DNA from: Pantoea rodasii
Lineage (GTDB): Bacteria > Pseudomonadota > Gammaproteobacteria > Enterobacterales > Enterobacteriaceae
NCBI RefSeq assembly: GCF_002095465.1
Contig: NZ_MLFP01000017.1
Coordinates: forward strand, 1 to 64,000
Direction: 5' to 3'
DNA: 64,000 nt
The notes beneath the pieces were generated by a model. That model was not told the origin of the DNA. It saw only the letters and a program-made list of their open reading frames with translations, and did not search any database. Below are positions 1 to 64,000 of the stretch, one piece after another (positions within the stretch are counted from its first letter, which is position 1; each line of letters begins with the position of its first letter). The position numbers were made by a program, and so were the translations under genes.

Positions 1-241
1 CGAGATTATTTCCGGACTGCAGCAGCTGGCATACACCCTGCTGCAGCAGGCTGCCGCGCTTATCCAGCAGCGTCCGCCGCTGATTACCCGCGAGGTCACC
101 CGCAGCACCAACCTCCATCTGCTGGCCTTTGACTGGTACGGTGACATCAGCCGCGCGGACGAACTGCTGCGACTTAATCCGTCGCTGGCCAATCCCAACG
201 ACCTCCGGCCCGGGATAATCCTTTATGCCAGCGCGCAATGA
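1..241 (+). CDS. Phage DNA circularisation protein, C-terminal end (Mu gp43-like)
   Basis: The gene enters from the left edge; 79 sense codons are visible before the stop at 239-241. The visible tail has the typical ending of the DNA circularisation protein N family: a helical segment, then HLLAFDWYGD and a LysM-like ending with LNPSL and RPG. In Mu this protein acts in tail and baseplate assembly. It overlaps the start of the next gene at 225 by 17 bases, as is usual in compact tail operons. The N-terminal part cannot be judged. Confidence 0.8.
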   Translation, partial: EIISGLQQLAYTLLQQAAALIQQRPPLITREVTRSTNLHLLAFDWYGDISRADELLRLNPSLANPNDLRPGIILYASAQ

Positions 242-1357
242 CAAGGCCGCCCGGCCCGCTCTTACCGTTACAGACGAGCGCCTGACCCTGACGGTCGGAG
301 GTAAATCCCACAGTGACTGGATGCGTTTCTCGGTGGCTGCAGACTTTCTGACGCCCGCTGGCCAGTGGCAGCTCAACCTCGGCATCCGCAGCGCGTCGCT
401 GCCTGCAGAGGTGTGCGAAGCGCGCGCGCCGTGCTGAGCGCGGGTCGGGACGTGCTGATGACGGGGCTGATTGACGACATCAATCACGCCGTGCTGCGCG
501 GCCAGCACATTCTCACGCTCACGGGCCGCGATGAAGCCGCCGTGCTGGTTGACTGCAGCGCGCCGGTGTTCACCCGGCAGGAGATGACGCTTGCGGAGGT
601 TGTTGAAAAGGTGGTGCGGCCGCTCGGCATCTCGCGCATCGACATCCGGGCCGTCACGCCTGCTGCCCCCAAAAAATTCGCCGTCGACCCGGGTGAGACC
701 GCCTGGAGTGCGCTGATGAAGGTCTGCGAGGTCAGCGGTTTGTGGCCATGGTTTGCACCGGACGGCACGCTGGTCCTCGGGGGGCCGGACTACAGCGCCG
801 CGCCGGTGGCTTCGCTGGTTATGAGCCGCAACGGCACCGGCAATCTGCTGGACCTGACGAAACACACCAGCATCGCGGGGCGCTATTCTGAGGTCACCGT
901 GCTGGCGCAGGGGCACGCCACGACCGGACACAACGGCGTCCGCAACCATAAGGGCACCGTGAGAGACAGCAGCTTTACGCTTTACCGCCCGCACATTGAA
1001 GTTTTGGGGGATACCGACACCGACGAAGAAGCCGCTGCCCGCGCGCGCAAGCTCCTGACCGACTCCCGCCTCAAAGCGCTGACCATCACCGCCGTGGTGC
1101 GGGGCGTGCGCACCCCGGGGGGCATTACATGGATGCCCGGCCAGCGCGTGGCGGTGAAAAGTGCCATTCATAATATTGACGCCATTTACTTCATCATGGG
1201 CCGGGAGGTGCGCGGGGGGCGCGGCGTGCCGCTCACCACCACGCTCACGCTGAAAGAAGACGGCGTCTGGATACCGGATGCGTACCCCCGTTCCCGTCAC
1301 AAAAAGAAAGGAAAGTCGCAGGCCGCCACCTATCATACCTGGGAGGAAATTCCGTAA
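225..1357 (+). pseudogene. Baseplate hub protein, Mu gp44/gpP-like, frameshifted
   Basis: The first frame from ATG 225 gives a gp44-like N-terminus (LTLTVGGKSHSDW) and stops at 437. The homologous continuation (MTGLIDDIN, then the LTLTGRD and LVDCSA segments typical of the hub) runs in the frame ending at 1357. The two frames meet near 415-425 in a GC-alternating stretch. Restoring one G after the gaa codon gives a continuous protein of about 377 aa, so a single-base deletion is the simplest reading. It may be an assembly error rather than a dead gene. The stop overlaps the ATG of the next gene (taATG). Confidence 0.75.
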
Positions 1358-2028
1358 TGGACATTATCGGCACCCTTAACCGGCGCATCGCGTCAGCGCT
1401 CGCCGCCATTCGTCTGCCGTTCCGGGCGGCGCTGTCGCGCCTCACCAGCACCGGCGGCGTGATGACCGCGCAGCTTGAGGGGCTGGCGGGCGAGACGCTG
1501 CAGGAGGTGGAGGTGTTTCAGCATTATGGTCTTACCTCCGTGCCACCCGAGGGCGCGATGGCCATCGTCATTCCGCTGGGCGGACTCACCAGTCACGGCA
1601 TTGTGGTGGCCACAGAGCACAGTGAATACCGCATTCAGGCCCTGAACCCCGGCGAGGTGGCCATCTACAACAGCGACGGGGCCAGCATTACCCTGAAGAA
1701 CGGCAAAGCGATTCATGCGGAATGCGACGCGTTCACTGCAGACTGTAAAACGTGGCGGGTGAACGCCAGCGAATCGGCGATATTTGACACTCCCGAACTG
1801 ACGGCCACGAAGCGCGCCACCGTCAAAGGTCTGCTCACCGGCAGCGGCGGCATGAGTATTTCTAATGGCAACGGCGACGGCAACGGCGCGGTGGCGTCGT
1901 TCGCGGGCAGCATCGATCACACCTCCGGGACGCTCAGTTCGGTCAGCGTTACAATCAACGGCGTCGGGGTTGGCCCGCACATTCACCCTACGCCTGACGG
2001 CGACTCCGGGCCGATGAAAGCGGGCTGA
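1357..2028 (+). CDS. Baseplate assembly/spike protein, Mu gp45-like (gpV type)
   Basis: A 223-aa protein of the Mu gp45 / P2 gpV baseplate family, which forms the membrane-piercing spike below the tail tube. The N-terminal region has the expected OB-like segment (VEVFQHYGLTSVPPEG, then VIPLGG and GIVVAT). The C-terminus has repetitive beta-helix-like stretches and ends with HIHPTPDGDSGPM, whose HxH motif matches the metal-binding tip of these spikes. The start codon overlaps the preceding stop by one base, suggesting translational coupling. Confidence 0.88.
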   Translation: MDIIGTLNRRIASALAAIRLPFRAALSRLTSTGGVMTAQLEGLAGETLQEVEVFQHYGLTSVPPEGAMAIVIPLGGLTSHGIVVATEHSEYRIQALNPGEVAIYNSDGASITLKNGKAIHAECDAFTADCKTWRVNASESAIFDTPELTATKRATVKGLLTGSGGMSISNGNGDGNGAVASFAGSIDHTSGTLSSVSVTINGVGVGPHIHPTPDGDSGPMKAG

Positions 2029-2046
2029 CCCCCTCACGTTCAAGCG

Positions 2047-2069
2047 GCCCTGCGTACTCGCGGGGCTTT
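2047..2069 (+). terminator. Hairpin with short T run between gp45- and gp46-like genes
   Basis: An 8-bp stem (GCCCTGCG with CGCGGGGC, one G-T pair) around a TACT loop is followed by TTT. It lies in the 96-base gap between the spike gene and the next baseplate gene, inside what is normally a continuous late operon. It could attenuate transcription or be an accidental palindrome; the T run is short. Confidence 0.35.
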
Positions 2070-2124
2070 CCCGTCTCACCCCTGTCACTCCTTCCTGCTT
2101 CCCGCGCGCGATAACCTGCCCGCC

Positions 2125-2471
2125 ATGGACAGAATGCTTGATCCGGCAACGGGCGATTATAACGGTGAGCGCACCACCGGCCTGGAAAATGCCGCCCAGA
2201 TGCGCCTCAAAACCCCGCAGGAAGTTACGCTTTTTCCCCCGCGCTGGGTTCGAAGCTGCATCTGCTGCCCCGTAAGGACACGGAGGAGACGCGCGCCCTG
2301 GCTGAGCAGTATGCCTATCAGGCGCTGCAGCCGCTGATTGCCGACGCTCGCGCGCAGCGGGTTACCGTCTCGGCCACGCGCTACCGTCCCGGCTGGCTCA
2401 GGCTTTCTGTCCGTCTCATTTCGGCCTCCGGCGTGGTGGCCACCTTTGAACATCCGGTAAGAGTGAGCTGA
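2125..2471 (+). pseudogene. Phage gp46-like baseplate protein, frameshifted
   Basis: ATG 2125 begins MDRMLDPATGDYNGER, the usual start of the Mu gp46 baseplate family. After TPQ (near 2218) the frame is lost. The continuation GSYAFSPALGSKLHLLPRKD then runs in the frame ending at TGA 2469-2471. Adding one G to the cagg at 2218-2221 restores a protein of about 115 aa, the family's usual size. As with the hub gene, one missing base is the simplest explanation. The stop lies 4 bases before the next gene. Confidence 0.7.
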
Positions 2472-2475
2472 TGAC

Positions 2476-3558
2476 ATGCCCCTGACCATCCCGGCACAGG
2501 CCGACATCGCGCAGCAGTATCTTGATGAGCTGGTTAACCAGCTGCCTGATGCGGACATTACCCAGGACAGCGACCACGCGGTGCGCGCGAACGCCATCAG
2601 CTCCGTTATCTGGGGTGTCTATCAGTATGCGGGCTGGGAGCTGCGTCAGGCCTTCCCGGATACGGCGGACACGGACTTTCTGGTGATGCACGCACGGACC
2701 CGAAACCTCACGCGCAAGCAGGCTACCGCTGCAGCGGGCGGTATCATCCTGAGCGGGGCGGCAAAAACGGACGTCGCCAGCGGGCTGCAGTTTCGCGTGA
2801 AAGGGAACGGCACCCTTTATCAGACTACCGAATCCGGTCAGGTGGATGATGCGGGCAGCCTGACCGTGGCGGCGCGCGCGATGACCGCCGGGACGGCGGG
2901 AAACCTCAGCGCCGGGGCCACCGGAACGCTGGTCTCCGCGCCTGCCGGTATTGACAGCACCGTCACGGTCGTCAGCATGACCGGCGCGACCGATACCGAA
3001 ACGGATGACGAACTGCTGACCCGCCTGCTGGACGTGATGCGGCAGCCACCTGCGGGTGGTAATGCCCACGACTATAAGGTCTGGGCAGAGTCGGTGGAGG
3101 GCGTCAGTCGGGCTTATGTTTTCCCGCTCCGGCGCGGCCTGGGCACGGTGGACGTGGTTATCACCGCCGCTAACGGGCTGCCGTCTGCCGCCACTATCAG
3201 TGCGGTACAGGCCTATATTGACAGCGTCCGCCCCGTCACCGCCAGAGACTGCCGGGTGATGGCTCCGACCGAAAAGGTCGTGGACATCGCCGCTGCGGTG
3301 GGCATCAGCGACGCAACTTCGCTCGATGCGGTGACCCGGGCCATCACCTCCAGTCAGTCTGCGTGGTTCAGCGCACTTATCCCGGGTCAGGAGGCGATTA
3401 AAACGCAGATTGGCGCGCTTATCGCTGACACCGAAGGCGTGCTGGACTATGACCTTACCGCGCCCGTGAACAACACCCTCCCCGTGGTGGATGAGACCAC
3501 CGTGGAATGGGTGCGGCTGGGTAAGGTGACCATCACGCAACTGATGGCTTCCTCATGA
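2476..3558 (+). CDS. Baseplate J family protein, Mu gp47-like
   Basis: A 360-aa protein matching the baseplate J / gp47 family, which forms the wedge ring of contractile tails. The N-terminus has the family's alpha-helical segment with an Asp-rich FPDTADTDFLVMHA stretch. A threonine- and glycine-rich middle part (TAGTAGNLSAG) leads into the typical TDTETDDELLTRLL and QPPAGGNAHDY segments. The protein is uninterrupted. Its stop overlaps the start of the next gene (ATGA at 3555-3558). Confidence 0.9.
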   Translation: MPLTIPAQADIAQQYLDELVNQLPDADITQDSDHAVRANAISSVIWGVYQYAGWELRQAFPDTADTDFLVMHARTRNLTRKQATAAAGGIILSGAAKTDVASGLQFRVKGNGTLYQTTESGQVDDAGSLTVAARAMTAGTAGNLSAGATGTLVSAPAGIDSTVTVVSMTGATDTETDDELLTRLLDVMRQPPAGGNAHDYKVWAESVEGVSRAYVFPLRRGLGTVDVVITAANGLPSAATISAVQAYIDSVRPVTARDCRVMAPTEKVVDIAAAVGISDATSLDAVTRAITSSQSAWFSALIPGQEAIKTQIGALIADTEGVLDYDLTAPVNNTLPVVDETTVEWVRLGKVTITQLMASS

Positions 3559-4094
3559 ACCGCGCAGACTACCAGCAGCTGCTCAGCCTGCTGCTCCCGG
3601 CAGTGACGTATGAGCCGTCGGGCGAGCAGATTAGCGGCGAACTCAGCGCAGAGGCTAAGCTGCTGGCCGTGCTCGACGCGGTCATTGCAGGGCTGCTCAC
3701 CGCAATCGACCCGGAGAGCGCCACCCACCTGCTGACGGACTGGGAGCGGGTGTATGACCTGATGCCGGATGAAAGCGACACGCTTCAGCAGCGCCGCGCG
3801 AGCGTCATGGCGGCCCTGGCAGAGACCGGCGGCCTGAGCCGTCAGTACTTTACCGCTCTGGCAAAGGCGCTGGGATATGACATTACCATCGGTGAACCTG
3901 AGGATCCGATGTGGCGCTGGACAGTCAATGTCACCGGGACGCCCGAACGCGTCTGGTACTTCCGGGTGGGTGAGTCTGCGGTGGGTGACCGGCTCGAAGA
4001 GTCCGGGGACCCGGGGCTTGACAAGATTTTTCAGCGCCTGAAGCCCGCGCACACCGAGTGTCTGTTTAAATACTCAGAGGACAGTCTTACATGA
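3555..4094 (+). CDS. Tail protein, Mu gp48 / YmfQ-like (DUF2313)
   Basis: A 179-aa protein of the YmfQ/gp48 family found between baseplate J and the tail fibre in Mu-like phages. Supporting features are the N-terminal YQQLLSLLLP segment, the DWERVYDL and QRRASVMAAL helices, and the C-terminal LKPAHTEC ending typical of the family. It overlaps both neighbours by four bases, so translation is probably coupled. It is thought to help connect baseplate and fibre; its exact role is not clear from sequence. Confidence 0.88.
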   Translation: MNRADYQQLLSLLLPAVTYEPSGEQISGELSAEAKLLAVLDAVIAGLLTAIDPESATHLLTDWERVYDLMPDESDTLQQRRASVMAALAETGGLSRQYFTALAKALGYDITIGEPEDPMWRWTVNVTGTPERVWYFRVGESAVGDRLEESGDPGLDKIFQRLKPAHTECLFKYSEDSLT

Positions 4095-5074
4095 AACCCC
4101 TGATTGACCCCATCAACACCACTGACGGCCGGTTCCACAGCCGCGACCCCCAGACGGGGGAGCTGGCCACCGTCGTTACGCCGGACTATATGAATGAAAC
4201 GCAGGATGCGACGCGCAGCCTGCAGCAGGAAATCATCGCTTTACTGACCGCTGCGGGCATTAAACCTGCCGATGCTAAAAAGGATCAGCTGCTTTCCGCG
4301 CTGGAAGCATTGTTTCTCGCTTCAGATGATACCCGGGTTAGCGGAGCACTTCAGAAAGCCCGGAATCTTGGAGACCTTGATAGTTCCGATAAGGCCAGAA
4401 AGAATCTCGGGCTTGGCGCGCTGGCTTTAAAGGATGAAATCAGTGCTTCTGACACAGGCGCGGTGCCACTTACAGGCGGTGAGATGTCAGGAGAGCTCAG
4501 CACGACCAGCGCCGACAGCTACCGGATCATAGCGAATAAACGCGCCTTTTTTCTTCGGTTTGACGGCAACGATTTTTATATCCTCAAGACAAAAGCGGAA
4601 GATCCCGATGGCGCGTGGGATGACTCGCGGCCGATCCGCATAAATGCTCAGACGGGCGAGCTGTTTGTCTCCAGCGGAATGACCGTCAATTCAAATGTCA
4701 CTCTGACCTGGGGCGGGCGTGGACATCACTTTCAGGAAAATGGCGACATCGTTGAGGCGGCAGGCGATCAGAGTATTTTCAGAGGGTACTGGAGTGCAAC
4801 CAATCTCAACGGAGCGCTTCGCAACATCACAAATCATGCTGATGATGCCTGGAATAAAGCTAATGATGCCCAGGTTAACCGCGTGCAGTCCGTTCGTCTG
4901 GGAGGCGCGATATGGACCGGAACAATCGGAAACGGTCAGTTGGACTGGGGCGGCTCAGGCCAGGTCCTGTCAGGGGTCCATTCCACAGCCAACTATGCCA
5001 TCAATCTTCAGTTCTGCCTGAGACAGATTCAGATTCTCATAAATGGTTCGTGGGTGGCCGTAGGAGGAATATAA
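4091..5074 (+). CDS. Phage tail fibre protein
   Basis: A 327-aa protein following gp48 and preceding a tail fibre assembly gene, the fibre position in Mu-like phages. The N-terminus has a conserved baseplate-attachment segment (PLIDPINTTDGRFH, TGELATVVTPDYMNE). The middle has the fibre repeat feature (ARNLGDLDSSDKARKNLGL) seen in many enterobacterial fibres. The C-terminal half is serine-, glycine- and asparagine-rich and probably receptor-binding. No recombinase gene or second, inverted fibre cassette is visible nearby, so the Mu-type host-range switch seems absent here. Confidence 0.85.
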   Translation: MKPLIDPINTTDGRFHSRDPQTGELATVVTPDYMNETQDATRSLQQEIIALLTAAGIKPADAKKDQLLSALEALFLASDDTRVSGALQKARNLGDLDSSDKARKNLGLGALALKDEISASDTGAVPLTGGEMSGELSTTSADSYRIIANKRAFFLRFDGNDFYILKTKAEDPDGAWDDSRPIRINAQTGELFVSSGMTVNSNVTLTWGGRGHHFQENGDIVEAAGDQSIFRGYWSATNLNGALRNITNHADDAWNKANDAQVNRVQSVRLGGAIWTGTIGNGQLDWGGSGQVLSGVHSTANYAINLQFCLRQIQILINGSWVAVGGI

Positions 5075-5077
5075 CAG

Positions 5078-5641
5078 ATGGATAATGCGTTTAAGACATT
5101 TAATAATTTCACGCGCTACGTGCCGGAAAAAGAATTATTTCCGGAGGTTAAGGGAGTTATATATTTAAGGGACGAAAAGGACAGAGACTGGTATACCCTT
5201 TTAAAAGAGTTCAGCAGCGACACTCTTAAAATTGCTTATGATGCTGAGGGCATCATCAGGTCCGCATCTTTGGATGCCTCAATGCTGTTTCCTGCTGGCC
5301 TTTCCGTTTCAGAGGTTGAAGAAAAAGACGGAGACGAGGCGGGTGAAAAATTGTGTCTTGGTCAGTGGGTTTACAGGGGCGGAAGTATTAAACCCTTAGA
5401 TAAACCCGACAAGACCTGGGCAGAGGAAGCTGAAGGGCGTCGTCTGGAGTTAATATCGGGGGCTAACAGCACCATCATACTGTGGCAGACCAGGCTGCTT
5501 GCGGGAAGATCGCTGACTGATGAGCAGAAACAAAAGCTGAATACCTGGCTGGATTACATGGATAAGCTTGAGTCGCTGAATTTTTCGGATATTAAGGATA
5601 AGGCTGGATATCAGGCCATTGTGTGGCCCGTCAGGCCATAA
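5078..5641 (+). CDS. Tail fibre assembly protein (Tfa family)
   Basis: A 187-aa protein starting three bases after the fibre stop. It has the Tfa/gpU family layout: a short N-terminal tail-binding part, a middle beta region (GIIRSASLDASMLFPAGLSV) and a helical C-terminus ending in the typical WPVRP. These proteins chaperone fibre trimerisation. Base composition is more AT-rich than in the baseplate genes, common for exchangeable fibre modules. Confidence 0.85.
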   Translation: MDNAFKTFNNFTRYVPEKELFPEVKGVIYLRDEKDRDWYTLLKEFSSDTLKIAYDAEGIIRSASLDASMLFPAGLSVSEVEEKDGDEAGEKLCLGQWVYRGGSIKPLDKPDKTWAEEAEGRRLELISGANSTIILWQTRLLAGRSLTDEQKQKLNTWLDYMDKLESLNFSDIKDKAGYQAIVWPVRP

Positions 5642-6035
5642 AGAAGCAGTCACTGCTGAGCCAGAAAACGCAGTGACTGCTGAGACAGGTTATCTGCGGA
5701 AAGATAATGAGTCGTCTCAATACAACTGGAGGAAGTGTATTCACAAACACTTATCGGTAAAAAAGAACGCCCCCAACCAGAGGGCGTAATCGAAAACCGA
5801 TTAGGGTTTGATTCAACAGATTACACGGAGATGGTCGCATTCCATCGGCGACTACTATTACAGCTTTCGACTAAACACACTTTAAACAGCGAAATATCGG
5901 GATGCATTAAATTTGATTTAAATCAATTAAATTTGACATCCCCTCATCCTGGCCTGAATAAGGCAATAAACCACCATGAAATTCTTTGCATGGCTGAGGC
6001 ATTTTTTTATCCCGACACAACGAAAGGTAAATGAC
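5642..6035. other. Non-coding stretch with inverted repeats after the fibre genes
   Basis: About 390 bases with no convincing gene. It holds a perfect 11-bp inverted repeat (5646-5656 and 5670-5680, 13-base loop). A GC-rich hairpin (ACGCCC/GGGCGT near 5766-5788) is preceded by an A run, so it would read as a terminator on the minus strand. A perfect 14-bp AT-rich palindrome TTGATTTAAATCAA lies at 5913-5926, a possible regulator site. An open frame from GTG 5735 has a Shine-Dalgarno sequence almost touching the start and no recognisable protein features, so I do not call it. Confidence 0.5.
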
Positions 6036-6428
6036 ATGAGCGAAATCAATATCACCGGCAATATTCAGAAAGCAGCAATGACTCAACTGCGCAGTAAAGA
6101 AGTCGTGCAGATTATTCTGGCATCTGTTTATACCGGCCCGACCAGAGAAGATGCCACGGCGGCAGCAACGGACTTTGTTAATCACCTGACCCTGCATAAT
6201 GAAGCATCGGTGCGCACTGCCTGCGGTGATAACTTCGACAGGATTCAGTCTGCCTTCGCCGAACAGGCTAACAGTATCGCTGAGAAGCTTGCCGATGCCG
6301 TCATCGATGCAGATAAATCGGGAGTAGAAAGTCAGATCCAGACTTATGTGGATAATCTGCAGTACAAGCACAGTATCGATAATGGCCAGGACGCGGCCAA
6401 CGCAAAACAACCAGCAGAAGCTGTTTAA
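6036..6428 (+). CDS. Unknown 130-aa protein in prophage cargo region
   Basis: The frame can be read from 5976, but ATG 6036 is preferred because AAAGGT lies just upstream and the extra 20 residues look non-native. The protein (starts MSEINITGNIQ) is acidic, soluble and mostly alpha-helical, with no signal peptide, membrane span or known motif, and ends in an alanine-rich tail. It is followed 15 bases later by a strong terminator, so it is probably a single-gene unit. An independently transcribed cargo gene (moron) downstream of tail fibres is a plausible setting, but no function can be assigned. Confidence 0.7.
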   Translation: MSEINITGNIQKAAMTQLRSKEVVQIILASVYTGPTREDATAAATDFVNHLTLHNEASVRTACGDNFDRIQSAFAEQANSIAEKLADAVIDADKSGVESQIQTYVDNLQYKHSIDNGQDAANAKQPAEAV

Positions 6429-6443
6429 TATTCTGTAATAACA

Positions 6444-6470
6444 ATGCGCCAGCGATACTGGCGCATTTAT
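6444..6470 (+). terminator. Rho-independent terminator after the 130-aa gene
   Basis: A perfect 9-bp stem (ATGCGCCAG / CTGGCGCAT) with a CGATA loop, then a T-rich stretch (ttatttag). It lies 15 bases after the stop at 6428. Confidence 0.75.
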
Positions 6471-6546
6471 TTAGTTAATAGTATATAAAAATGCAGGGCA
6501 AGAACGATGGAGATCAAACACTATGCTATCACCATCGTTTCATTTA

Positions 6547-6773
6547 TCAGAGCCACTGAAAGCCTTTGGCTATTATCGTAGTAAGCCCCAGAGCAGCGGC
6601 AATTATCGCGCCGAAAATACGATAAAAGCAGATTACGATTGTTTCTGAAAATCACGCAGGTCCGTTCTGATTTCATTTAGTGAGATCTTGATGTGTTCTA
6701 AAATCGCTGGTTCCAAACCGTCACCTCCACCGCCAGTTGTTAACAGCGATTTGCAATCAAAATCCAGTGACAT
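6547..6773 (-). pseudogene. Small membrane-anchored phage-type protein, frameshifted
   Basis: ATG 6773 opens a frame (MSLDFDCKSLL, a glycine run, then a helix with LNEIRTDLRDFQKQ) that stops at 6633-6635. One base later the minus strand continues with RIFGAIIAAALGLTTIIAKGFQWL and a stop at 6547-6549, a single membrane segment. The combination of an amphipathic helix, a positively charged turn and a terminal membrane span is common in small phage and enterobacterial proteins of about 75 aa. A single missing base near 6635-6650 explains the break. The start overlaps the end of the YafO-type gene by 17 bases, so it was likely the third gene of that operon. Confidence 0.55.
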
Positions 6774-7188
6774 ATGACAGCCCCCGGAGATCACTCTCAG
6801 TCATTGTTGAAAAATGCTTTTCGACGTAATCGCAGAATTTAGGCAGGTGGCGATCAATTGATGCATGTGCGTCAGGAGAAATGATGGCAAGCGCCTGGCA
6901 GTAATCGCTGAACATCCAGTGTCTTGCATATATGAGGAAGTTATCGCTGGTCCGTTGATACTGCTGCTGTTTCTCATTCCATGGCTTCTCTAATTCAATA
7001 AGCCGTATATGGCAATGGCGCATACCTTCATCATAAGCTCGTCGATTGCGCGAGAAGTCTGCATCACGTCCGAGCCAGGGGGATAAACCATAACCATTTA
7101 ACCAGGATGCAAGTGCGCGAACGTAAATCAGACCAGCCGGTGATATTGCCTGGACACCATTGCGTTGGGCTATAGACACTTTGATCAT
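6757..7188 (-). CDS. YafO family toxin (mRNA interferase)
   Basis: A 143-aa protein that aligns by eye with Escherichia coli YafO, a ribosome-dependent mRNA interferase. Shared elements in order are a GRDA-type motif (LGRDADF), a HIRL segment, QRTSDNFLIYARH, and an ALAIISPDAH block. The roughly 20-residue N-terminal extension and larger C-terminus are slightly longer than in YafO. It is the second gene of a minus-strand operon, six bases after the 211-aa gene, which holds the antitoxin position although it does not look like YafN. It sits in prophage cargo, where it could act in maintenance or phage exclusion. Confidence 0.7.
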   Translation of the reverse strand: MIKVSIAQRNGVQAISPAGLIYVRALASWLNGYGLSPWLGRDADFSRNRRAYDEGMRHCHIRLIELEKPWNEKQQQYQRTSDNFLIYARHWMFSDYCQALAIISPDAHASIDRHLPKFCDYVEKHFSTMTESDLRGLSYVTGF

Positions 7189-7194
7189 GCTAAA

Positions 7195-7830
7195 TCAGTT
7201 CCATTTGTCAGTCGGCTTAATGCCCCAAAATGCGTGAGAGTGATTTACAACCTGCTTCACCTGCTCTGCAGTTAAAGTGTTGTGGTGAATAATAGGGTCA
7301 GGCGCTAAATGCTGCTTAAGAAGCTGAATCATATCCAGCTGAATGCGCCTCATCAGCGCAAGCCCGCGCAATATCTGACGGCCCAGAGTTTTATAAGCAC
7401 CTGCATAAGCCTGCCACTCAGGAGAAACGTCAACCTCAAGATATGCCAACCTGAACATAACCAGCTGGTTATTGATGTCAGCAACTTCAAGCTCATGCGC
7501 CTGAATGCGCTGTTTGATTTCGTCTGCAGAAACTGAGTCATCTCCCTGTAAAGCCGGGTCGCCTTCATCATCTTGGATAGAGGCAAGCTCAGTTAGCCAC
7601 CTGCTACAGCAACGCTCAAGGTCATCAAGAACTGATTTAGAACCTGAAATAAGGTCCATAGCCATTGAGGGAGTGACCGGCCTGGATAAAGACGCCTGAT
7701 GGCTGGCTAAAGCCTGAGTAGGCTCCAGAAGCGTGCGGGTTGCTGAAACCATTTGCTCGCGCTGTAACATAGCTGAACTCAGAGTTAACAGTGGCAGAGA
7801 GGAAAGTGCTGGAATCATGCTCCACTCCAT
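7195..7830 (-). CDS. Unknown 211-aa protein, candidate partner of the YafO-type toxin
   Basis: First gene of the toxin operon. It can start at 7830 or at the internal Met at 7818. It is soluble and almost entirely helical, with hydrophobic and acidic helices, an acidic segment (IQDDEGDPALQGDD) near residue 90 and a long helix around RGLALMRRIQLDMIQLLKQHL. No HTH, ribbon-helix-helix or Phd/YafN fold is evident, so if it neutralises the toxin it would be an atypical antitoxin. It is much larger than YafN (about 97 aa). It could instead be an unrelated phage protein. Confidence 0.6.
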   Translation of the reverse strand: MEWSMIPALSSLPLLTLSSAMLQREQMVSATRTLLEPTQALASHQASLSRPVTPSMAMDLISGSKSVLDDLERCCSRWLTELASIQDDEGDPALQGDDSVSADEIKQRIQAHELEVADINNQLVMFRLAYLEVDVSPEWQAYAGAYKTLGRQILRGLALMRRIQLDMIQLLKQHLAPDPIIHHNTLTAEQVKQVVNHSHAFWGIKPTDKWN

Positions 7831-8080
7831 GTCTTAAGACGTTGCAAGAATTAGACGTTATTTTGCACCCCTGCTCAATATAAGTACAGGGTCACCGAAT
7901 GTGAGAAATCATAAAAGTTTACGGAGTGGCGAAACTTATGCAGGAGTTGAGACGATTTTAATACCGATGCAGTGAATTACAGCGGTTCACTGCGAGGTTA
8001 AGTGAATAAAAGTCATGTAATTGCCGCCTCACCCCTGTAACTGCCAGCACCCTCACACCATCTTTATGATTGCTTCCGTC

Positions 8081-8123
8081 GATCTATCAAAGGGAATTGA
8101 TCGTTTTAAAAGATCAAAAGAGG
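8081..8123 (+). promoter_or_regulatory. Leader of the adenine methylase gene with three GATC sites
   Basis: GATC occurs at 8081-8084, 8099-8102 and 8112-8115, the last two forming an inverted repeat TTGATC-N9-GATCAA (8097-8117). The Shine-Dalgarno AAGAGG (8118-8123) follows, six bases before ATG 8130. Methylation of these sites by the gene's own product or by host Dam could control it. Upstream, 7831-8080 is non-coding apart from an 8-bp inverted repeat (GCAGTGAA/TTCACTGC, 7969-7993). Confidence 0.5.
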
Positions 8124-8129
8124 CTATAG

Positions 8130-8915
8130 ATGAAAACAAGTATCATCCCGTGGGTGGGTGGAAAACGCAAACTGGCTAAGCATCTTCTCCCGCTATTTCC
8201 GGCTCACAAATGTTATGTCGAGCCGTTCTGCGGTGGCGCAGCTTTATTCTTTATGAAAGAGCAGTCAAAAGCGGAGGTGCTAAACGATATCAACGGCGAT
8301 ATCGTTAATCTTTATCGTGTCATCCAGAACCACCTGGAAGAATTTATAAAGCAGTTTAAATGGGCTTTAACCAGCCGTGAGATGTTTAAATGGCTGAAGG
8401 ACACGCCACCTGAGACATTAACCGATATACAGCGCGCCGCGCGTTTCTACTATCTGCAAAAACTATCGTTCGGCTCAAAGGTTAAGGGCCGCACATTTGG
8501 GACAAGTGCGACCAGTCCATCACGGCTTAATATCCTGCGTATGGAAGAAACCCTATCTGAAGCCTGGTTAAGGTTGCACCGGGTGGCCATAGAACACCTG
8601 GACTGGCAGGAGTGCATGCGCAGGTATGATCGTACCGGCACGCTGTTCTATCTCGATCCGCCATACTGGCAAACACAAGGTTATGGCGTACCGTTCGGCA
8701 CAGAGCAGTACGAACAGATGGCTGCGCTGGCCAGAACGACCAAAGGTTACGTAATAATTTCAGTCAATGACCACCCAGACATGCGCCGGGTGTTTAACGG
8801 GCTTGAAATGATGAGCGTTGAAACGACTTACTCAGTTGGCGGTAATAACGGCTTTAGAGCCGCTGAGCTTATTATCGCTAATTTTAAGCCGTCGCCTGAT
8901 AAGACGATGCCTTAA
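8130..8915 (+). CDS. Orphan DNA adenine N6-methyltransferase, D12 class
   Basis: A 261-aa Dam-type methylase that transfers a methyl group from S-adenosylmethionine to N6 of adenine. Motif X (WVGGKRKL) is at residues 8-15, motif I (FCGGAA, S-adenosylmethionine binding) at 33-38 and the catalytic DPPY at 176-179. The length fits phage orphan methylases. No restriction enzyme gene is next to it. Its place near the right end of a Mu-like prophage corresponds to the mom modification locus of Mu, suggesting protection of phage DNA from restriction. GATC is the likely target from the family, but specificity cannot be read directly. Confidence 0.88.
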   Translation: MKTSIIPWVGGKRKLAKHLLPLFPAHKCYVEPFCGGAALFFMKEQSKAEVLNDINGDIVNLYRVIQNHLEEFIKQFKWALTSREMFKWLKDTPPETLTDIQRAARFYYLQKLSFGSKVKGRTFGTSATSPSRLNILRMEETLSEAWLRLHRVAIEHLDWQECMRRYDRTGTLFYLDPPYWQTQGYGVPFGTEQYEQMAALARTTKGYVIISVNDHPDMRRVFNGLEMMSVETTYSVGGNNGFRAAELIIANFKPSPDKTMP

Positions 8916-9120
8916 ATGTCTCTGTAAGCCGCCACAGGCCGTTAATCTCGGTGGCAACGTCTAATGTCGCCATCTGCTCAAGCGTAAAGCGGGTGGCGTA
9001 CTCTCTGCCTTTAGTAATAAAGAGGATGGCCTGAAGCGACAGCGCTGGTGCCTGGCTTAATGCTGAAACTATGTCGCAGGCGTCGTCCGTCATGGTCTGC
9101 CGGATACGTGAAAAATTCAC
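8884..9120 (-). CDS. Small unknown protein, 78 aa, convergent to the methylase
   Basis: GTG start at 9120 with Shine-Dalgarno AAGGA seven bases upstream, which supports a real gene. The protein is soluble and helical, with no recognised motif. Its 3' end overlaps the 3' end of the methylase gene by 32 bases. It lies between the methylase and the proposed prophage end, so it is probably phage cargo. Confidence 0.5.
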   Translation of the reverse strand: MNFSRIRQTMTDDACDIVSALSQAPALSLQAILFITKGREYATRFTLEQMATLDVATEINGLWRLTETFKASSYQATA

Positions 9121-9257
9121 AATAAATTCCTTCTGAATGGTGAAAAATCACACAAGCATGTGCTGCGACGCACACTAACTCGACCTGAAAGGCGAGTCCA
9201 TTGGACTTTAAAGAGAGAAACGAGAGGTAGAGATTTAGAATGTTTTTTATCCGATTT

Positions 9258-9340
9258 GGAAGCTATTTTGCACTCTCAAACTCCGCCCAAGCTGTGCAAA
9301 ATAGTTTCCAAAACAGTGCAAAATATTTTGCCGCGCTACA
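9258..9340. repeat. Terminal repeats at the proposed Mu-like prophage right end
   Basis: Three copies of a GTGCAAAATA motif occur. GTGCAAAATAGTTTCC is at 9294-9309 and GTGCAAAATATTTTGCC at 9316-9332, in direct orientation and exactly 22 bases apart. An inverted copy at 9258-9273 has one mismatch in 16 to the complement of the first. Tandem sites spaced 22 bp next to a CA-3' end are how MuA binds the right end of Mu. The terminal CA could be at 9339-9340 or 9349-9350. The surrounding 9121-9349 holds no credible gene. Assignment as transposase sites is inference. Confidence 0.5.
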
Positions 9341-9349
9341 ATTAAAGTC

Positions 9350-9907
9350 ATGGGGGAACCGCAACCTCAAGGGAGCTGTCGCAAAGCGCCCGGACGTTTG
9401 ATCCAATATGTATTTCAGGATCCTCAGGCATCGTTAAACCCTCGCCATACCATTGCTGAGATGCTTGATGCGCCGTTAAAACACCTATGCGGTTACGCTG
9501 CGGTCGACAGACAACGTCGCAAGCTTGAGCTGCTTGAAGCAGTAAATATGCCGGCCGATGCACTACACGGTTATCCACATGAGTTTTCCGGTGGTCAGGC
9601 GCAACGGCTGGCTATCGCGCGAGCATTGGCTGCGGAAGCACAAATTCTGGTATTGGATGAGCCCGTCAGTGCGTTAGATGTGTCCGTACAGGCACAGGTA
9701 CTATTGCTGTTGCAGCAGCTCAAGCAGCAGTTTGCCCTCTCCTATTTATTCATCAGTCATGATCTGGCAGTGGTGGAAGCCATCTCCGACAGAGTGGCCG
9801 TCATGTATCGCGGAGATTTGGTAGAATGCGCGGCAAGTGATGTTCTATTTCGTGCTCCCGTTAATGACTACACGCAGAGCCTATTGGCCAGTGCGCCGCG
9901 CCTTTAA
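9350..9907 (+). pseudogene. Peptide ABC transporter ATPase, N-terminus missing
   Basis: The frame carries the second half of an Opp/Dpp/Gsi-type ATPase. Visible parts are the Q-loop (YVFQDPQASLNPR), the ABC signature (FSGGQAQRLAIARAL), Walker B (ILVLDEPVSALD), the H-loop (FISHD) and the C-terminal segment typical of OppF/DppF-like proteins. Walker A and everything before it are absent, so it cannot bind ATP normally. The break coincides with the proposed prophage end, which suggests insertion into, or deletion next to, this gene. It is followed after 9 bases by a GntR regulator, probably its former operon partner. Confidence 0.8.
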
Positions 9908-9916
9908 GGTATGAAA

Positions 9917-10678
9917 ATGAAAAGTGATTTATCCGAGGTTGCCGAACCAATCCGCCGTAAACGTACCGATGAAATCGTTGATGCCATCAAAGATGCAATC
10001 GTGCGGGACAATCTGCAACCTGGCGATCGCTTACCGCAGGAAAAGGATCTCGCCACGCGTTTTGCAGCAGGCAAAAGCACCGTCCGTGAAGCATTGAAAT
10101 CGCTAGAAGTTCAGGGTTTGATCCGCACCCGCACCGGGCCGGGCGGAGGTGCCTTTATCGAGCCAATGAGCGAAGCGCACGCGATGAGTTTGCTGTCTAA
10201 TTACCTGTTCACCCGCGAGCTGTCAATCGCCAATATTTACACGCTGCGAAAAACGCTAGAGCCATTAGTCGCGGTAAGTGCGATTGAAAATATGGATGCG
10301 CAAGGTTTTGAGCAACTGCACCAGCTTATCGCCCTTTACGATCATGAACCCGCCGATGACAGTGAACGCTGGGCACAGCGTATGGCAGAACTGGATTTTC
10401 ACGCCGTGGTCGCCAGCTATTCTGATAACGTGCTGCTGGCATTTATTTGTCGCTTCTTACAACGCTTACTCAAAGATTTAGCCGTTTGCAAAGACATCTA
10501 CCAACGCCCTGAACCCGTCGAGCGACGTAAAGGCATCGATTTCCAATATCAGTTAATCGAGGCATTGCGCCGCAAGGACGCCGCTGAAGTGGAGAAAGTT
10601 ATGCGCTTGCATATGGAACATGCAGAGCAGGCAATGCTGACATTGGAAGCATCGCTTGAGGAACGGTTTCTTCGTTAA
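9917..10678 (+). CDS. GntR family regulator, FadR (FCD) subfamily
   Basis: A 253-aa regulator from ATG 9917, chosen over ATG 9911 because AAGG at 9906-9909 is seven bases away. The N-terminal winged HTH has the GntR signature (LQPGDRLPQEKDLA, STVREALKSLEVQGLI). The C-terminal all-helical FCD effector domain carries the Asp and His residues (LDFHAVVA, LHMEHAE) that usually hold a metal and an organic acid. It lies just after the broken peptide ABC gene and probably regulated that lost operon. Target and ligand are unknown. Confidence 0.85.
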   Translation: MKSDLSEVAEPIRRKRTDEIVDAIKDAIVRDNLQPGDRLPQEKDLATRFAAGKSTVREALKSLEVQGLIRTRTGPGGGAFIEPMSEAHAMSLLSNYLFTRELSIANIYTLRKTLEPLVAVSAIENMDAQGFEQLHQLIALYDHEPADDSERWAQRMAELDFHAVVASYSDNVLLAFICRFLQRLLKDLAVCKDIYQRPEPVERRKGIDFQYQLIEALRRKDAAEVEKVMRLHMEHAEQAMLTLEASLEERFLR

Positions 10679-10707
10679 GAATGATGTTTCAACCAAAGTA
10701 CCGGCGT

Positions 10708-11583
10708 CTACGCGATCACCCGCCTGCGCCATACAGCTCCCCGCACCACCGCCAATAAAATCCCGCCGACGATCAGCGATGTGCCGATCACTTTGCTGTG
10801 ATCCAGCGTTTCATGCAGGATCGCCACCCCCATTAACAGTGCCAGCGCCGGGCTAAGCAGCGACCACGGCAAAATCTGGCTGGCGGGATAGCGTTTCAGC
10901 AGGCCGTACCACAGCGAATAGGCAAAGATTGACGAGCCCAGCGCGCTGTAGAGCACGCCCAGCCAGCCGCGCCAGCCGGCTGACCAGAGTAACGACAGCT
11001 GGTGCTGTTCAGTGAGCAGCGAGCTGACGCCCACCAGCGGAATTGCAAACAGTGACAGCCAACCGGTCATGGCCAGCGGTGCTATCGGCGGTAAGCGTTT
11101 AATCAGCACTGTACTGCACGCCCAGCCGCAGGCGCTGATTAACAACCACATCATGCCTTGCCAGTGCGTTAGCGCCGGGCTGCCGGCGAGGATAATCACG
11201 CCGATAAAAGCCACCACCACGCCGGCGATTTGTCGATAGCTGAGCCGCTCTTTCAGCCAGATGGCGGCGAGCAACATGGCAATCGGTGTGCCCATCTGAA
11301 TAAACACCGCGGTGGTTCCGGCATCGGCAGTTTGCATGCCAATCACCATCAAACCGAAATGCACAAAGCCAAAGGTGAACGCCAGCAGCAGCATGCCGGG
11401 CAACTGACGCGGAGTAATGCGATGGAACGGCAGCAATATGGCTGCCACCAGCACAAAGCGCAGCGTTAGCATAAACAACGGCGGCAGCTCCATCAGGCCA
11501 AACTTCATGGCGATAACGTTGAATGCCCAGCCGTTTACCACCAAAAGCAGAATCAGCACATCGCGCAGCGAGACCGCTTTCAC
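10708..11583 (-). CDS. EamA/DMT family inner-membrane transporter
   Basis: A 291-aa protein with about ten hydrophobic segments in two EamA repeats, the layout of drug/metabolite exporters such as YedA and RhtA. Substrate cannot be read from sequence. It is the last gene of the minus-strand nitrilase-ABC-amidase operon and its start overlaps the amidase stop by four bases, so it may export a product or an analogue related to that pathway. Confidence 0.85.
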   Translation of the reverse strand: MKAVSLRDVLILLLVVNGWAFNVIAMKFGLMELPPLFMLTLRFVLVAAILLPFHRITPRQLPGMLLLAFTFGFVHFGLMVIGMQTADAGTTAVFIQMGTPIAMLLAAIWLKERLSYRQIAGVVVAFIGVIILAGSPALTHWQGMMWLLISACGWACSTVLIKRLPPIAPLAMTGWLSLFAIPLVGVSSLLTEQHQLSLLWSAGWRGWLGVLYSALGSSIFAYSLWYGLLKRYPASQILPWSLLSPALALLMGVAILHETLDHSKVIGTSLIVGGILLAVVRGAVWRRRVIA

Positions 11584-12950
11584 GCGCGCAGTCGCGTCGG
11601 CGTGTGCAGATGAAAGTCGTGATCCTGCTGGAAGCGACGTGCGAATGCCAGCAGCTGTCGCTCTGCTCCATCACGACCAATAAGCTGCATACCAATCGGC
11701 ATGCCGTCGCAGTCAAATCCGGCAGGCTGGCTGATCGCCGGCAGCGCCGACAAACTCGCCAGCGCGTTGTAGCGCATGTTGCCGGTCAAGACGCTCTCTT
11801 CGCGATCACCCATTTGTATCGCTTCCAGCCCTTTATGCGGTGCCGTGAACGGTAACGTCGGGACCAAAATCACATCCACCTGATGGAAATGTTGTAACAG
11901 CTGCATGCGCAATCCGGTGCGGAAGCGCTGTGCCTGCAGATACTCCACGGCCGTGATGCTCAGTCCTGCCTGCAACAGCTTGCGCACGTCGGCGCCGTAT
12001 TCGTTCGCGCGATCTGCCAGCCACGGAGCATGCAACGAAGCCGGCTCGGCGAGATTGATCAGCACCAGCGCATTGACGGCCTGATCGAGCCCGGTAAAAC
12101 TCAGCGTCTGGCAACGCGCGCCCGCCGCGCTAAACCACTGCACCATTTGATCATAAGCCGTAGCAACATCTGGCTGAACCTGCTGATGCACATCCGGTAA
12201 CAGGCCGATGCGTAATCCCGCCAGTTCCGGCAGTGCAGTAAGCGGCTGAGATCTCCCATCGAGCACGTTAAACAGTATTTCACACTCTTCGGCATAGCGC
12301 GCCAGCGGGCCAACGGTATCGAGGCTGGTAGCAAGCGGGAAAATACCTTCAGTGGAGAGCCGCCCGACGCCGGGACGTAAGCCGGTGATGCCGTTCATTG
12401 AAGCCGGTAAGCGAATCGAACCGCCGGTATCGGTGCCAAGCGTCGCCAGGGCACTGCGCACCGCTGCGGCCACGCCAGAACCGCCACTGGAACCCGCCGG
12501 AATACGCGTGTCATCCCAGGGATTACTGCTGGCGCCGTAATGCGGATTGTTAGTGGTGCCGCCCCAGGCAAACTCATGCATGTTAGTACTGCCAATGATC
12601 AGCGCGCCCGCCTGCTTCAGACGCTGCACCACCACCGCATCGCGCTGCGCGATATTACCGCTGAGAATCTGACTGCCCGCATGCATCTCTTCGCCTGCCA
12701 GATCGATATTGGCTTTGATGGCTATCGGCATGCCGTGAAGCGGACCAAGATCGTAGCCCTGCTCGAGTAAGCGCTGGCTGGCTTTAGCGGTTTGTCGCAC
12801 TTGCGAGAGATAAACCTCGTTGAAGGCGTTGAGATCGCGCGTGATTTCTTCGCGGGCCAGGCAAGCTTCAACCAGCTCAGGCACGCTGGTTTGCCGCGTG
12901 CGTAACTGCTGTGCCAGCGTCAGCATTGAAGCATCAATTAACTCACTCAT
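11580..12950 (-). CDS. Amidase signature family hydrolase
   Basis: A 456-aa amidase cleaving a C-N amide bond. The Ser-cisSer-Lys triad is visible: Lys79 (IAIKANID), Ser154 in AGSSGGSG and Ser178 in TDTGGSIRLPAS. The frame can be read from 13088, but ATG 12950 is right because it overlaps the stop of the 67-aa gene (ATGAGTGA) and begins MSELIDASML, as amidases do. It sits with a nitrilase and an ABC importer, suggesting use of an imported amide, nitrile or ureide as a nitrogen source. The exact substrate is unknown. Confidence 0.9.
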   Translation of the reverse strand: MSELIDASMLTLAQQLRTRQTSVPELVEACLAREEITRDLNAFNEVYLSQVRQTAKASQRLLEQGYDLGPLHGMPIAIKANIDLAGEEMHAGSQILSGNIAQRDAVVVQRLKQAGALIIGSTNMHEFAWGGTTNNPHYGASSNPWDDTRIPAGSSGGSGVAAAVRSALATLGTDTGGSIRLPASMNGITGLRPGVGRLSTEGIFPLATSLDTVGPLARYAEECEILFNVLDGRSQPLTALPELAGLRIGLLPDVHQQVQPDVATAYDQMVQWFSAAGARCQTLSFTGLDQAVNALVLINLAEPASLHAPWLADRANEYGADVRKLLQAGLSITAVEYLQAQRFRTGLRMQLLQHFHQVDVILVPTLPFTAPHKGLEAIQMGDREESVLTGNMRYNALASLSALPAISQPAGFDCDGMPIGMQLIGRDGAERQLLAFARRFQQDHDFHLHTPTRLRA

Positions 12951-13146
12951 GCGGCAACTCCAGCGGCGGATGTAATGCCGAAACCCACGCATTCGCGGGC
13001 AGTAACGTCGGTGCGAAGTGCTGTGCTGCAAAGGCGCTGACGCCAGCCGCACGCGCTTCACAATCGGTGAGCAGATGTTCCAGTTCAACCGCGTCCGCGG
13101 CGCAGTGGCGCTGAATCAAGGCCAGACGTAATGTGAGTGCATCCAT
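12943..13146 (-). CDS. 67-aa protein coupled to the amidase
   Basis: ATG 13146 has a good Shine-Dalgarno (AGAGGA, six bases upstream) and the stop overlaps the amidase ATG, so this is very likely a translated gene. The protein is soluble, helical and alanine/leucine-rich with two Cys and many His. Amidases of the AtzF, HpxW and AtzE type often have a small helper protein (AtzG/HpxX, DUF4089-like) encoded just upstream. This protein has the position and size but only weak visible similarity, so the helper role is inference. Confidence 0.65.
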   Translation of the reverse strand: MDALTLRLALIQRHCAADAVELEHLLTDCEARAAGVSAFAAQHFAPTLLPANAWVSALHPPLELPHE

Positions 13147-13206
13147 AACAGATCCTCTTTCAATGCTGGGCGCACAACAGCGCGCCCGTGGGGATATCGA
13201 TATCGT

Positions 13207-14213
13207 TTATTTATCGCCCATCGCATCCACCGCTTCTTTGGCTTTGGTGGCCAGCACGGTGTTCACGTTGTTCTGATAAGACGTGGCTTCAGAGGGATAG
13301 GCTTTGATGTTTTTGGCATACAGCGAAATGTTCATGTTGTTGTCCCAGGCTTTTGCGACACCAGCACGTTCTCCGGATAGCCTTTGGCATCGATTTCGCG
13401 CTGCACCGCCGTTTTCACCACCTCTTCGGGCAGCGCCGGGAAGTATTTACGCGCAATGGTCACCGACTCAGCCGGGTGCTTGTAGATAAAACGCGAGGCC
13501 TGTTCAAACGCGGTGACCACCGCCTGCGCCGCCTGTGGATTTTTATCGATGTATTGCTGGGTGGTCGTCAGGCTGGAGAAGGCAAACGGATACCAGGACT
13601 GCGCCGCCGAGAACGAATAAACCACGTGCAGACCATTCTGCATTTCGGCCATCGTGGTTTGCGGTTCGGCCGCCAGTGCATAATCCGCGCGACCGGCTGC
13701 CACAGCAGGAATCTCATTCCCAATCGCCACATGCACCAGCTTCACGTCTTTGAGGTTGTTCTGTTTGATCAGATAGCTCATAAACGCCCAGGTGGTATCA
13801 GGTTGCGGGCTGGTGACCACGCGCTTACCCGCTAACAGCGACAGGTTGTCCTGTAACGAAGCGGCCTCTTTGCCGAAAATAAAGATGGTCGGCGCATTCT
13901 GCACGCCCGCGACCACGACGCCCTGACCGCCGTTTTCACGGGTTTTCGGTACAAATACTGGATCCTGAATCGAGAAATCCGCTGAGCCGCCAATCACCGC
14001 CGACCACGATTGCGCCCCGCCGCCACCGGTGCTGATTTTGACGCTTACGCCCTGCTGTTTGAAAAAGCCCTGCTCCTGCGCCACATACAGCGGTAAATAA
14101 AGCAGCGACTGAAACGCCTGGTTGATGCGCACTGGCGTTTCGGCCGCGTGAGCACTCACTAATGAAGCCAAAGAGACTGCGGCAAAGATCGTAGCTAAAC
14201 GGAATTGTTTCAT
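13207..14213 (-). pseudogene. NMT1/TauA-like ABC substrate-binding protein, frameshifted near the 3' end
   Basis: ATG 14213 starts a signal peptide (ending SAHAAE) and a periplasmic binding domain of the SsuA/TauA/ThiY type (RINQAFQSLLYLPLYVAQEQGFF, GGADFSIQDP-like segments). The frame runs out at 13332. The true ending continues one base off as KAWDNNMNISLYAKNIKAYP and stops at 13207-13209, giving about 335 aa. A single A lost from an A run near 13355 restores the gene, so an assembly error is likely. It works with the permease and ATPase encoded upstream. Confidence 0.8.
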
Positions 14214-14215
14214 GA

Positions 14216-15058
14216 TTATTTCCTGTCCCAGGAGAGAATGAGGCGTTCAAGAAAAGCCACCAGCGCGTTAAAACACAGCATCATCAGCATGACCAGCACG
14301 ATGCCAGCCAGCACAATGTTCATACCGAAGTTGGAACTGCCGAGCAGGATCATGTGACCCACGCCGCTATCGGAAGAGATGTATTCGCCGACAATCGCGC
14401 CTACCAGCGCAAAACCGACGTTGAGGCGTAAACCTGACAACACCCACAGCATCGCCGAAGGCACCACTAGCTTGAAAAAGATGGTGCCGCGCCCGGCGTT
14501 GAAGGATCGCAATAAGTTGATCAGGTCAGGATCGGTACGCATCGCGCCTTTATACGAAGTCGTGAGCGACACCACCACGCAGGAGAACGCTACGATCACC
14601 ACTTTGGAGAGCATTTCAGTGCCGAACCAAATGATGGTCATCGGCGCGATCGCCAACACCGGAATCGAGCCAATCGCGGCAATGAAGGGCGCTGCCAGGT
14701 CGGAGATAAAGCGCGAGTACCACAGCAGCAAACCTAGAATCGAACCGCCGATGGCACCGACGGCAAAGCCCACCAGCGTCTCGACGGCGGTGACGCGGAT
14801 ATCGGTCAGCATTTCACCCGTCTGGAAGCGCTGCACCAGCACATCCCACACCTGTGAAGGGCTGGAGAATAGAAACGCATTGATGCTGCCGCTGCGCACC
14901 CCCAGCTCCCAACCGCCGAGCAGCATCACCACAATTGCCACCTGCAAAAACAGCAGCGTGTAACGTCGCGCGTTGGCCGAGCGGAAGAAGGTTTCGCGCG
15001 TGCTGCGGTTCGCGGTCGCACTGACCGTTGGGCGCGTCGACACTGAGTTCATTGTCAT
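14216..15058 (-). CDS. ABC transporter permease, SsuC/TauC type
   Basis: A 280-aa inner-membrane permease with a hydrophobic N-terminal segment near residue 35 and about six membrane spans. The BPD permease EAA-like loop is visible (LINLLRSFNAGRGTIFFKLVVPSA). It is two bases upstream of the binding-protein gene and 12 bases downstream of the ATPase gene, forming one importer. The SsuC/TauC relatives carry sulfonates, taurine, pyrimidine precursors or nitriles; the nitrilase-amidase context favours a nitrogen compound. Confidence 0.88.
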   Translation of the reverse strand: MTMNSVSTRPTVSATANRSTRETFFRSANARRYTLLFLQVAIVVMLLGGWELGVRSGSINAFLFSSPSQVWDVLVQRFQTGEMLTDIRVTAVETLVGFAVGAIGGSILGLLLWYSRFISDLAAPFIAAIGSIPVLAIAPMTIIWFGTEMLSKVVIVAFSCVVVSLTTSYKGAMRTDPDLINLLRSFNAGRGTIFFKLVVPSAMLWVLSGLRLNVGFALVGAIVGEYISSDSGVGHMILLGSSNFGMNIVLAGIVLVMLMMLCFNALVAFLERLILSWDRK

Positions 15059-15070
15059 GTCATCCTCTCA

Positions 15071-15853
15071 TTAATTAACCGGCTCAGGCTGGATGCCGAT
15101 GCTGCGCCAGATGTGCTCGTAATACTCATTGAAGCGCGGCGACAAACGACGCTCGGGAATCGACAGGCTGTCCGTACCGAGATCGACCTCGATCTCCTGC
15201 ACAATTTCGCCCGGTCGCGCTTTCATGACGTACACCCGATCCGACAGCGTGACCGCCTCTTCGATATCGTGCGTAATAAAGATCACCGTCTTGTGCTGCT
15301 CTTTAACCACGCTCAGCAACTCACTTTCGAGCGAGATTTTCAGTGGGTAATCCAGCGCTTTGTAGGCCTCATCCATCAGGATGATTTCTGGATTGGTGAC
15401 CATGGTGCGCATCAGGGCGACGCGCTGCCTCATGCCGCCGGAAAGTTGCGACGGATACTTCTGCTCGTACCCGGTCATTTTGTAGAGTTCGAACAGTTCA
15501 CGGGCTTTGGCTCGCGCCAGCGCTTTGGGCGTGCCTCGTACTTCCAGCCCGAGGATGACGTTGTCGATCACCGTGCGCCACGGGAACAGCAGATCCTTCT
15601 GCAGCACGTAGCCCAGTTCCGGCGAAGGCGTGCCGGTGGTTTCTCGATTCTTCAGCAGAATGCTGCCGCTGTCCGGCATCAACAGACCGGTAATGATGTT
15701 GAATAACGTTGATTTGCCGCAGCCGCTGGGGCCCACAAATGAGACGAACTCGTCGCGATTGGCGTGGAAGTTGAGGTTGCGCAGCACCGTCACCTCTCCC
15801 TCCGATGTTGGGTAACTTTTATGAATGCCTGCGGCTTCCAGAACCTTACTCAT
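15071..15853 (-). CDS. ABC transporter ATPase, SsuB/TauB type
   Basis: A 260-aa ATPase with Walker A (GPSGCGKST), Q-loop (YVLQKDLLFPW), signature LSGGMRQRVALMR and a Walker B ILMDEAYKALD, where Ala replaces the usual Phe/Pro neighbour but the catalytic Glu is present. The H-loop (FITHD) follows. Length and motifs fit the nitrate/sulfonate/taurine family. Its start overlaps the nitrilase stop by eight bases, so translation is probably coupled. Confidence 0.9.
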   Translation of the reverse strand: MSKVLEAAGIHKSYPTSEGEVTVLRNLNFHANRDEFVSFVGPSGCGKSTLFNIITGLLMPDSGSILLKNRETTGTPSPELGYVLQKDLLFPWRTVIDNVILGLEVRGTPKALARAKARELFELYKMTGYEQKYPSQLSGGMRQRVALMRTMVTNPEIILMDEAYKALDYPLKISLESELLSVVKEQHKTVIFITHDIEEAVTLSDRVYVMKARPGEIVQEIEVDLGTDSLSIPERRLSPRFNEYYEHIWRSIGIQPEPVN

Positions 15854-16763
15854 GGTTTTCCCCCAAAGGTCGCGCGTGGCGATTGTGAACCGTCAGCGGC
15901 GAAGGCGGTGCCTGCACCGGAACGTAATCTTTCAGGAAGTGATAGCCGAGATAGTCGCTGCTGCGTGCGCGCATAATGGCGGGCTGCACTTCCACGCTGG
16001 CGATCGCCATCCCTTCGGTGGTGCCGCTGTCGGCAATGATATTGCCCAGCGGATCGATAATGCGGCTGTGGCCGTGATAGTGCAGATTGCCGTGCTGGCC
16101 GCACAGATTGGATTCGATCATCCAGCACTGATTTTCCAGTGCGCGCACACGGCCAAACAGCGTGTAGCTATCGACCATCGGATCGGCATCGCCTGCGCTG
16201 CCATCACCGGCGTAACCCCACGCGGTGGGCATGATCATGATGTCAGCGCCTTTCAGCGCCAGTTCACGGGTGCTTTCGGGGAAGACTTTGTCGTAGCAAA
16301 TCAACATACCAATACGGCCAATCGGCGTACTGAACACCGGGAAGTCGCTGCCAGGATAGTAAACATGCTTCTCATCGCCTGGCTGATGCACTTTGCGATA
16401 CACACCGACCAAACCGTCTGGCCCCAATAGCACCGCGCTGTTAAATAGTACTTCGGCACGTTCGGGATGGCGTTCGGTCATGCCAAAAACCACGTGCAAG
16501 CCCAGTTGCGTGGCGAGCTTCTGCATTGCCTGCACGCTCTCACCCTTTGGCACCACTTCGGCTTGCGCCATTTGCCAGGCCACTGCTTCACCGTTCCAGT
16601 TGAGCGTATCCGGTAGATAACCTTGCAAAACCTGCTCAGGGAACACCACCAGATCGGCGCCCTCCTGTGCCGCATGTTCCATCCAACTCAGCAGATTGTT
16701 GAGGTTGCGGGTTTTATCGTAAAACGCGGGCAGAGTGACGCTGGCGATGGTGGTTATGTTCAT
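15846..16763 (-). CDS. Nitrilase superfamily carbon-nitrogen hydrolase
   Basis: A 305-aa hydrolase with the full Glu-Lys-Cys triad: Glu43 in VVFPEQ, Lys124 in VYRKVH and Cys156 in LICYDK. The second conserved Glu region and the PTAW segment after Cys are typical of the superfamily. It heads the minus-strand operon with an importer and an amidase. Members cleave nitriles, N-carbamoyl compounds or simple amides; the sequence does not decide between them. It is divergent from a cupin-type regulator, which probably controls it from the 16764-16895 gap. Confidence 0.88.
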   Translation of the reverse strand: MNITTIASVTLPAFYDKTRNLNNLLSWMEHAAQEGADLVVFPEQVLQGYLPDTLNWNGEAVAWQMAQAEVVPKGESVQAMQKLATQLGLHVVFGMTERHPERAEVLFNSAVLLGPDGLVGVYRKVHQPGDEKHVYYPGSDFPVFSTPIGRIGMLICYDKVFPESTRELALKGADIMIMPTAWGYAGDGSAGDADPMVDSYTLFGRVRALENQCWMIESNLCGQHGNLHYHGHSRIIDPLGNIIADSGTTEGMAIASVEVQPAIMRARSSDYLGYHFLKDYVPVQAPPSPLTVHNRHARPLGENHE

Positions 16764-16895
16764 AGCAGCTCCCAGAAGTTTTCTTTTAAACTGCTACTCT
16801 GCTCACATTTAGACCAATACAATTTTCTTATGTGAAAATTTTTATCATATGTGAGAAATTGATTTTCCAGTTGACTCAGTGGAGGAGGATCTCCG

Positions 16896-17555
16896 ATGAA
16901 ATCCACCCGACAGCATGAAGCCTCCGGGCTGGGGGCCGCCTTAACCGGTGAGCAAGATTTTGGGTTACGCATCAAGACGATACGTCAGGTCCGTGAACTG
17001 ACGCTGGAGCAAGTTGCCGAGTTAAGTGGCGTATCGATCTCCACACTCTCGAAGATTGAGAAAGGTCAGGTATCGGCTTCGTTCGACACCATCGCCAAAA
17101 TTGCCAGTGCATTTGATTACTCGCTGGCGGAGTTATTTGCCGATGACCTGCCCGCACAATCCGTTGCAGCCACGGCGATTCAGGGCCGTCGCACCTATAC
17201 CCTGGCAGGCAAAGGTTTGTCGTTCACCAATCCCTATTTCCGCTATGAAGTTCACGCGGCGGAATTGTTGGTAAAGGGGATGATTCCGGTGGTGATGGGG
17301 ATAGAAACCCGCGAACTGCCGCCGCCCGAAGCCTGGTCACAGCATGCAGGTGAGGAGTTTATTTATGTGCTGTCGGGGGAAGTGATGCTGCATACGCAAC
17401 TGTATGCGCCATTACGACTGGCGCAGGGCGACAGTGCCTATATCGACAGCACCATGCGCCATACGTTTGTGCGACTCAGCGATGCTGCTGCCAGCTTGAT
17501 TTCGATTTGTCAGACGGAAACGTTGGATATCGAGGATTTAACGCGCGGGTCCTGA
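16896..17555 (+). CDS. XRE-cupin transcriptional regulator
   Basis: A 219-aa protein with an N-terminal HTH_3 domain (LTLEQVAELSGVSISTLSKIEKGQVSASFDT; helix-turn-helix around residues 35-60) and a C-terminal cupin barrel (GEEFIYVLSGEVML, HTFVRLSD). This architecture is common in regulators of amino-acid, polyamine or nitrile catabolism. It is transcribed away from the nitrilase operon and is its likely regulator, with the cupin sensing a pathway compound. AGGAGGA is found a few bases before the ATG. Confidence 0.88.
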   Translation: MKSTRQHEASGLGAALTGEQDFGLRIKTIRQVRELTLEQVAELSGVSISTLSKIEKGQVSASFDTIAKIASAFDYSLAELFADDLPAQSVAATAIQGRRTYTLAGKGLSFTNPYFRYEVHAAELLVKGMIPVVMGIETRELPPPEAWSQHAGEEFIYVLSGEVMLHTQLYAPLRLAQGDSAYIDSTMRHTFVRLSDAAASLISICQTETLDIEDLTRGS

Positions 17556-17627
17556 GGAAAGCATTCATGCAGCGACAGCAAACGCAGTAAACTGACCGCC
17601 GCTTAACTCATGAAAGGAACTTCAGCT

Positions 17628-18086
17628 ATGGCACGGGAACACCATTATCAGGTCACGGTTCGCTGGACCGGCAATCGCGGCACGGGCACCTCTTCTTACA
17701 CGGCTTACGACCGTAACAGCGAGATGCTGGCCGACGGCAAAAACACCGTGGCACTGAGCGCCGATCCGGCATTTCGTGGCGATGCCACGCGCTGGAATCC
17801 TGAAGAACTGCTGTTAGCTTCAGCATCTGCCTGCCACAAACTGTGGTATCTGCATCTGTGCGCCGACGCGGGCATTGTGGTGGAAACGTATGAAGATGCA
17901 GCGGAAGGCACTATGGTGGAAGGTGCGCGCGGTCGTTTCACGAATATAACGTTGAAACCCCACATTACGCTGCGCGATCCGGCTGATGCGGACCGCGCGC
18001 GTGAATTACATCATCAGGCACATAACGCCTGTTACGTGGCTAATTCACTCAACTTCCCGGTGAATTGCGAACCGACGTTTGCCTGA
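17628..18086 (+). CDS. OsmC/Ohr family peroxide-stress protein
   Basis: A 152-aa OsmC-like protein. ATG 17628 is preferred over 17610 because AAAGGAA lies nine bases upstream. Two reactive Cys sit in the expected places (LASASACHKLWYLHLC and the NACYVANS motif near the C-terminus), used for thiol-dependent hydroperoxide reduction in this family. It ends directly at the 3' end of the convergent cyclase gene with no gap. Confidence 0.82.
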   Translation: MAREHHYQVTVRWTGNRGTGTSSYTAYDRNSEMLADGKNTVALSADPAFRGDATRWNPEELLLASASACHKLWYLHLCADAGIVVETYEDAAEGTMVEGARGRFTNITLKPHITLRDPADADRARELHHQAHNACYVANSLNFPVNCEPTFA

Positions 18087-19171
18087 TTACGCTACGCCGG
18101 CCAGTGGCGGCTGAGGAGGCTGCCACAGCCGCACACCATTACGTCCGGCGCGTTTCACTTCATACAATGCTTCGTCTGCGTGGCGCAGCCAGTGGCGTAA
18201 CGACTCGGCATTCGATGCTGACGCAATACCAATACTTACTGAACAACGAAATTCTGCTGACGCCGGCAAGCGTACCTGCGCGATTTTCTCTTTGAGACGA
18301 TCGGCCAGGGCAACCACTGATTCATCGTTCGCATGATGCACAATCACGCCCAGCTCATCGCCGCCAAATCGCGCCGGGATGTCCTGCAAACCCACGTGAT
18401 TACGCAACAGCGCTGAAATCTCCGCCAGCAAAAAATCCCCTGCTTCATGACCCCAGGTATCATTCACTGATTTGAAGTAATCGAGATCCATCAGCAGTAG
18501 ATAACCGGCGCTGTCTCCACGGCGGGTGCTGAGGAATTCACTCTCAAGACGTCTCTCAAACAAACGGCGGTTGGGAATTTCCAGGCCAGGATCCATCAGC
18601 GCGATACGTTCCAGCTCGCGATTTCGCTTGCGCAGTTGCCAGGTTAGATTGTACGAGGTGACGCTTAAGACCAGCATGTAGCAGGTTGCCAGCGGCAACG
18701 TCAGCCAGACGGTTTGCGCACTGAATGCGAGATGAACGTCCGCACCATCCACCAGCCAGACCATCACAAAGGCACAGAGGAAAGCCTGCATAGCAGCAAT
18801 TAACTGCGCTGCACCTCCTGCTGCGTAGCGATCTGACGCCAGCACCGCCATGATCACAAAAGACGGCATGGGACTCAGCGCCATTAGTGCCACCCATATC
18901 CCGCCAAATGCCGCATCCAGGGTGAGGTTATTTCGTTCGGTGCCAGTCGGATCTTCGGCACGCAAAGCGCGACGACACGCCAGCCACGGCCAGATAAACG
19001 CATTAACAAACAACAGGGCGCAGAACCCTACTCCGCGATCCGTTCCATCAAAACAGAAAGGATCGGGAAGAAACATAAAATCGTGCCGAGCTGGCGCATG
19101 ATAAACATACGACGGATGAAGCGCTCCGAACGCCGCTTCAGGTGGCTATCATCAGGTGAGTAATAATTCAT
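18087..19171 (-). pseudogene. MASE2-GGDEF diguanylate cyclase, DgcC/AdrA-like, frameshifted
   Basis: ATG 19171 gives the start expected for an AdrA/DgcC MASE2 sensor (RRMFIMRQLGTILCFFPIL, then SVLMER). The frame then breaks near 19020-19035 and continues one base off with ALLFVNAFIWPWLACRRALR, several membrane spans and a GGDEF domain ending at 18087. A single missing base restores about 361 aa. The active-site motif reads GGDEL instead of GGDEF, the catalytic Asp/Glu pair is present, and no RxxD inhibitory site is seen just upstream. The enzyme would make cyclic di-GMP, in DgcC's case for cellulose control. Confidence 0.75.
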
Positions 19172-19447
19172 TCACGGGGAAGTATCAGATCGACAAGAAT
19201 TGCAGTTTAACGGGAAAAAGGCGGAGCGCGTCGTAATATTTTAAGAATATTTACCTTGCAGTGAGACAATAGTGCAAAAAGACCCCACTCTGCCGAAAAG
19301 TCCGACAGCCTGATGCCTAAAAACTTCCCTTGCCGATTAAAACTATGAACTGACAGTGGTTTTTAGTACTTCGCTGCCAATATGAGTTGTCACTGCTTTG
19401 GCTTAAACGCAGGATGTTTAAAGCCTATCCGATAAAAGGAATACCTG

Positions 19448-20718
19448 ATGTCTTCAGCGGTCCCCCTTTCTGCGGCACATAAACGCGTGCTCATCGCCGG
19501 TTCTGTCGGCAATTTCATTGAATGGTATGAATTTGCCGTTTACGGTTTTATGGCCACGCTGATTGCTAAAAACTTCTTCCAGTTGGAGGGCGAAAGCGCC
19601 ATCACCAGTTTGATTCTCACCTACGCGGCTTTTGCCATCGCCTTCTTTTTCCGCCCGCTTGGCGCAATATTGTTTGGCAGGCTGGGCGACCGCTATGGGC
19701 GTAAACCGATACTGGTTGCTGTATTGGTGTTGATGACGCTCGCCACCGTCGCGATTGGATTGGTGCCGGTCTACGCATCGATCGGCATTGCTGCACCGTT
19801 GCTGATCACTGCGTTGCGTATCCTGCAGGGGTTGTTTGCCGGAGGCGAATATGGCGGTGCGGTATCGCTGATGACGGAATTTGCGCCGCCGGGAAAACGC
19901 GGATTTTACGGCGCCTGGCAGTCTCTGACCGTGGCATTTGGATTACTGGCCGGCGTGGCAGTTTTGCCATTGCTCATCGGTGACGCAGCGATGAGTGACT
20001 GGGGCTGGCGCATCCCATTCCTGCTGGCGTTGCCGCTCGGGGCGGTTGCACTGTGGTTACGTTCGGGACTGGAAGAGTCACCGCAGTTTGAACAGGCAAA
20101 ACAGATAAGGCAGAAAGCGCACCGCTCAGCGCCACCGTGCGCGCCATTGTGCTGGGCATTGGACGACTGATGGTGTGGTCAGCGGCGGGCTATACCTATC
20201 TGGTGATTATGCCGACCTATCTGCAAGCCGCGCTGCACACCGGCTTCAACCAGGCGCTGCTGATTGCTGTCATCTCTAACCTCGGTTTCGCGGCCACCAT
20301 CCTGCCCGCAGGCATTATCAGCGATCGGGTTGGCCGTCGCGCGGTGATGCTGGTGGCGACCTTCCTGTTACTGGTGCTGGCCTTCCCGCTGCTGAAAGTA
20401 TTGCAGGATCCGCAAAACGGGATGCTGATTAAAGCGGCGGTGGTGTTTGTGGCCGGTGCATTAGTCGGCATGCTCGCAGGTCCGGGTCCCGCGATGCTGG
20501 CGGAGATGTTCCCGACGCGCGTGCGCTATACCGGACTCGGGTTGGCTTACTCGCTATCAAATGCGCTGTTTTCCGGCTGTGCGGGGCTGATTATTACCGG
20601 ACTGATGAAGCAGACGGGCAATGCCGATATTCCGGCGTGGTATGTGATGGGCACGGCACTGGTGAGTTTCGTGGCGCTGTTAACGTTGAATAAAGACGAT
20701 CATCGCAGGCCGTTATAA
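19448..20718 (+). pseudogene. MHS-family MFS symporter, frameshifted
   Basis: ATG 19448 with AAAAGGA upstream opens a metabolite:H+ symporter (SVGNFIEWYEFAVYGF, GRLGDRYGRKP, LQGLFAGGEYGG are typical of ProP/ShiA/KgtP relatives). The frame is lost near 20095-20110 and continues one base off (TDKAESAPLSATVRAIVLG) to the stop at 20718. One A lost from an A run (20096-20100) explains it, giving about 424 aa with 12 spans. It precedes a GntR/UTRA regulator by two bases and probably imports an organic acid. Confidence 0.78.
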
Positions 20719-20720
20719 CC

Positions 20721-21435
20721 ATGAAGAAAAGGGAATTTATTACGCAGGATCTGCTGAGCAAGATCTACCAGACTGCCAGCGAGCCTTTGCATAAACTGCC
20801 AGCGGAGCGCGAGCTGGCAGAAGAGTATGGCGTATCACGCTATACGATCCGCGAAGCATTAAAGAAGCTGGTGAGTATTGGCATCATTCATATTGTGCAG
20901 GGTTCAGGGATTTATATCAGCGAAAATGCCCGAAGCAATCCGCTTGTTTATAACTCGATTACTGAAAAACGTTTTGACCAGATGCGCTACCAGCTGCTCA
21001 ATTTGCATAAGCGGTTGCCTGATAAAGAACAGCAACAGGTATTTGGTATCGATGACACTGCCTGGCTGTGGTATTTCTGCCGACTGCGTTATGTCGAGGA
21101 ACGCTGTACGCAAATTGAGACCTCATGCTTGCCACTGGCGCGTTTTCCCGATCTTAACCAACGTGTGATTGAAAGCTCTTTGCAACGCTATGTCGTGGCT
21201 AAAGGCTTTATCCCTTCACACTTCCTGACGCATTATCAGGCCGTGAACGTGGATAAAGTGCAGGCGGCACAACTCGGTTGTAAGCGTGGCACCGCTGCAA
21301 TGAAAATCACCAATCGCGGGATCTTAACGGGGGGGGGAAGTGTGGGTGCAGAGCGAAGTGATCGATATCCACTACGAATGCACCTACGTTACGCCGTTCA
21401 ACGCCGATAATCTGCGCTTTCGCAGTGGAGATTAA
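20721..21435 (+). pseudogene. GntR/UTRA regulator with G9 tract frameshift near the 3' end
   Basis: The N-terminal winged HTH of the GntR-HutC subfamily (KLPAERELAEEYGVSRYTIREALKKL) is followed by a UTRA ligand domain. At 21329-21337 a run of nine G puts the end out of frame. With eight G the protein ends in EVWVQSEVIDIHYECTYV and stops at 21433-21435, which is the normal UTRA ending. The tract may be an assembly error or a variable homopolymer. It follows the symporter gene and faces the RspA-like gene, and may regulate both. Confidence 0.75.
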
Positions 21436-22631
21436 GGTGTGTGGATGGCGCCATTTGGCAGCCGACTCTGCGTCCACTCGTGGGCGCGATAGACCACGGG
21501 AAATTGTGCCAGCGCCGCTTCATCGACCTGAATGCCAATGCCGGGACGATTAACAGGATACATATAACCGCCCTCTGCCTGTAACGCATTCGGAAACACC
21601 GCCAGCGTGTTTTGTTGTGGCGGAATAAATTCCTGAATCGCCGCATTATGAAGATGGATATTGAGGTGCGTATTAACGGCAACGCCTACAGGGGTCATAT
21701 CTGGCGGTCCATGCCATGCCAGACGCACACCAAATGCCTGGCATAACACGGCCAGTTTAAGTGCAGGGGTAATGCCGCCAATTTGTGACACATGGCAGCG
21801 GATAAAATCGATTTGTCGATTAACAATCAGATCATGCCACTCAGCAGGATTGTTAAATAACTCTCCCAGCGCCAGCGGCACGCTGCTGTGGGCACGGATT
21901 TGCGCCAACCAGCCACTCTGTTGCGGTGACACAATATCTTCCAAAAACCATGGCTGATAGGGCTCCAGCGCTTTCGCCAGTTGGATCGCCTGCTGCGGGA
22001 ACAGCCGTTCGTGCACATCATGCAGGATGTGAAAACGCTGACCGTATTTTTCACGTAACGCTTTGAACATGGCGATGGTGTTCGCTATATATTCATCCTG
22101 ATCGTAATAAGCGCCAGGCGTGGGCTCGCGCGTTTGATGCAGATCCTGTGGTGTACCACCATAAAAACCTAGCTGGCAGCGAATGTAGCGGTAACCTTGC
22201 TCTAGCAGCGCATCCACCTGTGGGAACAGTTCATCCATGCTCTCCCCCGCCGCATGGCTGTAGACTGGAATAGCATCTTTCGATTTGCCACCAAATAGTT
22301 GATAGAGCGGCATTTTCGCTAATTGAGCCTTAATATCCCAAAGGGCCATATCTACGCCCGCAATGGCGTTATTCATCACCGGACCATTTCGCCAGTAAGC
22401 GTTAACCTGCATCATCTGCCAGAGATCTTCAATATGGTTGCCGTCTCGGCCAATTAATAATGGTTTGAGATATTCATCCACCATGGTCTTCACCGCCAGC
22501 GGGCGCTGTTGAAAGGTCGCACAGCCATAGCCCACAATATTCTTGTCTGTGGTGACTTTAACCAACACTAAATTGTGTCGGTCTGGGCGGGTGATAAAAC
22601 ATTCTAGGTTAGTGATCACGGTGGGTGTCAT
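21432..22631 (-). CDS. Mandelate racemase/enolase superfamily dehydratase, RspA/ManD-like
   Basis: A 399-aa enolase-superfamily protein close to Escherichia coli RspA and the D-mannonate dehydratase family. Metal ligand regions are visible ([28 protein letters not shown]), as is the [14 protein letters not shown] segment. The family dehydrates sugar acids such as D-mannonate or D-gluconate, often slowly. It is the convergent neighbour of a GntR/UTRA regulator and divergent from a PTS permease, consistent with sugar-acid or hexose use, but substrate is not certain. Confidence 0.85.
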
Positions 22632-22797
22632 GGTCGCTCCTGACGGCTGAGTAAATAGCGAATTCTGCGACTATTATTTCCGCGCTTTCACTCTCATTTC
22701 CAGCCTTTTATTTCGGTCTGAAGGGGGGGATTAAAAAGCAATAAAACCTGACCAATTTATCTCTTGTGGGTAAATAAGGCCTCGTACGAATTGATTT

Positions 22798-22813
22798 TGT
22801 GAGTGGCATCACT
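22798..22813 (+). promoter_or_regulatory. CRP-like site upstream of the PTS gene
   Basis: TGTGA-GTGGCA-TCACT matches the CRP consensus TGTGA-N6-TCACA at nine of ten conserved positions. It lies about 90 bases before the PTS start, in the 22632-22902 non-coding gap between the divergent RspA-like and PTS genes, so it could serve either. Catabolite control of a PTS gene is expected biology; binding is inference. Confidence 0.65.
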
Positions 22814-22902
22814 TTTTATTGGTTTGTTTACTTGCATCACCTTCCCGTAGACTTTCCACCGCAATCACCTTGCCCATATCTGGGCCGAGAAGGAGCGGGA
22901 AA

Positions 22903-24270
22903 ATGAGTAACCCAACCATAATTGATACGCTAATTCATGCCGTTGGCGGTCGTGAAAATATAAATAAAGTTTGGCACTGTATGACCCGCCTGCGTTTTGA
23001 TTTAGTGGATGATGCGAAGATCAACCAACAAACCATTGCCCAGTTGCCAGGTGTGCTGGGTGCTCAGCTTCAAAGCGAGCAATTTCAGGTCATCATCGGC
23101 CCGCAGGTGGACCAATGGTATCAACAAATCAGTGGTGATGTAGCCGCTGCACCTCAACGTGAGCAGCCTGTCAAAGCGCAAAAAGGGCTTGTCTCGCTGT
23201 TTATGGATACCGTCTCTGGCGTGTTTGGTCCCATCGTGCCAGCCATTGCGGGTGCAGGGATGATCAAAGGTCTGTTGGCCGGTTTTATTGCCATGAATCT
23301 GCTATCAGCGAAAAGCGATACGGTGATGGTGATCGATCTGATAGCCAGTGGCGTGTTCTGGTTTCTGCCTTTTTTCCTCGCCGTTTCCGCCGCAAAAATG
23401 TTTAAGACCAATGAATATCTGGCCGTGGCTGTCGTGGCGTGTTTGATGTATCCCAGTTTAATTGATGCGGCAAAACAGCTGGCAAGTGGTGCTCCCGGTG
23501 CCGTGCAGGCTTATTGGTTTGCCGGTATTTTGCCTGTTTCGGTGTTTAACTACGCTTCAAGCGTCATACCGGTGATCTTCTCAGTGCTGGTATTGAGTTA
23601 TATCCACCGTGCGGTCGATCGCATCATGCCGCAGGTACTGAGAACTGTTTTCACCCCAACATTGACACTGTTCATCACCGCGCTCATTGCGTTAGTGGTG
23701 ATTGGCCCGATGGGTATCTGGTTAGGGAAAGGATTAGCGTGGTGTATTCAAGGGCTGTTTGACACCTCCTCAGTGCTAGCCGGTTTGATTGTCGGCGCTA
23801 TTCGCCCGGTAGCAATCCTGACCGGGATGCATCACGCCATGACGCCGATTACATTACAGAACTTCAGTGAACACGGTTATGACATGCTGATGCCGATGAT
23901 GTGTATGGCTAACATGGCTATTGCGGGGGCGACCTTTGCGATTTGGTTTCAGAATCGCCATCGTGATGACCGCACAGTGACGCTTTCCGCCGCGATTTCT
24001 GCGCTGCTCGGCATTACCGAACCTGCATTGTTTGGCGTGTTGACGCGTGAGAAGCGAGCTTTTATTGCTGCGACCATCGCCAGCAGCATAGCCTCGGCAT
24101 TTATCGCATTCTTTGGAGTGAGGTTGTTTGGCTACATCCTTTCCAGCATTTTTAGCTTGCCGGCGTACATTGGTCCCTGGTTCCCCTATGCCATTACCGG
24201 TGTGCTCATCTCGCTGATATTGTCATTTAGCCTGACGCTGATTCTGGTTAGGCGCCAACCTCAGGTTTGA
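22903..24270 (+). CDS. PTS system EIIBC component, glucose/sucrose superfamily
   Basis: A 455-aa permease from ATG 22903 (AAGGAG upstream; a longer frame from 22819 lacks a ribosome site). The EIIB domain carries the phosphorylated Cys26 in [13 protein letters not shown] follows with about ten spans and the HHAMTP and GITEPALFG motifs of sugar binding. There is no EIIA domain, so it depends on another one such as Crr. The MurP, sucrose and beta-glucoside branches look similar; the sugar cannot be named. The last 23 bases overlap the nominal chemoreceptor frame from the other strand. Confidence 0.85.
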
Positions 24271-24306
24271 TGCCACTTCCGTGCGCACTGAGTAAGGTAC
24301 AATCCA

Positions 24307-24326
24307 GGGCGGCCATCAGGCCGCCC
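24307..24326. terminator. GC-rich hairpin between convergent PTS and chemoreceptor genes
   Basis: A perfect 8-bp stem GGGCGGCC/GGCCGCCC with an ATCA loop. It lies beyond the corrected chemoreceptor stop (24342) and after the PTS stop (24270), where a shared terminator is expected. T runs are weak on both strands. Confidence 0.5.
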
Positions 24327-24341
24327 CATCTTTGAACAAAC

Positions 24342-26176
24342 TTACGCCCCGCGCCCTGCAAGCGGAACTGCGCGACCAGTCGTTCCAGCATCATCGCTTG
24401 TTCTTCCAGCGAATTGGCTGAGTGCGAAGATGCGCTGACCAGCGTAGCGTTTTGCTGGGTGGTGGTATCCAGCTCACCCACCGCACGGGCAATTTGTTCG
24501 ATGCCACGGCTTTGCTCATCCGATGCCGCTGAAATCTCTTCCATGATCTCATTCACGCGGGCAATGCTGCCGAGAATTTGGTCCATGGTTTCTCCGGCGC
24601 GCGCCACTTGCTGATGCCCATTACTGATGCGGCTGACCGATTCACTGATCAAGCGTTCAATATCCTTGGCTGCACCGGCACTGCGTTGAGCCAGATTACG
24701 CACTTCGCTCGCGACCACCGCAAAACCGCGCCCCTGCTCACCCGCACGCGCGGCTTCTACTGCGGCGTTCAGTGCCAGGATGTTGGTCTGGAAAGCAATG
24801 CTGTTAATGACGGCGGTTATGTCGGCGATTTTCTTCGAGCTGTCCGAGATTTCACCCATGGTGCTTACCACATCACGCACCGCTATCCCGCCACGGTTGG
24901 CGTTATTCGAGGCTTCCGCCGCAATCTGGCTGGCCTGACGTGCGTTGGCAGCGTTATTTTTCACTGTGGCCGTCAGTTGTTCCATGCTGGCAGCGGTTTC
25001 AACAACCGCTGCCGCCTGTTGCTCGGTGCGGGAGGACAAATCAAGGTTGCCCTGATTAATTGCACTCGCCGCCTGCGATACGCTGCTGACGCTGCTAAGC
25101 ACATCGCCAATCATGCTGCGTAACCGCTCGTTCATGCGTCCCATCGCCGAGGTCAGCTTGCCGAGTTCATCGTGTCGGTCAGTGGCAAAATGCGAGCTAA
25201 GATCGCCGCTGGCGATGCGCTCCGCCAGTTCCAGATTATGGAACACCGGACGGGTAATTTGACGAATGATGTACCACGCCACCAGCACGCCAAACAGAAT
25301 GGCAAATCCACCAATCAGCAGGGAAAGTGTGGCTGAACCGTTCGCCAGTTCATCATTACGCGCTTTCACTATGGTGATGATCTTTTTGATCGCCGCGCTG
25401 CTCTTGTCGCCCGCCACTTTGACCGTGTCTTCTGCGGTTCGCAGCTGACCATAGGTATCGGCAGCTTGCAGACTTAGATCTTTAAAACGTTCCGTATCCT
25501 GCCACAACGCGGTAAAGCCGCTCTGCTGTTCTGGTGGCAACTGAGCCAGTAGCGCTTTCATGCCCTGCTCAGCCTGCTGGAAATGTGTTTGCAATGTATT
25601 ACGTAAGGCATCCGACACATTGAATCGCAGCGCCCAGGCTTCTTCGCGCACGTTGCTGATGGCAAACAGCTGCTCGTAAATCTGGTTGGTCAGTTCAGGA
25701 TTGGTCACCGGTGTGCGGATCAACTGGGTGTAACGCGCAGTCATATCCTGCTGGCTGAGTGAATCAAGCTGGGCACGCTGGCTATTCAGTTGCTGAGTGG
25801 CTTGCGTCATCGCACCGATGCTGTTTTGGAAGCTGGCGAGATGAGTATCCAGTTCGTTCACCAGGCCGTGTGCCTGGTCTGTCCAGGAGAGTTTTTTGGC
25901 TTCGCTATTGAGCTGCTGCGCATGGGTCACATAATCGGCCATCACTTTGCCCGATTTGTCGTCACCATAAAGGTATTTGAGGCGGTTTATTTTGGCCTGA
26001 AACACTTCAATGTTGATGTCATAAATCAGGTTAGTTTTCTGATAGATGTCATGAATAGCGTTGAAGCGCTGCACGCTGATGCCGGTGGCTAACGCCACTA
26101 ACAGCAACACAATGCCAAATCCTGCTGACAATTTTCGGGTGATGCGTACATTACGTAAACGGGATACCAGCCCCAT
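24342..26176 (-). CDS. Methyl-accepting chemotaxis protein with helical periplasmic domain
   Basis: Chemoreceptor with an N-terminal membrane anchor, a long helical periplasmic sensor (about residues 40-280, resembling the HBM bimodular type), a second span, HAMP, and the conserved signalling hairpin ([28 protein letters not shown]). The literal frame runs on to 24248 and ends in an unusual 34-residue tail crossing the terminator hairpin. If one G is restored at 24347-24350 it ends LQGAGA and stop at 24342-24344, the usual ending, so I place the end there. Ligand is unknown. Confidence 0.85.
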
Positions 26177-26313
26177 GTTCCCTCTCCTGCGAATGTTGTT
26201 TTTGTAAGTTCTGCTAAGGGAGTTATCGGAGCGAAGCGGGATTTGTTTATTGTCGAGGTCACAAAAAAGAGATTACAGGATGTTATGCGCCGCCGGGCAG
26301 CGGCGTGAGCAGG

Positions 26314-26955
26314 TTATCGCGCGGACTGCGGGGCTAACTGGCTGATAAACAGGCCTGCGGCGCTCACCGCATCCACCGACACTTTCCCCAGCTGCTGACG
26401 AATGCTTTCACCTAGCGCAATCGTTGAAAAACCGGTGCAGGAGAAGGCGATCACTTCAACGCCTTCGCGATAGAGTGCATCGGCGCAGGCCAGCGCACTG
26501 GCGCGCCCTTCTGCACTTAACAAGTCTGTGGTGTTCAGCACCCCTTCCGGACGCGCGTATCGTACGGATTCACCTAGCAAATAACGGAAAGGGGCAGGAG
26601 CCGCCGCACCAATGCCCATCACGGCCACAGGACGTTTGAGCATGCGCGCAATACTCGCCGATGCCGAACCGGCGCTGATCACCGGAATCGATACGGCATC
26701 ACGCAATGCCGCAAGGCCAGGATCGGCGGCGCAGCTAAGAAACAGCGCGTTGCAGCCGTCGGCTTCCAGTTGCTTTCCGAGCACCACAATCTTAGGCACC
26801 GCCAGCGCTTCACTGGCATCATCGAAAATGCCTTTGTCCTGATCGGGAATCGCCCGGCTGATGGAGTTGATGCCATATTCCTGATGAATCAGCCGACCAT
26901 GCTCTTCGACAAAGTGCTGATCTGGATGGGTTAAGACGCGGATGATGCCTAGCAT
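26314..26955 (-). CDS. Asp/Glu/hydantoin racemase family protein
   Basis: A 213-aa cofactor-independent racemase-like protein. The two catalytic Cys are visible in SCAADPG and SCTGFST, in the two halves of the pseudo-symmetric fold. Hydantoin racemase and AroM-like members share this layout; the substrate cannot be told. It stands alone on the minus strand between the chemoreceptor and a LysR gene. Confidence 0.8.
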   Translation of the reverse strand: MLGIIRVLTHPDQHFVEEHGRLIHQEYGINSISRAIPDQDKGIFDDASEALAVPKIVVLGKQLEADGCNALFLSCAADPGLAALRDAVSIPVISAGSASASIARMLKRPVAVMGIGAAAPAPFRYLLGESVRYARPEGVLNTTDLLSAEGRASALACADALYREGVEVIAFSCTGFSTIALGESIRQQLGKVSVDAVSAAGLFISQLAPQSAR

Positions 26956-27091
26956 GACTCTGACTCCTGACCTGATGTTGGATGCTAATCAGCGACGAGC
27001 GGCCTGAAGCCGCAATGCGCAAACGTCATTTTTATTGTGGACTTAAATTGGCAGGTTTAAGCGCATGCGGCAAGGGATCTGTCAATGCGGT

Positions 27092-28003
27092 TCAAAGTGT
27101 GTCGCCCACTTGTTTGATTATCTGTCTTAGCCACTGATGAGCGGCGCTGTCCTGCGTTCGGCGGTGCCATAGCAAATCAAAGGGGATTGAAGGCAGCTCA
27201 AGCGGCGGTTCAAAGATGACGAATCGGTCCTGACGCGTGTAGGTGGTGGCGACGCGGCTGAGCACCGTCGCCACATAATTTGTGCCGGGCAGTAAATCAG
27301 GCACGGTAAACATCGTGGGTAACGTCAGGCTGATGTTGCGCGCCAACCCTTGCTCCCGCAGTTTTTGATCCACCAGTCCATAACGGTTGCCCTCCGGGGA
27401 GACAAGGAGGTGTGGCATTGCCAGAAATGCCTGCATGTTCATGTCTTCACGCGCGATGGGGTGATCGCTTGCCACCAGCGTGACAAAGCCATCGCGCAGC
27501 AGCGGTTGCGAAAGAATCCGGTTCTCGGCTTTGGTCGGCGGTACGCCAACCGCAATATCAATTTTCCCCGCATCCAGTAGCGCAACCACCTCATCACGAT
27601 CAATAAAGTAACGCACATGGATGGTGCAGTTCGGTGCCAGCGTCGCCAGCTTTTGGGTCAGCGCGGGCAACAACACGTGCAGCGGGTATTCGGTGAGGCC
27701 CAGCGTAAAGCTACGTTGTTTATCATTGGGATCAAACACTTCCGGCGGCTTCATTAGATGACGCACCTGCCCTAACGCATCGGCCACCGGTATCGCCATT
27801 TCCTGTGCTTTTACGGTGGGTAGTAACCCCTCCGCACTGCGGATAAACAAAGGATCATCAAAAACGCGTCGCAATCGAGCCAGCGCAGCACTCATGGCGG
27901 GTTGGCTCACGCCCGCCAGTGCCGCCGCTTTCGTCACGTTGCGCTCCAGCATTAAGGCGTTAAATGCCACCAGCAGATTGAGATCGAAACCATCGAAATT
28001 CAT
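27092..28003 (-). CDS. LysR family transcriptional regulator
   Basis: A 303-aa regulator with N-terminal winged HTH (FNALMLERNVTKAAALAGVSQPAMSAALARLR) of the NodD/LinR-like branch and a C-terminal substrate-binding effector domain. It is divergent from the SnoaL-like gene starting at 28115 and probably controls it from the gap between them. Confidence 0.88.
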   Translation of the reverse strand: MNFDGFDLNLLVAFNALMLERNVTKAAALAGVSQPAMSAALARLRRVFDDPLFIRSAEGLLPTVKAQEMAIPVADALGQVRHLMKPPEVFDPNDKQRSFTLGLTEYPLHVLLPALTQKLATLAPNCTIHVRYFIDRDEVVALLDAGKIDIAVGVPPTKAENRILSQPLLRDGFVTLVASDHPIAREDMNMQAFLAMPHLLVSPEGNRYGLVDQKLREQGLARNISLTLPTMFTVPDLLPGTNYVATVLSRVATTYTRQDRFVIFEPPLELPSIPFDLLWHRRTQDSAAHQWLRQIIKQVGDTL

Positions 28004-28114
28004 ATTTTGTATATTTCTCTATACCAATCATTTGTTGGATTGATAGTCGCAGCTTCGGGAATACTGCACAAGTCGGTGAGATGCACCGCTAACTCATTAA
28101 AGAAGGATTCCGCT

Positions 28115-28555
28115 ATGTCTGTGACACAACAACTGAATCAACGCCTGCAAACCGAGCGTGCAGCAATTGAGAATCTATATCGTGCGTTCAGTGACAAGAA
28201 TCCGGATCTGCTGGATTTGGCGGTCACACAAGATTGGAATGATATCCCTTTAGCACCGGGCCAAGGCCCCGGCCCTGAGGGTTTTAAACCGGTGCTGGCC
28301 AGTTTTATCACCGCTTTCCCGGATATCAATATCATCGTGCATGACATGTTGCAGGAACCGGGCAAAGCCGCTGTGCGTGCTGAAATCACCGGGACACATC
28401 AGGGCGAGTTTTTGGGTATCGCGCCAACTGGTCGTCCTATTAACGTGCGCCTGCATGAGTTCCATTTACTGAACGGTGAACGCGTCACGACCACCTGGCA
28501 TATGGAAGACTGGATGGCGCTGTTCCAGCAGATTGGGCAATTCCCAACGCCATGA
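28115..28555 (+). CDS. SnoaL-like ester cyclase family protein
   Basis: A 146-aa protein of the SnoaL/NTF2-like fold (segments LAPGQGPGPEGFKPVLASFITAFPD and EFLGIAPTGRPINVRLHEFH are typical). Start ATG 28115 has AGAAGGA upstream; a longer frame from 28007 has none. Such proteins often act on small hydrophobic or polyketide-like compounds, but many are of unknown function. Likely controlled by the divergent LysR. Confidence 0.8.
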   Translation: MSVTQQLNQRLQTERAAIENLYRAFSDKNPDLLDLAVTQDWNDIPLAPGQGPGPEGFKPVLASFITAFPDINIIVHDMLQEPGKAAVRAEITGTHQGEFLGIAPTGRPINVRLHEFHLLNGERVTTTWHMEDWMALFQQIGQFPTP

Positions 28556-28749
28556 AATAAGCACTTCAGAGAGCGGATAAGTCATCTCGCAGTCCGCAGC
28601 CTTGTTAGTGACTAATGATGCAGCGGTGAGTCAGGAGCAAAAACAAACCTTCGACGATTTAACAGTGATCAACTGCGCGGTTTAAGCCAGGCATAATCTT
28701 CCGCTGCTATGCTTGGCAGCAGACGTTAATCAGTGTTACAGGCGGAAGA

Positions 28750-29667
28750 ATGAAAGTCGTTTTATGTGCGTATCACGAGATGGGATGCGCGGCGCTGGAG
28801 AGTTTGCTGGAAGTGGGATTCGAAGTGGTGTGTGTGTTCACCCATGCGGGTGCCGATCAGGAAAACAGCTTCTTCGACTCGGTTGAAGCGCTGGCTCAGC
28901 AACAACAGATCCCGGTGTTCTGCCCCGACGATATCAATACACCTGAATGGATTGCCAAAGTCTCATCGCTGCAACCGGATGCGATTTTCACACTGTCGCA
29001 TCGACAAGCACTCTCCCCTACATTAATTGCCACCGCCAAAAAAGGCGCGTTTAACGTGCACGCTTCTCTACTGCCCGCCTATCGCGGACGTGCGCATCTC
29101 AATTGGGTGATTATCCGCAATGAGCGCGAAACCGGGGTAACGCTGCATCGCATTAACAACGTGCCAGACGGCGGGCCAATTCTGGCGCAAAGCCGTGTCG
29201 CCATCACTGATGAAGATGATGCGCTTTCATTGCATCGCAAACTGGTGCGCACCACGCGCGAACAGTTGCCCCATTGGCTGCGTGCACTGCGGGCGGGGAG
29301 TCTGATTGAACGCGTGCAAGATGAAAGTCTCGCCAGCGAACCGGGACAACGAAAGCCTGAGGATGGGAAGATTCACTGGCATCAGTCTGCCGATGAGATT
29401 CATGCTCTGATTCGCGGCGTCGCTTATCCGTGGCCAGGTGCGTATAGCCTGATGGGAGAACAGCATTTTATCGTGTGGAAAAGCCGCGTGACTACCCAGC
29501 CACATCAGCACGCAGCGGGCAGCATTATTTCTATCGATCCACTTAATATTGCCTGTGGCGAAAATATGCTGGAAATTGTCGCGGCTGGGTTATCGCATCA
29601 CGACAATCTTAGCGCGGCGCAGCTGGTGGAGCGCTTCTCGCTGCGCGTGGGGATGCAACTGAAGTAA
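28750..29667 (+). CDS. Standalone formyltransferase, ArnA N-domain-like
   Basis: A 305-aa protein closely resembling the N-terminal 10-formyltetrahydrofolate-dependent formyltransferase domain of ArnA. Matching elements are AYHEMGCAALE, VFTHAG, the catalytic FNVHASLLPAYRGRAHLNW (Asn, His) and PDGG (Asp), and a C-terminal OB-like part with PWPGAYSLMG. The ArnA decarboxylase domain is absent and no arn genes surround it, so it probably formylates an amino sugar or similar compound in another pathway. A strong terminator follows. Confidence 0.85.
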   Translation: MKVVLCAYHEMGCAALESLLEVGFEVVCVFTHAGADQENSFFDSVEALAQQQQIPVFCPDDINTPEWIAKVSSLQPDAIFTLSHRQALSPTLIATAKKGAFNVHASLLPAYRGRAHLNWVIIRNERETGVTLHRINNVPDGGPILAQSRVAITDEDDALSLHRKLVRTTREQLPHWLRALRAGSLIERVQDESLASEPGQRKPEDGKIHWHQSADEIHALIRGVAYPWPGAYSLMGEQHFIVWKSRVTTQPHQHAAGSIISIDPLNIACGENMLEIVAAGLSHHDNLSAAQLVERFSLRVGMQLK

Positions 29668-29675
29668 TTTTAAGC

Positions 29676-29709
29676 TGGCGATTTCAGCCTGAAATCGCCA
29701 ACTTTTTTT
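29676..29709 (+). terminator. Rho-independent terminator
   Basis: An 11-bp perfect stem (TGGCGATTTCA / TGAAATCGCCA) with a three-base loop followed by a seven-T run (29703-29709). It ends the formyltransferase unit and also abuts the stop of the convergent alcohol dehydrogenase at 29708. Confidence 0.88.
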
Positions 29710-30757
29710 ACCAGCGGGTCGCCGCCATATCAATCACAAAGCGATACTTCACATCGCCCTTCAGCATACGCGCGAACGCATCTTCGACGGCTTCACCCGC
29801 AATCAATTCGATATCTGCCGTGATGTTGTGCTCGCCGCAGAAGTCCAGCATCTCCTGAGTTTCCTGAATGCTGCCTATCGAGGAGCCGCTGATGCTCAAG
29901 CGACGGAAGACCATCGGCGTGACGTCAGGTGCCTGATGCGGTTGCTCCGGAATGCCCACCAACACCAAACGGCCATTGGTTTTGAGCGTGGCGAGGTAAG
30001 GATCGAGATCGTGAGGCGCGGATACGCAGTCGATGATGAAGTCGAGAGAAGTTTGCGCTGCCGCCATCTGATCGGCATCGCGCGAAACCACCACGCGGCT
30101 GGCCCCAAGACGAAGTGCATCGGTGCCTTTTTCCGGTGAGGTGGTAAACAGCGTCACTTCTGCACCCATCGCGCTCGCCAGTTTTACCGCCATATGGCCT
30201 AAGCCACCTAAACCGACCACACCGACTTTATCACCGGCCTGCACTTTGAAGTGGCGCAGCGGCGACCAAACCGTCACCCCCGCACACAGCAACGGTGCAA
30301 CGCCTGCCAGCGGCAAGTTCTGCGGCACTGACACCACAAAATGCTGATCGACCACCACATTCTGCGCGTAGCCACCCCAGGTGCTGTCACCGGTGTGTTT
30401 GTCGATACCGTTATAGGTCGCGGTAAAGCCGGCTTCGCAGTACTGCTCTTCCTGCTGCTGGCAGAAATGGCATTCACGGCAGGAATCGACCATCACGCCA
30501 ACGCCCACCACATCACCGACCTTGAAGTGTGTGACCGCTGCGCCGGTTTCCCGCACGCGACCAACGATTTCGTGGCCCGGCACCAGAGGATAACGACTGA
30601 CCGCCCATTCGTTACGCGCCATGTGGAGATCCGAGTGGCACACACCGCAATACAGAATATCGATTTTCACGTCCTGCGGTTGCAGTGGACGCAGCGCGAT
30701 CTGGCTGGGTACTAGAGGTTTTGCCGCGTCGTGAGCGACTAATGCGTTGATTTTCAT
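29708..30757 (-). CDS. Zinc-dependent alcohol dehydrogenase, YahK/AdhC-like
   Basis: A 349-aa medium-chain dehydrogenase. The catalytic zinc site is visible as YCGVCHSDLH and GHEIVGRV, the structural zinc cysteines as CRECHFCQQQEEQYC, and the NADP(H) fold as GVVGLGGLGHMAVKLA. This pattern matches the cinnamyl-alcohol-dehydrogenase-like aldehyde reductases such as YahK. It is divergent from an HxlR regulator that probably controls it in response to reactive aldehydes or electrophiles. Confidence 0.9.
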   Translation of the reverse strand: MKINALVAHDAAKPLVPSQIALRPLQPQDVKIDILYCGVCHSDLHMARNEWAVSRYPLVPGHEIVGRVRETGAAVTHFKVGDVVGVGVMVDSCRECHFCQQQEEQYCEAGFTATYNGIDKHTGDSTWGGYAQNVVVDQHFVVSVPQNLPLAGVAPLLCAGVTVWSPLRHFKVQAGDKVGVVGLGGLGHMAVKLASAMGAEVTLFTTSPEKGTDALRLGASRVVVSRDADQMAAAQTSLDFIIDCVSAPHDLDPYLATLKTNGRLVLVGIPEQPHQAPDVTPMVFRRLSISGSSIGSIQETQEMLDFCGEHNITADIELIAGEAVEDAFARMLKGDVKYRFVIDMAATRW

Positions 30758-30833
30758 GATGCCTCCGCAAGGTGCTGGCGTTATTAAGTTGAAGGCGGCA
30801 GACTATAGTCAACGTGGTGCATAAATGATAGTA

Positions 30834-30849
30834 GTCACCATTTGGTGAC
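30834..30849 (+). promoter_or_regulatory. Palindromic operator between adh and hxlR
   Basis: A perfect inverted repeat GTCACCA-TT-TGGTGAC in the 110-base gap between the two divergent genes, 18 bases before the hxlR start. The position suits an HxlR dimer site that would block or direct both promoters. Binding is inference. Confidence 0.55.
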
Positions 30850-30867
30850 CATAGAGGAGTAGAACCG

Positions 30868-31299
30868 ATGCCAGCCTGGGTTGACGGTAAACTGGTTTTT
30901 TATGCGGATTCACCGCCGCGTCGCTTGATGGATCTGTTCTCGCTAAAGTGGAGCAGCATGGTGCTGCACGCGCTTTATCACTGGCCGGGACTGCGCGCGC
31001 GCACCGGCGAGTTGCAGCGCAGTTTGCAGGGGATTTCGAAGAAGATGCTTTTTCAGACATTGAAAGAGCTGGAACAGCGCGGGTTGATCGCTCGCCACGT
31101 GTATGACGTTATCCCGCCCAAAGTGGATTATCGTTTAACACCGCTGGGACAAACCTTCGCTGCCCCGATTGAACAGATGTATCAATGGGGACTGGATAAT
31201 CAGGCAGCACTGGATGCGATGGAGGCTAACTTGCGCGCGGCTACGGACGCGACATCAGACGCGCCACCGTCTCCCGATCCCGCGGCAAGCGTGGATTAA
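30868..31299 (+). CDS. HxlR family transcriptional regulator
   Basis: A 143-aa winged-helix protein with the HxlR domain (KWSSMVLHALYHWPGLRARTGELQRSLQGISKKMLFQTLKELEQRGLI, here in several parts). A redox-active Cys typical of some members is not evident. It is divergent from the aldehyde reductase. Its last 59 bases overlap the convergent XRE gene, unusual but with both frames intact. GAGGAG precedes the ATG. Confidence 0.85.
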   Translation: MPAWVDGKLVFYADSPPRRLMDLFSLKWSSMVLHALYHWPGLRARTGELQRSLQGISKKMLFQTLKELEQRGLIARHVYDVIPPKVDYRLTPLGQTFAAPIEQMYQWGLDNQAALDAMEANLRAATDATSDAPPSPDPAASVD

Positions 31300-32065
31300 A
31301 CACCACCAGACTCAAGCCCGGTTTTCCCTCGACGGCGAAGGTGCTGTATTCCAGCTCCAGCACACCTTCGTCCGGCAGCCACAGCTGTTTAATCCCTTCG
31401 CCGTGCTGGCTCACTTCCTGTGACTGCCACAGCTGACGGAAGGTTTCGCTCATCTCGCTGAGTTCTTCCACCAGCGCACGCACATGTTCACTGGCGCCAG
31501 TACGCGCTACGTCAGCGCGGAAATTCGCCACCATCCCGCGTGTGACCTGATGCCAATCCGGCAGGCGTTTTTTCATCTCTTCGTTGCTGAACATCATCAA
31601 CAGGATATTGCGCTGTTCCGGCGGCAGCTGGGCGTAATCCACAAAGACTTTTGTCGCAGCACGATTCCACGCCACCACTTGCCATTCAGCGGTTTTCACC
31701 AGTGCAGGCGTGTGCGTCATGCTGTCGAGCACGCGCTGCAATGAAGGCGAGACATCCACGCCCGCCTGCCAGGTGACGCCAGGCAAACGATTCTGCGCCA
31801 GCAGAAATAGGTGATCGCGCTCGGCGGCACTCAGCTCTAGCGCTTTGGACAAACGTTCCAGCACGTCTTCTGAAGGTGCGCCGCCTCTGCCCTGCTCCAG
31901 CCAGGTATACCAGGTGGTGCTGACGCAGGCGCGCACCGCCACCTCTTCGCGACGCAATCCCGGAGTACGACGGCGCAACAGCGGATAGCCAAGTTTGCTC
32001 GCATCCAGACGCTGGCGTCGTTCGCGCAGATAGTTGCCGAGCAGGTTGTCGTCTTGCAAGTTCAT
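31241..32065 (-). CDS. XRE family regulator, MmyB-like ligand domain
   Basis: A 274-aa regulator with an N-terminal HTH (LRERRQRLDASKLG, RRRTPGLRREEVAVRACVSTTWYTWLEQGR) and the C-terminal PAS-like MmyB domain (VAWNRAATKVFVDY, LPPEQRNILLMMF) of regulators that bind fatty-acid-like ligands and often control SDR genes. The divergent neighbour is exactly such an NAD(P)-dependent SDR, its probable target. Confidence 0.88.
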   Translation of the reverse strand: MNLQDDNLLGNYLRERRQRLDASKLGYPLLRRRTPGLRREEVAVRACVSTTWYTWLEQGRGGAPSEDVLERLSKALELSAAERDHLFLLAQNRLPGVTWQAGVDVSPSLQRVLDSMTHTPALVKTAEWQVVAWNRAATKVFVDYAQLPPEQRNILLMMFSNEEMKKRLPDWHQVTRGMVANFRADVARTGASEHVRALVEELSEMSETFRQLWQSQEVSQHGEGIKQLWLPDEGVLELEYSTFAVEGKPGLSLVVFNPRLPRDRETVARLMSRP

Positions 32066-32168
32066 AGCATTATCCTGTTAGTGCATATACCTGTATAAGC
32101 TCACGACTTTTCGTCGCGCCGCAGAGACTTATCATAGTGCTTCAACAGCCAGAAATAGGAGCACGAAT

Positions 32169-33059
32169 ATGCGAATTTTTGTGACCGGGGCGAGCGGCTT
32201 TATTGGTTCCGCCATTGTGAAAAAGCTGCAGGCTCGCGGTGTGACGGTATCAGGACTGGCGCGCAGCGATGCATCGGCAGAGAAACTGCACCAGCAAGGT
32301 GTGCAGGTAATGCGTGGGGATTTAGAAGATATTGCCAGCCTGCGCAGTGCCGTTGAGCAGAGTGATGGCGTGATCCACGCGGGTTATATCCATGATTTCA
32401 GCCGCATGGATCATGCCGCGGCAATCGATCAACAGGCGATTCTGGCGATGGGCGAGGTGCTGGCCGGATCCAATCGTCCGCTGGTGGTGACCACCGGCAC
32501 AGCGCTGGTGTCGCCGGGACGTCTCGCGATGGAACAGACCCAACCGGTCTCGGGCGGTCATCCACGCTCCGATTCCAACATCGCCGCACTGGCATTGGCC
32601 AATCAGGGTGTTCGTGTTTCGCTGGTGCGTTTACCGCCCACGGTGCACGGCGCGGGCGATCACGGCTTTGTGCCGATGATCATCAATATGGCGAAAGAGA
32701 AAGGCGCGGCAGTGTACATCGGTGATGGCGCGAATCGCTGGCCTGCGGTGCACCGGGATGATGCCGCCGAGTTGTTCTGCCTCGCTGCCGAACACGCCGA
32801 AGCGGGGACGATTTTGCACGCGATTCAGGAGGAAGGCATCGCGTTCCGTCAGATCGCCGAAACCATTGGCGCAGGTTTATCACTGCCGGTCAAAAGCCTT
32901 ACGCTGGAAGAGGCGAAAGAGTGGCTGGGCTGGATGGCGTTCTTTGCTTCAATCGATAACCCCGCTTCCAGTGAATGGACGCGTCAAACCTTTAACTGGC
33001 AGCCCACCGGCCCCGGATTGCTACAGGATATGCGTGAGGTGGGTTATTTTTCGCGTTGA
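32169..33059 (+). CDS. NAD(P)-dependent SDR, epimerase/reductase type
   Basis: A 296-aa extended short-chain dehydrogenase-like protein with the Rossmann signature TGASGFIGSAIV at the N-terminus and a PAVHRDDAAELF segment typical of atypical SDRs. The classical YxxxK pair is not clear, which fits the atypical group. It is divergent from the MmyB-type regulator. Its last 16 bases overlap the convergent LysR gene. Confidence 0.87.
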   Translation: MRIFVTGASGFIGSAIVKKLQARGVTVSGLARSDASAEKLHQQGVQVMRGDLEDIASLRSAVEQSDGVIHAGYIHDFSRMDHAAAIDQQAILAMGEVLAGSNRPLVVTTGTALVSPGRLAMEQTQPVSGGHPRSDSNIAALALANQGVRVSLVRLPPTVHGAGDHGFVPMIINMAKEKGAAVYIGDGANRWPAVHRDDAAELFCLAAEHAEAGTILHAIQEEGIAFRQIAETIGAGLSLPVKSLTLEEAKEWLGWMAFFASIDNPASSEWTRQTFNWQPTGPGLLQDMREVGYFSR

Positions 33060-33958
33060 TTCCGCACCATCTCTTGCAGGAAATCAATAAACGCGCGGCT
33101 TCGTGCTGGCAGAAAACTACGCTCCTGATAGAGCAGCGCAATCTCAAGAGGGGCAGGAGCGAGTTCAAGTTCAATCACTTCCAGCTGCCCATCACGAATG
33201 TAAGGTTCACAAGCCTGCGCTGAAAGGATGGCAAACCCGATGCCTTTCAGTGCAGCTTGCATCGCCATCTCTCCACTATCGACGCGGAAGGGGCTCGGCA
33301 CATTGATATGTCGAAACCCTTTTCCAGTGGTAAGAAATTGCCACGCTTGCCCCTGAAGAGCGCTGACAGTCGTGATGCAGGGCAGAGCCAGCAATTGCTC
33401 GGTGTGTGTCGGCCTTGTGTACCTTTGCAGCAATGTGGGTGCCGCAACAATGAGGCAGGGCAATGAGGCCAGCGGTCGAGCAATGACATCACTGCTGGCG
33501 CGCGTGCCGCGACTGATATCAATCACGACATCACAGTCATCCCACAGTGCCTCTGCTCCCTGCAAACTGGTAGTACAATGGAGTTCAATTCTGGGATATC
33601 GCAGTGCAAAGTCAGCCAAAAGATTGCCGAAAATTACCGGCCCTACTCCATTCGGTAAACACACGCGTAGCAGCCCTTCTGGCTCAGTTTGTGCGTGGCT
33701 TAGCCTGGCTTCCACCTCATTCACCGAGTCCAGCAGGGGACGCATGCTGTCAAAAAACAGCTGACCTGCCTCGGTAAGCTTCATTTGACGCGTACTTCGT
33801 TGCAAGAGTCGCATCCCTAACCGTTCTTCCATCAGGGAAATTTGGCGACTCACATTCGATGCAGGCATATTCAAAGCACGCGCACCGCCGATAAAACTGC
33901 CCTTCTCTGCAACGGTAACGAATACCCTCAAAACATTTAAATCGATTTTGCTGCGCAT
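33044..33958 (-). CDS. LysR family transcriptional regulator
   Basis: A 304-aa regulator with the N-terminal HTH (VAEKGSFIGGARALNMPASNVSRQI) and effector domain of the DsdC/CrgA-like branch. It is divergent from the MFS transporter gene starting at 34049 and most likely regulates it. Confidence 0.88.
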   Translation of the reverse strand: MRSKIDLNVLRVFVTVAEKGSFIGGARALNMPASNVSRQISLMEERLGMRLLQRSTRQMKLTEAGQLFFDSMRPLLDSVNEVEARLSHAQTEPEGLLRVCLPNGVGPVIFGNLLADFALRYPRIELHCTTSLQGAEALWDDCDVVIDISRGTRASSDVIARPLASLPCLIVAAPTLLQRYTRPTHTEQLLALPCITTVSALQGQAWQFLTTGKGFRHINVPSPFRVDSGEMAMQAALKGIGFAILSAQACEPYIRDGQLEVIELELAPAPLEIALLYQERSFLPARSRAFIDFLQEMVRNQREK

Positions 33959-34048
33959 CGATCATCCCATTTTTGATAATTAATCATTCTACTTTATCTC
34001 GCTAATCATAGTGATGCACGGGCAATAGACTAAGCCTCCACTAACCAG

Positions 34049-35236
34049 ATGGAGAAAACTTTGAACCTCTCTCACACTGTATCGGGCTCATCTGCCGTGA
34101 TACGCATCGCTTTCATCATCGCGTTTGTACAGTTCACAAATGCACTTGAGTACATGATGTTCAATCCATTGTTCGTCTATATGGCTTCTCAATTTTCAGT
34201 GCCTGTCACTTATGCAGGGTATGTTACTGGCACTTACACCCTTGCTTCAGTGATATCCGGCTTATGTGTTTGGAAATGGATTGACCTCGTGAGCGCCAAA
34301 CGATTTTTACTTTGGAATATGGCGCTGTTGGGTGTTCTGACGGTACTGATCACATTCACGAGCAGTTATACCTTGCTCTTGCTTCTGCGATTTATGGCGG
34401 GATTAGCGGGAGGAACAACAATGGGCGTAGGAATGAGCTTGTTAATCAGCCTCGCGCCAGCGGCGTTACAAGCGCGGATGATTGCCACCGTCATCGCCTC
34501 TTTCTCTGTAGTGAGCATTGCAGGCATGCCGGCGATGCTGTTTTTAAGCACCCATCTTGGTTGGAGTAGTGCACCAAGACTTATTGGCTTGCTGTGTCTG
34601 CTATGTTTACTGCTGATTGTCCGATTTATTCCTGATGTCGAAAGCAATGGTGTGAATAAAGCGTCGTTGACACTGACGCCAGAGTGGTTGTTTTTTGCTA
34701 GCGGAAACGCTGTCGCGCAATTTACACCTATGCTGATCATCCCTGCTTTGGTGCCAATGCTGACCCAACACATGCAGGCTCTCACCGCTTCTCTGCCCAC
34801 TCTGTTTTTCATTGGTGGCCTCGCTGGCTTGATGGCAACTAAACTCACCGGAAAACTATTGGCCTACTTATCCGGCTACACATTAGCTATTGTCTCAACC
34901 TTGATATTGCTGGTCAGCATACTGCTACCCGTTTCAGGTCTACACGTCAGTGGACTTTTTATTGGGCTATTTCTGGGTGGGGCTTATGGGCGATTAGTGG
35001 TGGTGTCTTGTGTGACCGCAAAGTTTCCCGATAAGGCAAGTCGTGCTGGCTTCCTGACTGTGCAAACGGCGCTGATGTCACTGAGCACCACTCTCGCCTT
35101 TTTTCTTTCTGCCATGACTTTCGAAGAGGCATCGCCGCTGCCGGTCATGTTCCTGATACTGGTGCTAAGCAGCGCATTACTTTTACCAGTAATGGTCAAG
35201 AGTATGGAGAAGAGGTTAGCCAGGCGCGGAATCTAA
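34049..35236 (+). CDS. MFS transporter
   Basis: A 395-aa inner-membrane protein with about 12 spans and an AraJ/sugar-efflux-like layout (VKWIDL-type loop 2-3 and ANGLAGGTTMGVGM-like segments). The substrate is unknown. Codon use is more AT-rich than nearby genes, and the gene pairs with the divergent LysR gene, an arrangement frequently acquired as a two-gene cassette. Confidence 0.85.
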   Translation: MEKTLNLSHTVSGSSAVIRIAFIIAFVQFTNALEYMMFNPLFVYMASQFSVPVTYAGYVTGTYTLASVISGLCVWKWIDLVSAKRFLLWNMALLGVLTVLITFTSSYTLLLLLRFMAGLAGGTTMGVGMSLLISLAPAALQARMIATVIASFSVVSIAGMPAMLFLSTHLGWSSAPRLIGLLCLLCLLLIVRFIPDVESNGVNKASLTLTPEWLFFASGNAVAQFTPMLIIPALVPMLTQHMQALTASLPTLFFIGGLAGLMATKLTGKLLAYLSGYTLAIVSTLILLVSILLPVSGLHVSGLFIGLFLGGAYGRLVVVSCVTAKFPDKASRAGFLTVQTALMSLSTTLAFFLSAMTFEEASPLPVMFLILVLSSALLLPVMVKSMEKRLARRGI

Positions 35237-35329
35237 CTGATAAACATAGCGGCAAAATCTATCTCGCATCTAAGATTGCAGCTCTCGCTGCATAGAGGCG
35301 TGATAAACCTGCCGCTTTGTTGGTGTGAT

Positions 35330-36151
35330 TTAACTAAACGGCTCTTCACGCGCCAGCAAACGGGCAATGACGTTGAGCGCACCTTCGTCGTTGTTGCTGT
35401 CGGTTTTATACCGCGACACCGCCGTAACGGCTTCAGCGGCGTTGGCCATCGCGAAGCTATAGCAGGCCTGGCGCAGCATTTCGAGGTCGTTAGCGCTGTC
35501 ACCAATCGCCAGCACTTCGCAATCGTCGATGCCCCATTTTTCCTGCAGCAGCGCAATACCGTGCGCTTTGTGGCAGCCTGGGATGATCAGATCGACAAAG
35601 CCAAAACCGCTGGAGACCGGATGCATGATGTTTTCAATCGCCCCCAGTTCTTTGTGCAGGCGATCCATCAGGGCATCAACCCCTTCATGCGCCAGATTGA
35701 GCGAGAACTTAAAGATGGTGTCATCGATATCGTAGAGGTTGTCGCGCTTTTCCAGACGATGATAGTGATTCGCGAGCATCGCGATCACTTCTTCGGGCAT
35801 TGAGGTATGAACGTAAGCGCCATTTCGTCCGCATACTACGGCACTGATGTCAGGTTCTTTTGCCAGAATGTCGAGGATTTGATGGACACGCTCCGGCGCT
35901 AATTCACCACAGAAGATTTCTTCATTGCTGTCTGAAACCCAGGCGCCATTCTCAGCAACAAACGCGATTTCATCTTTGATTTCCGGGAAATAGCGTTGTA
36001 ACTGGTAATATTGATTGCCACTGGCGACCACAAAACGAACGCCCTTTTCTTTCAACAATGCGTACTGGCGAGCGAAACGCTGCGCGTTGTACTGCTTGTT
36101 GTCATCAAGAAAAGTCCCATCCATATCCACCGCAATCATTTTTACTGCCAT
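35330..36151 (-). CDS. supH: SupH (YbiV)-like HAD sugar phosphatase
   Basis: A 273-aa Cof-type HAD hydrolase very similar to Escherichia coli YbiV/SupH. The catalytic DMDGTFLDD motif is at residues 9-17, followed by VVASGNQYYQL, FVAENGAWV, IDD-FKFSLNL, SSGFGFVDLIIPG and the AIGDSANDLEML metal site. It dephosphorylates sugar phosphates in the cytoplasm. It is a single minus-strand gene. Confidence 0.9.
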   Translation of the reverse strand: MAVKMIAVDMDGTFLDDNKQYNAQRFARQYALLKEKGVRFVVASGNQYYQLQRYFPEIKDEIAFVAENGAWVSDSNEEIFCGELAPERVHQILDILAKEPDISAVVCGRNGAYVHTSMPEEVIAMLANHYHRLEKRDNLYDIDDTIFKFSLNLAHEGVDALMDRLHKELGAIENIMHPVSSGFGFVDLIIPGCHKAHGIALLQEKWGIDDCEVLAIGDSANDLEMLRQACYSFAMANAAEAVTAVSRYKTDSNNDEGALNVIARLLAREEPFS

Positions 36152-36288
36152 TTTGCTCTCCCGTATCGATTAACCAGCATTCCATCCGGCTGTGAAAAGG
36201 TTTTCATTAAGCTTACTCGCGGTGTGGAATAATGAGAATGGTAATGATGAGATTGATAACCGCTTTCAGAGATTTCCAGTGCCATGTT

Positions 36289-36927
36289 TTACTGCAAATC
36301 CGCCCCTTTTTCCCTGATCCAGGCACTGAACATCTCAGCCATATCCTCAGCGTAGTCCTGAATTTCCATCTCAGAGCGCGGCGTTTCTGAAAAATGCTTG
36401 CCCACATTCCCCAGGGTACTGTTGATTAAGTCAGCGGCACGCAGTCGTTTTTTATCATCCAGCTGCGGCAATAATTCACACAGGAACTCATTCACCACGT
36501 TCTCTCCTGCTGCCCGCGCAGCCGCCACTTCCGGTGCATCACGGTACAACGGCGCAGCGTCATTGAGTGCGGTGCGCATTGCCGCCTCTTCACATTCCGA
36601 ATGCAAAAAAGCGTGCGTGAGCTGATGCAGACGTTCAAGCGCGGGCACGGTCCGATCGCGCAGGATCGATCCCAATAGATCGCCGGTACGCTGCCATTCT
36701 TCGCTTTGCAGCCGAAAGAGAATAGCCGCTTTGTTGGGAAAATATTGATATAGCGATCCAACACTCACACCGGCGCGTTCCGCCACGCGTGCGGTGGTGA
36801 ATCGCGTGGCGCCCTCCTGCTCTAAAACCTGAGTAGCGGCCTGCAAAATCGCTGAAACCAGCTCGCTGGAGCGTGCTTGCTGCGGCCTTTTTCTCTCTGA
36901 AATCTTAGCGTTACGATTTTCAGCCAC
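36289..36927 (-). CDS. TetR family transcriptional regulator
   Basis: A 212-aa repressor with the N-terminal TetR HTH (ATRFTTARVAERAGVSVGSLYQYFPNKAAIL) and a helical ligand domain of the AcrR C-terminal type. It is divergent from an O-methyltransferase gene, its likely target. Confidence 0.88.
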   Translation of the reverse strand: MAENRNAKISERKRPQQARSSELVSAILQAATQVLEQEGATRFTTARVAERAGVSVGSLYQYFPNKAAILFRLQSEEWQRTGDLLGSILRDRTVPALERLHQLTHAFLHSECEEAAMRTALNDAAPLYRDAPEVAAARAAGENVVNEFLCELLPQLDDKKRLRAADLINSTLGNVGKHFSETPRSEMEIQDYAEDMAEMFSAWIREKGADLQ

Positions 36928-37008
36928 CTGTCACTCCCGAACACGAATAGTGAAATGCGAATGATTCATCGTATTCTGTTCGCTCAGATTAATCCACGGA
37001 GAATCATC

Positions 37009-37680
37009 ATGAACACCTTAACTTCCGCGCCGTTGGCGCCGCTGCTCAACTACCTGTTCGAACTGGCCGACAATATGGCGCATCCGACTAACGAAGCTTT
37101 TCGTGTGATGTCTGACGAAGAGCAAAGCCGTCTGCTGCAGAGCAAAACCGATTACCTTGAACTCTATGGCCACCTGAAAGATGTGCCATTGGCGGTATCG
37201 CGTGAAACCGGCAAGTTGCTGTACATGCTGGCACGCAGCAGCAAGGCGCAGTCGATAGTGGAGTTTGGCACTTCTTTCGGGATTTCGACGCTGCATCTCG
37301 CGGCAGCATTACGCGATAACGGCGGCGGAAAGATCATCACCAGCGAGTTTGAACCGGGAAAAGTCGCGCTGGCGCGTAATCATTTTGCCGATGCGGGCGT
37401 GAGTGATTTGATTGAAGTGCGCGTGGGCGACGCATTGCAAACGTTGAGCCGCGATCTTCCTGCTGCCATTGATATGCTGGTGCTGGATGGCGCGAAAGCC
37501 ATTTATCCCGAAATCCTGGCACTGGTCGAACCGCATTTGCGCCCCGGCGCGCTGATCGTCGCCGATGATGCCGATTTCAGCCCGGAATATCTCGAACACG
37601 TGCACAGCGGGCGTGGTTATCTGTCACTGCCGTTTAGCGATGGCGTTGAGGTGTCGATGTGGTTGGGACGTTCACAGTAA
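37009..37680 (+). CDS. SAM-dependent O-methyltransferase
   Basis: A 223-aa methyltransferase of the catechol/caffeoyl-CoA-like family 3. ATG 37009 (GGAG upstream) is preferred to the frame start at 36955. S-adenosylmethionine motif I is visible (SIVEFGTSFGISTLHLA), followed by the acidic DMLVLDGAKAIYP motif. It could methylate a phenolic or other hydroxyl compound. Divergent from the TetR gene. A 9-bp hairpin (37686-37707) follows. Confidence 0.87.
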   Translation: MNTLTSAPLAPLLNYLFELADNMAHPTNEAFRVMSDEEQSRLLQSKTDYLELYGHLKDVPLAVSRETGKLLYMLARSSKAQSIVEFGTSFGISTLHLAAALRDNGGGKIITSEFEPGKVALARNHFADAGVSDLIEVRVGDALQTLSRDLPAAIDMLVLDGAKAIYPEILALVEPHLRPGALIVADDADFSPEYLEHVHSGRGYLSLPFSDGVEVSMWLGRSQ

Positions 37681-37712
37681 TCAGTACCCAGAGCCTGCGC
37701 TCTGGGTGACTA

Positions 37713-38132
37713 TCATTTTCGGTACTGGGCTTCGACCCGCTCTTGCTTAATCTTCGCATCAATTGAGAGTTCCGCCGTAGGGCGCAACAGCAAACGTGCG
37801 AGGCCAATCGGATCGCCCGTCTCGCGGCAATAGCCATATTCGCCTTTGTGAATGCGCTGCATGGCGGCATCAATTTTTGGTAGCAGACGGCTTTCGCGAT
37901 CAATCTGGCGGAACAATAAGCGCAACTCCTCTTCGCGGATCGCTTTATCCGCTTCGTCACCTTGCTGTTCGCTGCGTTGCAGTTGCGTTTTCAGGTAGTC
38001 GATGTGTTCCAGCAATTCCTGGCGCTCAACACGTAATAAGCGCAAAAAGAAATCACTTTGGTGAGCATTCATATACGCTTCGGGCGGCATACTGAGAAGG
38101 TTCTGCTGCTCCGCTGCTGTGGGTTTGGTCAT
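37713..38132 (-). CDS. DksA paralogue without a zinc finger (DksA2 type)
   Basis: A 139-aa DksA/TraR protein. The coiled-coil tip keeps the two Asp needed in DksA (D59 and D62 in DEADKA, as DPVDRA in Escherichia coli DksA). The C4 zinc finger CxxC-x17-CxxC has become C102-xx-T105, 17 residues, S123-xx-A126. Pseudomonas DksA2, which replaces DksA under zinc starvation, has a similar CxxT/CxxA change. The Zur-like box 26 bases upstream and the two COG0523 genes nearby support the same role: a zinc-independent RNA polymerase factor with ppGpp. Confidence 0.88.
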   Translation of the reverse strand: MTKPTAAEQQNLLSMPPEAYMNAHQSDFFLRLLRVERQELLEHIDYLKTQLQRSEQQGDEADKAIREEELRLLFRQIDRESRLLPKIDAAMQRIHKGEYGYCRETGDPIGLARLLLRPTAELSIDAKIKQERVEAQYRK

Positions 38133-38157
38133 GTTGAAATTCCTTAACAGCCCTGTG

Positions 38158-38180
38158 TTAATGTTATATCGTCACATTTC
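38158..38180. promoter_or_regulatory. Zur-like box between dksA2-type and small secreted gene
   Basis: The 23-base site matches the enterobacterial Zur consensus at 18 of 23 positions, including AATGTTATAT on the left and ACATTTC on the right. It is centred between two divergent genes, 26 bases from each start codon, so zinc-bound Zur could repress both. Confidence 0.65.
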
Positions 38181-38205
38181 AAAATCATTCATTGAGGTTG
38201 CTGCG

Positions 38206-38433
38206 ATGAAGACCACTGTTCCTCTACTGCTTATCGCGCTGGCATCGGCGAAAGCGGGTGCCTTTCAGGCAAAGATTGATACGTTAAAACTGGCATTGAA
38301 ACCGGATACCGCAGTGGCAAACGTCGATTTGACGCAGCCTCTCGCGACGGCGGAAGTGCATGCGGCGCTGCTAAAGCCCGTATCCGGCTGCCAGTGTCCG
38401 TTTTGTACGCAAATGCGTGCGTTAGCTGGCTAA
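38206..38433 (+). CDS. Small secreted protein with C-terminal CxCxxC motif
   Basis: A 75-aa protein from ATG 38206 (a frame from 38119 has no ribosome site and would run through the Zur-like box). A hydrophobic signal-like segment is followed by a short helical mature part and a C-terminal GCQCPFCTQM, a compact possible metal site. It shares a Zur-like box with the zinc-free DksA gene. Not recognised; a periplasmic zinc carrier or scavenger is possible, but a redox role for the cysteines is not excluded. Confidence 0.65.
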   Translation: MKTTVPLLLIALASAKAGAFQAKIDTLKLALKPDTAVANVDLTQPLATAEVHAALLKPVSGCQCPFCTQMRALAG

Positions 38434-38434
38434 T

Positions 38435-39625
38435 TCAGGCCGTTACACGCGCGACACGCTGCGGCCAGGGATCGGCAAATTCACCGCCGCTTTGCCACCA
38501 TGCAATCTCCTCTTCATTGAGAAAGCAGCGTTTCAGGGCGGCGCTGAAGGCTTTCACTTCATCCGGCTCACCAATCACCGTTAAACTGCAGCGCCGATCG
38601 CCGAATCGCCCCGGCATTTTTGCCACTGCCTGTTCGACCGCCGCGCGCTCCTCTGCCGTGAGCGGACTATCACGATGATTCAGAATTCCCGCTTTCCAGT
38701 AACTGATAAATTCCAGACTGATGCTGCCGGTGGCCTGATTCCACAACAGTGCCAGGTCATCCCGCGTCGGCAACCAGAAAAAGCCTTTACTTCGATAGAT
38801 GCCGGCGCCCATAAAGTGGTGGCAGGTATCCCACAATCGCTGCGGATGGAATGGACGGTCGTCGTGAATCACTTCGGAAGTCATGTGCCACGCACCGGGA
38901 TCAGTGGCATCTACCTCATCGGCTAATTCTTCGATTAACTGCGCGATCCGCCCGAAATCGTAGGACGGCATCGCCATTAATTCACTCAGAGACAGGTTTC
39001 CCCGCGATACCGCCATCACTGCCACATAGGGATTGAGCGGATGAATGGCCTGTGCAATGCGGGTAATGCTGGAAGACGGCAACCGATCATTTTTGGTGAG
39101 CAGCAGATGGCTGCAAAACATGATTTGTTCTGCCAGCAGATTCTCGATGCGCCGCTCGCCGCGCTGTAGGTTGGCCTGGAAACGGGTGATGAGGGTTTCC
39201 CCTTGCTGGTAATCGTCGTTCAGCATCACGCTGTCCACTAACGATAGAAACCCGTTGAGTTGCACGTCAGGATGATCGCGGAAGTAGCGTATCAACGGCA
39301 GTGGATGGCTGCTACCTGACGTTTCCAAGAGGATCAGATCGGGACGATGCGTAATGATCAGCGGTGTCAGCGCAGCATGAAGTTTTTCAATGCCGCTTCG
39401 GCTGCTGATGTTATCAGCGGAAAGCGTGATGAAGTTGTGTTTGCTGGCATTGACGATCTCGGTATTGGCGATAAGTACGCCGTCAACGTCCAGTTCGCTC
39501 ATGTCATTGACGATGACGCAGACTGCGAGTTGCTGTTTGTGAGCCTGAATCAGCAGGCTTTTTAATAGCGTCGTTTTGCCTGCACCCAGAAAACCATTGA
39601 GGATGGTGAGGGGGATTTTTTGCAT
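38435..39625 (-). CDS. COG0523 G3E GTPase lacking the CxCC metal motif
   Basis: A 396-aa protein of the CobW/COG0523 metallochaperone family. Walker A is GFLGAGKTT at residues 11-19, the Walker B region is DLILLETSG, and the guanine motif is LTKNDRL. The C-terminal CobW domain is present ([36 protein letters not shown]). The CxCC metal motif that should follow the NDMSE segment is replaced by a Cys-free stretch around residues 62-72 (HNFITLSADN). It may work without metal binding or partner its paralogue encoded upstream. It ends one base after the convergent small gene. Confidence 0.85.
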   Translation of the reverse strand: MQKIPLTILNGFLGAGKTTLLKSLLIQAHKQQLAVCVIVNDMSELDVDGVLIANTEIVNASKHNFITLSADNISSRSGIEKLHAALTPLIITHRPDLILLETSGSSHPLPLIRYFRDHPDVQLNGFLSLVDSVMLNDDYQQGETLITRFQANLQRGERRIENLLAEQIMFCSHLLLTKNDRLPSSSITRIAQAIHPLNPYVAVMAVSRGNLSLSELMAMPSYDFGRIAQLIEELADEVDATDPGAWHMTSEVIHDDRPFHPQRLWDTCHHFMGAGIYRSKGFFWLPTRDDLALLWNQATGSISLEFISYWKAGILNHRDSPLTAEERAAVEQAVAKMPGRFGDRRCSLTVIGEPDEVKAFSAALKRCFLNEEEIAWWQSGGEFADPWPQRVARVTA

Positions 39626-39715
39626 CGTTGCCTCTTGCTGCCGCTGCTTTTTTTGTCGGCATAAATGGCCACCCTACGAGTACCCGGATGAGTACCGCAG
39701 GGCGCGCACTTATCA

Positions 39716-39790
39716 CTGTTACCTGTGTGGCCGGTCTAAGGTGTTACCTGTGTGCCGGGTTAAAAGTCTCACTTGTATGCCCGGGTTTAA
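39716..39790. repeat. Three tandem 25-base imperfect repeats
   Basis: Units start at 39716, 39741 and 39766, each about 25 bases, with the shared core GTTACCTGTGTGCCGGG (third copy diverged: TCACTTGTATGCCCGGG). They lie in the gap between the two COG0523 genes. Multiple terminal repeats of this style occur at the ends of IS21- and IS481-type elements, so this may be a solo insertion-sequence end; no transposase gene is present. Confidence 0.55.
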
Positions 39791-39830
39791 TCTTTATGCA
39801 TCAACGCACAAGAAGATTTATGGCCTGCCA

Positions 39831-41042
39831 TCAGTGAAACCAGGGTTCATACGGGTCCGGATATTCGGCCCAGTTTTCCGGCCCCTGCGCCATCTCTTCA
39901 TCAGTCAGCAGCGCATTTTCCAACTGGCTGCGCAGACGGGCTTCATCCATCTCAATACCAATAAACACGATTTCCTGACGCGCATCGCCAGTGCCTTCGA
40001 CCCAATTCTGCATGATGTATTCCAGCGTTTCCGGATCTTCCGGCCAGCGTTCTTTCGGGGCACTTGCCCACCACATACCGGCTAAGCCCTGACGCGTCAC
40101 ACCACCGGCCTGTGACCAGGAACCGGCATAGCGTGGACGACTGGCGAGCCAGAAGAAGCCTTTAGACCGTACCACACCTTGTAAATCACCCTCGATGACG
40201 CTGGCAAAGCGCGTCGGATGAAACGGGCGACGCGCGCGGAACACGAAGTTGCGAATGCCGTACTCTTCGGTTTCGGGTGTGTGCGATCCGCGAAGCTCCT
40301 GTAACCAGCCAGGCGCTTGCGAGGCTGCATCGAAATCGAATAGCCCGGTGTTCAATACTTCATTCAGCGCAACTTTGCCAAATTCAGAGGTGACGATACG
40401 CGCACGTGGATTGAGTGAATGCAGGATCGCCAGCAAGCGCGCTTTTTCCGCTTCATCAATCAGATCGGTTTTGTTCAGAATCAGCACATCGCAGAACTCA
40501 ATTTGATCCACCAGCAGATCAACTACCGTGCGTTGATCTTCTTCACCCAATGATTCACCACGCGATTGAATGCTTTCGTTGGATTCGTAATCGCGCAGGA
40601 AATTAAAGCCGTCCACCACCGTGACCATGGTGTCAAGGGCAGCGACTTCCGACAGGCTCTGACCGTCTTCATCGGCAAAGGTGAAGGTTTCCGCCACCGG
40701 AAGCGGCTCGGAAATACCCGTGGATTCGATCACCAGGTTATCGAAACGGCCATCTTTTGCGAGGCGATCCACCTCCAGCAGCAGATCTTCACGCAGCGTG
40801 CAGCAGATGCAGCCGTTGCTCATCTCCACCAGCTTCTCATCGGTGCGCGACAACTCCGCCCCGCCCTCACGCACCAGGGCGGCATCGATATTCACTTCCG
40901 ACATATCGTTGACGATCACCGCCACACGGCGACCTTCGCGGTTGTTGAGAATATGGTTAAGCAGTGTAGTTTTGCCTGCGCCGAGAAAGCCGGAGAGGAC
41001 AGTAACCGGCAACTTTTTAAAATTCGGGGATAGTGATGACAT
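39831..41042 (-). CDS. COG0523 G3E GTPase, zinc metallochaperone (ZigA/ZagA-like)
   Basis: A 403-aa protein from ATG 41042 (GAAGGAG upstream; a longer frame would include the palindromic operator). Walker A is GFLGAGKTT (18-26), the metal motif CICC is at residues 78-81, followed by [17 protein letters not shown] and the C-terminal CobW domain ending [12 protein letters not shown]-like. Bacterial relatives deliver zinc to client enzymes such as FolE under zinc limitation and are Zur-repressed, which suits the palindrome at 41104-41121. Confidence 0.9.
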
Positions 41043-41103
41043 TGCAACTCCTTCAACCTGACAAATGTTGGTGCGGTGACATGCCACAGCCAACGTTATA
41101 GTT

Positions 41104-41121
41104 GTTATGTTATAACATAAC
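41104..41121. promoter_or_regulatory. Perfect 18-bp palindrome, Zur-like operator
   Basis: GTTATGTTATAACATAAC is a perfect palindrome 62 bases upstream of the COG0523 gene at 41042. The TGTTATAACA core resembles Zur sites, though the half-sites are closer together than in the Escherichia coli consensus. Position and sequence make it the obvious operator of this gene. Confidence 0.65.
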
Positions 41122-41202
41122 ACTCACCATTGTCATTGCGTCGAAGAAAAATGTTGCCGGGCGCGGAAGCATTAACGGGCCATAGCGGCCCGTTAGACAG
41201 CG

Positions 41203-42308
41203 TTACTTATTGTCGGGATAGCTCAGATCGATTGCCTGGTCCGGCAGCTTGGTGAAGGTTTTCACGATGGTGCGGAAATCAGCATTCGGGGTGAGGTCGG
41301 CAAACTGTTGTTGATACAGGTCTTTTGCCAAAATTTCCATCCCCACGATGTTGTACGGATGGTTATAAAAATGATGATAAACGCCATAGACACGACCCTT
41401 TTTCACCGGCTCAATCTGCGCCAGGCCGGTACGCTGTAGCAGCGTCTGGAAGGTCGCGTTCACCTCTTTAGGCTGCACGCCGTAACCAAATGGCAGCACG
41501 TTGGTGTTAGGACGTTTCGAACCGGTCATGATGTAGACATCCGGTTTCATCGCAATAATTTTTTCCAGAGCGATAAAGCCCACGTTGCCCGGCAATAACT
41601 CAGAACCGATATTCTTCCCGCCTACCGCTTCCACTAATCCGCCCCAGCCATTGTGGCTGTGGGTGAAGCAGCAGTTATCGCTGTTACCGGCAATCGGCTC
41701 AATAAAGACCGTCGGTTTGTTTTTCACCTCGGCGACGCCTTGAGTGAGGCGGTCAAACTTCTGCTGATAGAAATCGGTGTAGGCTTTAGCCTGCGTTTCG
41801 CGGTTCAACACTTTGCCCAGCAGCGTCACGCTAGGCGCGGTGTTCTGCGCCGGGTGCAGTTCGTAATCCACGAACACCACTGGAATGTGCAGATTAGTTA
41901 AGGTATTTAGCACACCGGATTGCTGAAGCGCAGGTTTGGCGCGCAGCTGGGCAATCATCAAATCGGGTTTCTGTGCCAGCACGCTTTCCAGGTTAACCTG
42001 CCCTTGATCGCTGAAGCCCATATCGACAATCTTGGTCGCTTCCGGCCATTTGCCTTTCAGCAGATCCCAGGTTTGGGTGTCCTGTTTTTCGGCAAGTTAT
42101 TCCACGCCACCACGCGCTTGAACGGGTCATCACGATCCAGCAGCGCCAGCGTCAAAATATCGCGACCATCCTGCAGGATGATGTGTTGCGGTTCTTTATT
42201 AATGGTTTGCGTGTGACCATCCATGTCGGTGACAGTCAGCGGGTAAGTGGTGGCCGAAGCCGCCGTTGAAGCCAGTAATCCCATTGCCAGTAGCAGGCGC
42301 GTTTTCAT
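41203..42308 (-). pseudogene. Periplasmic metal/siderophore-type ABC binding protein, frameshifted
   Basis: ATG 42308 opens a signal peptide (LLLAMGLLASTAASA) and the start of a PF01497-type binding domain. The frame fails near 42095-42105. The continuation LAEKQDTQTWDLLKGKWPEA joins the frame MGFSDQGQVNLESVLAQKPD, which runs to 41203, giving about 368 aa. One A missing from the run in aataac explains it. The class III binding fold (BtuF/FhuD-like) carries iron complexes, haem or cobalamin. HHFYNHPYN near the C-terminus could bind a metal. No permease or ATPase genes adjoin. Confidence 0.78.
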
Positions 42309-42330
42309 CCCAAAACTCCTTGGTAAAAAG

Positions 42331-42350
42331 AATAGTTATTATTATCAATT
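42331..42350 (-). promoter_or_regulatory. Fur-like box upstream of the binding-protein gene
   Basis: On the minus strand the site reads AATTGATAATAATAACTATT, with TGATAAT matching one Fur half-site fully and the second half partly (about 11 of 14). It is 23 bases upstream of the start codon. Iron control of this binding protein is plausible; binding is inference. Confidence 0.4.
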
Positions 42351-42512
42351 ACCTTAACACAACCTTAAGGGGCGAAAATAAACGTCAGGACAATGGGCTG
42401 TAACCGGAAATTAATGCTGAGTGATAAAGGTTGAATGGCGGAAGGCGGAAGGCGGAAGGATTGTCCGTTCCCCGCTGGCAGCGTGCAATACGCCGCAGCA
42501 GGGAAATGGGAT

Positions 42513-43265
42513 TCAGGTGAAATCGGACAGCTTCTGCCCAGTCGTAATCAGCTCCTGCAAAAGCATTTGCCGGCGTTCCTGCGGCGTATCACGGCTCACC
42601 ATAAAACAGATGGCGGCGACAGCCTGACCACTGCGCGAGCGGATCGGAGCCGCCATGCAGCAGGTGAAGCTTTCAGAGAGGCCTTCCGTCATGCAATAGC
42701 CCAACTTGCCAGCATGATGGATCTCATCCAGAAACGCCTGCTTATCAAGAGTCTGGCCGCTGGCAAGTCGATAATCTTCTTCCGGGATCAGATCGAGGAT
42801 TGCGCTGTCCGACCAGTTGCTTAGCAGCAGGCGACCGGTAGCCGTCCAGGTAATCGGCACCCGCACACCGATATCCGAGGTGATTTTGAACGGATGCGCG
42901 TTGCTTTCGGACAGCACCACCGTGTATTTGTTGCCTTCCAGCATGCAGAGCTGCACCGTTTCGCCATGGCGCGCCACGATCTCCACCATCAGCTGATGAG
43001 CACGGCGTATCAGGTCATTGTGTGCCATATAATCCGCACCGTAATAGTGCATTTCACGACCAAAGAACACAGCACCGTCTGCATCTAACTCCACCAGCCC
43101 GGCTTCACTTAACAGGCTCACCAGCTCATACACGCTGGAACGCGGGGCGCCAGTGGCATCGATCAAATCTCGCATCGCCATCGGCTGGCGGGCAGTATGC
43201 AATTGACGAAAAATATCAATAACCCGGTCAACACCGCGTGCCCGTGAAGGTTTTTCATCCGGCAT
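42513..43265 (-). CDS. IclR family transcriptional regulator
   Basis: A 250-aa regulator with N-terminal winged HTH (QPMAMRDLIDATGAPRSSVYELVSLLSEAGLV) and a C-terminal IclR effector domain (GVRVPITWTATGRLLLS, SFTCCMAAPIRSRSG). It is divergent from the RidA-ABC-lyase operon, which it probably controls in response to an amino-acid or keto-acid ligand. Confidence 0.88.
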   Translation of the reverse strand: MPDEKPSRARGVDRVIDIFRQLHTARQPMAMRDLIDATGAPRSSVYELVSLLSEAGLVELDADGAVFFGREMHYYGADYMAHNDLIRRAHQLMVEIVARHGETVQLCMLEGNKYTVVLSESNAHPFKITSDIGVRVPITWTATGRLLLSNWSDSAILDLIPEEDYRLASGQTLDKQAFLDEIHHAGKLGYCMTEGLSESFTCCMAAPIRSRSGQAVAAICFMVSRDTPQERRQMLLQELITTGQKLSDFT

Positions 43266-43645
43266 ACGCTACTCCCCTGTTGCATCGTTACGAATGGAAT
43301 ACGCTAAAAAAGAAAAGCATCATACACCCCAACCGGACAATTACCCATCCCCGTAAAAATAAATAATACTCACACCCGTTATATTTCGACGATCTATTTT
43401 GGTGCCTCATTTTGGCGCAAAGAATATTTATCCAGATATTAAAACATCGACAATGGCCACACTCTCATTAAACACAATCATTCGCTGGCGTTTATTTTGC
43501 GATCCCGACGACATCATAAAAAATTAAATAGCCATGCACATATTGCAAAAGCAAATCCACTGTGCAAATCTTGCCCTATCCGGTATTGCAGATTCAAGTC
43601 TGGTATACCGGACAGTATGATAACCCTTGAAATGAGGCATTTTGC
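43266..43645. other. Non-coding regulatory gap between iclR and ridA
   Basis: 380 bases, AT-rich, with no credible gene. Near the ridA end there is an inverted repeat TCCGGTAT (43579-43586) / ATACCGGA (43605-43612) whose right arm overlaps the palindrome GGTATACC (43602-43609). This resembles operators of IclR- or GntR-type regulators and lies about 35 bases before ATG 43646, where it would block RNA polymerase. The ridA Shine-Dalgarno GAGG is at 43634-43637. Confidence 0.5.
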
Positions 43646-44038
43646 ATGGCGATTAAACGTTATGGCATTGAAGGCGGAACCGGCACCGGCGGGCAGAAGT
43701 TGCCTTTCGCCCGTGCAGTAGAGGCCGATGGGTGGCTGTATATCTCCGGCCAGACGCCAATGCGCGACGGTGAGGTAGTGGAAGGCGGCATCATCGAACA
43801 GACGCAGCTGGCCTTCGATAACTGTCTAGACATTATGCGTGAGGCAGGCTATCGCGTGGAGGATGTGGTGCACGTCACCGCAGTGTTAACCGATGCACGT
43901 TATTTCAGTTCCTTTAATAAAGTTTTCAGTGAGATATTCAGTGGTAACCCACCCGCACGTATTTGTAGCGTGCAAGATTTAGTGGTCGACTGCAAAGTGG
44001 AAGTGGATTTCAAATGCTTCCGCGCCGACCGTAAATAA
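43646..44038 (+). CDS. RidA family enamine/imine deaminase
   Basis: A 130-aa protein of the Rid superfamily (FARAVEADGWLYISGQTP near the N-terminus; the C-terminal part has NPPARICSVQDL with the conserved Arg that holds the substrate carboxylate). It hydrolyses reactive enamine/imine intermediates made by PLP-dependent dehydratases. It heads an operon with an amino-acid importer and a PLP enzyme, where it would release the keto acid and ammonia. Confidence 0.88.
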   Translation: MAIKRYGIEGGTGTGGQKLPFARAVEADGWLYISGQTPMRDGEVVEGGIIEQTQLAFDNCLDIMREAGYRVEDVVHVTAVLTDARYFSSFNKVFSEIFSGNPPARICSVQDLVVDCKVEVDFKCFRADRK

Positions 44039-44174
44039 CGATTACGGTTAAAACAGGCTGAAAATGGCTTTCTTCGCCAACACCAGGGCAGCCTGTTATT
44101 AATTGATGCTTTTCATTTTGCTGTGAAATATCGGCTCAGTGCCGACTCGTGTAAATTTTAAAGAGAGCATAAAA

Positions 44175-45011
44175 ATGAATACTACATCGCTGACATTCAG
44201 CGCCAGGGCGGTCGCCGCTGCGCTGGTATTACTGGCTGTTGCAGGCTGTACACCAACTGAAGAGAAAAAAGAGGCTGGCGCCGCTCCCCAATCCGCACTG
44301 CAGAACGTGTTGCAACGCGGCACATTGCGTGTCGGTGACTGCCTAAGCTTCGCACCCTTTGGTTTTTATGACAAAGACGGCAATCCGGATGGATATGACG
44401 TCGATCTGGCGAAAGCACTGGCTAAAGAGATGGGCGTGAAGCTGGAAATGGTCAATACCACCAGCGCCAACCGTATTCCCAACCTGCAAACTAACAAAGT
44501 CGATGTGGTGTTCTGTAACTTCACCCGCAATCTGGAACGCGCTAAAGAGATCGGTTTCACCAACCCGTATGTGGTGGCCAGTGAAGCGATGCTGGTGCGT
44601 AAAAATAGCGGCATCCAGTCTGCTCATGATATGGCAGGCAAAACCATCGCCACCGTGAAAGGCTCCACCAACGGTGATGAAGTGCGCAACCTCGGCATTG
44701 ACGTGAAAATTCAGGAATACGATTCATCGCAAGCGGCGATCCTCGCCGTGAAGCAAGGCCAGGCCGATGCGATGATCGAGGATAACAACTTCCTCGCCTA
44801 TCAGGCCAAGCTGGACCCAACCCTGACCGTGACCAACGAAGCGTTGGTGCCGCTGGAATATAACGCTTTCGGCGTGAAACAGGGCGACCAGGTGTGGACC
44901 AATTATTTGAATGAGTTCCTGTTTGAAATTAACGCCTCGGGTGAAAACGCTCAGCTTTATCAAAAATGGTTTGGCGATAAGCCGCGCTATCCGCTGAATC
45001 CGCAATATTGA
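44175..45011 (+). CDS. Amino-acid ABC transporter binding lipoprotein
   Basis: A 278-aa protein from ATG 44175 (AGAGAG upstream; frame start 44139 rejected). The N-terminus is a lipoprotein signal with lipobox LAVAGC, followed by an acidic linker and a class II polar amino-acid binding domain (LRVGDCLSFAPFGFYDKDGNP, GYDVDLAKALA, NLERAKEIGFTNPYV). It would feed the permease pair and ATPase encoded downstream. D- or L-specificity cannot be read. Confidence 0.9.
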   Translation: MNTTSLTFSARAVAAALVLLAVAGCTPTEEKKEAGAAPQSALQNVLQRGTLRVGDCLSFAPFGFYDKDGNPDGYDVDLAKALAKEMGVKLEMVNTTSANRIPNLQTNKVDVVFCNFTRNLERAKEIGFTNPYVVASEAMLVRKNSGIQSAHDMAGKTIATVKGSTNGDEVRNLGIDVKIQEYDSSQAAILAVKQGQADAMIEDNNFLAYQAKLDPTLTVTNEALVPLEYNAFGVKQGDQVWTNYLNEFLFEINASGENAQLYQKWFGDKPRYPLNPQY

Positions 45012-45061
45012 TTGATCTACGGCGCGGCAATCAATGTCGCGCCGTTTGAAGGAGTCAAACC

Positions 45062-45766
45062 ATGAACTATCAATGGCTCACCCTGTGGCGCTACGCCGAT
45101 ACGTTTCTTGAGGCCGCATGGCTGACCTTACAGGTGACGCTGCTGGCCTTTGTGCTGGCGGTCACTTTAGGGTTGTTATCGGCATTGGCAAAATCCTCGC
45201 CTGTCGCGCCGCTGCGCTGGATCAGTCACTGCTATGTTGAGTTCATCCGCAATACGCCGGTGCTGCTGCAGATTTTCATCATTTTCTTTGGCTTGCCTTC
45301 GCTCGGTATCACCATGAGCGCCTTCACCGCTGGCGTGCTGGCATTGGGCGTCAATGTGGGCGCTTACCTGTCTGAAACCTTTCGCGCTGGAATTCAATCG
45401 GTGCCAAAGGGCCAGCTGGAAGCCGCGTATATTCTTGGCATCCCGCGTCGGCAGATCTTCCTCAGCGTGGTGTTACCGCAGGCAGCACGCGCAGTGTGGC
45501 CTGCAATCATCAATAACCTGATCCAGCTGCTGCTCGGCACCTCGTTGCTGTCGGCGATTGCCCTGCCAGAGTTAACCGGCACCGCCACGGTGATCAACGC
45601 CCGCACCCTGCTCTATATCCAGACCTTTAGCGTAGTGGCGCTGGTGTATTTGGTGCTGAGCAATCTGTTTTCCTGGCTCGGCACAGTGGCAGGACGGCGC
45701 ATGTTCCACCCGCCGCTGGTGACCCCGGTAAAAAAGTCCGCCTGGTGGTGGGCAAAAAATGGCTGA
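45062..45766 (+). CDS. Amino-acid ABC permease 1, HisM/GlnP type
   Basis: A 234-aa inner-membrane permease with about five spans and the EAA loop (GQLEAAYILGIPRRQIFLSVVLPQA), of the His/Glu/Gln/Arg family. GGAG is 8 bases before ATG. The second permease follows after 28 bases, so the importer uses a heterodimeric channel. Confidence 0.9.
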   Translation: MNYQWLTLWRYADTFLEAAWLTLQVTLLAFVLAVTLGLLSALAKSSPVAPLRWISHCYVEFIRNTPVLLQIFIIFFGLPSLGITMSAFTAGVLALGVNVGAYLSETFRAGIQSVPKGQLEAAYILGIPRRQIFLSVVLPQAARAVWPAIINNLIQLLLGTSLLSAIALPELTGTATVINARTLLYIQTFSVVALVYLVLSNLFSWLGTVAGRRMFHPPLVTPVKKSAWWWAKNG

Positions 45767-45794
45767 CTAATCCAGTGAAACGGGAGAATGCGCT

Positions 45795-46439
45795 ATGAGC
45801 GAATTAATCATCAGCTCTTTCCCCATCCTGCTAAAAGGATTGGGGATCACGCTGTTGCTGTCCATCGCCGCCATCATTGGCAGTACGTTGCTGGGTTTGC
45901 TGGCAGCGGTGCTGCGTACCAGTCGGTTGCCGGTCGCGAAACAGATTGCCGTGCTGTATACCGAACTGTTTCGCGGCACGCCAGTGTTGATCACTTTGAT
46001 GTTCATTTACTTCGGCGTCGCTTACTTCGGTTATGAGATTAACCTGTTCGCAGCCGGGATCCTCGGCCTGAGCATCTATCAAGGTGCCTACATCGCCGAA
46101 GTGTTCCGCGCCGGAATTGAAGCGGTGCCCAAAGGACAGTGGGAAGTGTCGTGGATCCTCGGCCTCTCCAGGCGTCAAACCTTTATCAGCGTGGTGCTGC
46201 CGCAAACCCGCGGCATCGTGTTGCCACCGTTGGTTGGACAGTATCTTTCCTTAATCAAAGACACCTCGATCGTCAGCATGATCGGCATGTCTGAACTGAT
46301 GCATCAGGGCCAGGCGATTGTCGATCGTATCGGACAACCGGTGGTGATCTACGGTCTGGTTGCCCTGCTCTACTTCGCCATCTGCTTCCCGCTTTCTCGT
46401 TGGGTTCAACATCATCAAACCAGGAGCCAAATATTATGA
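45795..46439 (+). CDS. Amino-acid ABC permease 2, HisQ/GlnP type
   Basis: A 214-aa permease with the EAA loop ([25 protein letters not shown]) and [15 protein letters not shown] typical of the family. Its stop overlaps the start of the ATPase gene (ATTATGA), suggesting translational coupling. Confidence 0.9.
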
Positions 46440-47173
46440 GCCAATCCGCGATTACGCTGAGCCGCATTTCAAAATCGTTTGGCCCGACGCAGGTGCTGAA
46501 AGAGATCAGTCTGGAAGTGTCACCCGGCGAGGTGCTGGTGTTGATTGGTGCGTCTGGTTCGGGAAAAAGTACCGTGCTGCGCATTATGAGCGGATTAGAA
46601 ACCGCCGATGGCGGTGAAATCTGGGTAAACAAAGTGCCGCTGCATGATCGTAAACGCAGCAGTGAAATTTGTGGTCATGTCGGCATGGTGTTCCAGCAGT
46701 TCAACCTGTTCCCGCATAAAACCGCGCTGGGCAACGTCACGCTGGCGCTGATTAAGGCGCAAAAGCTGTCTGAAGCGGAAGCTAACAAACGCGGTATGGC
46801 AGCACTGACGCGTGTGGGTCTCGCTGAACGTGCGCATTACTATCCCGCTCAGCTCTCTGGCGGCCAGCAGCAGCGCGTTGCCATTGCGCGTGCACTGGCG
46901 GTGGAGCCGAAAATCATGTTCTTCGATGAAGCCACCTCTGCGCTCGATCCAGAACTGGTGGGTGAAGTGATGGAAGTGATGCGCAGTCTGGCTCGCGAAG
47001 GCATGACCATGGTGGTGGTGACTCACGAAATGGGCTTTGCGCGTAAAACCGCCGACCGCGTGGTGTTTATGGATCAGGGCGTTATTGCAGAACAGGGCTC
47101 ACCGGAGCAAATCTTCGTCAATCCACAGAACCCGCGCACTCAGCAATTTTTAGCGCGCGTGCTAGAGCATTAA
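46436..47173 (+). CDS. Amino-acid ABC ATPase, GlnQ/HisP type
   Basis: A 245-aa ATPase from ATG 46436 (a frame from 46400 is rejected: it lies in the permease gene). Walker [11 protein letters not shown]-loop [11 protein letters not shown], signature [15 protein letters not shown], Walker [15 protein letters not shown] and H-loop VVTHEMGF are all intact. It powers the importer of the preceding genes. Confidence 0.92.
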
Positions 47174-47182
47174 GGAGTAAGT

Positions 47183-48454
47183 ATGTCGATTCGCTTTCCA
47201 CTGCAGGCAGACGGTTTACTGGATGCGCCGCAATCTGCACCGCGTTTCAAGTCGGTTGCGGGTACCGGGAATACGCCCCTCGCTCAGGGCACCGCCGTGT
47301 TCAGCAGTGACGAGGTGTTTTCGCCGCTGATGATCATGAAGCAGTCGGCGCTGGAGAATAATCTGCGCCAGCTGGCTGCGTTTTGCCGCGAGAACGGTGT
47401 GCTGCTTGCGGCGCACGGTAAAACCTCGATGTCACCGGCGGTTCTGCGGCGCGCCATCACTGATGGCGGTGCGTGGGGGCTGGGCGCTGCCACCCCGGCA
47501 CACGTGCGCGCGCTACGGCAGTTTGGTATCCGCAATGTGTTCCTGGCCAATGAACTGGTCGATCCGGCGGGCATTCGCTGGATTGGGCAATGGCAGCAGC
47601 AGCACCCGGATCACGGTTTCCTGTGCTACGTCGATTCACTGCAAGGCGTCAAATTGCTGGAACAGCATCTCGGCGATACGCAGATTTCCGTGCTGCTGGA
47701 AATGTCAGTGAGTGGCGGCCGTACCGGATGCCGTTCATTGCCGCAAGCGCTGGATATTGCGCATGCCGTCCATGCCAGCCCAGCACTAAAGCTGGTGGGC
47801 GTGGCCGGTTATGAGGGCGCGCTCGGCGCGGGTCGTGACGAGGCTGGGATTCAGCGCGTTAAGGATTACTGCCAGATGATGATTGATACCGCTGCTTTGC
47901 TGGCAGAGAAACAGCTGTTCAGCGACGATCACATTATCCTGAGCGCTGGCGGCGGTGCCTGGTTTGACGTGGTGACGGCATGTTTCACCGCCGCTAACCT
48001 GCCGCTGCCGATGACGCCGTTGATTCGCTCCGGTGCCTACATGGCGCATGACAGCGGCTTGTATGCACGCATCGCCCCGTTCGCGCAGCCCGGCGCCTGC
48101 CACCATTTTGATGCGGCGCTAGAGATTTGGGGCCGGGTGTTGTCACGTCCTGAACCGGGGCTGGCATTCGTGGATTTTGGCCGACGCGATGTGCCGTTCG
48201 ATCAGGATCTACCGAATCCGTTGTGGATCCGCAATGCAGACGGCAGCGAGCCTCGCGCGGCAACGCATCTGCGCATCAGCGACGTTAACGATCAGCATGC
48301 GTACCTGCTACTGCCTGAAGATGAACCGCTGCAACCGGGTGATTGGGTGGGATGCGGCATTTCTCATCCTTGTACCGCCTTCGATAAATGGCGTTATTTG
48401 CCGCTGGTGGATGACGATTATTGCGTCACAGATTCACTGGAAACAGCATTCTGA
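47183..48454 (+). CDS. PLP-dependent D-amino-acid lyase/deaminase (D-threonine aldolase/DSD1-like)
   Basis: A 423-aa fold-type III PLP enzyme. The PLP Lys is in LLAAHGKTSMSP, the GYEG and SAGGGAWFD segments hold the phosphate, and the C-terminal domain has the metal-binding HPCTAFDKW motif of the D-serine dehydratase/D-threonine aldolase group. The substrate is probably a D-hydroxy amino acid imported by the adjacent ABC system, with RidA clearing the imine product. It lies 9 bases after the ATPase gene. A terminator follows. Confidence 0.88.
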   Translation: MSIRFPLQADGLLDAPQSAPRFKSVAGTGNTPLAQGTAVFSSDEVFSPLMIMKQSALENNLRQLAAFCRENGVLLAAHGKTSMSPAVLRRAITDGGAWGLGAATPAHVRALRQFGIRNVFLANELVDPAGIRWIGQWQQQHPDHGFLCYVDSLQGVKLLEQHLGDTQISVLLEMSVSGGRTGCRSLPQALDIAHAVHASPALKLVGVAGYEGALGAGRDEAGIQRVKDYCQMMIDTAALLAEKQLFSDDHIILSAGGGAWFDVVTACFTAANLPLPMTPLIRSGAYMAHDSGLYARIAPFAQPGACHHFDAALEIWGRVLSRPEPGLAFVDFGRRDVPFDQDLPNPLWIRNADGSEPRAATHLRISDVNDQHAYLLLPEDEPLQPGDWVGCGISHPCTAFDKWRYLPLVDDDYCVTDSLETAF

Positions 48455-48463
48455 CCACAAAAA

Positions 48464-48485
48464 AGGCTGCCAATTCTGGCAGCCT
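48464..48485. terminator. Terminator hairpin after the D-amino-acid operon
   Basis: A 9-bp perfect stem (AGGCTGCCA / TGGCAGCCT) with a four-base loop, preceded by an A run and followed by gttct. The A run makes it strongest as a terminator on the minus strand, so it may serve both directions. Confidence 0.7.
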
Positions 48486-48574
48486 GTTCTGGCACATCCC
48501 TGTACGACCATGTGGGGTCAGACGCTGTGCCTTCAATGAACAGATAATAACATAAATTATAATTAGCAGGCTAG

Positions 48575-49271
48575 TTAATTTATCGCCAAAGCCAAATTTA
48601 CCGCGTCTTCTGCATGGATCAGCGTGGTATCAAACAGCGGCACGCTGGCATCTTCCGCATTCACCAACAGGGTGATTTCGGTACATCCCAGAATAATCGC
48701 CTCTGCTCCCTGGGCCACCAGCTCTGCAATGATTTCGCGATAGCGAGCCCGCGATGCCTCACGAATAACGCCGAGGCACAGTTCCTGATAAATGATATCG
48801 TGCACGGTTTTTCGCCCTGACGCATCCGGCACCAACACCTCAATGCCGGATTGCGCCAGACGTCCTTTATAGAATTCCTGCTCCATAGTGAACGCCGTAG
48901 CCAGCAGGCCCACTTTTTTTCACGCCCGCTTGTTGGATGCGTTGCGCGGTGGCATCCGCAATATGCAGCAGGGGGATATCGACGGCATCGGTAATCTGAT
49001 GCGCGACTTTGTGCATGGTGTTAGTGCACAGCACAATAAAGTCTGCCCCGCCCTGCTCCAGACTGCGTGCGGCTTGTGCCAGAATCTCGCCCGCCTGCTG
49101 CCACTCACCGGCCACCTGCAGTTTCTCGATTTCCTGAAAATCCACGCTGTACATCAGGCTGCGCGCGGAGTGCAATCCGCCCAACTGCTGCTTCACCTGT
49201 TGATTGATAATACGGTAGTACAGCGCCGTCGATTCCCAACTCATTCCACCGATCAAGCCAATCATTTTCAT
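48575..49271 (-). pseudogene. Broad-specificity Asp/Glu racemase (YgeA/RacX-like), frameshifted
   Basis: ATG 49271 opens MKMIGLIGGMSWESTALYYR with the first catalytic Cys in LCTNTMHK. The frame is disturbed at a run of seven A (48914-48920 region). With six A it continues VKKVGLLATAFTMEQEFY and reaches the second Cys in GCTEITLL, ending at 48575, about 232 aa. The extra A may be an assembly error. Related enzymes such as YgeA racemise several amino acids; beside a D-amino-acid operon it may interconvert the imported substrate. Confidence 0.78.
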
Positions 49272-49287
49272 CTGCGATTATCCTTTA

Positions 49288-51368
49288 TCAAGCCTGTTCA
49301 GCACTGTACGGGATTTCCGGCCAACGCGCTGAAGGAAACAACGATAAGCGGATGTTGAACAAATGGAACATCGGCGCAAACAGCGCCTGCTCCTGCTGCG
49401 TGCGCGCCTCTAATCTCAGTAACAGGCGATTAAGCTCGAGGAGCAACGCCGGATGCGGCTGAGTTTGCAGAGATTTAAGTCTTTGCTTGAGGAACACGCT
49501 TAGTTCATGAAACATCGCCGCACTCTCAATGCCGTTAGCGGTGAGCAACGCTTTATGCCGCGTGTAGTAGTCGTAGCAGTTGGCACCCAGCCACGCTTCG
49601 GCTATCAGATTGCCGCCGGAAACCAGGTCTGGTGAAGGATCGACGCGCTTACGCGGCAGGATGATGTTAACTCTGTCGAGCGTGCGCGCCACGAACTGTT
49701 GGCGTGCCGTCATCGTTACCGTATTGAGGCGCAGCGCAGCGATAAACTGCAGCAGATCGCGGATCCCTTTGCGCACCGCACGCTTCGCAGTCCAGGACGG
49801 ACGCTTGTTGCGGATCAGCAACGTCAGCACCAGAGCGATGACAATCCCCACCAGCGTCGAGATCATGGCGTTCACTATAAGAAGAAGATCTGGTTTGAAA
49901 TGGTGACTCATGCCAATCAGACCCGGAATTTGCGTCGCGACAATCAAGCCAATCAGGTTGGTGGCGGGATTTGCAATCACCAAACCTAGCGCGAATAAGC
50001 CAGGCGCAAGACAAATAATCATCGCCTCGAATGTGACCGCCTGCGGTATCAGCACCGTGACGTAGAGCAGGCTGATTACCATCGAGATCAGCACGCCTTT
50101 GAGGAACAGTTTCATCGGCGCAATCGGGCTGTCGAGTCCGGCAAAGAATGAGCAGAGCACCGCCGCCATCATCGGGGCCGTCGAGCCATCCTTCCAGCCG
50201 CTGCCTATCCAGAACAGGCAAGTGGCAAACGTCGCGAAGAACGCAGTGAAACACGAGAGCAGCAGCAAACCTTTATCCACGTGTTTGTGAGCGCGCACGG
50301 TTTTCCCCGGCTTCACAGTAGGTGTCCACTCACTCACGCGTTCACTGACGCTGTGGTAGGCATTGGCAATGCGAACAAATTGAGCAGGCGCTCCAGCAAA
50401 CCGATGAGCAAAATGCTCTCCTCACTGTTGAGGAGCCCTTCTTGCCAGGCCTGTTTTAACTGCGCTTGCGCGACGGTCAGGACATCGTGAACCTGAACCT
50501 GATCATCGCCATTCAGCCATAACAAAAACTGCTGGAACGCCTCAGCAATGTATTCTGGAAAACGGACCTCCTGTTGCGCCAACAGGTTAAGGCGTGACTC
50601 AATCGCCGTGAGCGTCGGAATCAGGTAGGAAAGATGTTGATACTGCACGCTAACCAGGCGCACTAAGCGCCGCGCCGCATCACCCTCATAGACGCAGTGC
50701 GTAATCAGGGTTTCCACGCTAAGCGGATAGTTAGCCATTTGGACCAGAATATCTTCGCGCTCGATCGATTTTTCAGCAGGCATCGCCGTGACCAGTTCGC
50801 TACACAGCTTGCGCGCGTTTTGATACCACTGGCTGACGCTTTGCTCCAGCAGGCTCCGCATCGAAACCGGCAAGATCAAACGGTGTACCAGGCTGCTACA
50901 AATGATTGCCACGGTGATCTCTTCGATACGCGAGATTACCGTGTAGGTGATAGCCGTCGGTGACGTCACGTCTGGAAAACCCATGATGGCCGCGCTGTAG
51001 CCCGCCAGCATAAACACATAGCTTTTCGGCGTGCGGTCATGCAGTGACAGGTAAAGGCACACGGCAACCCACAGCGAAATACACAGGCTGAACAACATCG
51101 GTGATTCTACCGTGATGGGATAAATCAGCAGTGTAAACAGCCCGCCCAACACGGTGCCGAAGAAGCGAAACACTGATTTCGACACGGTCGATCCCGAATA
51201 GAGCTGTGAGGCAACGTACACTGTAGTCAGTGACCAGGCCGGTTTATCGAGATTGAGTTCCAGAGCGATATAAAAAGCCAGAAAGGCGGCAAGACAAGTT
51301 TTGGCAGAAAACAACACTGCGCTTTGTGAAAACCACTTCATAGAGCGAATGAAACCCGTAGCAGGCAA
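49288..51368 (-). pseudogene. FUSC family exporter (YccS/AaeB-like), apparently split by a frameshift
   Basis: Two frames, 51368-50334 (344 aa) and 50337-49288 (349 aa), each carry one FUSC repeat: an N-terminal block of about five membrane spans followed by a soluble helical part. In enterobacteria such proteins are single chains of about 650-690 aa. The first stop and the GTG restart of the second overlap by four bases and differ by one base in frame, so a missing base near 50340 would fuse them. Alternatively they are truly two coupled genes. Members export aromatic acids or related compounds. Confidence 0.7.
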
Positions 51369-51591
51369 CGTAAGTGCCTATCCTGACAGAAGCATATCGA
51401 TATGACATTTTGATTTGTTATACAAATTATTACCGTGCTAATTATCTGGGCATCTATGCAAATTGAAATGACACACTGATTACAGTAAATGATCGCGATC
51501 ACAAAAATTAGGTTATAAGCGATCGAAATTAGTTATTTATTGGTTATATAAGCGCTTTGCTATGGTGAGAAAAAACCCTTAAGGACTCATC

Positions 51592-52539
51592 ATGCAAACA
51601 AAAATTCCTGCTCTCAGCGCGTTAGCCCTGAGCTTTGGCCTGCTTTCTGCGCACGCTTTCGCTGCCAATCCAGAAACCGTGACCATTGGCTATCAGAAAG
51701 CCAACATTTTCGCGCTGTTGAAATACCGCGGCACGCTGGATGAAACCTTCAAGAAGGAAGGGATCAACATCCGATGGGTCGAATTCCCCGCAGGCCCGCA
51801 GATGCTGGAAGGGTTAAACGTGGGCAGCATTGATTTGGCCGCCACCGGCGATGCACCGCCCGCCTTCGCACAGGCCGCCAAAGCGGACTTGATTTACCTC
51901 GGTCACTCCCCTGCTAACCCCAAAACTGAAGCGATCGTGGTACCTAAAGATTCATCGATTAAGAGTGTGGCAGATCTGAAAGGCAAGCGTGTGGGTCTGA
52001 ACAAGGGATCTGACGTGAACTACTTGCTGGTGAAAGCGCTGGAAGATGCGGGCCTGAATTATAAAGATGTGAAACCCGTTTACCTGCCGCCAGCGGATGC
52101 GCGAGCTGCCTTCCAGAAAGGCGCGATTGATGCGTGGGTGATTTGGGATCCGTTCCTTGCCGAAGTCGAAGCCAATGCTGATGCGCGTGAAATCCGCAAC
52201 GCAGAAGGCCTGGTGCCGCATTACACCTTCTATCTTGCCAGCCGTCCCTTCGCTGAGGGTCATCCCGACACCGCTAAGCAAGTCGTGGATGAATTGAGTA
52301 AGTTGAGCGAGTGGGCAAATGCCAATCAGGGTGAGGCCGCCGCGATTTTGTCGAAATCGACTGGATTGGATAAAGCGATTTGGCAGACGACATTGAAACG
52401 CCTGCCGTATGGTGCCACGCGCATGACGCCAAAGGTGTTTGATGAACAGCAGGCGCTGGCGGATACCTTTACCCGCGTCGGGCTGCTGCCGGTGAAAGTG
52501 GATGTGCGCAGTGCGACCTGGTCGCTGGATAAGAAGTAA
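51592..52539 (+). CDS. ssuA: Aliphatic sulfonate binding protein SsuA
   Basis: A 315-aa periplasmic protein with a clear signal peptide (SALALSFGLLSAHAFA) and the SsuA pattern: TIGYQKANIFALLK, VEFPAGPQMLEGLNVG, PADARAAFQKGAIDAWVIWDPF. It should bind alkanesulfonates for an SsuBC importer, but no ssuB or ssuC lies next to it here. AAGG is upstream of ATG and a strong terminator follows. The domain fused to the sigma54 activator at the right end of the window is its close relative. Confidence 0.9.
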   Translation: MQTKIPALSALALSFGLLSAHAFAANPETVTIGYQKANIFALLKYRGTLDETFKKEGINIRWVEFPAGPQMLEGLNVGSIDLAATGDAPPAFAQAAKADLIYLGHSPANPKTEAIVVPKDSSIKSVADLKGKRVGLNKGSDVNYLLVKALEDAGLNYKDVKPVYLPPADARAAFQKGAIDAWVIWDPFLAEVEANADAREIRNAEGLVPHYTFYLASRPFAEGHPDTAKQVVDELSKLSEWANANQGEAAAILSKSTGLDKAIWQTTLKRLPYGATRMTPKVFDEQQALADTFTRVGLLPVKVDVRSATWSLDKK

Positions 52540-52547
52540 TGTCAATC

Positions 52548-52567
52548 GGGCGCTCCAGAGAGCGCCC
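52548..52567 (+). terminator. Terminator after ssuA
   Basis: An 8-bp perfect stem GGGCGCTC/GAGCGCCC with a CAGA loop followed by ttatcattg, nine bases after the ssuA stop. It also lies just downstream of the convergent SfnB-like gene. Confidence 0.7.
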
Positions 52568-52582
52568 TTATCATTGTTTCGT

Positions 52583-53797
52583 TTAACCTTCCCCGCGCCC
52601 AATCTGCCAAATCCCGGTCGGCGGCGTGCCGCTGACCTTCCAGCCACCAATATCGCGTGCTTTATAAATCACTGGATTGTGCGACGACACGGTACGGGCA
52701 TTGCGCCAGTGGCGATCCAGCGCTTTGCTGATACGCGTATCCGATGCGCCAAGCGCGTTAAACAACTCAGTCGCGGCACGCGGCACCAGTTCGCTGGCAA
52801 TCACCTGCGCCTGGCCCGCTTCAGCTTCTGCCAGCGCATTCACTGCCAGAAGTTGCGCTTCGTCGCTGCTTAAGTGCGCTTCATACGCTGATTGCAGTGA
52901 ATGTGTTGCGCGGATCACCGTGGCTTCCACCGCAAACGCCAGGCTGGTAATTTCGCCAATCACCTGTAGCACTTGTGCATCCTGACGCGATGCATCGCCG
53001 TTGCCGTGGCTGTAAATACGATGGCGCGCGGCCACCGCCCGTGCGCCATCTCGCGCCACCGCACGTCCAATACCTGCCAGCGTTGCTAACAGCACGTGTT
53101 GATAGAACGCGGTTTGATAACGGAAACGCGTAGCAAAATCGAAAACGTGTTCCTGCTCGACGTGCGCGTTGTCGAACCGCGTGGTGCCGCTGCCGGTTAA
53201 GCGCTGTCCAAACCCATCCCAGTCGTCCTCACGCGTCACACCAGGTTGGTGAGTACTTACCAGAGCGATGACATCGCCCTGATTGTCGTTGCGCCGGGCA
53301 TAAACATCGATCCAGTCGGCGTATAAAGTGCCGGTGCTGTAAAACTTCTCGCCGCTGAGCGTCCAGCCATTTGTGGCTGGCGTGACGCGAGTGATCACAT
53401 CACCGAGCTTCACCGTGCCAATTTCCGTCCAGCCGCTGCCTACCAGCTCGCCATCGATAAAGCGGCGGAACCAGCGAGCACGCTCTGCGCTGTCTGGCTG
53501 GTTGAGGCGGTCTTCCACAAATGCGAAGTGCGCACGCAGCGCCTGCGGCAGGTTGGAATCAGCTTCCGCCAGTTCTGTCAGCAGTTGGAACAACTGCGGC
53601 AGCGATGCACCCCATCCGCCCTGCTCTTTTGGGATACGTACGGTGCCAAAGCCCGCTTCTTTTAACCAGGTTATCGCTTCATGGGGCAACGTGCGACTAC
53701 GTTCGCGTTCCACTGCGCCTTCCGCAATGCGGTCAAACAGCGGGCGGAAGTGCGCGGCCAGCGCAGCATAATCGGTGCCTGTAGAAAGTTGGCTCAT
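52583..53797 (-). CDS. SfnB/DszC-like acyl-CoA-dehydrogenase-fold oxidoreductase
   Basis: A 404-aa flavoprotein from ATG 53797 (AGGAG six bases upstream). It has the acyl-CoA dehydrogenase fold: N-terminal helical domain (FGTVRIPKEQGGWGAS), central beta domain with KFYSTGTLYADW, and the C-terminal helical pair. The SfnB/DszC branch uses reduced flavin for sulfur acquisition from organosulfur compounds. It is the second gene after the MFS gene, nearly overlapping it, and lies in the organosulfur region. Confidence 0.87.
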   Translation of the reverse strand: MSQLSTGTDYAALAAHFRPLFDRIAEGAVERERSRTLPHEAITWLKEAGFGTVRIPKEQGGWGASLPQLFQLLTELAEADSNLPQALRAHFAFVEDRLNQPDSAERARWFRRFIDGELVGSGWTEIGTVKLGDVITRVTPATNGWTLSGEKFYSTGTLYADWIDVYARRNDNQGDVIALVSTHQPGVTREDDWDGFGQRLTGSGTTRFDNAHVEQEHVFDFATRFRYQTAFYQHVLLATLAGIGRAVARDGARAVAARHRIYSHGNGDASRQDAQVLQVIGEITSLAFAVEATVIRATHSLQSAYEAHLSSDEAQLLAVNALAEAEAGQAQVIASELVPRAATELFNALGASDTRISKALDRHWRNARTVSSHNPVIYKARDIGGWKVSGTPPTGIWQIGRGEG

Positions 53798-53799
53798 AA

Positions 53800-55233
53800 T
53801 CACTCCTGATGAGAAAGATCGTCGATGTCGTGGCGCGTCGGTTCATGGCGCACCGCAAGCAGGAAGAAGATCGGGATAATGGCAGCAAGCGACACCACCC
53901 AGAACATATTGGTGCCCAGCGCGGCCTGCAGAATCGGCAGAATAAACAGCGCTAATGCACTGCCCACACCGGAAAGCGCGCGGCTGAAACCAACGCCCGT
54001 TGCGCGAATAGAGGTTGGATAAGACAGTGCCGGATAGACCATCAACTGCGCGCCCGGTCCGAAACCTTCTGCAAACAACCACAAGCCCAGCATCAGTATC
54101 GCAAACACAATCCCTGCGATGGCTTCGGGATGACCAATCATCGCCAGGGCAATCAACGCAAAGAACTGCAAAGCAAAGCCGGCGATGGCAACGTGACGCG
54201 ACGGATATTTCCACGCCAGACGCATACCCAACAATCCACCGGTAAAGGCAAACAGCGCATTCAGGCCCAACGACGCGGAGATAGTTTCAAACACCCCGGC
54301 ACCGAGGAACTGCGCGAGGATCGAGGGCAGGAAGAAAGCGATCGCGGTGTATTCAAACGAGATACAGATGTTCATCACGCCTGCCACGATGGTGCGTTCA
54401 CGCCAGGGTTTCTGGAACAACACGCGGAAACTCACTTTCGGTGCCGCTTCTGCGGGAGGTGCTTCGGGTTCCGCCTCATGCGCATGAATGCCGTAAGAGT
54501 CTCGCAAAATACGCACTGCGGATTTCAGATCGCCCTGATTAGCCGCCCATAACGGCGATTCGTTCATGAACTTGCTGCGCACCGCGATGATCAACAATGC
54601 GGGAACGGCACCGAACAGCAGCGATGCGCGCCACAACCAATCGAGGTGATCTTTAGGCAATAGGAAGTAGAGACCGAAGATCAGCAGGAAGCACACCGTA
54701 GATGCGGCGTACCACATTGGGCACCATGCAGCGAGTCGCGCGGCTTTGTTGCCTTTGCCGGCGAATTTCGAAAACTCCGCCAGGTAAGACATTGCCACCG
54801 GCAAGTCGATGCCTACGCCAATCCCCATCAGGAAGCGCGCGCCTATCAACACCCAAACGTTGGGCGCTAATCCTGCTGCGATAGCGGATACCACGAAGAA
54901 CAGCATGTCCGCCATAAACACTGAGTAGCGACCATATTTGTCGGTGAGCCAGCCCCCAATCAAATTGCCCACAATGGTGCCCACCATGATTGAGGAGGTT
55001 ACCAGCCCGGTGATGAACGGTGAAATCTGGAACTCGCGTACCACATCGTCAATCCCGTAGGAGAGCGTGGTGAGATCGTAGGCATCAAGAAAGACGCCGC
55101 CGAGCGCGAGGAACACAATCATGCGCGCATAATTGTTTTTGTCACTGCGGGTGTTGATCAGCCTTGCCACATCACTGACCGAACGTACCGGTTCAGACAC
55201 CGGTAAGGTGTTTTCTAAAGGAACGGAACTCAT
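53800..55233 (-). CDS. MFS transporter, probably for an organosulfur or aromatic substrate
   Basis: A 477-aa protein with 12 spans and the MFS motif GGWLTDKYGRYSVF between spans 2 and 3. The layout resembles aromatic-acid/phosphate-type symporters (LDAYDLTTLSYGIDDV at span 1). It precedes the SfnB-like gene in the same unit, so it may supply that enzyme. A terminator separates it from the ABC operon upstream. Confidence 0.85.
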   Translation of the reverse strand: MSSVPLENTLPVSEPVRSVSDVARLINTRSDKNNYARMIVFLALGGVFLDAYDLTTLSYGIDDVVREFQISPFITGLVTSSIMVGTIVGNLIGGWLTDKYGRYSVFMADMLFFVVSAIAAGLAPNVWVLIGARFLMGIGVGIDLPVAMSYLAEFSKFAGKGNKAARLAAWCPMWYAASTVCFLLIFGLYFLLPKDHLDWLWRASLLFGAVPALLIIAVRSKFMNESPLWAANQGDLKSAVRILRDSYGIHAHEAEPEAPPAEAAPKVSFRVLFQKPWRERTIVAGVMNICISFEYTAIAFFLPSILAQFLGAGVFETISASLGLNALFAFTGGLLGMRLAWKYPSRHVAIAGFALQFFALIALAMIGHPEAIAGIVFAILMLGLWLFAEGFGPGAQLMVYPALSYPTSIRATGVGFSRALSGVGSALALFILPILQAALGTNMFWVVSLAAIIPIFFLLAVRHEPTRHDIDDLSHQE

Positions 55234-55361
55234 AACGCCTCATATTGTTTTTTATCGTGCAGGTGAGGATGTTATAAGCGCTAATCGCTCAGGACCAAAA
55301 CAACAATTAGTGATATTAAATTTTTATAAAACAATAACATAAATAAAAAGCAAACGCAGAA

Positions 55362-55388
55362 ACCCAGACGCGTTTTGCGCGTCCGGGT
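55362..55388 (-). terminator. Terminator at the end of the organosulfur operon
   Basis: An 11-bp stem (ACCCGGACGCG / CGCGTCTGGGT on the minus strand, one wobble pair) with a CAAAA loop, followed downstream by a T-rich stretch. It lies 20 bases after the binding-protein stop (55409) and ends the ssuD operon. Confidence 0.7.
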
Positions 55389-55408
55389 GACCGGTTAAAT
55401 CGTGGAAA

Positions 55409-56284
55409 TTAGTCAGCAGAAACCGGCACTAACACCCCTTTCACTAACGGGTCATCGGTGGTTTTTAACCACTGCTGCACGCGAGGATCGGAGAATGCCT
55501 GCTTGAGTTTGGTGATGTTTTCCTGCTCCAGATATGGCGTGCCAATCACCAATTGCGATGCAAAAGTGCGTGGCGCCGGTGGGAACAGAATGCCCTTATC
55601 GCGGGTCACTTTTCCGGCATCAAATTGCGAAACGTAGCCGATGGCCGCATCCACCGAGTTCAGCGCGCGTGGCATGGTCAACAAATCGAGTTCTTTGAAT
55701 ACAAAGCCATGCGGATTGCCGACGATATTCTTCAGTTTGGCCGTGCGCGGTTCAACATTAGGATCGAGGGTGATCAAGCCCTGTCGCGCCAGCAGCCACA
55801 GAGCCTGCCCCTGATTAGCGCCGTCGTCCGGCACCACAATAGTTGCGCCCTGCGGCAGATCGGCGATGGATTTATAGCGATCGGAATAAACACCAAACGC
55901 CCACTGGAAGAGCGGCAGCGCCGAGGTCAGTTTGAAACCGTTCGCATCCACTACCTGCTTGAGCCACCACTGGTGCTGATACACCGTGGCGGCATACTGT
56001 CCATCAGCGACTGCGCGGTCTGCCTGTACCGGATCCTGCACGCCCACGGCTTCCAGCTTCAGGCCATAATCTGGTGCGATGTGCTCGCCGACATACTCAA
56101 TTAACTTCTGCTCACCCGCCATCGCCGGTTCAAAGTGAATCTGTAATGTGGTGCCAAAAACCACGGCCTGTGGCTGTTGGCTACGCCAGAACCAGGCAGC
56201 CGCCGCCAGCACAATGACCACTACAATCAGTAGCAGCCACGGCCAGCGCCGGGTTTTACGAAGTTCAAATTCTTGTGTTGTCAT
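55409..56284 (-). CDS. MetQ/NlpA-family binding protein with membrane anchor
   Basis: A 291-aa binding protein of the methionine-type ABC family (NlpA/MetQ). Instead of a cleaved signal or lipobox it has an N-terminal membrane anchor (RRWPWLLLIVVVIVLAAAAWFW). The binding domain has FEPAMAGEQKLIEYV, YQHQWWLKQVV and GYVSQFDAGK. It overlaps the permease gene by four bases. Beside sulfur-scavenging enzymes it probably carries a sulfur compound rather than methionine itself. Confidence 0.85.
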   Translation of the reverse strand: MTTQEFELRKTRRWPWLLLIVVVIVLAAAAWFWRSQQPQAVVFGTTLQIHFEPAMAGEQKLIEYVGEHIAPDYGLKLEAVGVQDPVQADRAVADGQYAATVYQHQWWLKQVVDANGFKLTSALPLFQWAFGVYSDRYKSIADLPQGATIVVPDDGANQGQALWLLARQGLITLDPNVEPRTAKLKNIVGNPHGFVFKELDLLTMPRALNSVDAAIGYVSQFDAGKVTRDKGILFPPAPRTFASQLVIGTPYLEQENITKLKQAFSDPRVQQWLKTTDDPLVKGVLVPVSAD

Positions 56285-56979
56285 AGCGATGTCCCCTGAG
56301 GATGGCGTAATACCGTGACCAATCGGTCACCGAGAAATTGAAGGGTTTGAATTAACGCGATCAGCACCACAATGGTGGCGATCATGATGTGGTTATCGAA
56401 ACGCTGATAGCCGTAGACCACGGCTAAATAGCCGATGCCGCCAGCGCCGATGGTTCCGGCGATGGCGGAGTACTCGATCATGGAAATCAGATTGAGGGTA
56501 ATGGCCGCCACGATGGCCGGAAGCGCTTCACTGAGCTGTGCCGAGCGGATGATCTGCCAGCGCGAACCGCCGCACACCAAACCCACCGCAGTGACTTCGC
56601 CTGGCAGTTCACGCAGCGCGTTATCCACTAAGCGACCAAAAAACGGAATGCCTGCTGTAATCATTGGCACCACGGCAGCGGGAATACCGATGGTGGTGCC
56701 AGTGAGCCAGAAAGTGAACGGGATAATCGCGGCCATCAATACCAGAAACGGCAATGAACGCCCCATGTTCACGATCCAGCTCAGTACCCGATTAACGCCA
56801 CGATGCGGAAACAATCCCCGCGTTGAGGTGTTGAACAGCACGACACCCACCACGCCGCCAAACGTCACCACGAACAGCATCACGATGCCGACCATCAACG
56901 CCGTTTCGCCCAGCGCGGGTAGCATCAACGTTGGGATTTCCAGCCATGGCGTATCCTGACTGATGACTGAGACGCTCAT
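56281..56979 (-). CDS. MetI-type ABC permease
   Basis: A 232-aa permease with five spans, with PAVVPMITAGIPFFGRLVDNAL and LINLISMIEYSAIAGTIGAGGIG typical of MetI. It overlaps the genes on both sides by four bases, so the ABC genes are translationally coupled. Confidence 0.88.
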   Translation of the reverse strand: MSVSVISQDTPWLEIPTLMLPALGETALMVGIVMLFVVTFGGVVGVVLFNTSTRGLFPHRGVNRVLSWIVNMGRSLPFLVLMAAIIPFTFWLTGTTIGIPAAVVPMITAGIPFFGRLVDNALRELPGEVTAVGLVCGGSRWQIIRSAQLSEALPAIVAAITLNLISMIEYSAIAGTIGAGGIGYLAVVYGYQRFDNHIMIATIVVLIALIQTLQFLGDRLVTVLRHPQGTSL

Positions 56980-57995
56980 ACCGCCTCCCTTAACGGATGC
57001 ACACTGCCGGAAACGCTGGCGACCAAACCAAACTGTTCAAGCTGCGCCAGTAATCGCGCCAGCGGCACGCGTTCGTGCTGGAAATGAATTCCCACCTGCA
57101 AACGCCCGGCCTGAATGCCGTTGACCTGCTCAACGTGTGCCCCAAGCAGATCGATGTGCAGGCCATACTGCACGCTAAGGCGTGAGATCCAGTCACTGGC
57201 TACCGGAACGTCAGTGCGATAACTGAGTTGTAATATCAGTTCCGCCACGCCCGGCTGTGACGCCAGAGGAAACAGGCGCTGACCCAACACCGAATCCGGC
57301 TGCGCCAGTAATTGTTTCACCACCCCATACTGCACAATTTCCCCGTCGCGAATTTCTGCCACCGCATCCGCCGCCTGTCGTACTGCATCCATCTCGTGGG
57401 TGATCAGCACAATCGCCAGCTTGTAGTCGTCACGCAGTTTTTTCAGTAAATCCAGCACCGTTAAGGTGGCTTCAGGATCGAGACCAGATGTGGCTTCATC
57501 GGCTAGCAGCACTGAAGGGCGCAGCGCCAGTGCACGGGCAATGCCAATGCGTTGGCGCTGGCCGCCCGAAAGTTGGCCGGGAAATGCATTGGCTTTATGG
57601 CTCAGGCCGACACTCTCCAGCAATTCACCTACCCGCGCGGCAATGTCCCGCTCTACCACGCCGAGATAGCGCAAAGGCAGCGCGATGTTCTCCCAGGCAC
57701 TTTTACGTTGCAGCAATGCCGAGGATTGAAACACGGTACCAATCGAACGACGTGCACGACGCAATGCTTCGCCCTTCAGTCGCGAGAGATCGCTGCCGTT
57801 CACGCGAATACTGCCTGCGTTAGGCTGTTCCAGCAGGCTCATACATTTTGCCAGCGTGGATTTTCCCGCGCCGCTTGGCCCGACAACTGCCGTGATATTG
57901 GCCTGCGGGACCTGTAAGTTGATGGCTTTCAGCACCTCGGTGACGCGCCCGTCAGCGGTGCGGTAGTGCTTACTTAGCTGGTCAATTTCAATCAT
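56976..57995 (-). CDS. MetN-type ABC ATPase with NIL domain
   Basis: A 339-aa ATPase. Walker A GPSGAGKST, signature LSGGQRQRIGIARAL, Walker B VLLADEATSGLDPE and H-loop LITHEMD are intact, and a C-terminal NIL domain (about residues 265-330) matches MetN, where it senses methionine for trans-inhibition. Here it may sense the imported sulfur compound. Its start overlaps the monooxygenase stop. Confidence 0.9.
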   Translation of the reverse strand: MIEIDQLSKHYRTADGRVTEVLKAINLQVPQANITAVVGPSGAGKSTLAKCMSLLEQPNAGSIRVNGSDLSRLKGEALRRARRSIGTVFQSSALLQRKSAWENIALPLRYLGVVERDIAARVGELLESVGLSHKANAFPGQLSGGQRQRIGIARALALRPSVLLADEATSGLDPEATLTVLDLLKKLRDDYKLAIVLITHEMDAVRQAADAVAEIRDGEIVQYGVVKQLLAQPDSVLGQRLFPLASQPGVAELILQLSYRTDVPVASDWISRLSVQYGLHIDLLGAHVEQVNGIQAGRLQVGIHFQHERVPLARLLAQLEQFGLVASVSGSVHPLREAV

Positions 57996-59386
57996 ATGAC
58001 CTCCGGCAATACCGTACTTTTCACCCGATAGCCAACGCCTGGATGCGGTGCGGTTAACTGTGGTCCGGCGTTAAATAACTTCTCGCGCAGCGTGCCGCTG
58101 GCATACTCCTTCTTGTAGACGCCGCGCTTTTGCAGCTCAGGGATCAGCAGTTCAACCACATCCTCAAAGGTTTCATGCGTCAATGCGTAGGCGAGGTTGA
58201 AGCCATCTACATCGGTATCCTCAACCCAGCTTTGCAGTTCGTCGGCTACGGTTTCTGCACTACCCACAATCAGTGGACCAAAACCACCAATACCGACCCA
58301 ATCCGCCAGCGCTTTTACCGTCCATTGACGATCGGGATCGGCGGTAGAGAAGGTTTCCACTGCCGATTGAATCGCGTTGGTGTGCAGATACTTCAGCACT
58401 TGATCCGGCTGATATTGACCGAAGTCGATACCGGTCCAGCCTGAGACCAGCGCCAGTGCCCCTTCGTAGCTGACGTAGCTTTGATACTCTTTCCACTTCG
58501 CCTGCGCCGCGGCATCGGTTTCGCCGACGATGACCGTTTGCAGATTGAAAATCAGGATGCTGCGCGGATCGCGTCCCGCCTCTTCTGCACGGCGACGAAT
58601 ATCCGCAACGGTTTTCTTTAGCAGTACTTTTGACGGTGCCGCAACAAACACGCATTCCGCATGCTCGGCTGCAAACTGTTTACCACGGCTCGATGCGCCC
58701 GCCTGATACAGCACCGGCGTTCGTTGCGGTGACGGCTCGCACAGGTGAATACCCGGAACGTTGAAGAAGGTGCCCTGATGATTAATCGGATGGATTTTGC
58801 GTGGGTCGCTGAAGATGCGTCGCTCACGATCGCGCAACACGGCATCCTGTTCCCAGCTGCCTTCCAGTAGCTTATACACTACCTGCAAATATTCATCGGC
58901 GTAGTCGTAGCGGCTGTCGTGATCGCTCTGCGCCTGATGGCCAATATTGCGCGCGCCACTTTCCAGGTAAGAGGTCACGATGTTCCAGCCAATGCGCCCT
59001 TTAGTCAGGTGATCGAGCGTCGATAAACGACGTGCAAACGGATAAGGATGTTCAAACGAGAGCGATGCGGTGAGACCAAAGCCAAGATGCTCGGTCACCA
59101 GCGCCATCGGGGTGATCAACGCCAGCGGATCGTTGACCGGCACCTGCGTCGCCTGACGAATCGCGGCATCGCCGTTACCGTTCAGCACATCGTAAATCCC
59201 TAGCACGTCCGCAATAAACAGGCCGTCAAACTTGCCGCGTTCCAGCAGGCGTGCCAGATCAACCCAATATTCGAGGTCTTTGTATTGCCAGGAACGGTCA
59301 CGTGGATGAGCCCACAGACCGGGTGACTGGTGTCCGACACAGTTCATATCAAAGGCATTCAAGCGAATTTCACGTTGCGATGGCAT
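57992..59386 (-). CDS. NtaA/SnaA/DszA-family FMN-dependent monooxygenase
   Basis: A 464-aa flavin-dependent oxygenase, start ATG 59386 with GGAG upstream rather than 59398. Typical segments: LFIADVLGIYDVLNGNGDAAIR, TASLSFEHPYPFARRLSTLDHLT, GRIGWNIVTSYLESGARN and QAGASSRGKQFAAEHAECVFV. DszA/SfnG relatives use FMNH2 to cleave C-S bonds in sulfones. Reduced flavin must come from elsewhere, since no SsuE-type reductase gene is in view. Confidence 0.9.
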   Translation of the reverse strand: MPSQREIRLNAFDMNCVGHQSPGLWAHPRDRSWQYKDLEYWVDLARLLERGKFDGLFIADVLGIYDVLNGNGDAAIRQATQVPVNDPLALITPMALVTEHLGFGLTASLSFEHPYPFARRLSTLDHLTKGRIGWNIVTSYLESGARNIGHQAQSDHDSRYDYADEYLQVVYKLLEGSWEQDAVLRDRERRIFSDPRKIHPINHQGTFFNVPGIHLCEPSPQRTPVLYQAGASSRGKQFAAEHAECVFVAAPSKVLLKKTVADIRRRAEEAGRDPRSILIFNLQTVIVGETDAAAQAKWKEYQSYVSYEGALALVSGWTGIDFGQYQPDQVLKYLHTNAIQSAVETFSTADPDRQWTVKALADWVGIGGFGPLIVGSAETVADELQSWVEDTDVDGFNLAYALTHETFEDVVELLIPELQKRGVYKKEYASGTLREKLFNAGPQLTAPHPGVGYRVKSTVLPEVI

Positions 59387-59461
59387 AGCAATCTCCATAG
59401 CGAGGCCGTGATCGTGCGACGACCCGGCGTTCGTTAGTGTGTTTTTAGGATGTTTGAGAGA

Positions 59462-60868
59462 TTAAGAAGCGTAAGGGCGACATCGCTCGTCGTGAGCGAT
59501 ATGCAGTTCCTTGAGAATTTGCTGAGCAACGGCAGCGGCGTGATCGGCAACCTGTGGCAGACCCATCAACTCACCGAAACGCGCACGCGCGGCGGGACCG
59601 ACCACTAACAGGCGAGCGTTGGGCTGGCCTTGCGAGTCAAGTGCGTGGGATTCCAGGTCCACGTCAAGACCAAAACCGAGCGAGTCGCCACGAATCAGGC
59701 CTTGTTCACTCAGCGAACGCAATAGCGGCTGGCTTTGCGTCAGGGCATCGTGTCCTGGCCCCGTCGTGACAATCAGGTGATCGAGCAGACGGGTTTCCGT
59801 TTCTCCCTGGCGCGTGCGCAGGATGATTACTAGCTGATGGCCCTGTGCGGTAATGGCGTGCAGTCTGGCTGCCAGCACCTGCAAACTGCCCTGCTGCTGC
59901 CGTCTGGTGATTTCCGCAGACACCTGCGGCGCGATGCGATAACGATGCACATCCCACCACGAACGCAGATGACGCACAAAGCGCTGCTGCTCGCGCAGCG
60001 GCAACGATTGCCAGATGGTTTGACCCTGTGCGCGTACGTCATCCAGCACGCGCTGCCAGGGTAATTGTTGCAGTGCCGCACGGGCAACCTCATCGCGGAT
60101 GTGATGCAGCCACAGACGCACCCCAGGGGCGTTCTGAGGCGCTAACGTCCATTCAGGCCACTCACCCGTGAGATTGGCACGTGAGAGCTGCCCACGGCGT
60201 GAGAAAGCGGTTAATGGGCCTTGATGGTGGCGGGTGCCTAAAGAGGCGACCACATCCGCCATACTCAGACCCGTTCCCATGATGGCCACGGCAGCGTCAG
60301 GTTCAATCGCATCCAGCACGCCGGGCTGCCACGGATTGGCAATCAGCGCCGGATGCTGCGCGAAGGGCTGCAACGCGCGCGGCAATGACGGTGGCGGGTG
60401 ACTGATGGCTAACGCCAGCACATCGCCCTGCAACATCTCGCCATTGCTGAGTAACAGCTGTTGCCCTTCCCAGGCCGCGGCGCTAGCCTGAACGTGCCGT
60501 AGCTGAACTTGCGGATGCTGTTCTGCAGCGAGGGCAAACTGCTCAGCCAGATAGCGACCAAACAGACCGCGCTGTGGATAGACAGAGCCATCCGCGCAAT
60601 GGGCTACTGAATCCAGTGAACATTCTGGCTGCTGACGATACCAGCGATCAAAGGCGCCCTGTTCATCCCCGCTCAGTTGCATGCGTGATGCCGGAACATT
60701 GATGCGATGCGCTGGCTCCTGTGTGGAATACGCGACGCCGCCGCCCAGCTTCTCACGCGGTTCGACCACTGTAATCAGTAACGGCGAGGACGATTGACGC
60801 GCGAGATGAATCGCTAGCGCGGTACCACTAAATCCGCCACCCACAATAATGATGTGTGATCGTGCCAT
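59462..60868 (-). CDS. FAD/NAD(P)-binding oxidoreductase
   Basis: A 468-aa protein from ATG 60868 (AGGAGAGGG just upstream). The N-terminal dinucleotide motif is GGGFSGTALAIHLARQ and a second NAD(P)-type motif is AVAIMGTGLSMADVVASLG. It resembles the FAD-dependent 'hydroxyacylglutathione-like' lysine/ornithine N-oxygenase-like PF13454 group of unknown role. Located between two flavin monooxygenase genes, it may provide reducing power or oxidise a sulfur substrate. Confidence 0.82.
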   Translation of the reverse strand: MARSHIIIVGGGFSGTALAIHLARQSSSPLLITVVEPREKLGGGVAYSTQEPAHRINVPASRMQLSGDEQGAFDRWYRQQPECSLDSVAHCADGSVYPQRGLFGRYLAEQFALAAEQHPQVQLRHVQASAAAWEGQQLLLSNGEMLQGDVLALAISHPPPSLPRALQPFAQHPALIANPWQPGVLDAIEPDAAVAIMGTGLSMADVVASLGTRHHQGPLTAFSRRGQLSRANLTGEWPEWTLAPQNAPGVRLWLHHIRDEVARAALQQLPWQRVLDDVRAQGQTIWQSLPLREQQRFVRHLRSWWDVHRYRIAPQVSAEITRRQQQGSLQVLAARLHAITAQGHQLVIILRTRQGETETRLLDHLIVTTGPGHDALTQSQPLLRSLSEQGLIRGDSLGFGLDVDLESHALDSQGQPNARLLVVGPAARARFGELMGLPQVADHAAAVAQQILKELHIAHDERCRPYAS

Positions 60869-60882
60869 CGCCCTCTCCTGCA

Positions 60883-62055
60883 TTAGCTGGCGCTCGTCTG
60901 TTTCGTAGGACGCTTATCGCCACCAATGGTTTCGCCAAACGGCCCGGTGTTAATGGTGCGCGCACGCTGCTGCTGACCGTTTGCCAGCGGTAACAGCGGC
61001 AGCAGTAATTCTGCCACACGATGCGCCTCTTCCAGGTGCGGATATCCTGACAGGATGAAGTTGGTCACACCCAATGCCTGATATTCCCGAATGCGCTCCG
61101 CAACCTGCTCAGGGCTGCCCACCAAGGCGGTTCCTGCTCCGCCGCGCACCAGACCCACGCCTGCCCATAAGTTTGGCGCGATATAGAGATTATCGCGTGA
61201 ACCTTTGTGCAGCGCGCTCATGCGCGCCTGGCCTGCTGAGTCCATCCGTGCAAAGATCTTCTGCGCCTGCGCAATGGTGTCTTCATCCAGATGCCCGATA
61301 AGTTTCTCCGCTGCAGCTTTCGCTTCCTGTTCGGTCTCACGCACGATGACATGCAGGCGGATGCCGTATTCCAGTTTACGTCCACGAGCAGCGGCGCGTT
61401 CGCGCACTACCGCGAGTTTTTCCGCAACCTGCTCCGGCGGTTCTCCCCACGTCAGATAAGTATCGATTTGCTCAGCGGCGACATCGATGGCTGCATCAGA
61501 CGATCCACCGAAATAGAGCGGTGGGCCATTTTCCTGCACCGGAGGGAACAACACTTCAGCGCCTTCAACGTGAATATGTTGCCCTTCATAGTCAACCTTC
61601 TCTCCGCGCATTAAACGGCTGTACACATCGAGAAACTCTTTGGTCACTTCGTAGCGTTCACTGTGATTGAGGAAGATGCCATCCCCTTTGTTTTCAACCG
61701 GGTCACCGCCAGTCACCACGTTGATCAGTAAACGTCCGTCAGAAAGACGATCTAAGGTTGTCGCCATGCGCGCGGCGAGCGTCGGTGGCTGCAATCCAGG
61801 GCGCACGGCAACCAGGTAACGCAGTCGTTTGGTGATGGGCGCCAGCGCAGAGGCAACCAGCCACGAATCTTCACAGCTTTTTCCGGTGGGAATCAGCACG
61901 CCGTAGAAACCGAGATTGTCGGCAGCTAAAGCCACCTGCTGTAAGTAGGCTAAATCAACCGGACGACCGCCTTCGGTGGTGCCGAGATAGCGACCGTCAC
62001 CGTGCGTCGGGAGGAACCAGAAGACATTGATATTATTGTTTGCGGAATCGGCCAT
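60883..62055 (-). CDS. ssuD: Alkanesulfonate monooxygenase SsuD
   Basis: A 390-aa FMNH2-dependent monooxygenase very close to Escherichia coli Ssu[17 protein letters not shown] at the N-terminus, [56 protein letters not shown] and [14 protein letters not shown]. It releases sulfite from alkanesulfonates. It is the first gene of the minus-strand operon and is preceded by a near-consensus sigma54 promoter; AGGA lies nine bases before ATG. Confidence 0.93.
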
Positions 62056-62124
62056 TATGCTTTTCCTATATAACTTTATTAAAAAATGGTCATTTCAGAC
62101 TGCTTATTTAGTTATATGGCTATT

Positions 62125-62140
62125 AGCGAAAAGCGTGCCA
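62125..62140 (-). promoter_or_regulatory. Sigma54 (-24/-12) promoter of the ssuD operon
   Basis: On the minus strand the site reads TGGCACGCTTTTCGCT. The -24 element TGGCACG is perfect and the -12 element TCGCT differs from TTGCT by one base, with the correct 12-base GG-to-GC distance. Transcription would begin about 60 bases before the ssuD start. The divergent gene encodes a sigma54 activator, which agrees. Confidence 0.75.
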
Positions 62141-62203
62141 GCTTTGAATCTGGCGATTACGGCGTTATTTCAGCAGCTTAGCGTTTAAGAGGAATTTGGC
62201 ATT

Positions 62204-62284
62204 GTTGCATTGGCAACTTTCATTCCGCAGCTATTGCTGCATATGCAACTGCTTATGCTTTTTTCCTGCTGTTCACAGTGAACA
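62204..62284. promoter_or_regulatory. Upstream palindromes, candidate activator sites
   Basis: Three dyads lie 70-150 bases upstream of the sigma54 promoter: GTTGC-ATTG-GCAAC (62204-62217), GCAGC-TATT-GCTGC (62227-62240) and TGTTCAC-A-GTGAACA (62270-62284). The first two are spaced by 23 bases centre to centre, about two helical turns, as expected for cooperative sites of a sigma54 activator. Binding is inference. Confidence 0.6.
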
Positions 62285-62328
62285 ACAATGTTTAGCGTGT
62301 GATGATGCTTCTTCATGGATATCAAACT

Positions 62329-64000
62329 ATGCTCTCCACCAGCAGTCATACTGACTCGCCGCGTTTAGTCGACCCCGCTTCACTGGCATTTCAATCATTA
62401 CTCGATAAGTTTGCGCCTACCGATGCCACGGTATTAATTGTTGGCGAAACAGGGACCGGCAAAGAGGTGGTTGCGCGATATTTGCATCATCATAGCCAAC
62501 GGCGCCACGGACCTTTTCTGGCAGTGAACTGCGGTGCACTGACCGAAAGCCTTGCCGAAGCTGAACTCTTTGGTCATGAGAAAGGGGCATTCACCGGCGC
62601 GACACAGGCCCATCCCGGCTGGTTTGAATCCGCGCAGGGCGGCACGCTGTTGCTGGATGAGATTGGTGAGTTGAGCCTGTCATTGCAGGTCAAGTTGCTG
62701 CGGGTGTTGCAGGAACGTGAGATTACGCGAGTGGGATCGCGCAAGCCGATCAAAGTGGATGTGCGCGTCATTGCTGCTACGCATGTCGATTTAGCGCAGG
62801 CGATACGCGAGCGACGTTTTAGGGAAGATCTGTTCTACCGTCTTAACATCGCCGTAGTACCACTGCCGCCGCTGCGCCAACGCCGCGATGATATCCCGCT
62901 GCTGGCCCAACATTTCCTTTCGCTTTATGCGCGGCGCTTAGGAAGACCCGCACGCCGCCTGTCACCTGATGCGCTGGAAGCATTGCTGGAGTACAGCTGG
63001 CCGGGCAATATTCGTGAATTAGAAAACACCCTGCACAATGCGGTACTCCTGAGCCGAGAAGAAACGCTGACGCCTGCCCAGTTGCGGCTGGCTGTTTACA
63101 ATGAACAAGGGTTTAGTTCGAGTGTGGACTCAACGCTGGATAGCTTTCTGCGCCAGCAACTCTCAAGCGAACCCCATCAACTTTTTGACCGCGTCATCAG
63201 CAGTCTGATTACTAATGCGCTCGAACTCACTGAGCAGAATCAAACACAAGCCGCTACGCTGCTGGGTATCAGCCGCCATACATTACGTACTCATCTTGCT
63301 CATCAAGGTATGATCAAAGGCCGGCGCAAAACTGCCAGCCATGCTGTGGTGGGATCGGGTTCGACGCACAGTCAGGAGCGTGAACTGCGTATTGGCTATC
63401 AAAAGTTTGGTAATCTCGGCGTACTTAAAGCGCGTCAAAGCCTTGAACAATGCTTTGCACAGCAGGGCGTCAGCGTGCTGTGGAGTGAGTTTCCAGCCGG
63501 GCCTCAACTGCTCTACGCATTGCAAAATAACGAGATCGATTTCGGCACCACCGGTGAAGTCCCGCCAATTTTCGCTCAAGCCAGCGGTAATGCTGTCACC
63601 TACATCGCGTGGGAACCTCCAGCACCCAGCAGCGTGGGCATCGTTGTGCCGCGAGACAGCGATATTCACAGCGTTGCCGATCTTCGTGGCAAGCGGGTTT
63701 CGGTCAACAAAGGCTCTAACGTTCACTGGCTACTGCTGCAATTGCTGGAAGAGGCAGGTATTGCTCTCGACGAGCTTAAGGTGGTGTATGCACCGCCTAA
63801 ATATCCGCTCACCGCCAGTGATTATCTTGCTGTCGATGCGTGGATGATGTGGGACCCTTTGCTTAGTGCAGCAGAATCCAATCCTGACTTGCGTGTGGTT
63901 GCTAACGGCGAAGGACGTGTGCGCAATCACCAGTTCTATCTGGCGCGGCGTGCTTATGTTGAGCAGCACGATGATGTTGTCCAGCAGCTGGTAGAAAGAT
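62329..64000 (+). CDS. Sigma54 activator fused to an SsuA-like sulfonate-binding domain (partial)
   Basis: The frame is open from 62329 to the window end (557 residues). Residues about 15-250 form a sigma54 AAA+ domain with no N-terminal sensor: Walker A GETGTGKE (39-46), sigma54 contact GAFTGA (86-91), Walker B LLLDEIGE (107-114). A Fis-type HTH follows at about 305-326 ([19 protein letters not shown]). After a linker of about 22 residues the frame continues into an SsuA domain from about 352 ([28 protein letters not shown]), close to the SsuA at 51592, without a signal peptide. Alternative starts are GTG 62299 and ATG 62302/62305; no clear ribosome site decides. Likely a cytoplasmic organosulfur sensor for the divergent ssuD operon. 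Confidence 0.88.

Follow-up and report, generated by a model that had tools for sequence, protein, structure and literature searches.

A conserved sigma54 promoter and enhancer pair between ssuD and the gene for a predicted activator with an SsuA-family domain in Pantoea rodasii

The DNA analysed here (the window) is a stretch of 64,000 nucleotides of Pantoea rodasii contig NZ_MLFP01000017.1, in which an ssuD operon and the gene for a predicted sigma54 activator diverge from a common control region (Table 1). The operon opens a collinear cluster of oxidoreductase and transporter genes that ends at the reading frames for the MFS transporter and the SfnB/DszC-like protein. The stand-alone SsuA-family protein reads KGSD in place of the KGSS of E. 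coli SsuA, so that its pocket too may differ from those of the alkanesulfonate binders studied; neither a strict match to the enhancer dyad (UAS) nor one to the sigma54 pattern described below was found in the start region of its gene. Genes for ParB, ParA and a Rep3 initiator adjoin the activator gene downstream (L014:12711-17580) on this contig of 110,419 bases, which is therefore probably a plasmid. A separate ssuEADCB operon is located on another contig of the same genome (C5), and within 9 kb around it no strict UAS and no TGGCAY-N7-GC were found. The ssuD of the window is therefore a second, accessory ssuD rather than part of an E. coli-type operon that has been rewired. By reading of the open frames, the genome also holds a second organosulfur island (C3:178000-197000; L230), which encodes luciferase-like monooxygenases, proteins of the acyl-CoA-dehydrogenase fold and ABC transporters of the sugar type. 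A separate activator of the AAA+/HTH type in it shares 51% identity with the fused one; a twin UAS pair was not found in this island.

Table 1. Genes and control elements of the ssuD locus (positions in the window unless stated otherwise).
Feature	Position	Strand	Basis or remark
Fused activator, 653 aa	62299..64000, on to ~64260 of contig (L014:10300-12261)	+	ORF and profile matches
Third palindrome TGCTGTTCACAGTGAACAACA (TGCTGTTCAC-A-GTGAACAACA)	62267..62287	.	exists; not generally conserved
UAS1, distal enhancer dyad GCTGCATATGCAAC	62236..62249	.	<=1 mismatch to GYTGCN4GCRRC in 57/58 loci
UAS2, proximal enhancer dyad GTTGCATTGGCAAC	62204..62217	.	<=1 mismatch to GYTGCN4GCRRC in 55/58 loci
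IHF-like site TAAGCTGCTGAAA	62168..62180	-	two mismatches to YAANNNNTTGATW in window copy
-24/-12 sigma54 element TGGCACGCTTTTCGCT, ssuD operon	62125..62140	-	pattern match; position conserved in 58/58 loci
Leader element ATATAACTAAA at predicted transcription start	62107..62117	-	TATAAC in 58/58 loci
Second leader element ATAAAGTTATATAGGAAA with likely ribosome-binding site	62062..62079	-	GTTATA, invariant in 58/58 loci
ssuD, FMNH2-dependent alkanesulfonate monooxygenase, first gene of operon	60883..62055	-	TIGR03565 607.4 bits, cut-off 518.2
FAD/NAD(P)-binding oxidoreductase	59462..60883	-	PF13454; no NCBIfam match at 1e-5
NtaA/DmoA-family FMN-dependent monooxygenase	57992..59398	-	TIGR03860 574.3 bits, cut-off 279.7
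MetN-, MetI-, MetQ-like ABC transporter, three ORFs	55409..57995	-	below curated NCBIfam methionine-transporter cut-offs
MFS transporter and SfnB/DszC-like acyl-CoA-dehydrogenase-fold oxidoreductase, two ORFs	52583..55233	-	TIGR04022 253.2 bits, below cut-off 430.9
Stand-alone SsuA-family substrate-binding protein, far cluster end	51592..52539	+	NF008588 311.5 bits, cut-off 299

The activator, the translation of which may begin at the ATG at 62329 instead of at 62299, comprises a sigma54-interaction AAA+ domain (residues 32-185), a lid, an HTH_8 domain (residues 303-330) and an SsuA-family part (approximately residues 356-647), as delimited with Pfam and NCBIfam. The last of these scores 189 bits with TIGR01728, above the cut-off of 163.5, and 250.5 bits with NF008588, below the cut-off of 299; it aligns end to end with the solved SsuA of X. 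citri (3e4r; E 1.5e-58) and likewise with E. coli SsuA (2x26). On sequence grounds the C-terminal part is thus an SsuA-like fold, an assignment that does not imply a ligand. Fused proteins from other genomes were aligned in 64 rows, which represent 63 fusions because the protein of the window stands twice. The residues of Walker A, the GAFTGA region and Walker B are nearly invariant among the 63 and the HTH is highly conserved. These are the features of an enhancer-binding protein, namely an AAA+ domain that has the Walker A, Walker B and GAFTGA motifs, and an HTH_8 domain accompanied by conserved upstream dyads, and the protein is predicted to be one. Ligand-contact residues of X. citri SsuA are named in passages of PMC3839906. 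The equivalents of Gln36, Gly68, Gly86 and Trp185 are invariant in 63/63 fusions, and the equivalent of Ser141 is Asn in every one of them, so that the sulfonate-contact set (Gln36, Gly68, Gly86 and Ser141), as far as those passages define it, is kept at three positions and changed at the fourth. This substitution may indicate a ligand other than a typical alkanesulfonate, or another role of the domain.

Fusions were called at E <=1e-130. They were matched in 37 of 61 Pantoea genomes (three of the 37 with an in-frame stop) and in 48 of 392 sampled genomes of the family, representing 21 of 154 genera. Two of these 48 matches span only part of the protein (residues 205-646 and 14-353), and three contain in-frame stops; the partial match to residues 14-353 lacks the SsuA domain, and the count becomes 20 of 154 genera when one AAA+/HTH-only match is dropped. 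Identity to the protein of the window is 71% in Klebsiella pneumoniae, 72% in Raoultella planticola and 68% in Chimaeribacter arupi, and 46-47% in fusions from Methylocystis and Azospirillum plasmids. In a sample of the order (394 genomes) the only whole-query matches among those listed were four from Pantoea. A sample of the class (369 genomes) gave no further fusion and one AAA+/HTH protein besides that of the window, and a sample of the phylum (398 genomes), searched with the Methylocystis protein, gave three from Pantoea only. Among 5426 E. coli genomes searched with blastn, none had a match spanning 80% of the activator gene as far as it lies in the window; 656 had a short match, which was hyfR in the eight listed. 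The control region was compared in 60 loci, from 31 of the 37 Pantoea genomes, 28 of 44 others of the family and Raoultella. A divergent ssuD is present in 58 of them. In the other two, both from Pantoea, ssuD is wholly gone (L057) or only its ends are left (L059), and both retain the whole control region and the next gene of the operon.

A near-consensus sigma54 element with the right spacing had been proposed on the minus strand before ssuD by the initial annotation, and it proved well founded. TGGCACGCTTTTCGCT (62140-62125) has the spacing GG-N10-GC and is the sole one-mismatch match anywhere in the 64 kb window to TGGCACGN4TTGCW, which we take to be the sigma54 consensus. Matches with up to three mismatches numbered 106 against a shuffle mean of 150.7, not above chance, and the window scan alone is therefore little proof of a sigma54 site. 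The comparison of loci is more telling. TGGCAY-N7-GC lies 84-86 nt ahead of the ssuD ATG in all 58 orthologous intergenic regions and has a single further occurrence in them on that strand and none on the opposite one, the chance expectation being 0.26 per 58 mononucleotide-shuffled sequences. It is present in 60/60 activator loci, 58 times before ssuD and twice before the remnant of a deleted ssuD. The mean pairwise identity of the -24/-12 block over the 58 loci is 0.80, and that of six blocks that separate the elements or lie upstream of them is 0.30-0.47; the 58 loci are related by descent, so that counts over them are not independent, and the flanks share the same history. Thinning at <70% identity leaves 28 of the 58 sequences. 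The element has its GG-N10-GC in a TGGCAY...TGC-like context, and the genome contains one match to rpoN (PF04552, 239.9 bits). On this comparative evidence we regard the sigma54 site before ssuD as real and conserved. Transcription would start at about 62114, 12 bases past the C of the -12 element and 59 nt ahead of the ssuD ATG at 62055, giving a predicted leader of about 59 nt.

Three palindromes had been noted further upstream as possible sites for an enhancer-binding protein. All three exist, but only two are conserved as an enhancer pair. UAS1 and UAS2 are 32 bp apart in the window; both are within one mismatch of GYTGCN4GCRRC in 54 of the 58 loci, their spacing is 32 in 46 loci, 31 in 11 and 29 in one, and the distance from the start of UAS2 to the TGG is 76-80 bp in 57 loci and 81 in the remaining one. 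The mean pairwise identities of the two proximal dyads are 0.81 and 0.77. The third palindrome, at 0.42, is at background level and was rejected as part of the module. The weak cases are L159, L074, L156 and L161; loci of the Klebsiella/Raoultella type have a poor UAS2 (three mismatches in L159, two in L074 and L156), and in K. pneumoniae L183 a second UAS within two mismatches was not found. A terminator-like match at 62204 is the UAS2 dyad itself. Comparison of the 58 loci thus strongly supports the promoter and the enhancers.

Between UAS2 and the -24 element lies an IHF-like site (62180-62168) that the initial annotation had not remarked upon. Against YAANNNNTTGATW, which we presume to be the IHF consensus, the match is perfect in nine relatives, all at the same place, and the best match lies exactly 40 nt ahead of the TGG in 50 of 58 loci. 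Sites with at most two mismatches were found in 54 loci (mononucleotide-shuffle mean 25.6, maximum 34) and with at most one mismatch in 35 (mean 3.9, maximum 10). No good IHF site was found in the Azospirillum ssuD promoter or in two P. agglomerans-type sfnG promoters that were checked.

The ssuD leader carries a further pair of elements, TATAAC and GTTATA, which was likewise absent from the initial annotation. The two are 42 bp apart in 55 of 58 leaders and 43 bp apart in three. An RNA hairpin formed by them was rejected: the mean z is -0.1, the stem is present in the minimum-energy fold in 27/58 leaders, and 141 of 200 shuffles of the window leader fold equally well. The pair is more likely to be a DNA site, and may be the operator of a second regulator that is particular to the ssuD promoter; in 18 Pantoea sfnG leaders both elements together occur in none and GTTATA occurs in four. 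GGTTATA also stands twice upstream of the stand-alone ssuA, 31 bp apart (51511 and 51542; 51511-51548 of the window), and once before the ATG of E. coli ssuE (GGTTATAAGG), and was not found ahead of the ATG of E. coli tauA.

A second occurrence of the module was found away from the ssuD locus. On contig C20 the genome encodes the dimethyl sulfone monooxygenase SfnG (TIGR04021, 592.4 bits, cut-off 382.95), the gene for which is preceded by GTTGTAATTGCAAC and GCTGCATTTGCAGC, 32 bp apart, and by TGGCACACTCGCTGCA, 78 bp after the start of GCTGCATTTGCAGC. Called at E <=1e-140 in the 61 Pantoea genomes, sfnG is present in 18 of the 37 that carry the fusion and in none of the 24 that do not (Fisher p 2e-5, a value that ignores phylogeny and shared replicons). 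One of these copies is partial; in L262 (G426 C5) the match is in two pieces with a short open frame of 272 aa, and the copy looks broken. A sigma54 element accompanied by two UAS 31-32 bp apart precedes all 18 genes; 16 of the pairs have at most two combined mismatches and two have three. With the range of placements allowed, no pair appeared in any of 300 shuffles of the upstream sequences. UAS2 lies 67-68 or 76-79 bp from the TGG in these promoters, and the distances across ssuD and sfnG promoters form two groups (76-81 and 67-70) separated by roughly one helical turn. The sfnG and activator genes are on different contigs in 10/18 genomes and share a contig, at a distance of 27-109 kb, in 8/18, and the co-occurrence may therefore partly reflect a shared replicon. 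Twin UAS pairs as such occur in 33 of the 37 Pantoea genomes with the fusion and in none of the 24 without it; as evidence this is largely trivial, most of the sites adjoining the activator gene, and the informative result is that for sfnG. Matches to the twin-UAS pattern with other spans (43, 44, 47 and 48) are GC-rich in appearance, and one of 45 nt (G404 C1) falls within a long open frame.

The module extends to distant relatives. In Azospirillum sp. B510 the msuE-sfnG and ssuD operons are both preceded by paired UAS with a spacing of 32 bp, which are followed after 69-70 bp by sigma54 elements, and Methylocystis sfnG has a UAS pair 33 bp apart and a sigma54 element 68 bp on; before the Methylocystis ssuD operon one UAS was found and a sigma54 match was not. 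Upstream of E. coli K-12 ssuE and tauA neither the sigma54 pattern nor, within one mismatch, the UAS is matched, tauA having one UAS-like sequence with two mismatches. The module was not found at the Acinetobacter and Agrobacterium sfnG loci examined. At a Burkholderia sfnG locus a sigma54 element is present together with an unfused SfnR-like protein, 53% identical over AAA+/HTH; a search within 170 bp of its gene gave no GYTGCN4GCRRC within one mismatch, and the dyads are of the TGATCAGCA type, in this one locus.

Taken together, these observations make it very probable, in our judgement, that the fused protein is a one-component sigma54 activator with an organosulfur-sensing SsuA-like domain, which would switch on ssuD and sfnG through the enhancer pair. 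In the mechanism proposed, oligomers of the activator would bind the two 14-bp dyads, some 100-130 bp upstream of the predicted start; a DNA bend, probably made by IHF at about 62174, would bring the AAA+ ring to the RNA polymerase-sigma54 complex at -24/-12, and ATP hydrolysis would open the promoter of the ssuD operon. The sfnG gene elsewhere in the genome would be driven by the same kind of control unit. The C-terminal SsuA-like domain, being cytosolic, would sense an organosulfur compound inside the cell and license the AAA+ domain. From sequence we infer the binding of the activator to the dyads, the binding of IHF, the role of the SsuA domain as the sensor, the nature of its ligand and the activating direction of the control. 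Control of ssuD by sigma54 and the adjoining activator through the dyads, as the initial annotation had suggested, is well supported by comparison, the -24/-12 element and the dyads being conserved far above their flanks. The ligand may be a sulfonate, a sulfinate or a sulfone; these are the natural candidates because, according to passages of PMC8234197, pseudomonads convert dimethyl sulfone to sulfite with SfnG, MsuC and MsuD, and because SsuD belongs by family to the alkanesulfonate monooxygenases.

The most serious competing explanation accepts the promoter and the enhancers as real and denies that the SsuA domain senses an inducer: control would be exerted through the expression level of the activator, or the domain would sense a preferred sulfur compound and act as an inhibitor. 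SfnR, the nearest functional parallel, is said to be controlled by its own expression level. Titles cited in PMC8234197 describe SfnR as CysB-regulated and sigma54-dependent. The Ser-to-Asn change in the pocket, invariant in the fusions, points in the same direction, as do the GTTATA elements at the transcription start, which suggest a second regulator. The domain is, however, complete, and four of five ligand-contact positions are invariant in 63 fusions, the alphaproteobacterial ones included, which would be unexpected for a passive appendage. We consider this explanation unlikely, although it deserves real weight. It is considerably less probable that the dyads are bound by another regulator and that the fused activator acts elsewhere. 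Six further matches to sigma54-activator domains in the genome score above 200 bits, and such a regulator might be among them; yet the dyad pair adjoins the gene of the fusion at almost every locus, Azospirillum and Methylocystis have the motif together with the fusion, sfnG with the module was found within Pantoea only in genomes bearing the fusion, and the HTH is highly conserved among fusions. Transcription of ssuD in the E. coli manner, from a sigma70 promoter controlled by CysB/Cbl, with the sigma54 match incidental, would accommodate the invariant TATAAC/GTTATA elements and the GGTTATA in the E. coli ssuE leader, but is very improbable given that the -24/-12 element and the UAS are far better conserved than their flanks across the 58 loci and recur before sfnG, and that the sole sigma70-like match in 62000-62400 equals the chance level of 1.0.

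Beyond the one-component activator that we favour, a more specific proposal can be put forward tentatively, as one that falls somewhat short of an even chance. The protein would represent a class of activators in which the sulfonate-binding protein of an ABC transporter has been captured as a C-terminal cytosolic sensor, its pocket re-tuned by the invariant Asn to another ligand such as a sulfone or a sulfinate. The class would govern a regulon of its own for sulfones and sulfonates, comprising ssuD and sfnG if the presence of the module is the guide, in Enterobacteriaceae and some Alphaproteobacteria, alongside Cbl/CysB, with a second conserved operator pair at the transcription start of ssuD. 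Neither the fusion nor its promoter is described in the papers that the literature searches listed, so far as titles, abstract openings and passages reveal.

In the textbook view, sulfur scavenging in enteric bacteria is governed by CysB and Cbl with sigma70, and the E. coli operons ssuEADCB and tauABCD are under this control. The window operon has the same enzyme class and the same physiological purpose; E. coli ssuE and tauA differ in having no sigma54 module upstream such as that before Pantoea ssuD. A separate and possibly substrate-specific sulfur switch is thus predicted in bacteria that include Klebsiella, Raoultella and Pantoea, and its activator might serve as a sulfonate or sulfone biosensor. 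In Pseudomonas, SfnR is the sigma54 activator of dimethyl sulfone and methanesulfonate genes. A regulatory logic close to that of SfnR had been suggested for the present locus, and the resemblance stands: like the activator as predicted here, SfnR is an AAA+ activator that depends on sigma54, has no long N-terminal regulatory domain and serves genes of the sfnG/ssuD type. The recurrence of the module before sfnG strengthens the parallel. The activator is not a plain SfnR, however, since SfnR is a stand-alone AAA+/HTH protein without a sensor domain and the activator adds a C-terminal SsuA-family domain, and its enhancer motif is other than that of the one Burkholderia SfnR-like locus. With the SsuA proteins of known structure (3e4r/3ksj/3ksx and 2x26) the domain shares a full-length match and, by the contacts named in the passages cited above, the conserved Gln, Gly, Gly and Trp of the pocket; those proteins are free and periplasmic, whereas the domain of the activator is fused behind an HTH and has Asn in place of Ser141. 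The activator also resembles the NtrC-type enhancer-binding proteins in the Walker A, Walker B and GAFTGA motifs of its AAA+ domain, its HTH_8, its paired dyads and the IHF-like site. In these proteins the usual order, as given in passages of PMC7175178, is an N-terminal regulatory domain, the AAA+ domain and a C-terminal DNA-binding domain; in the activator the putative regulatory domain comes after the DNA-binding domain. It would thus show in compact form how the binding protein of a transporter can become a transcriptional sensor, with the sensor placed behind the DNA-binding domain.
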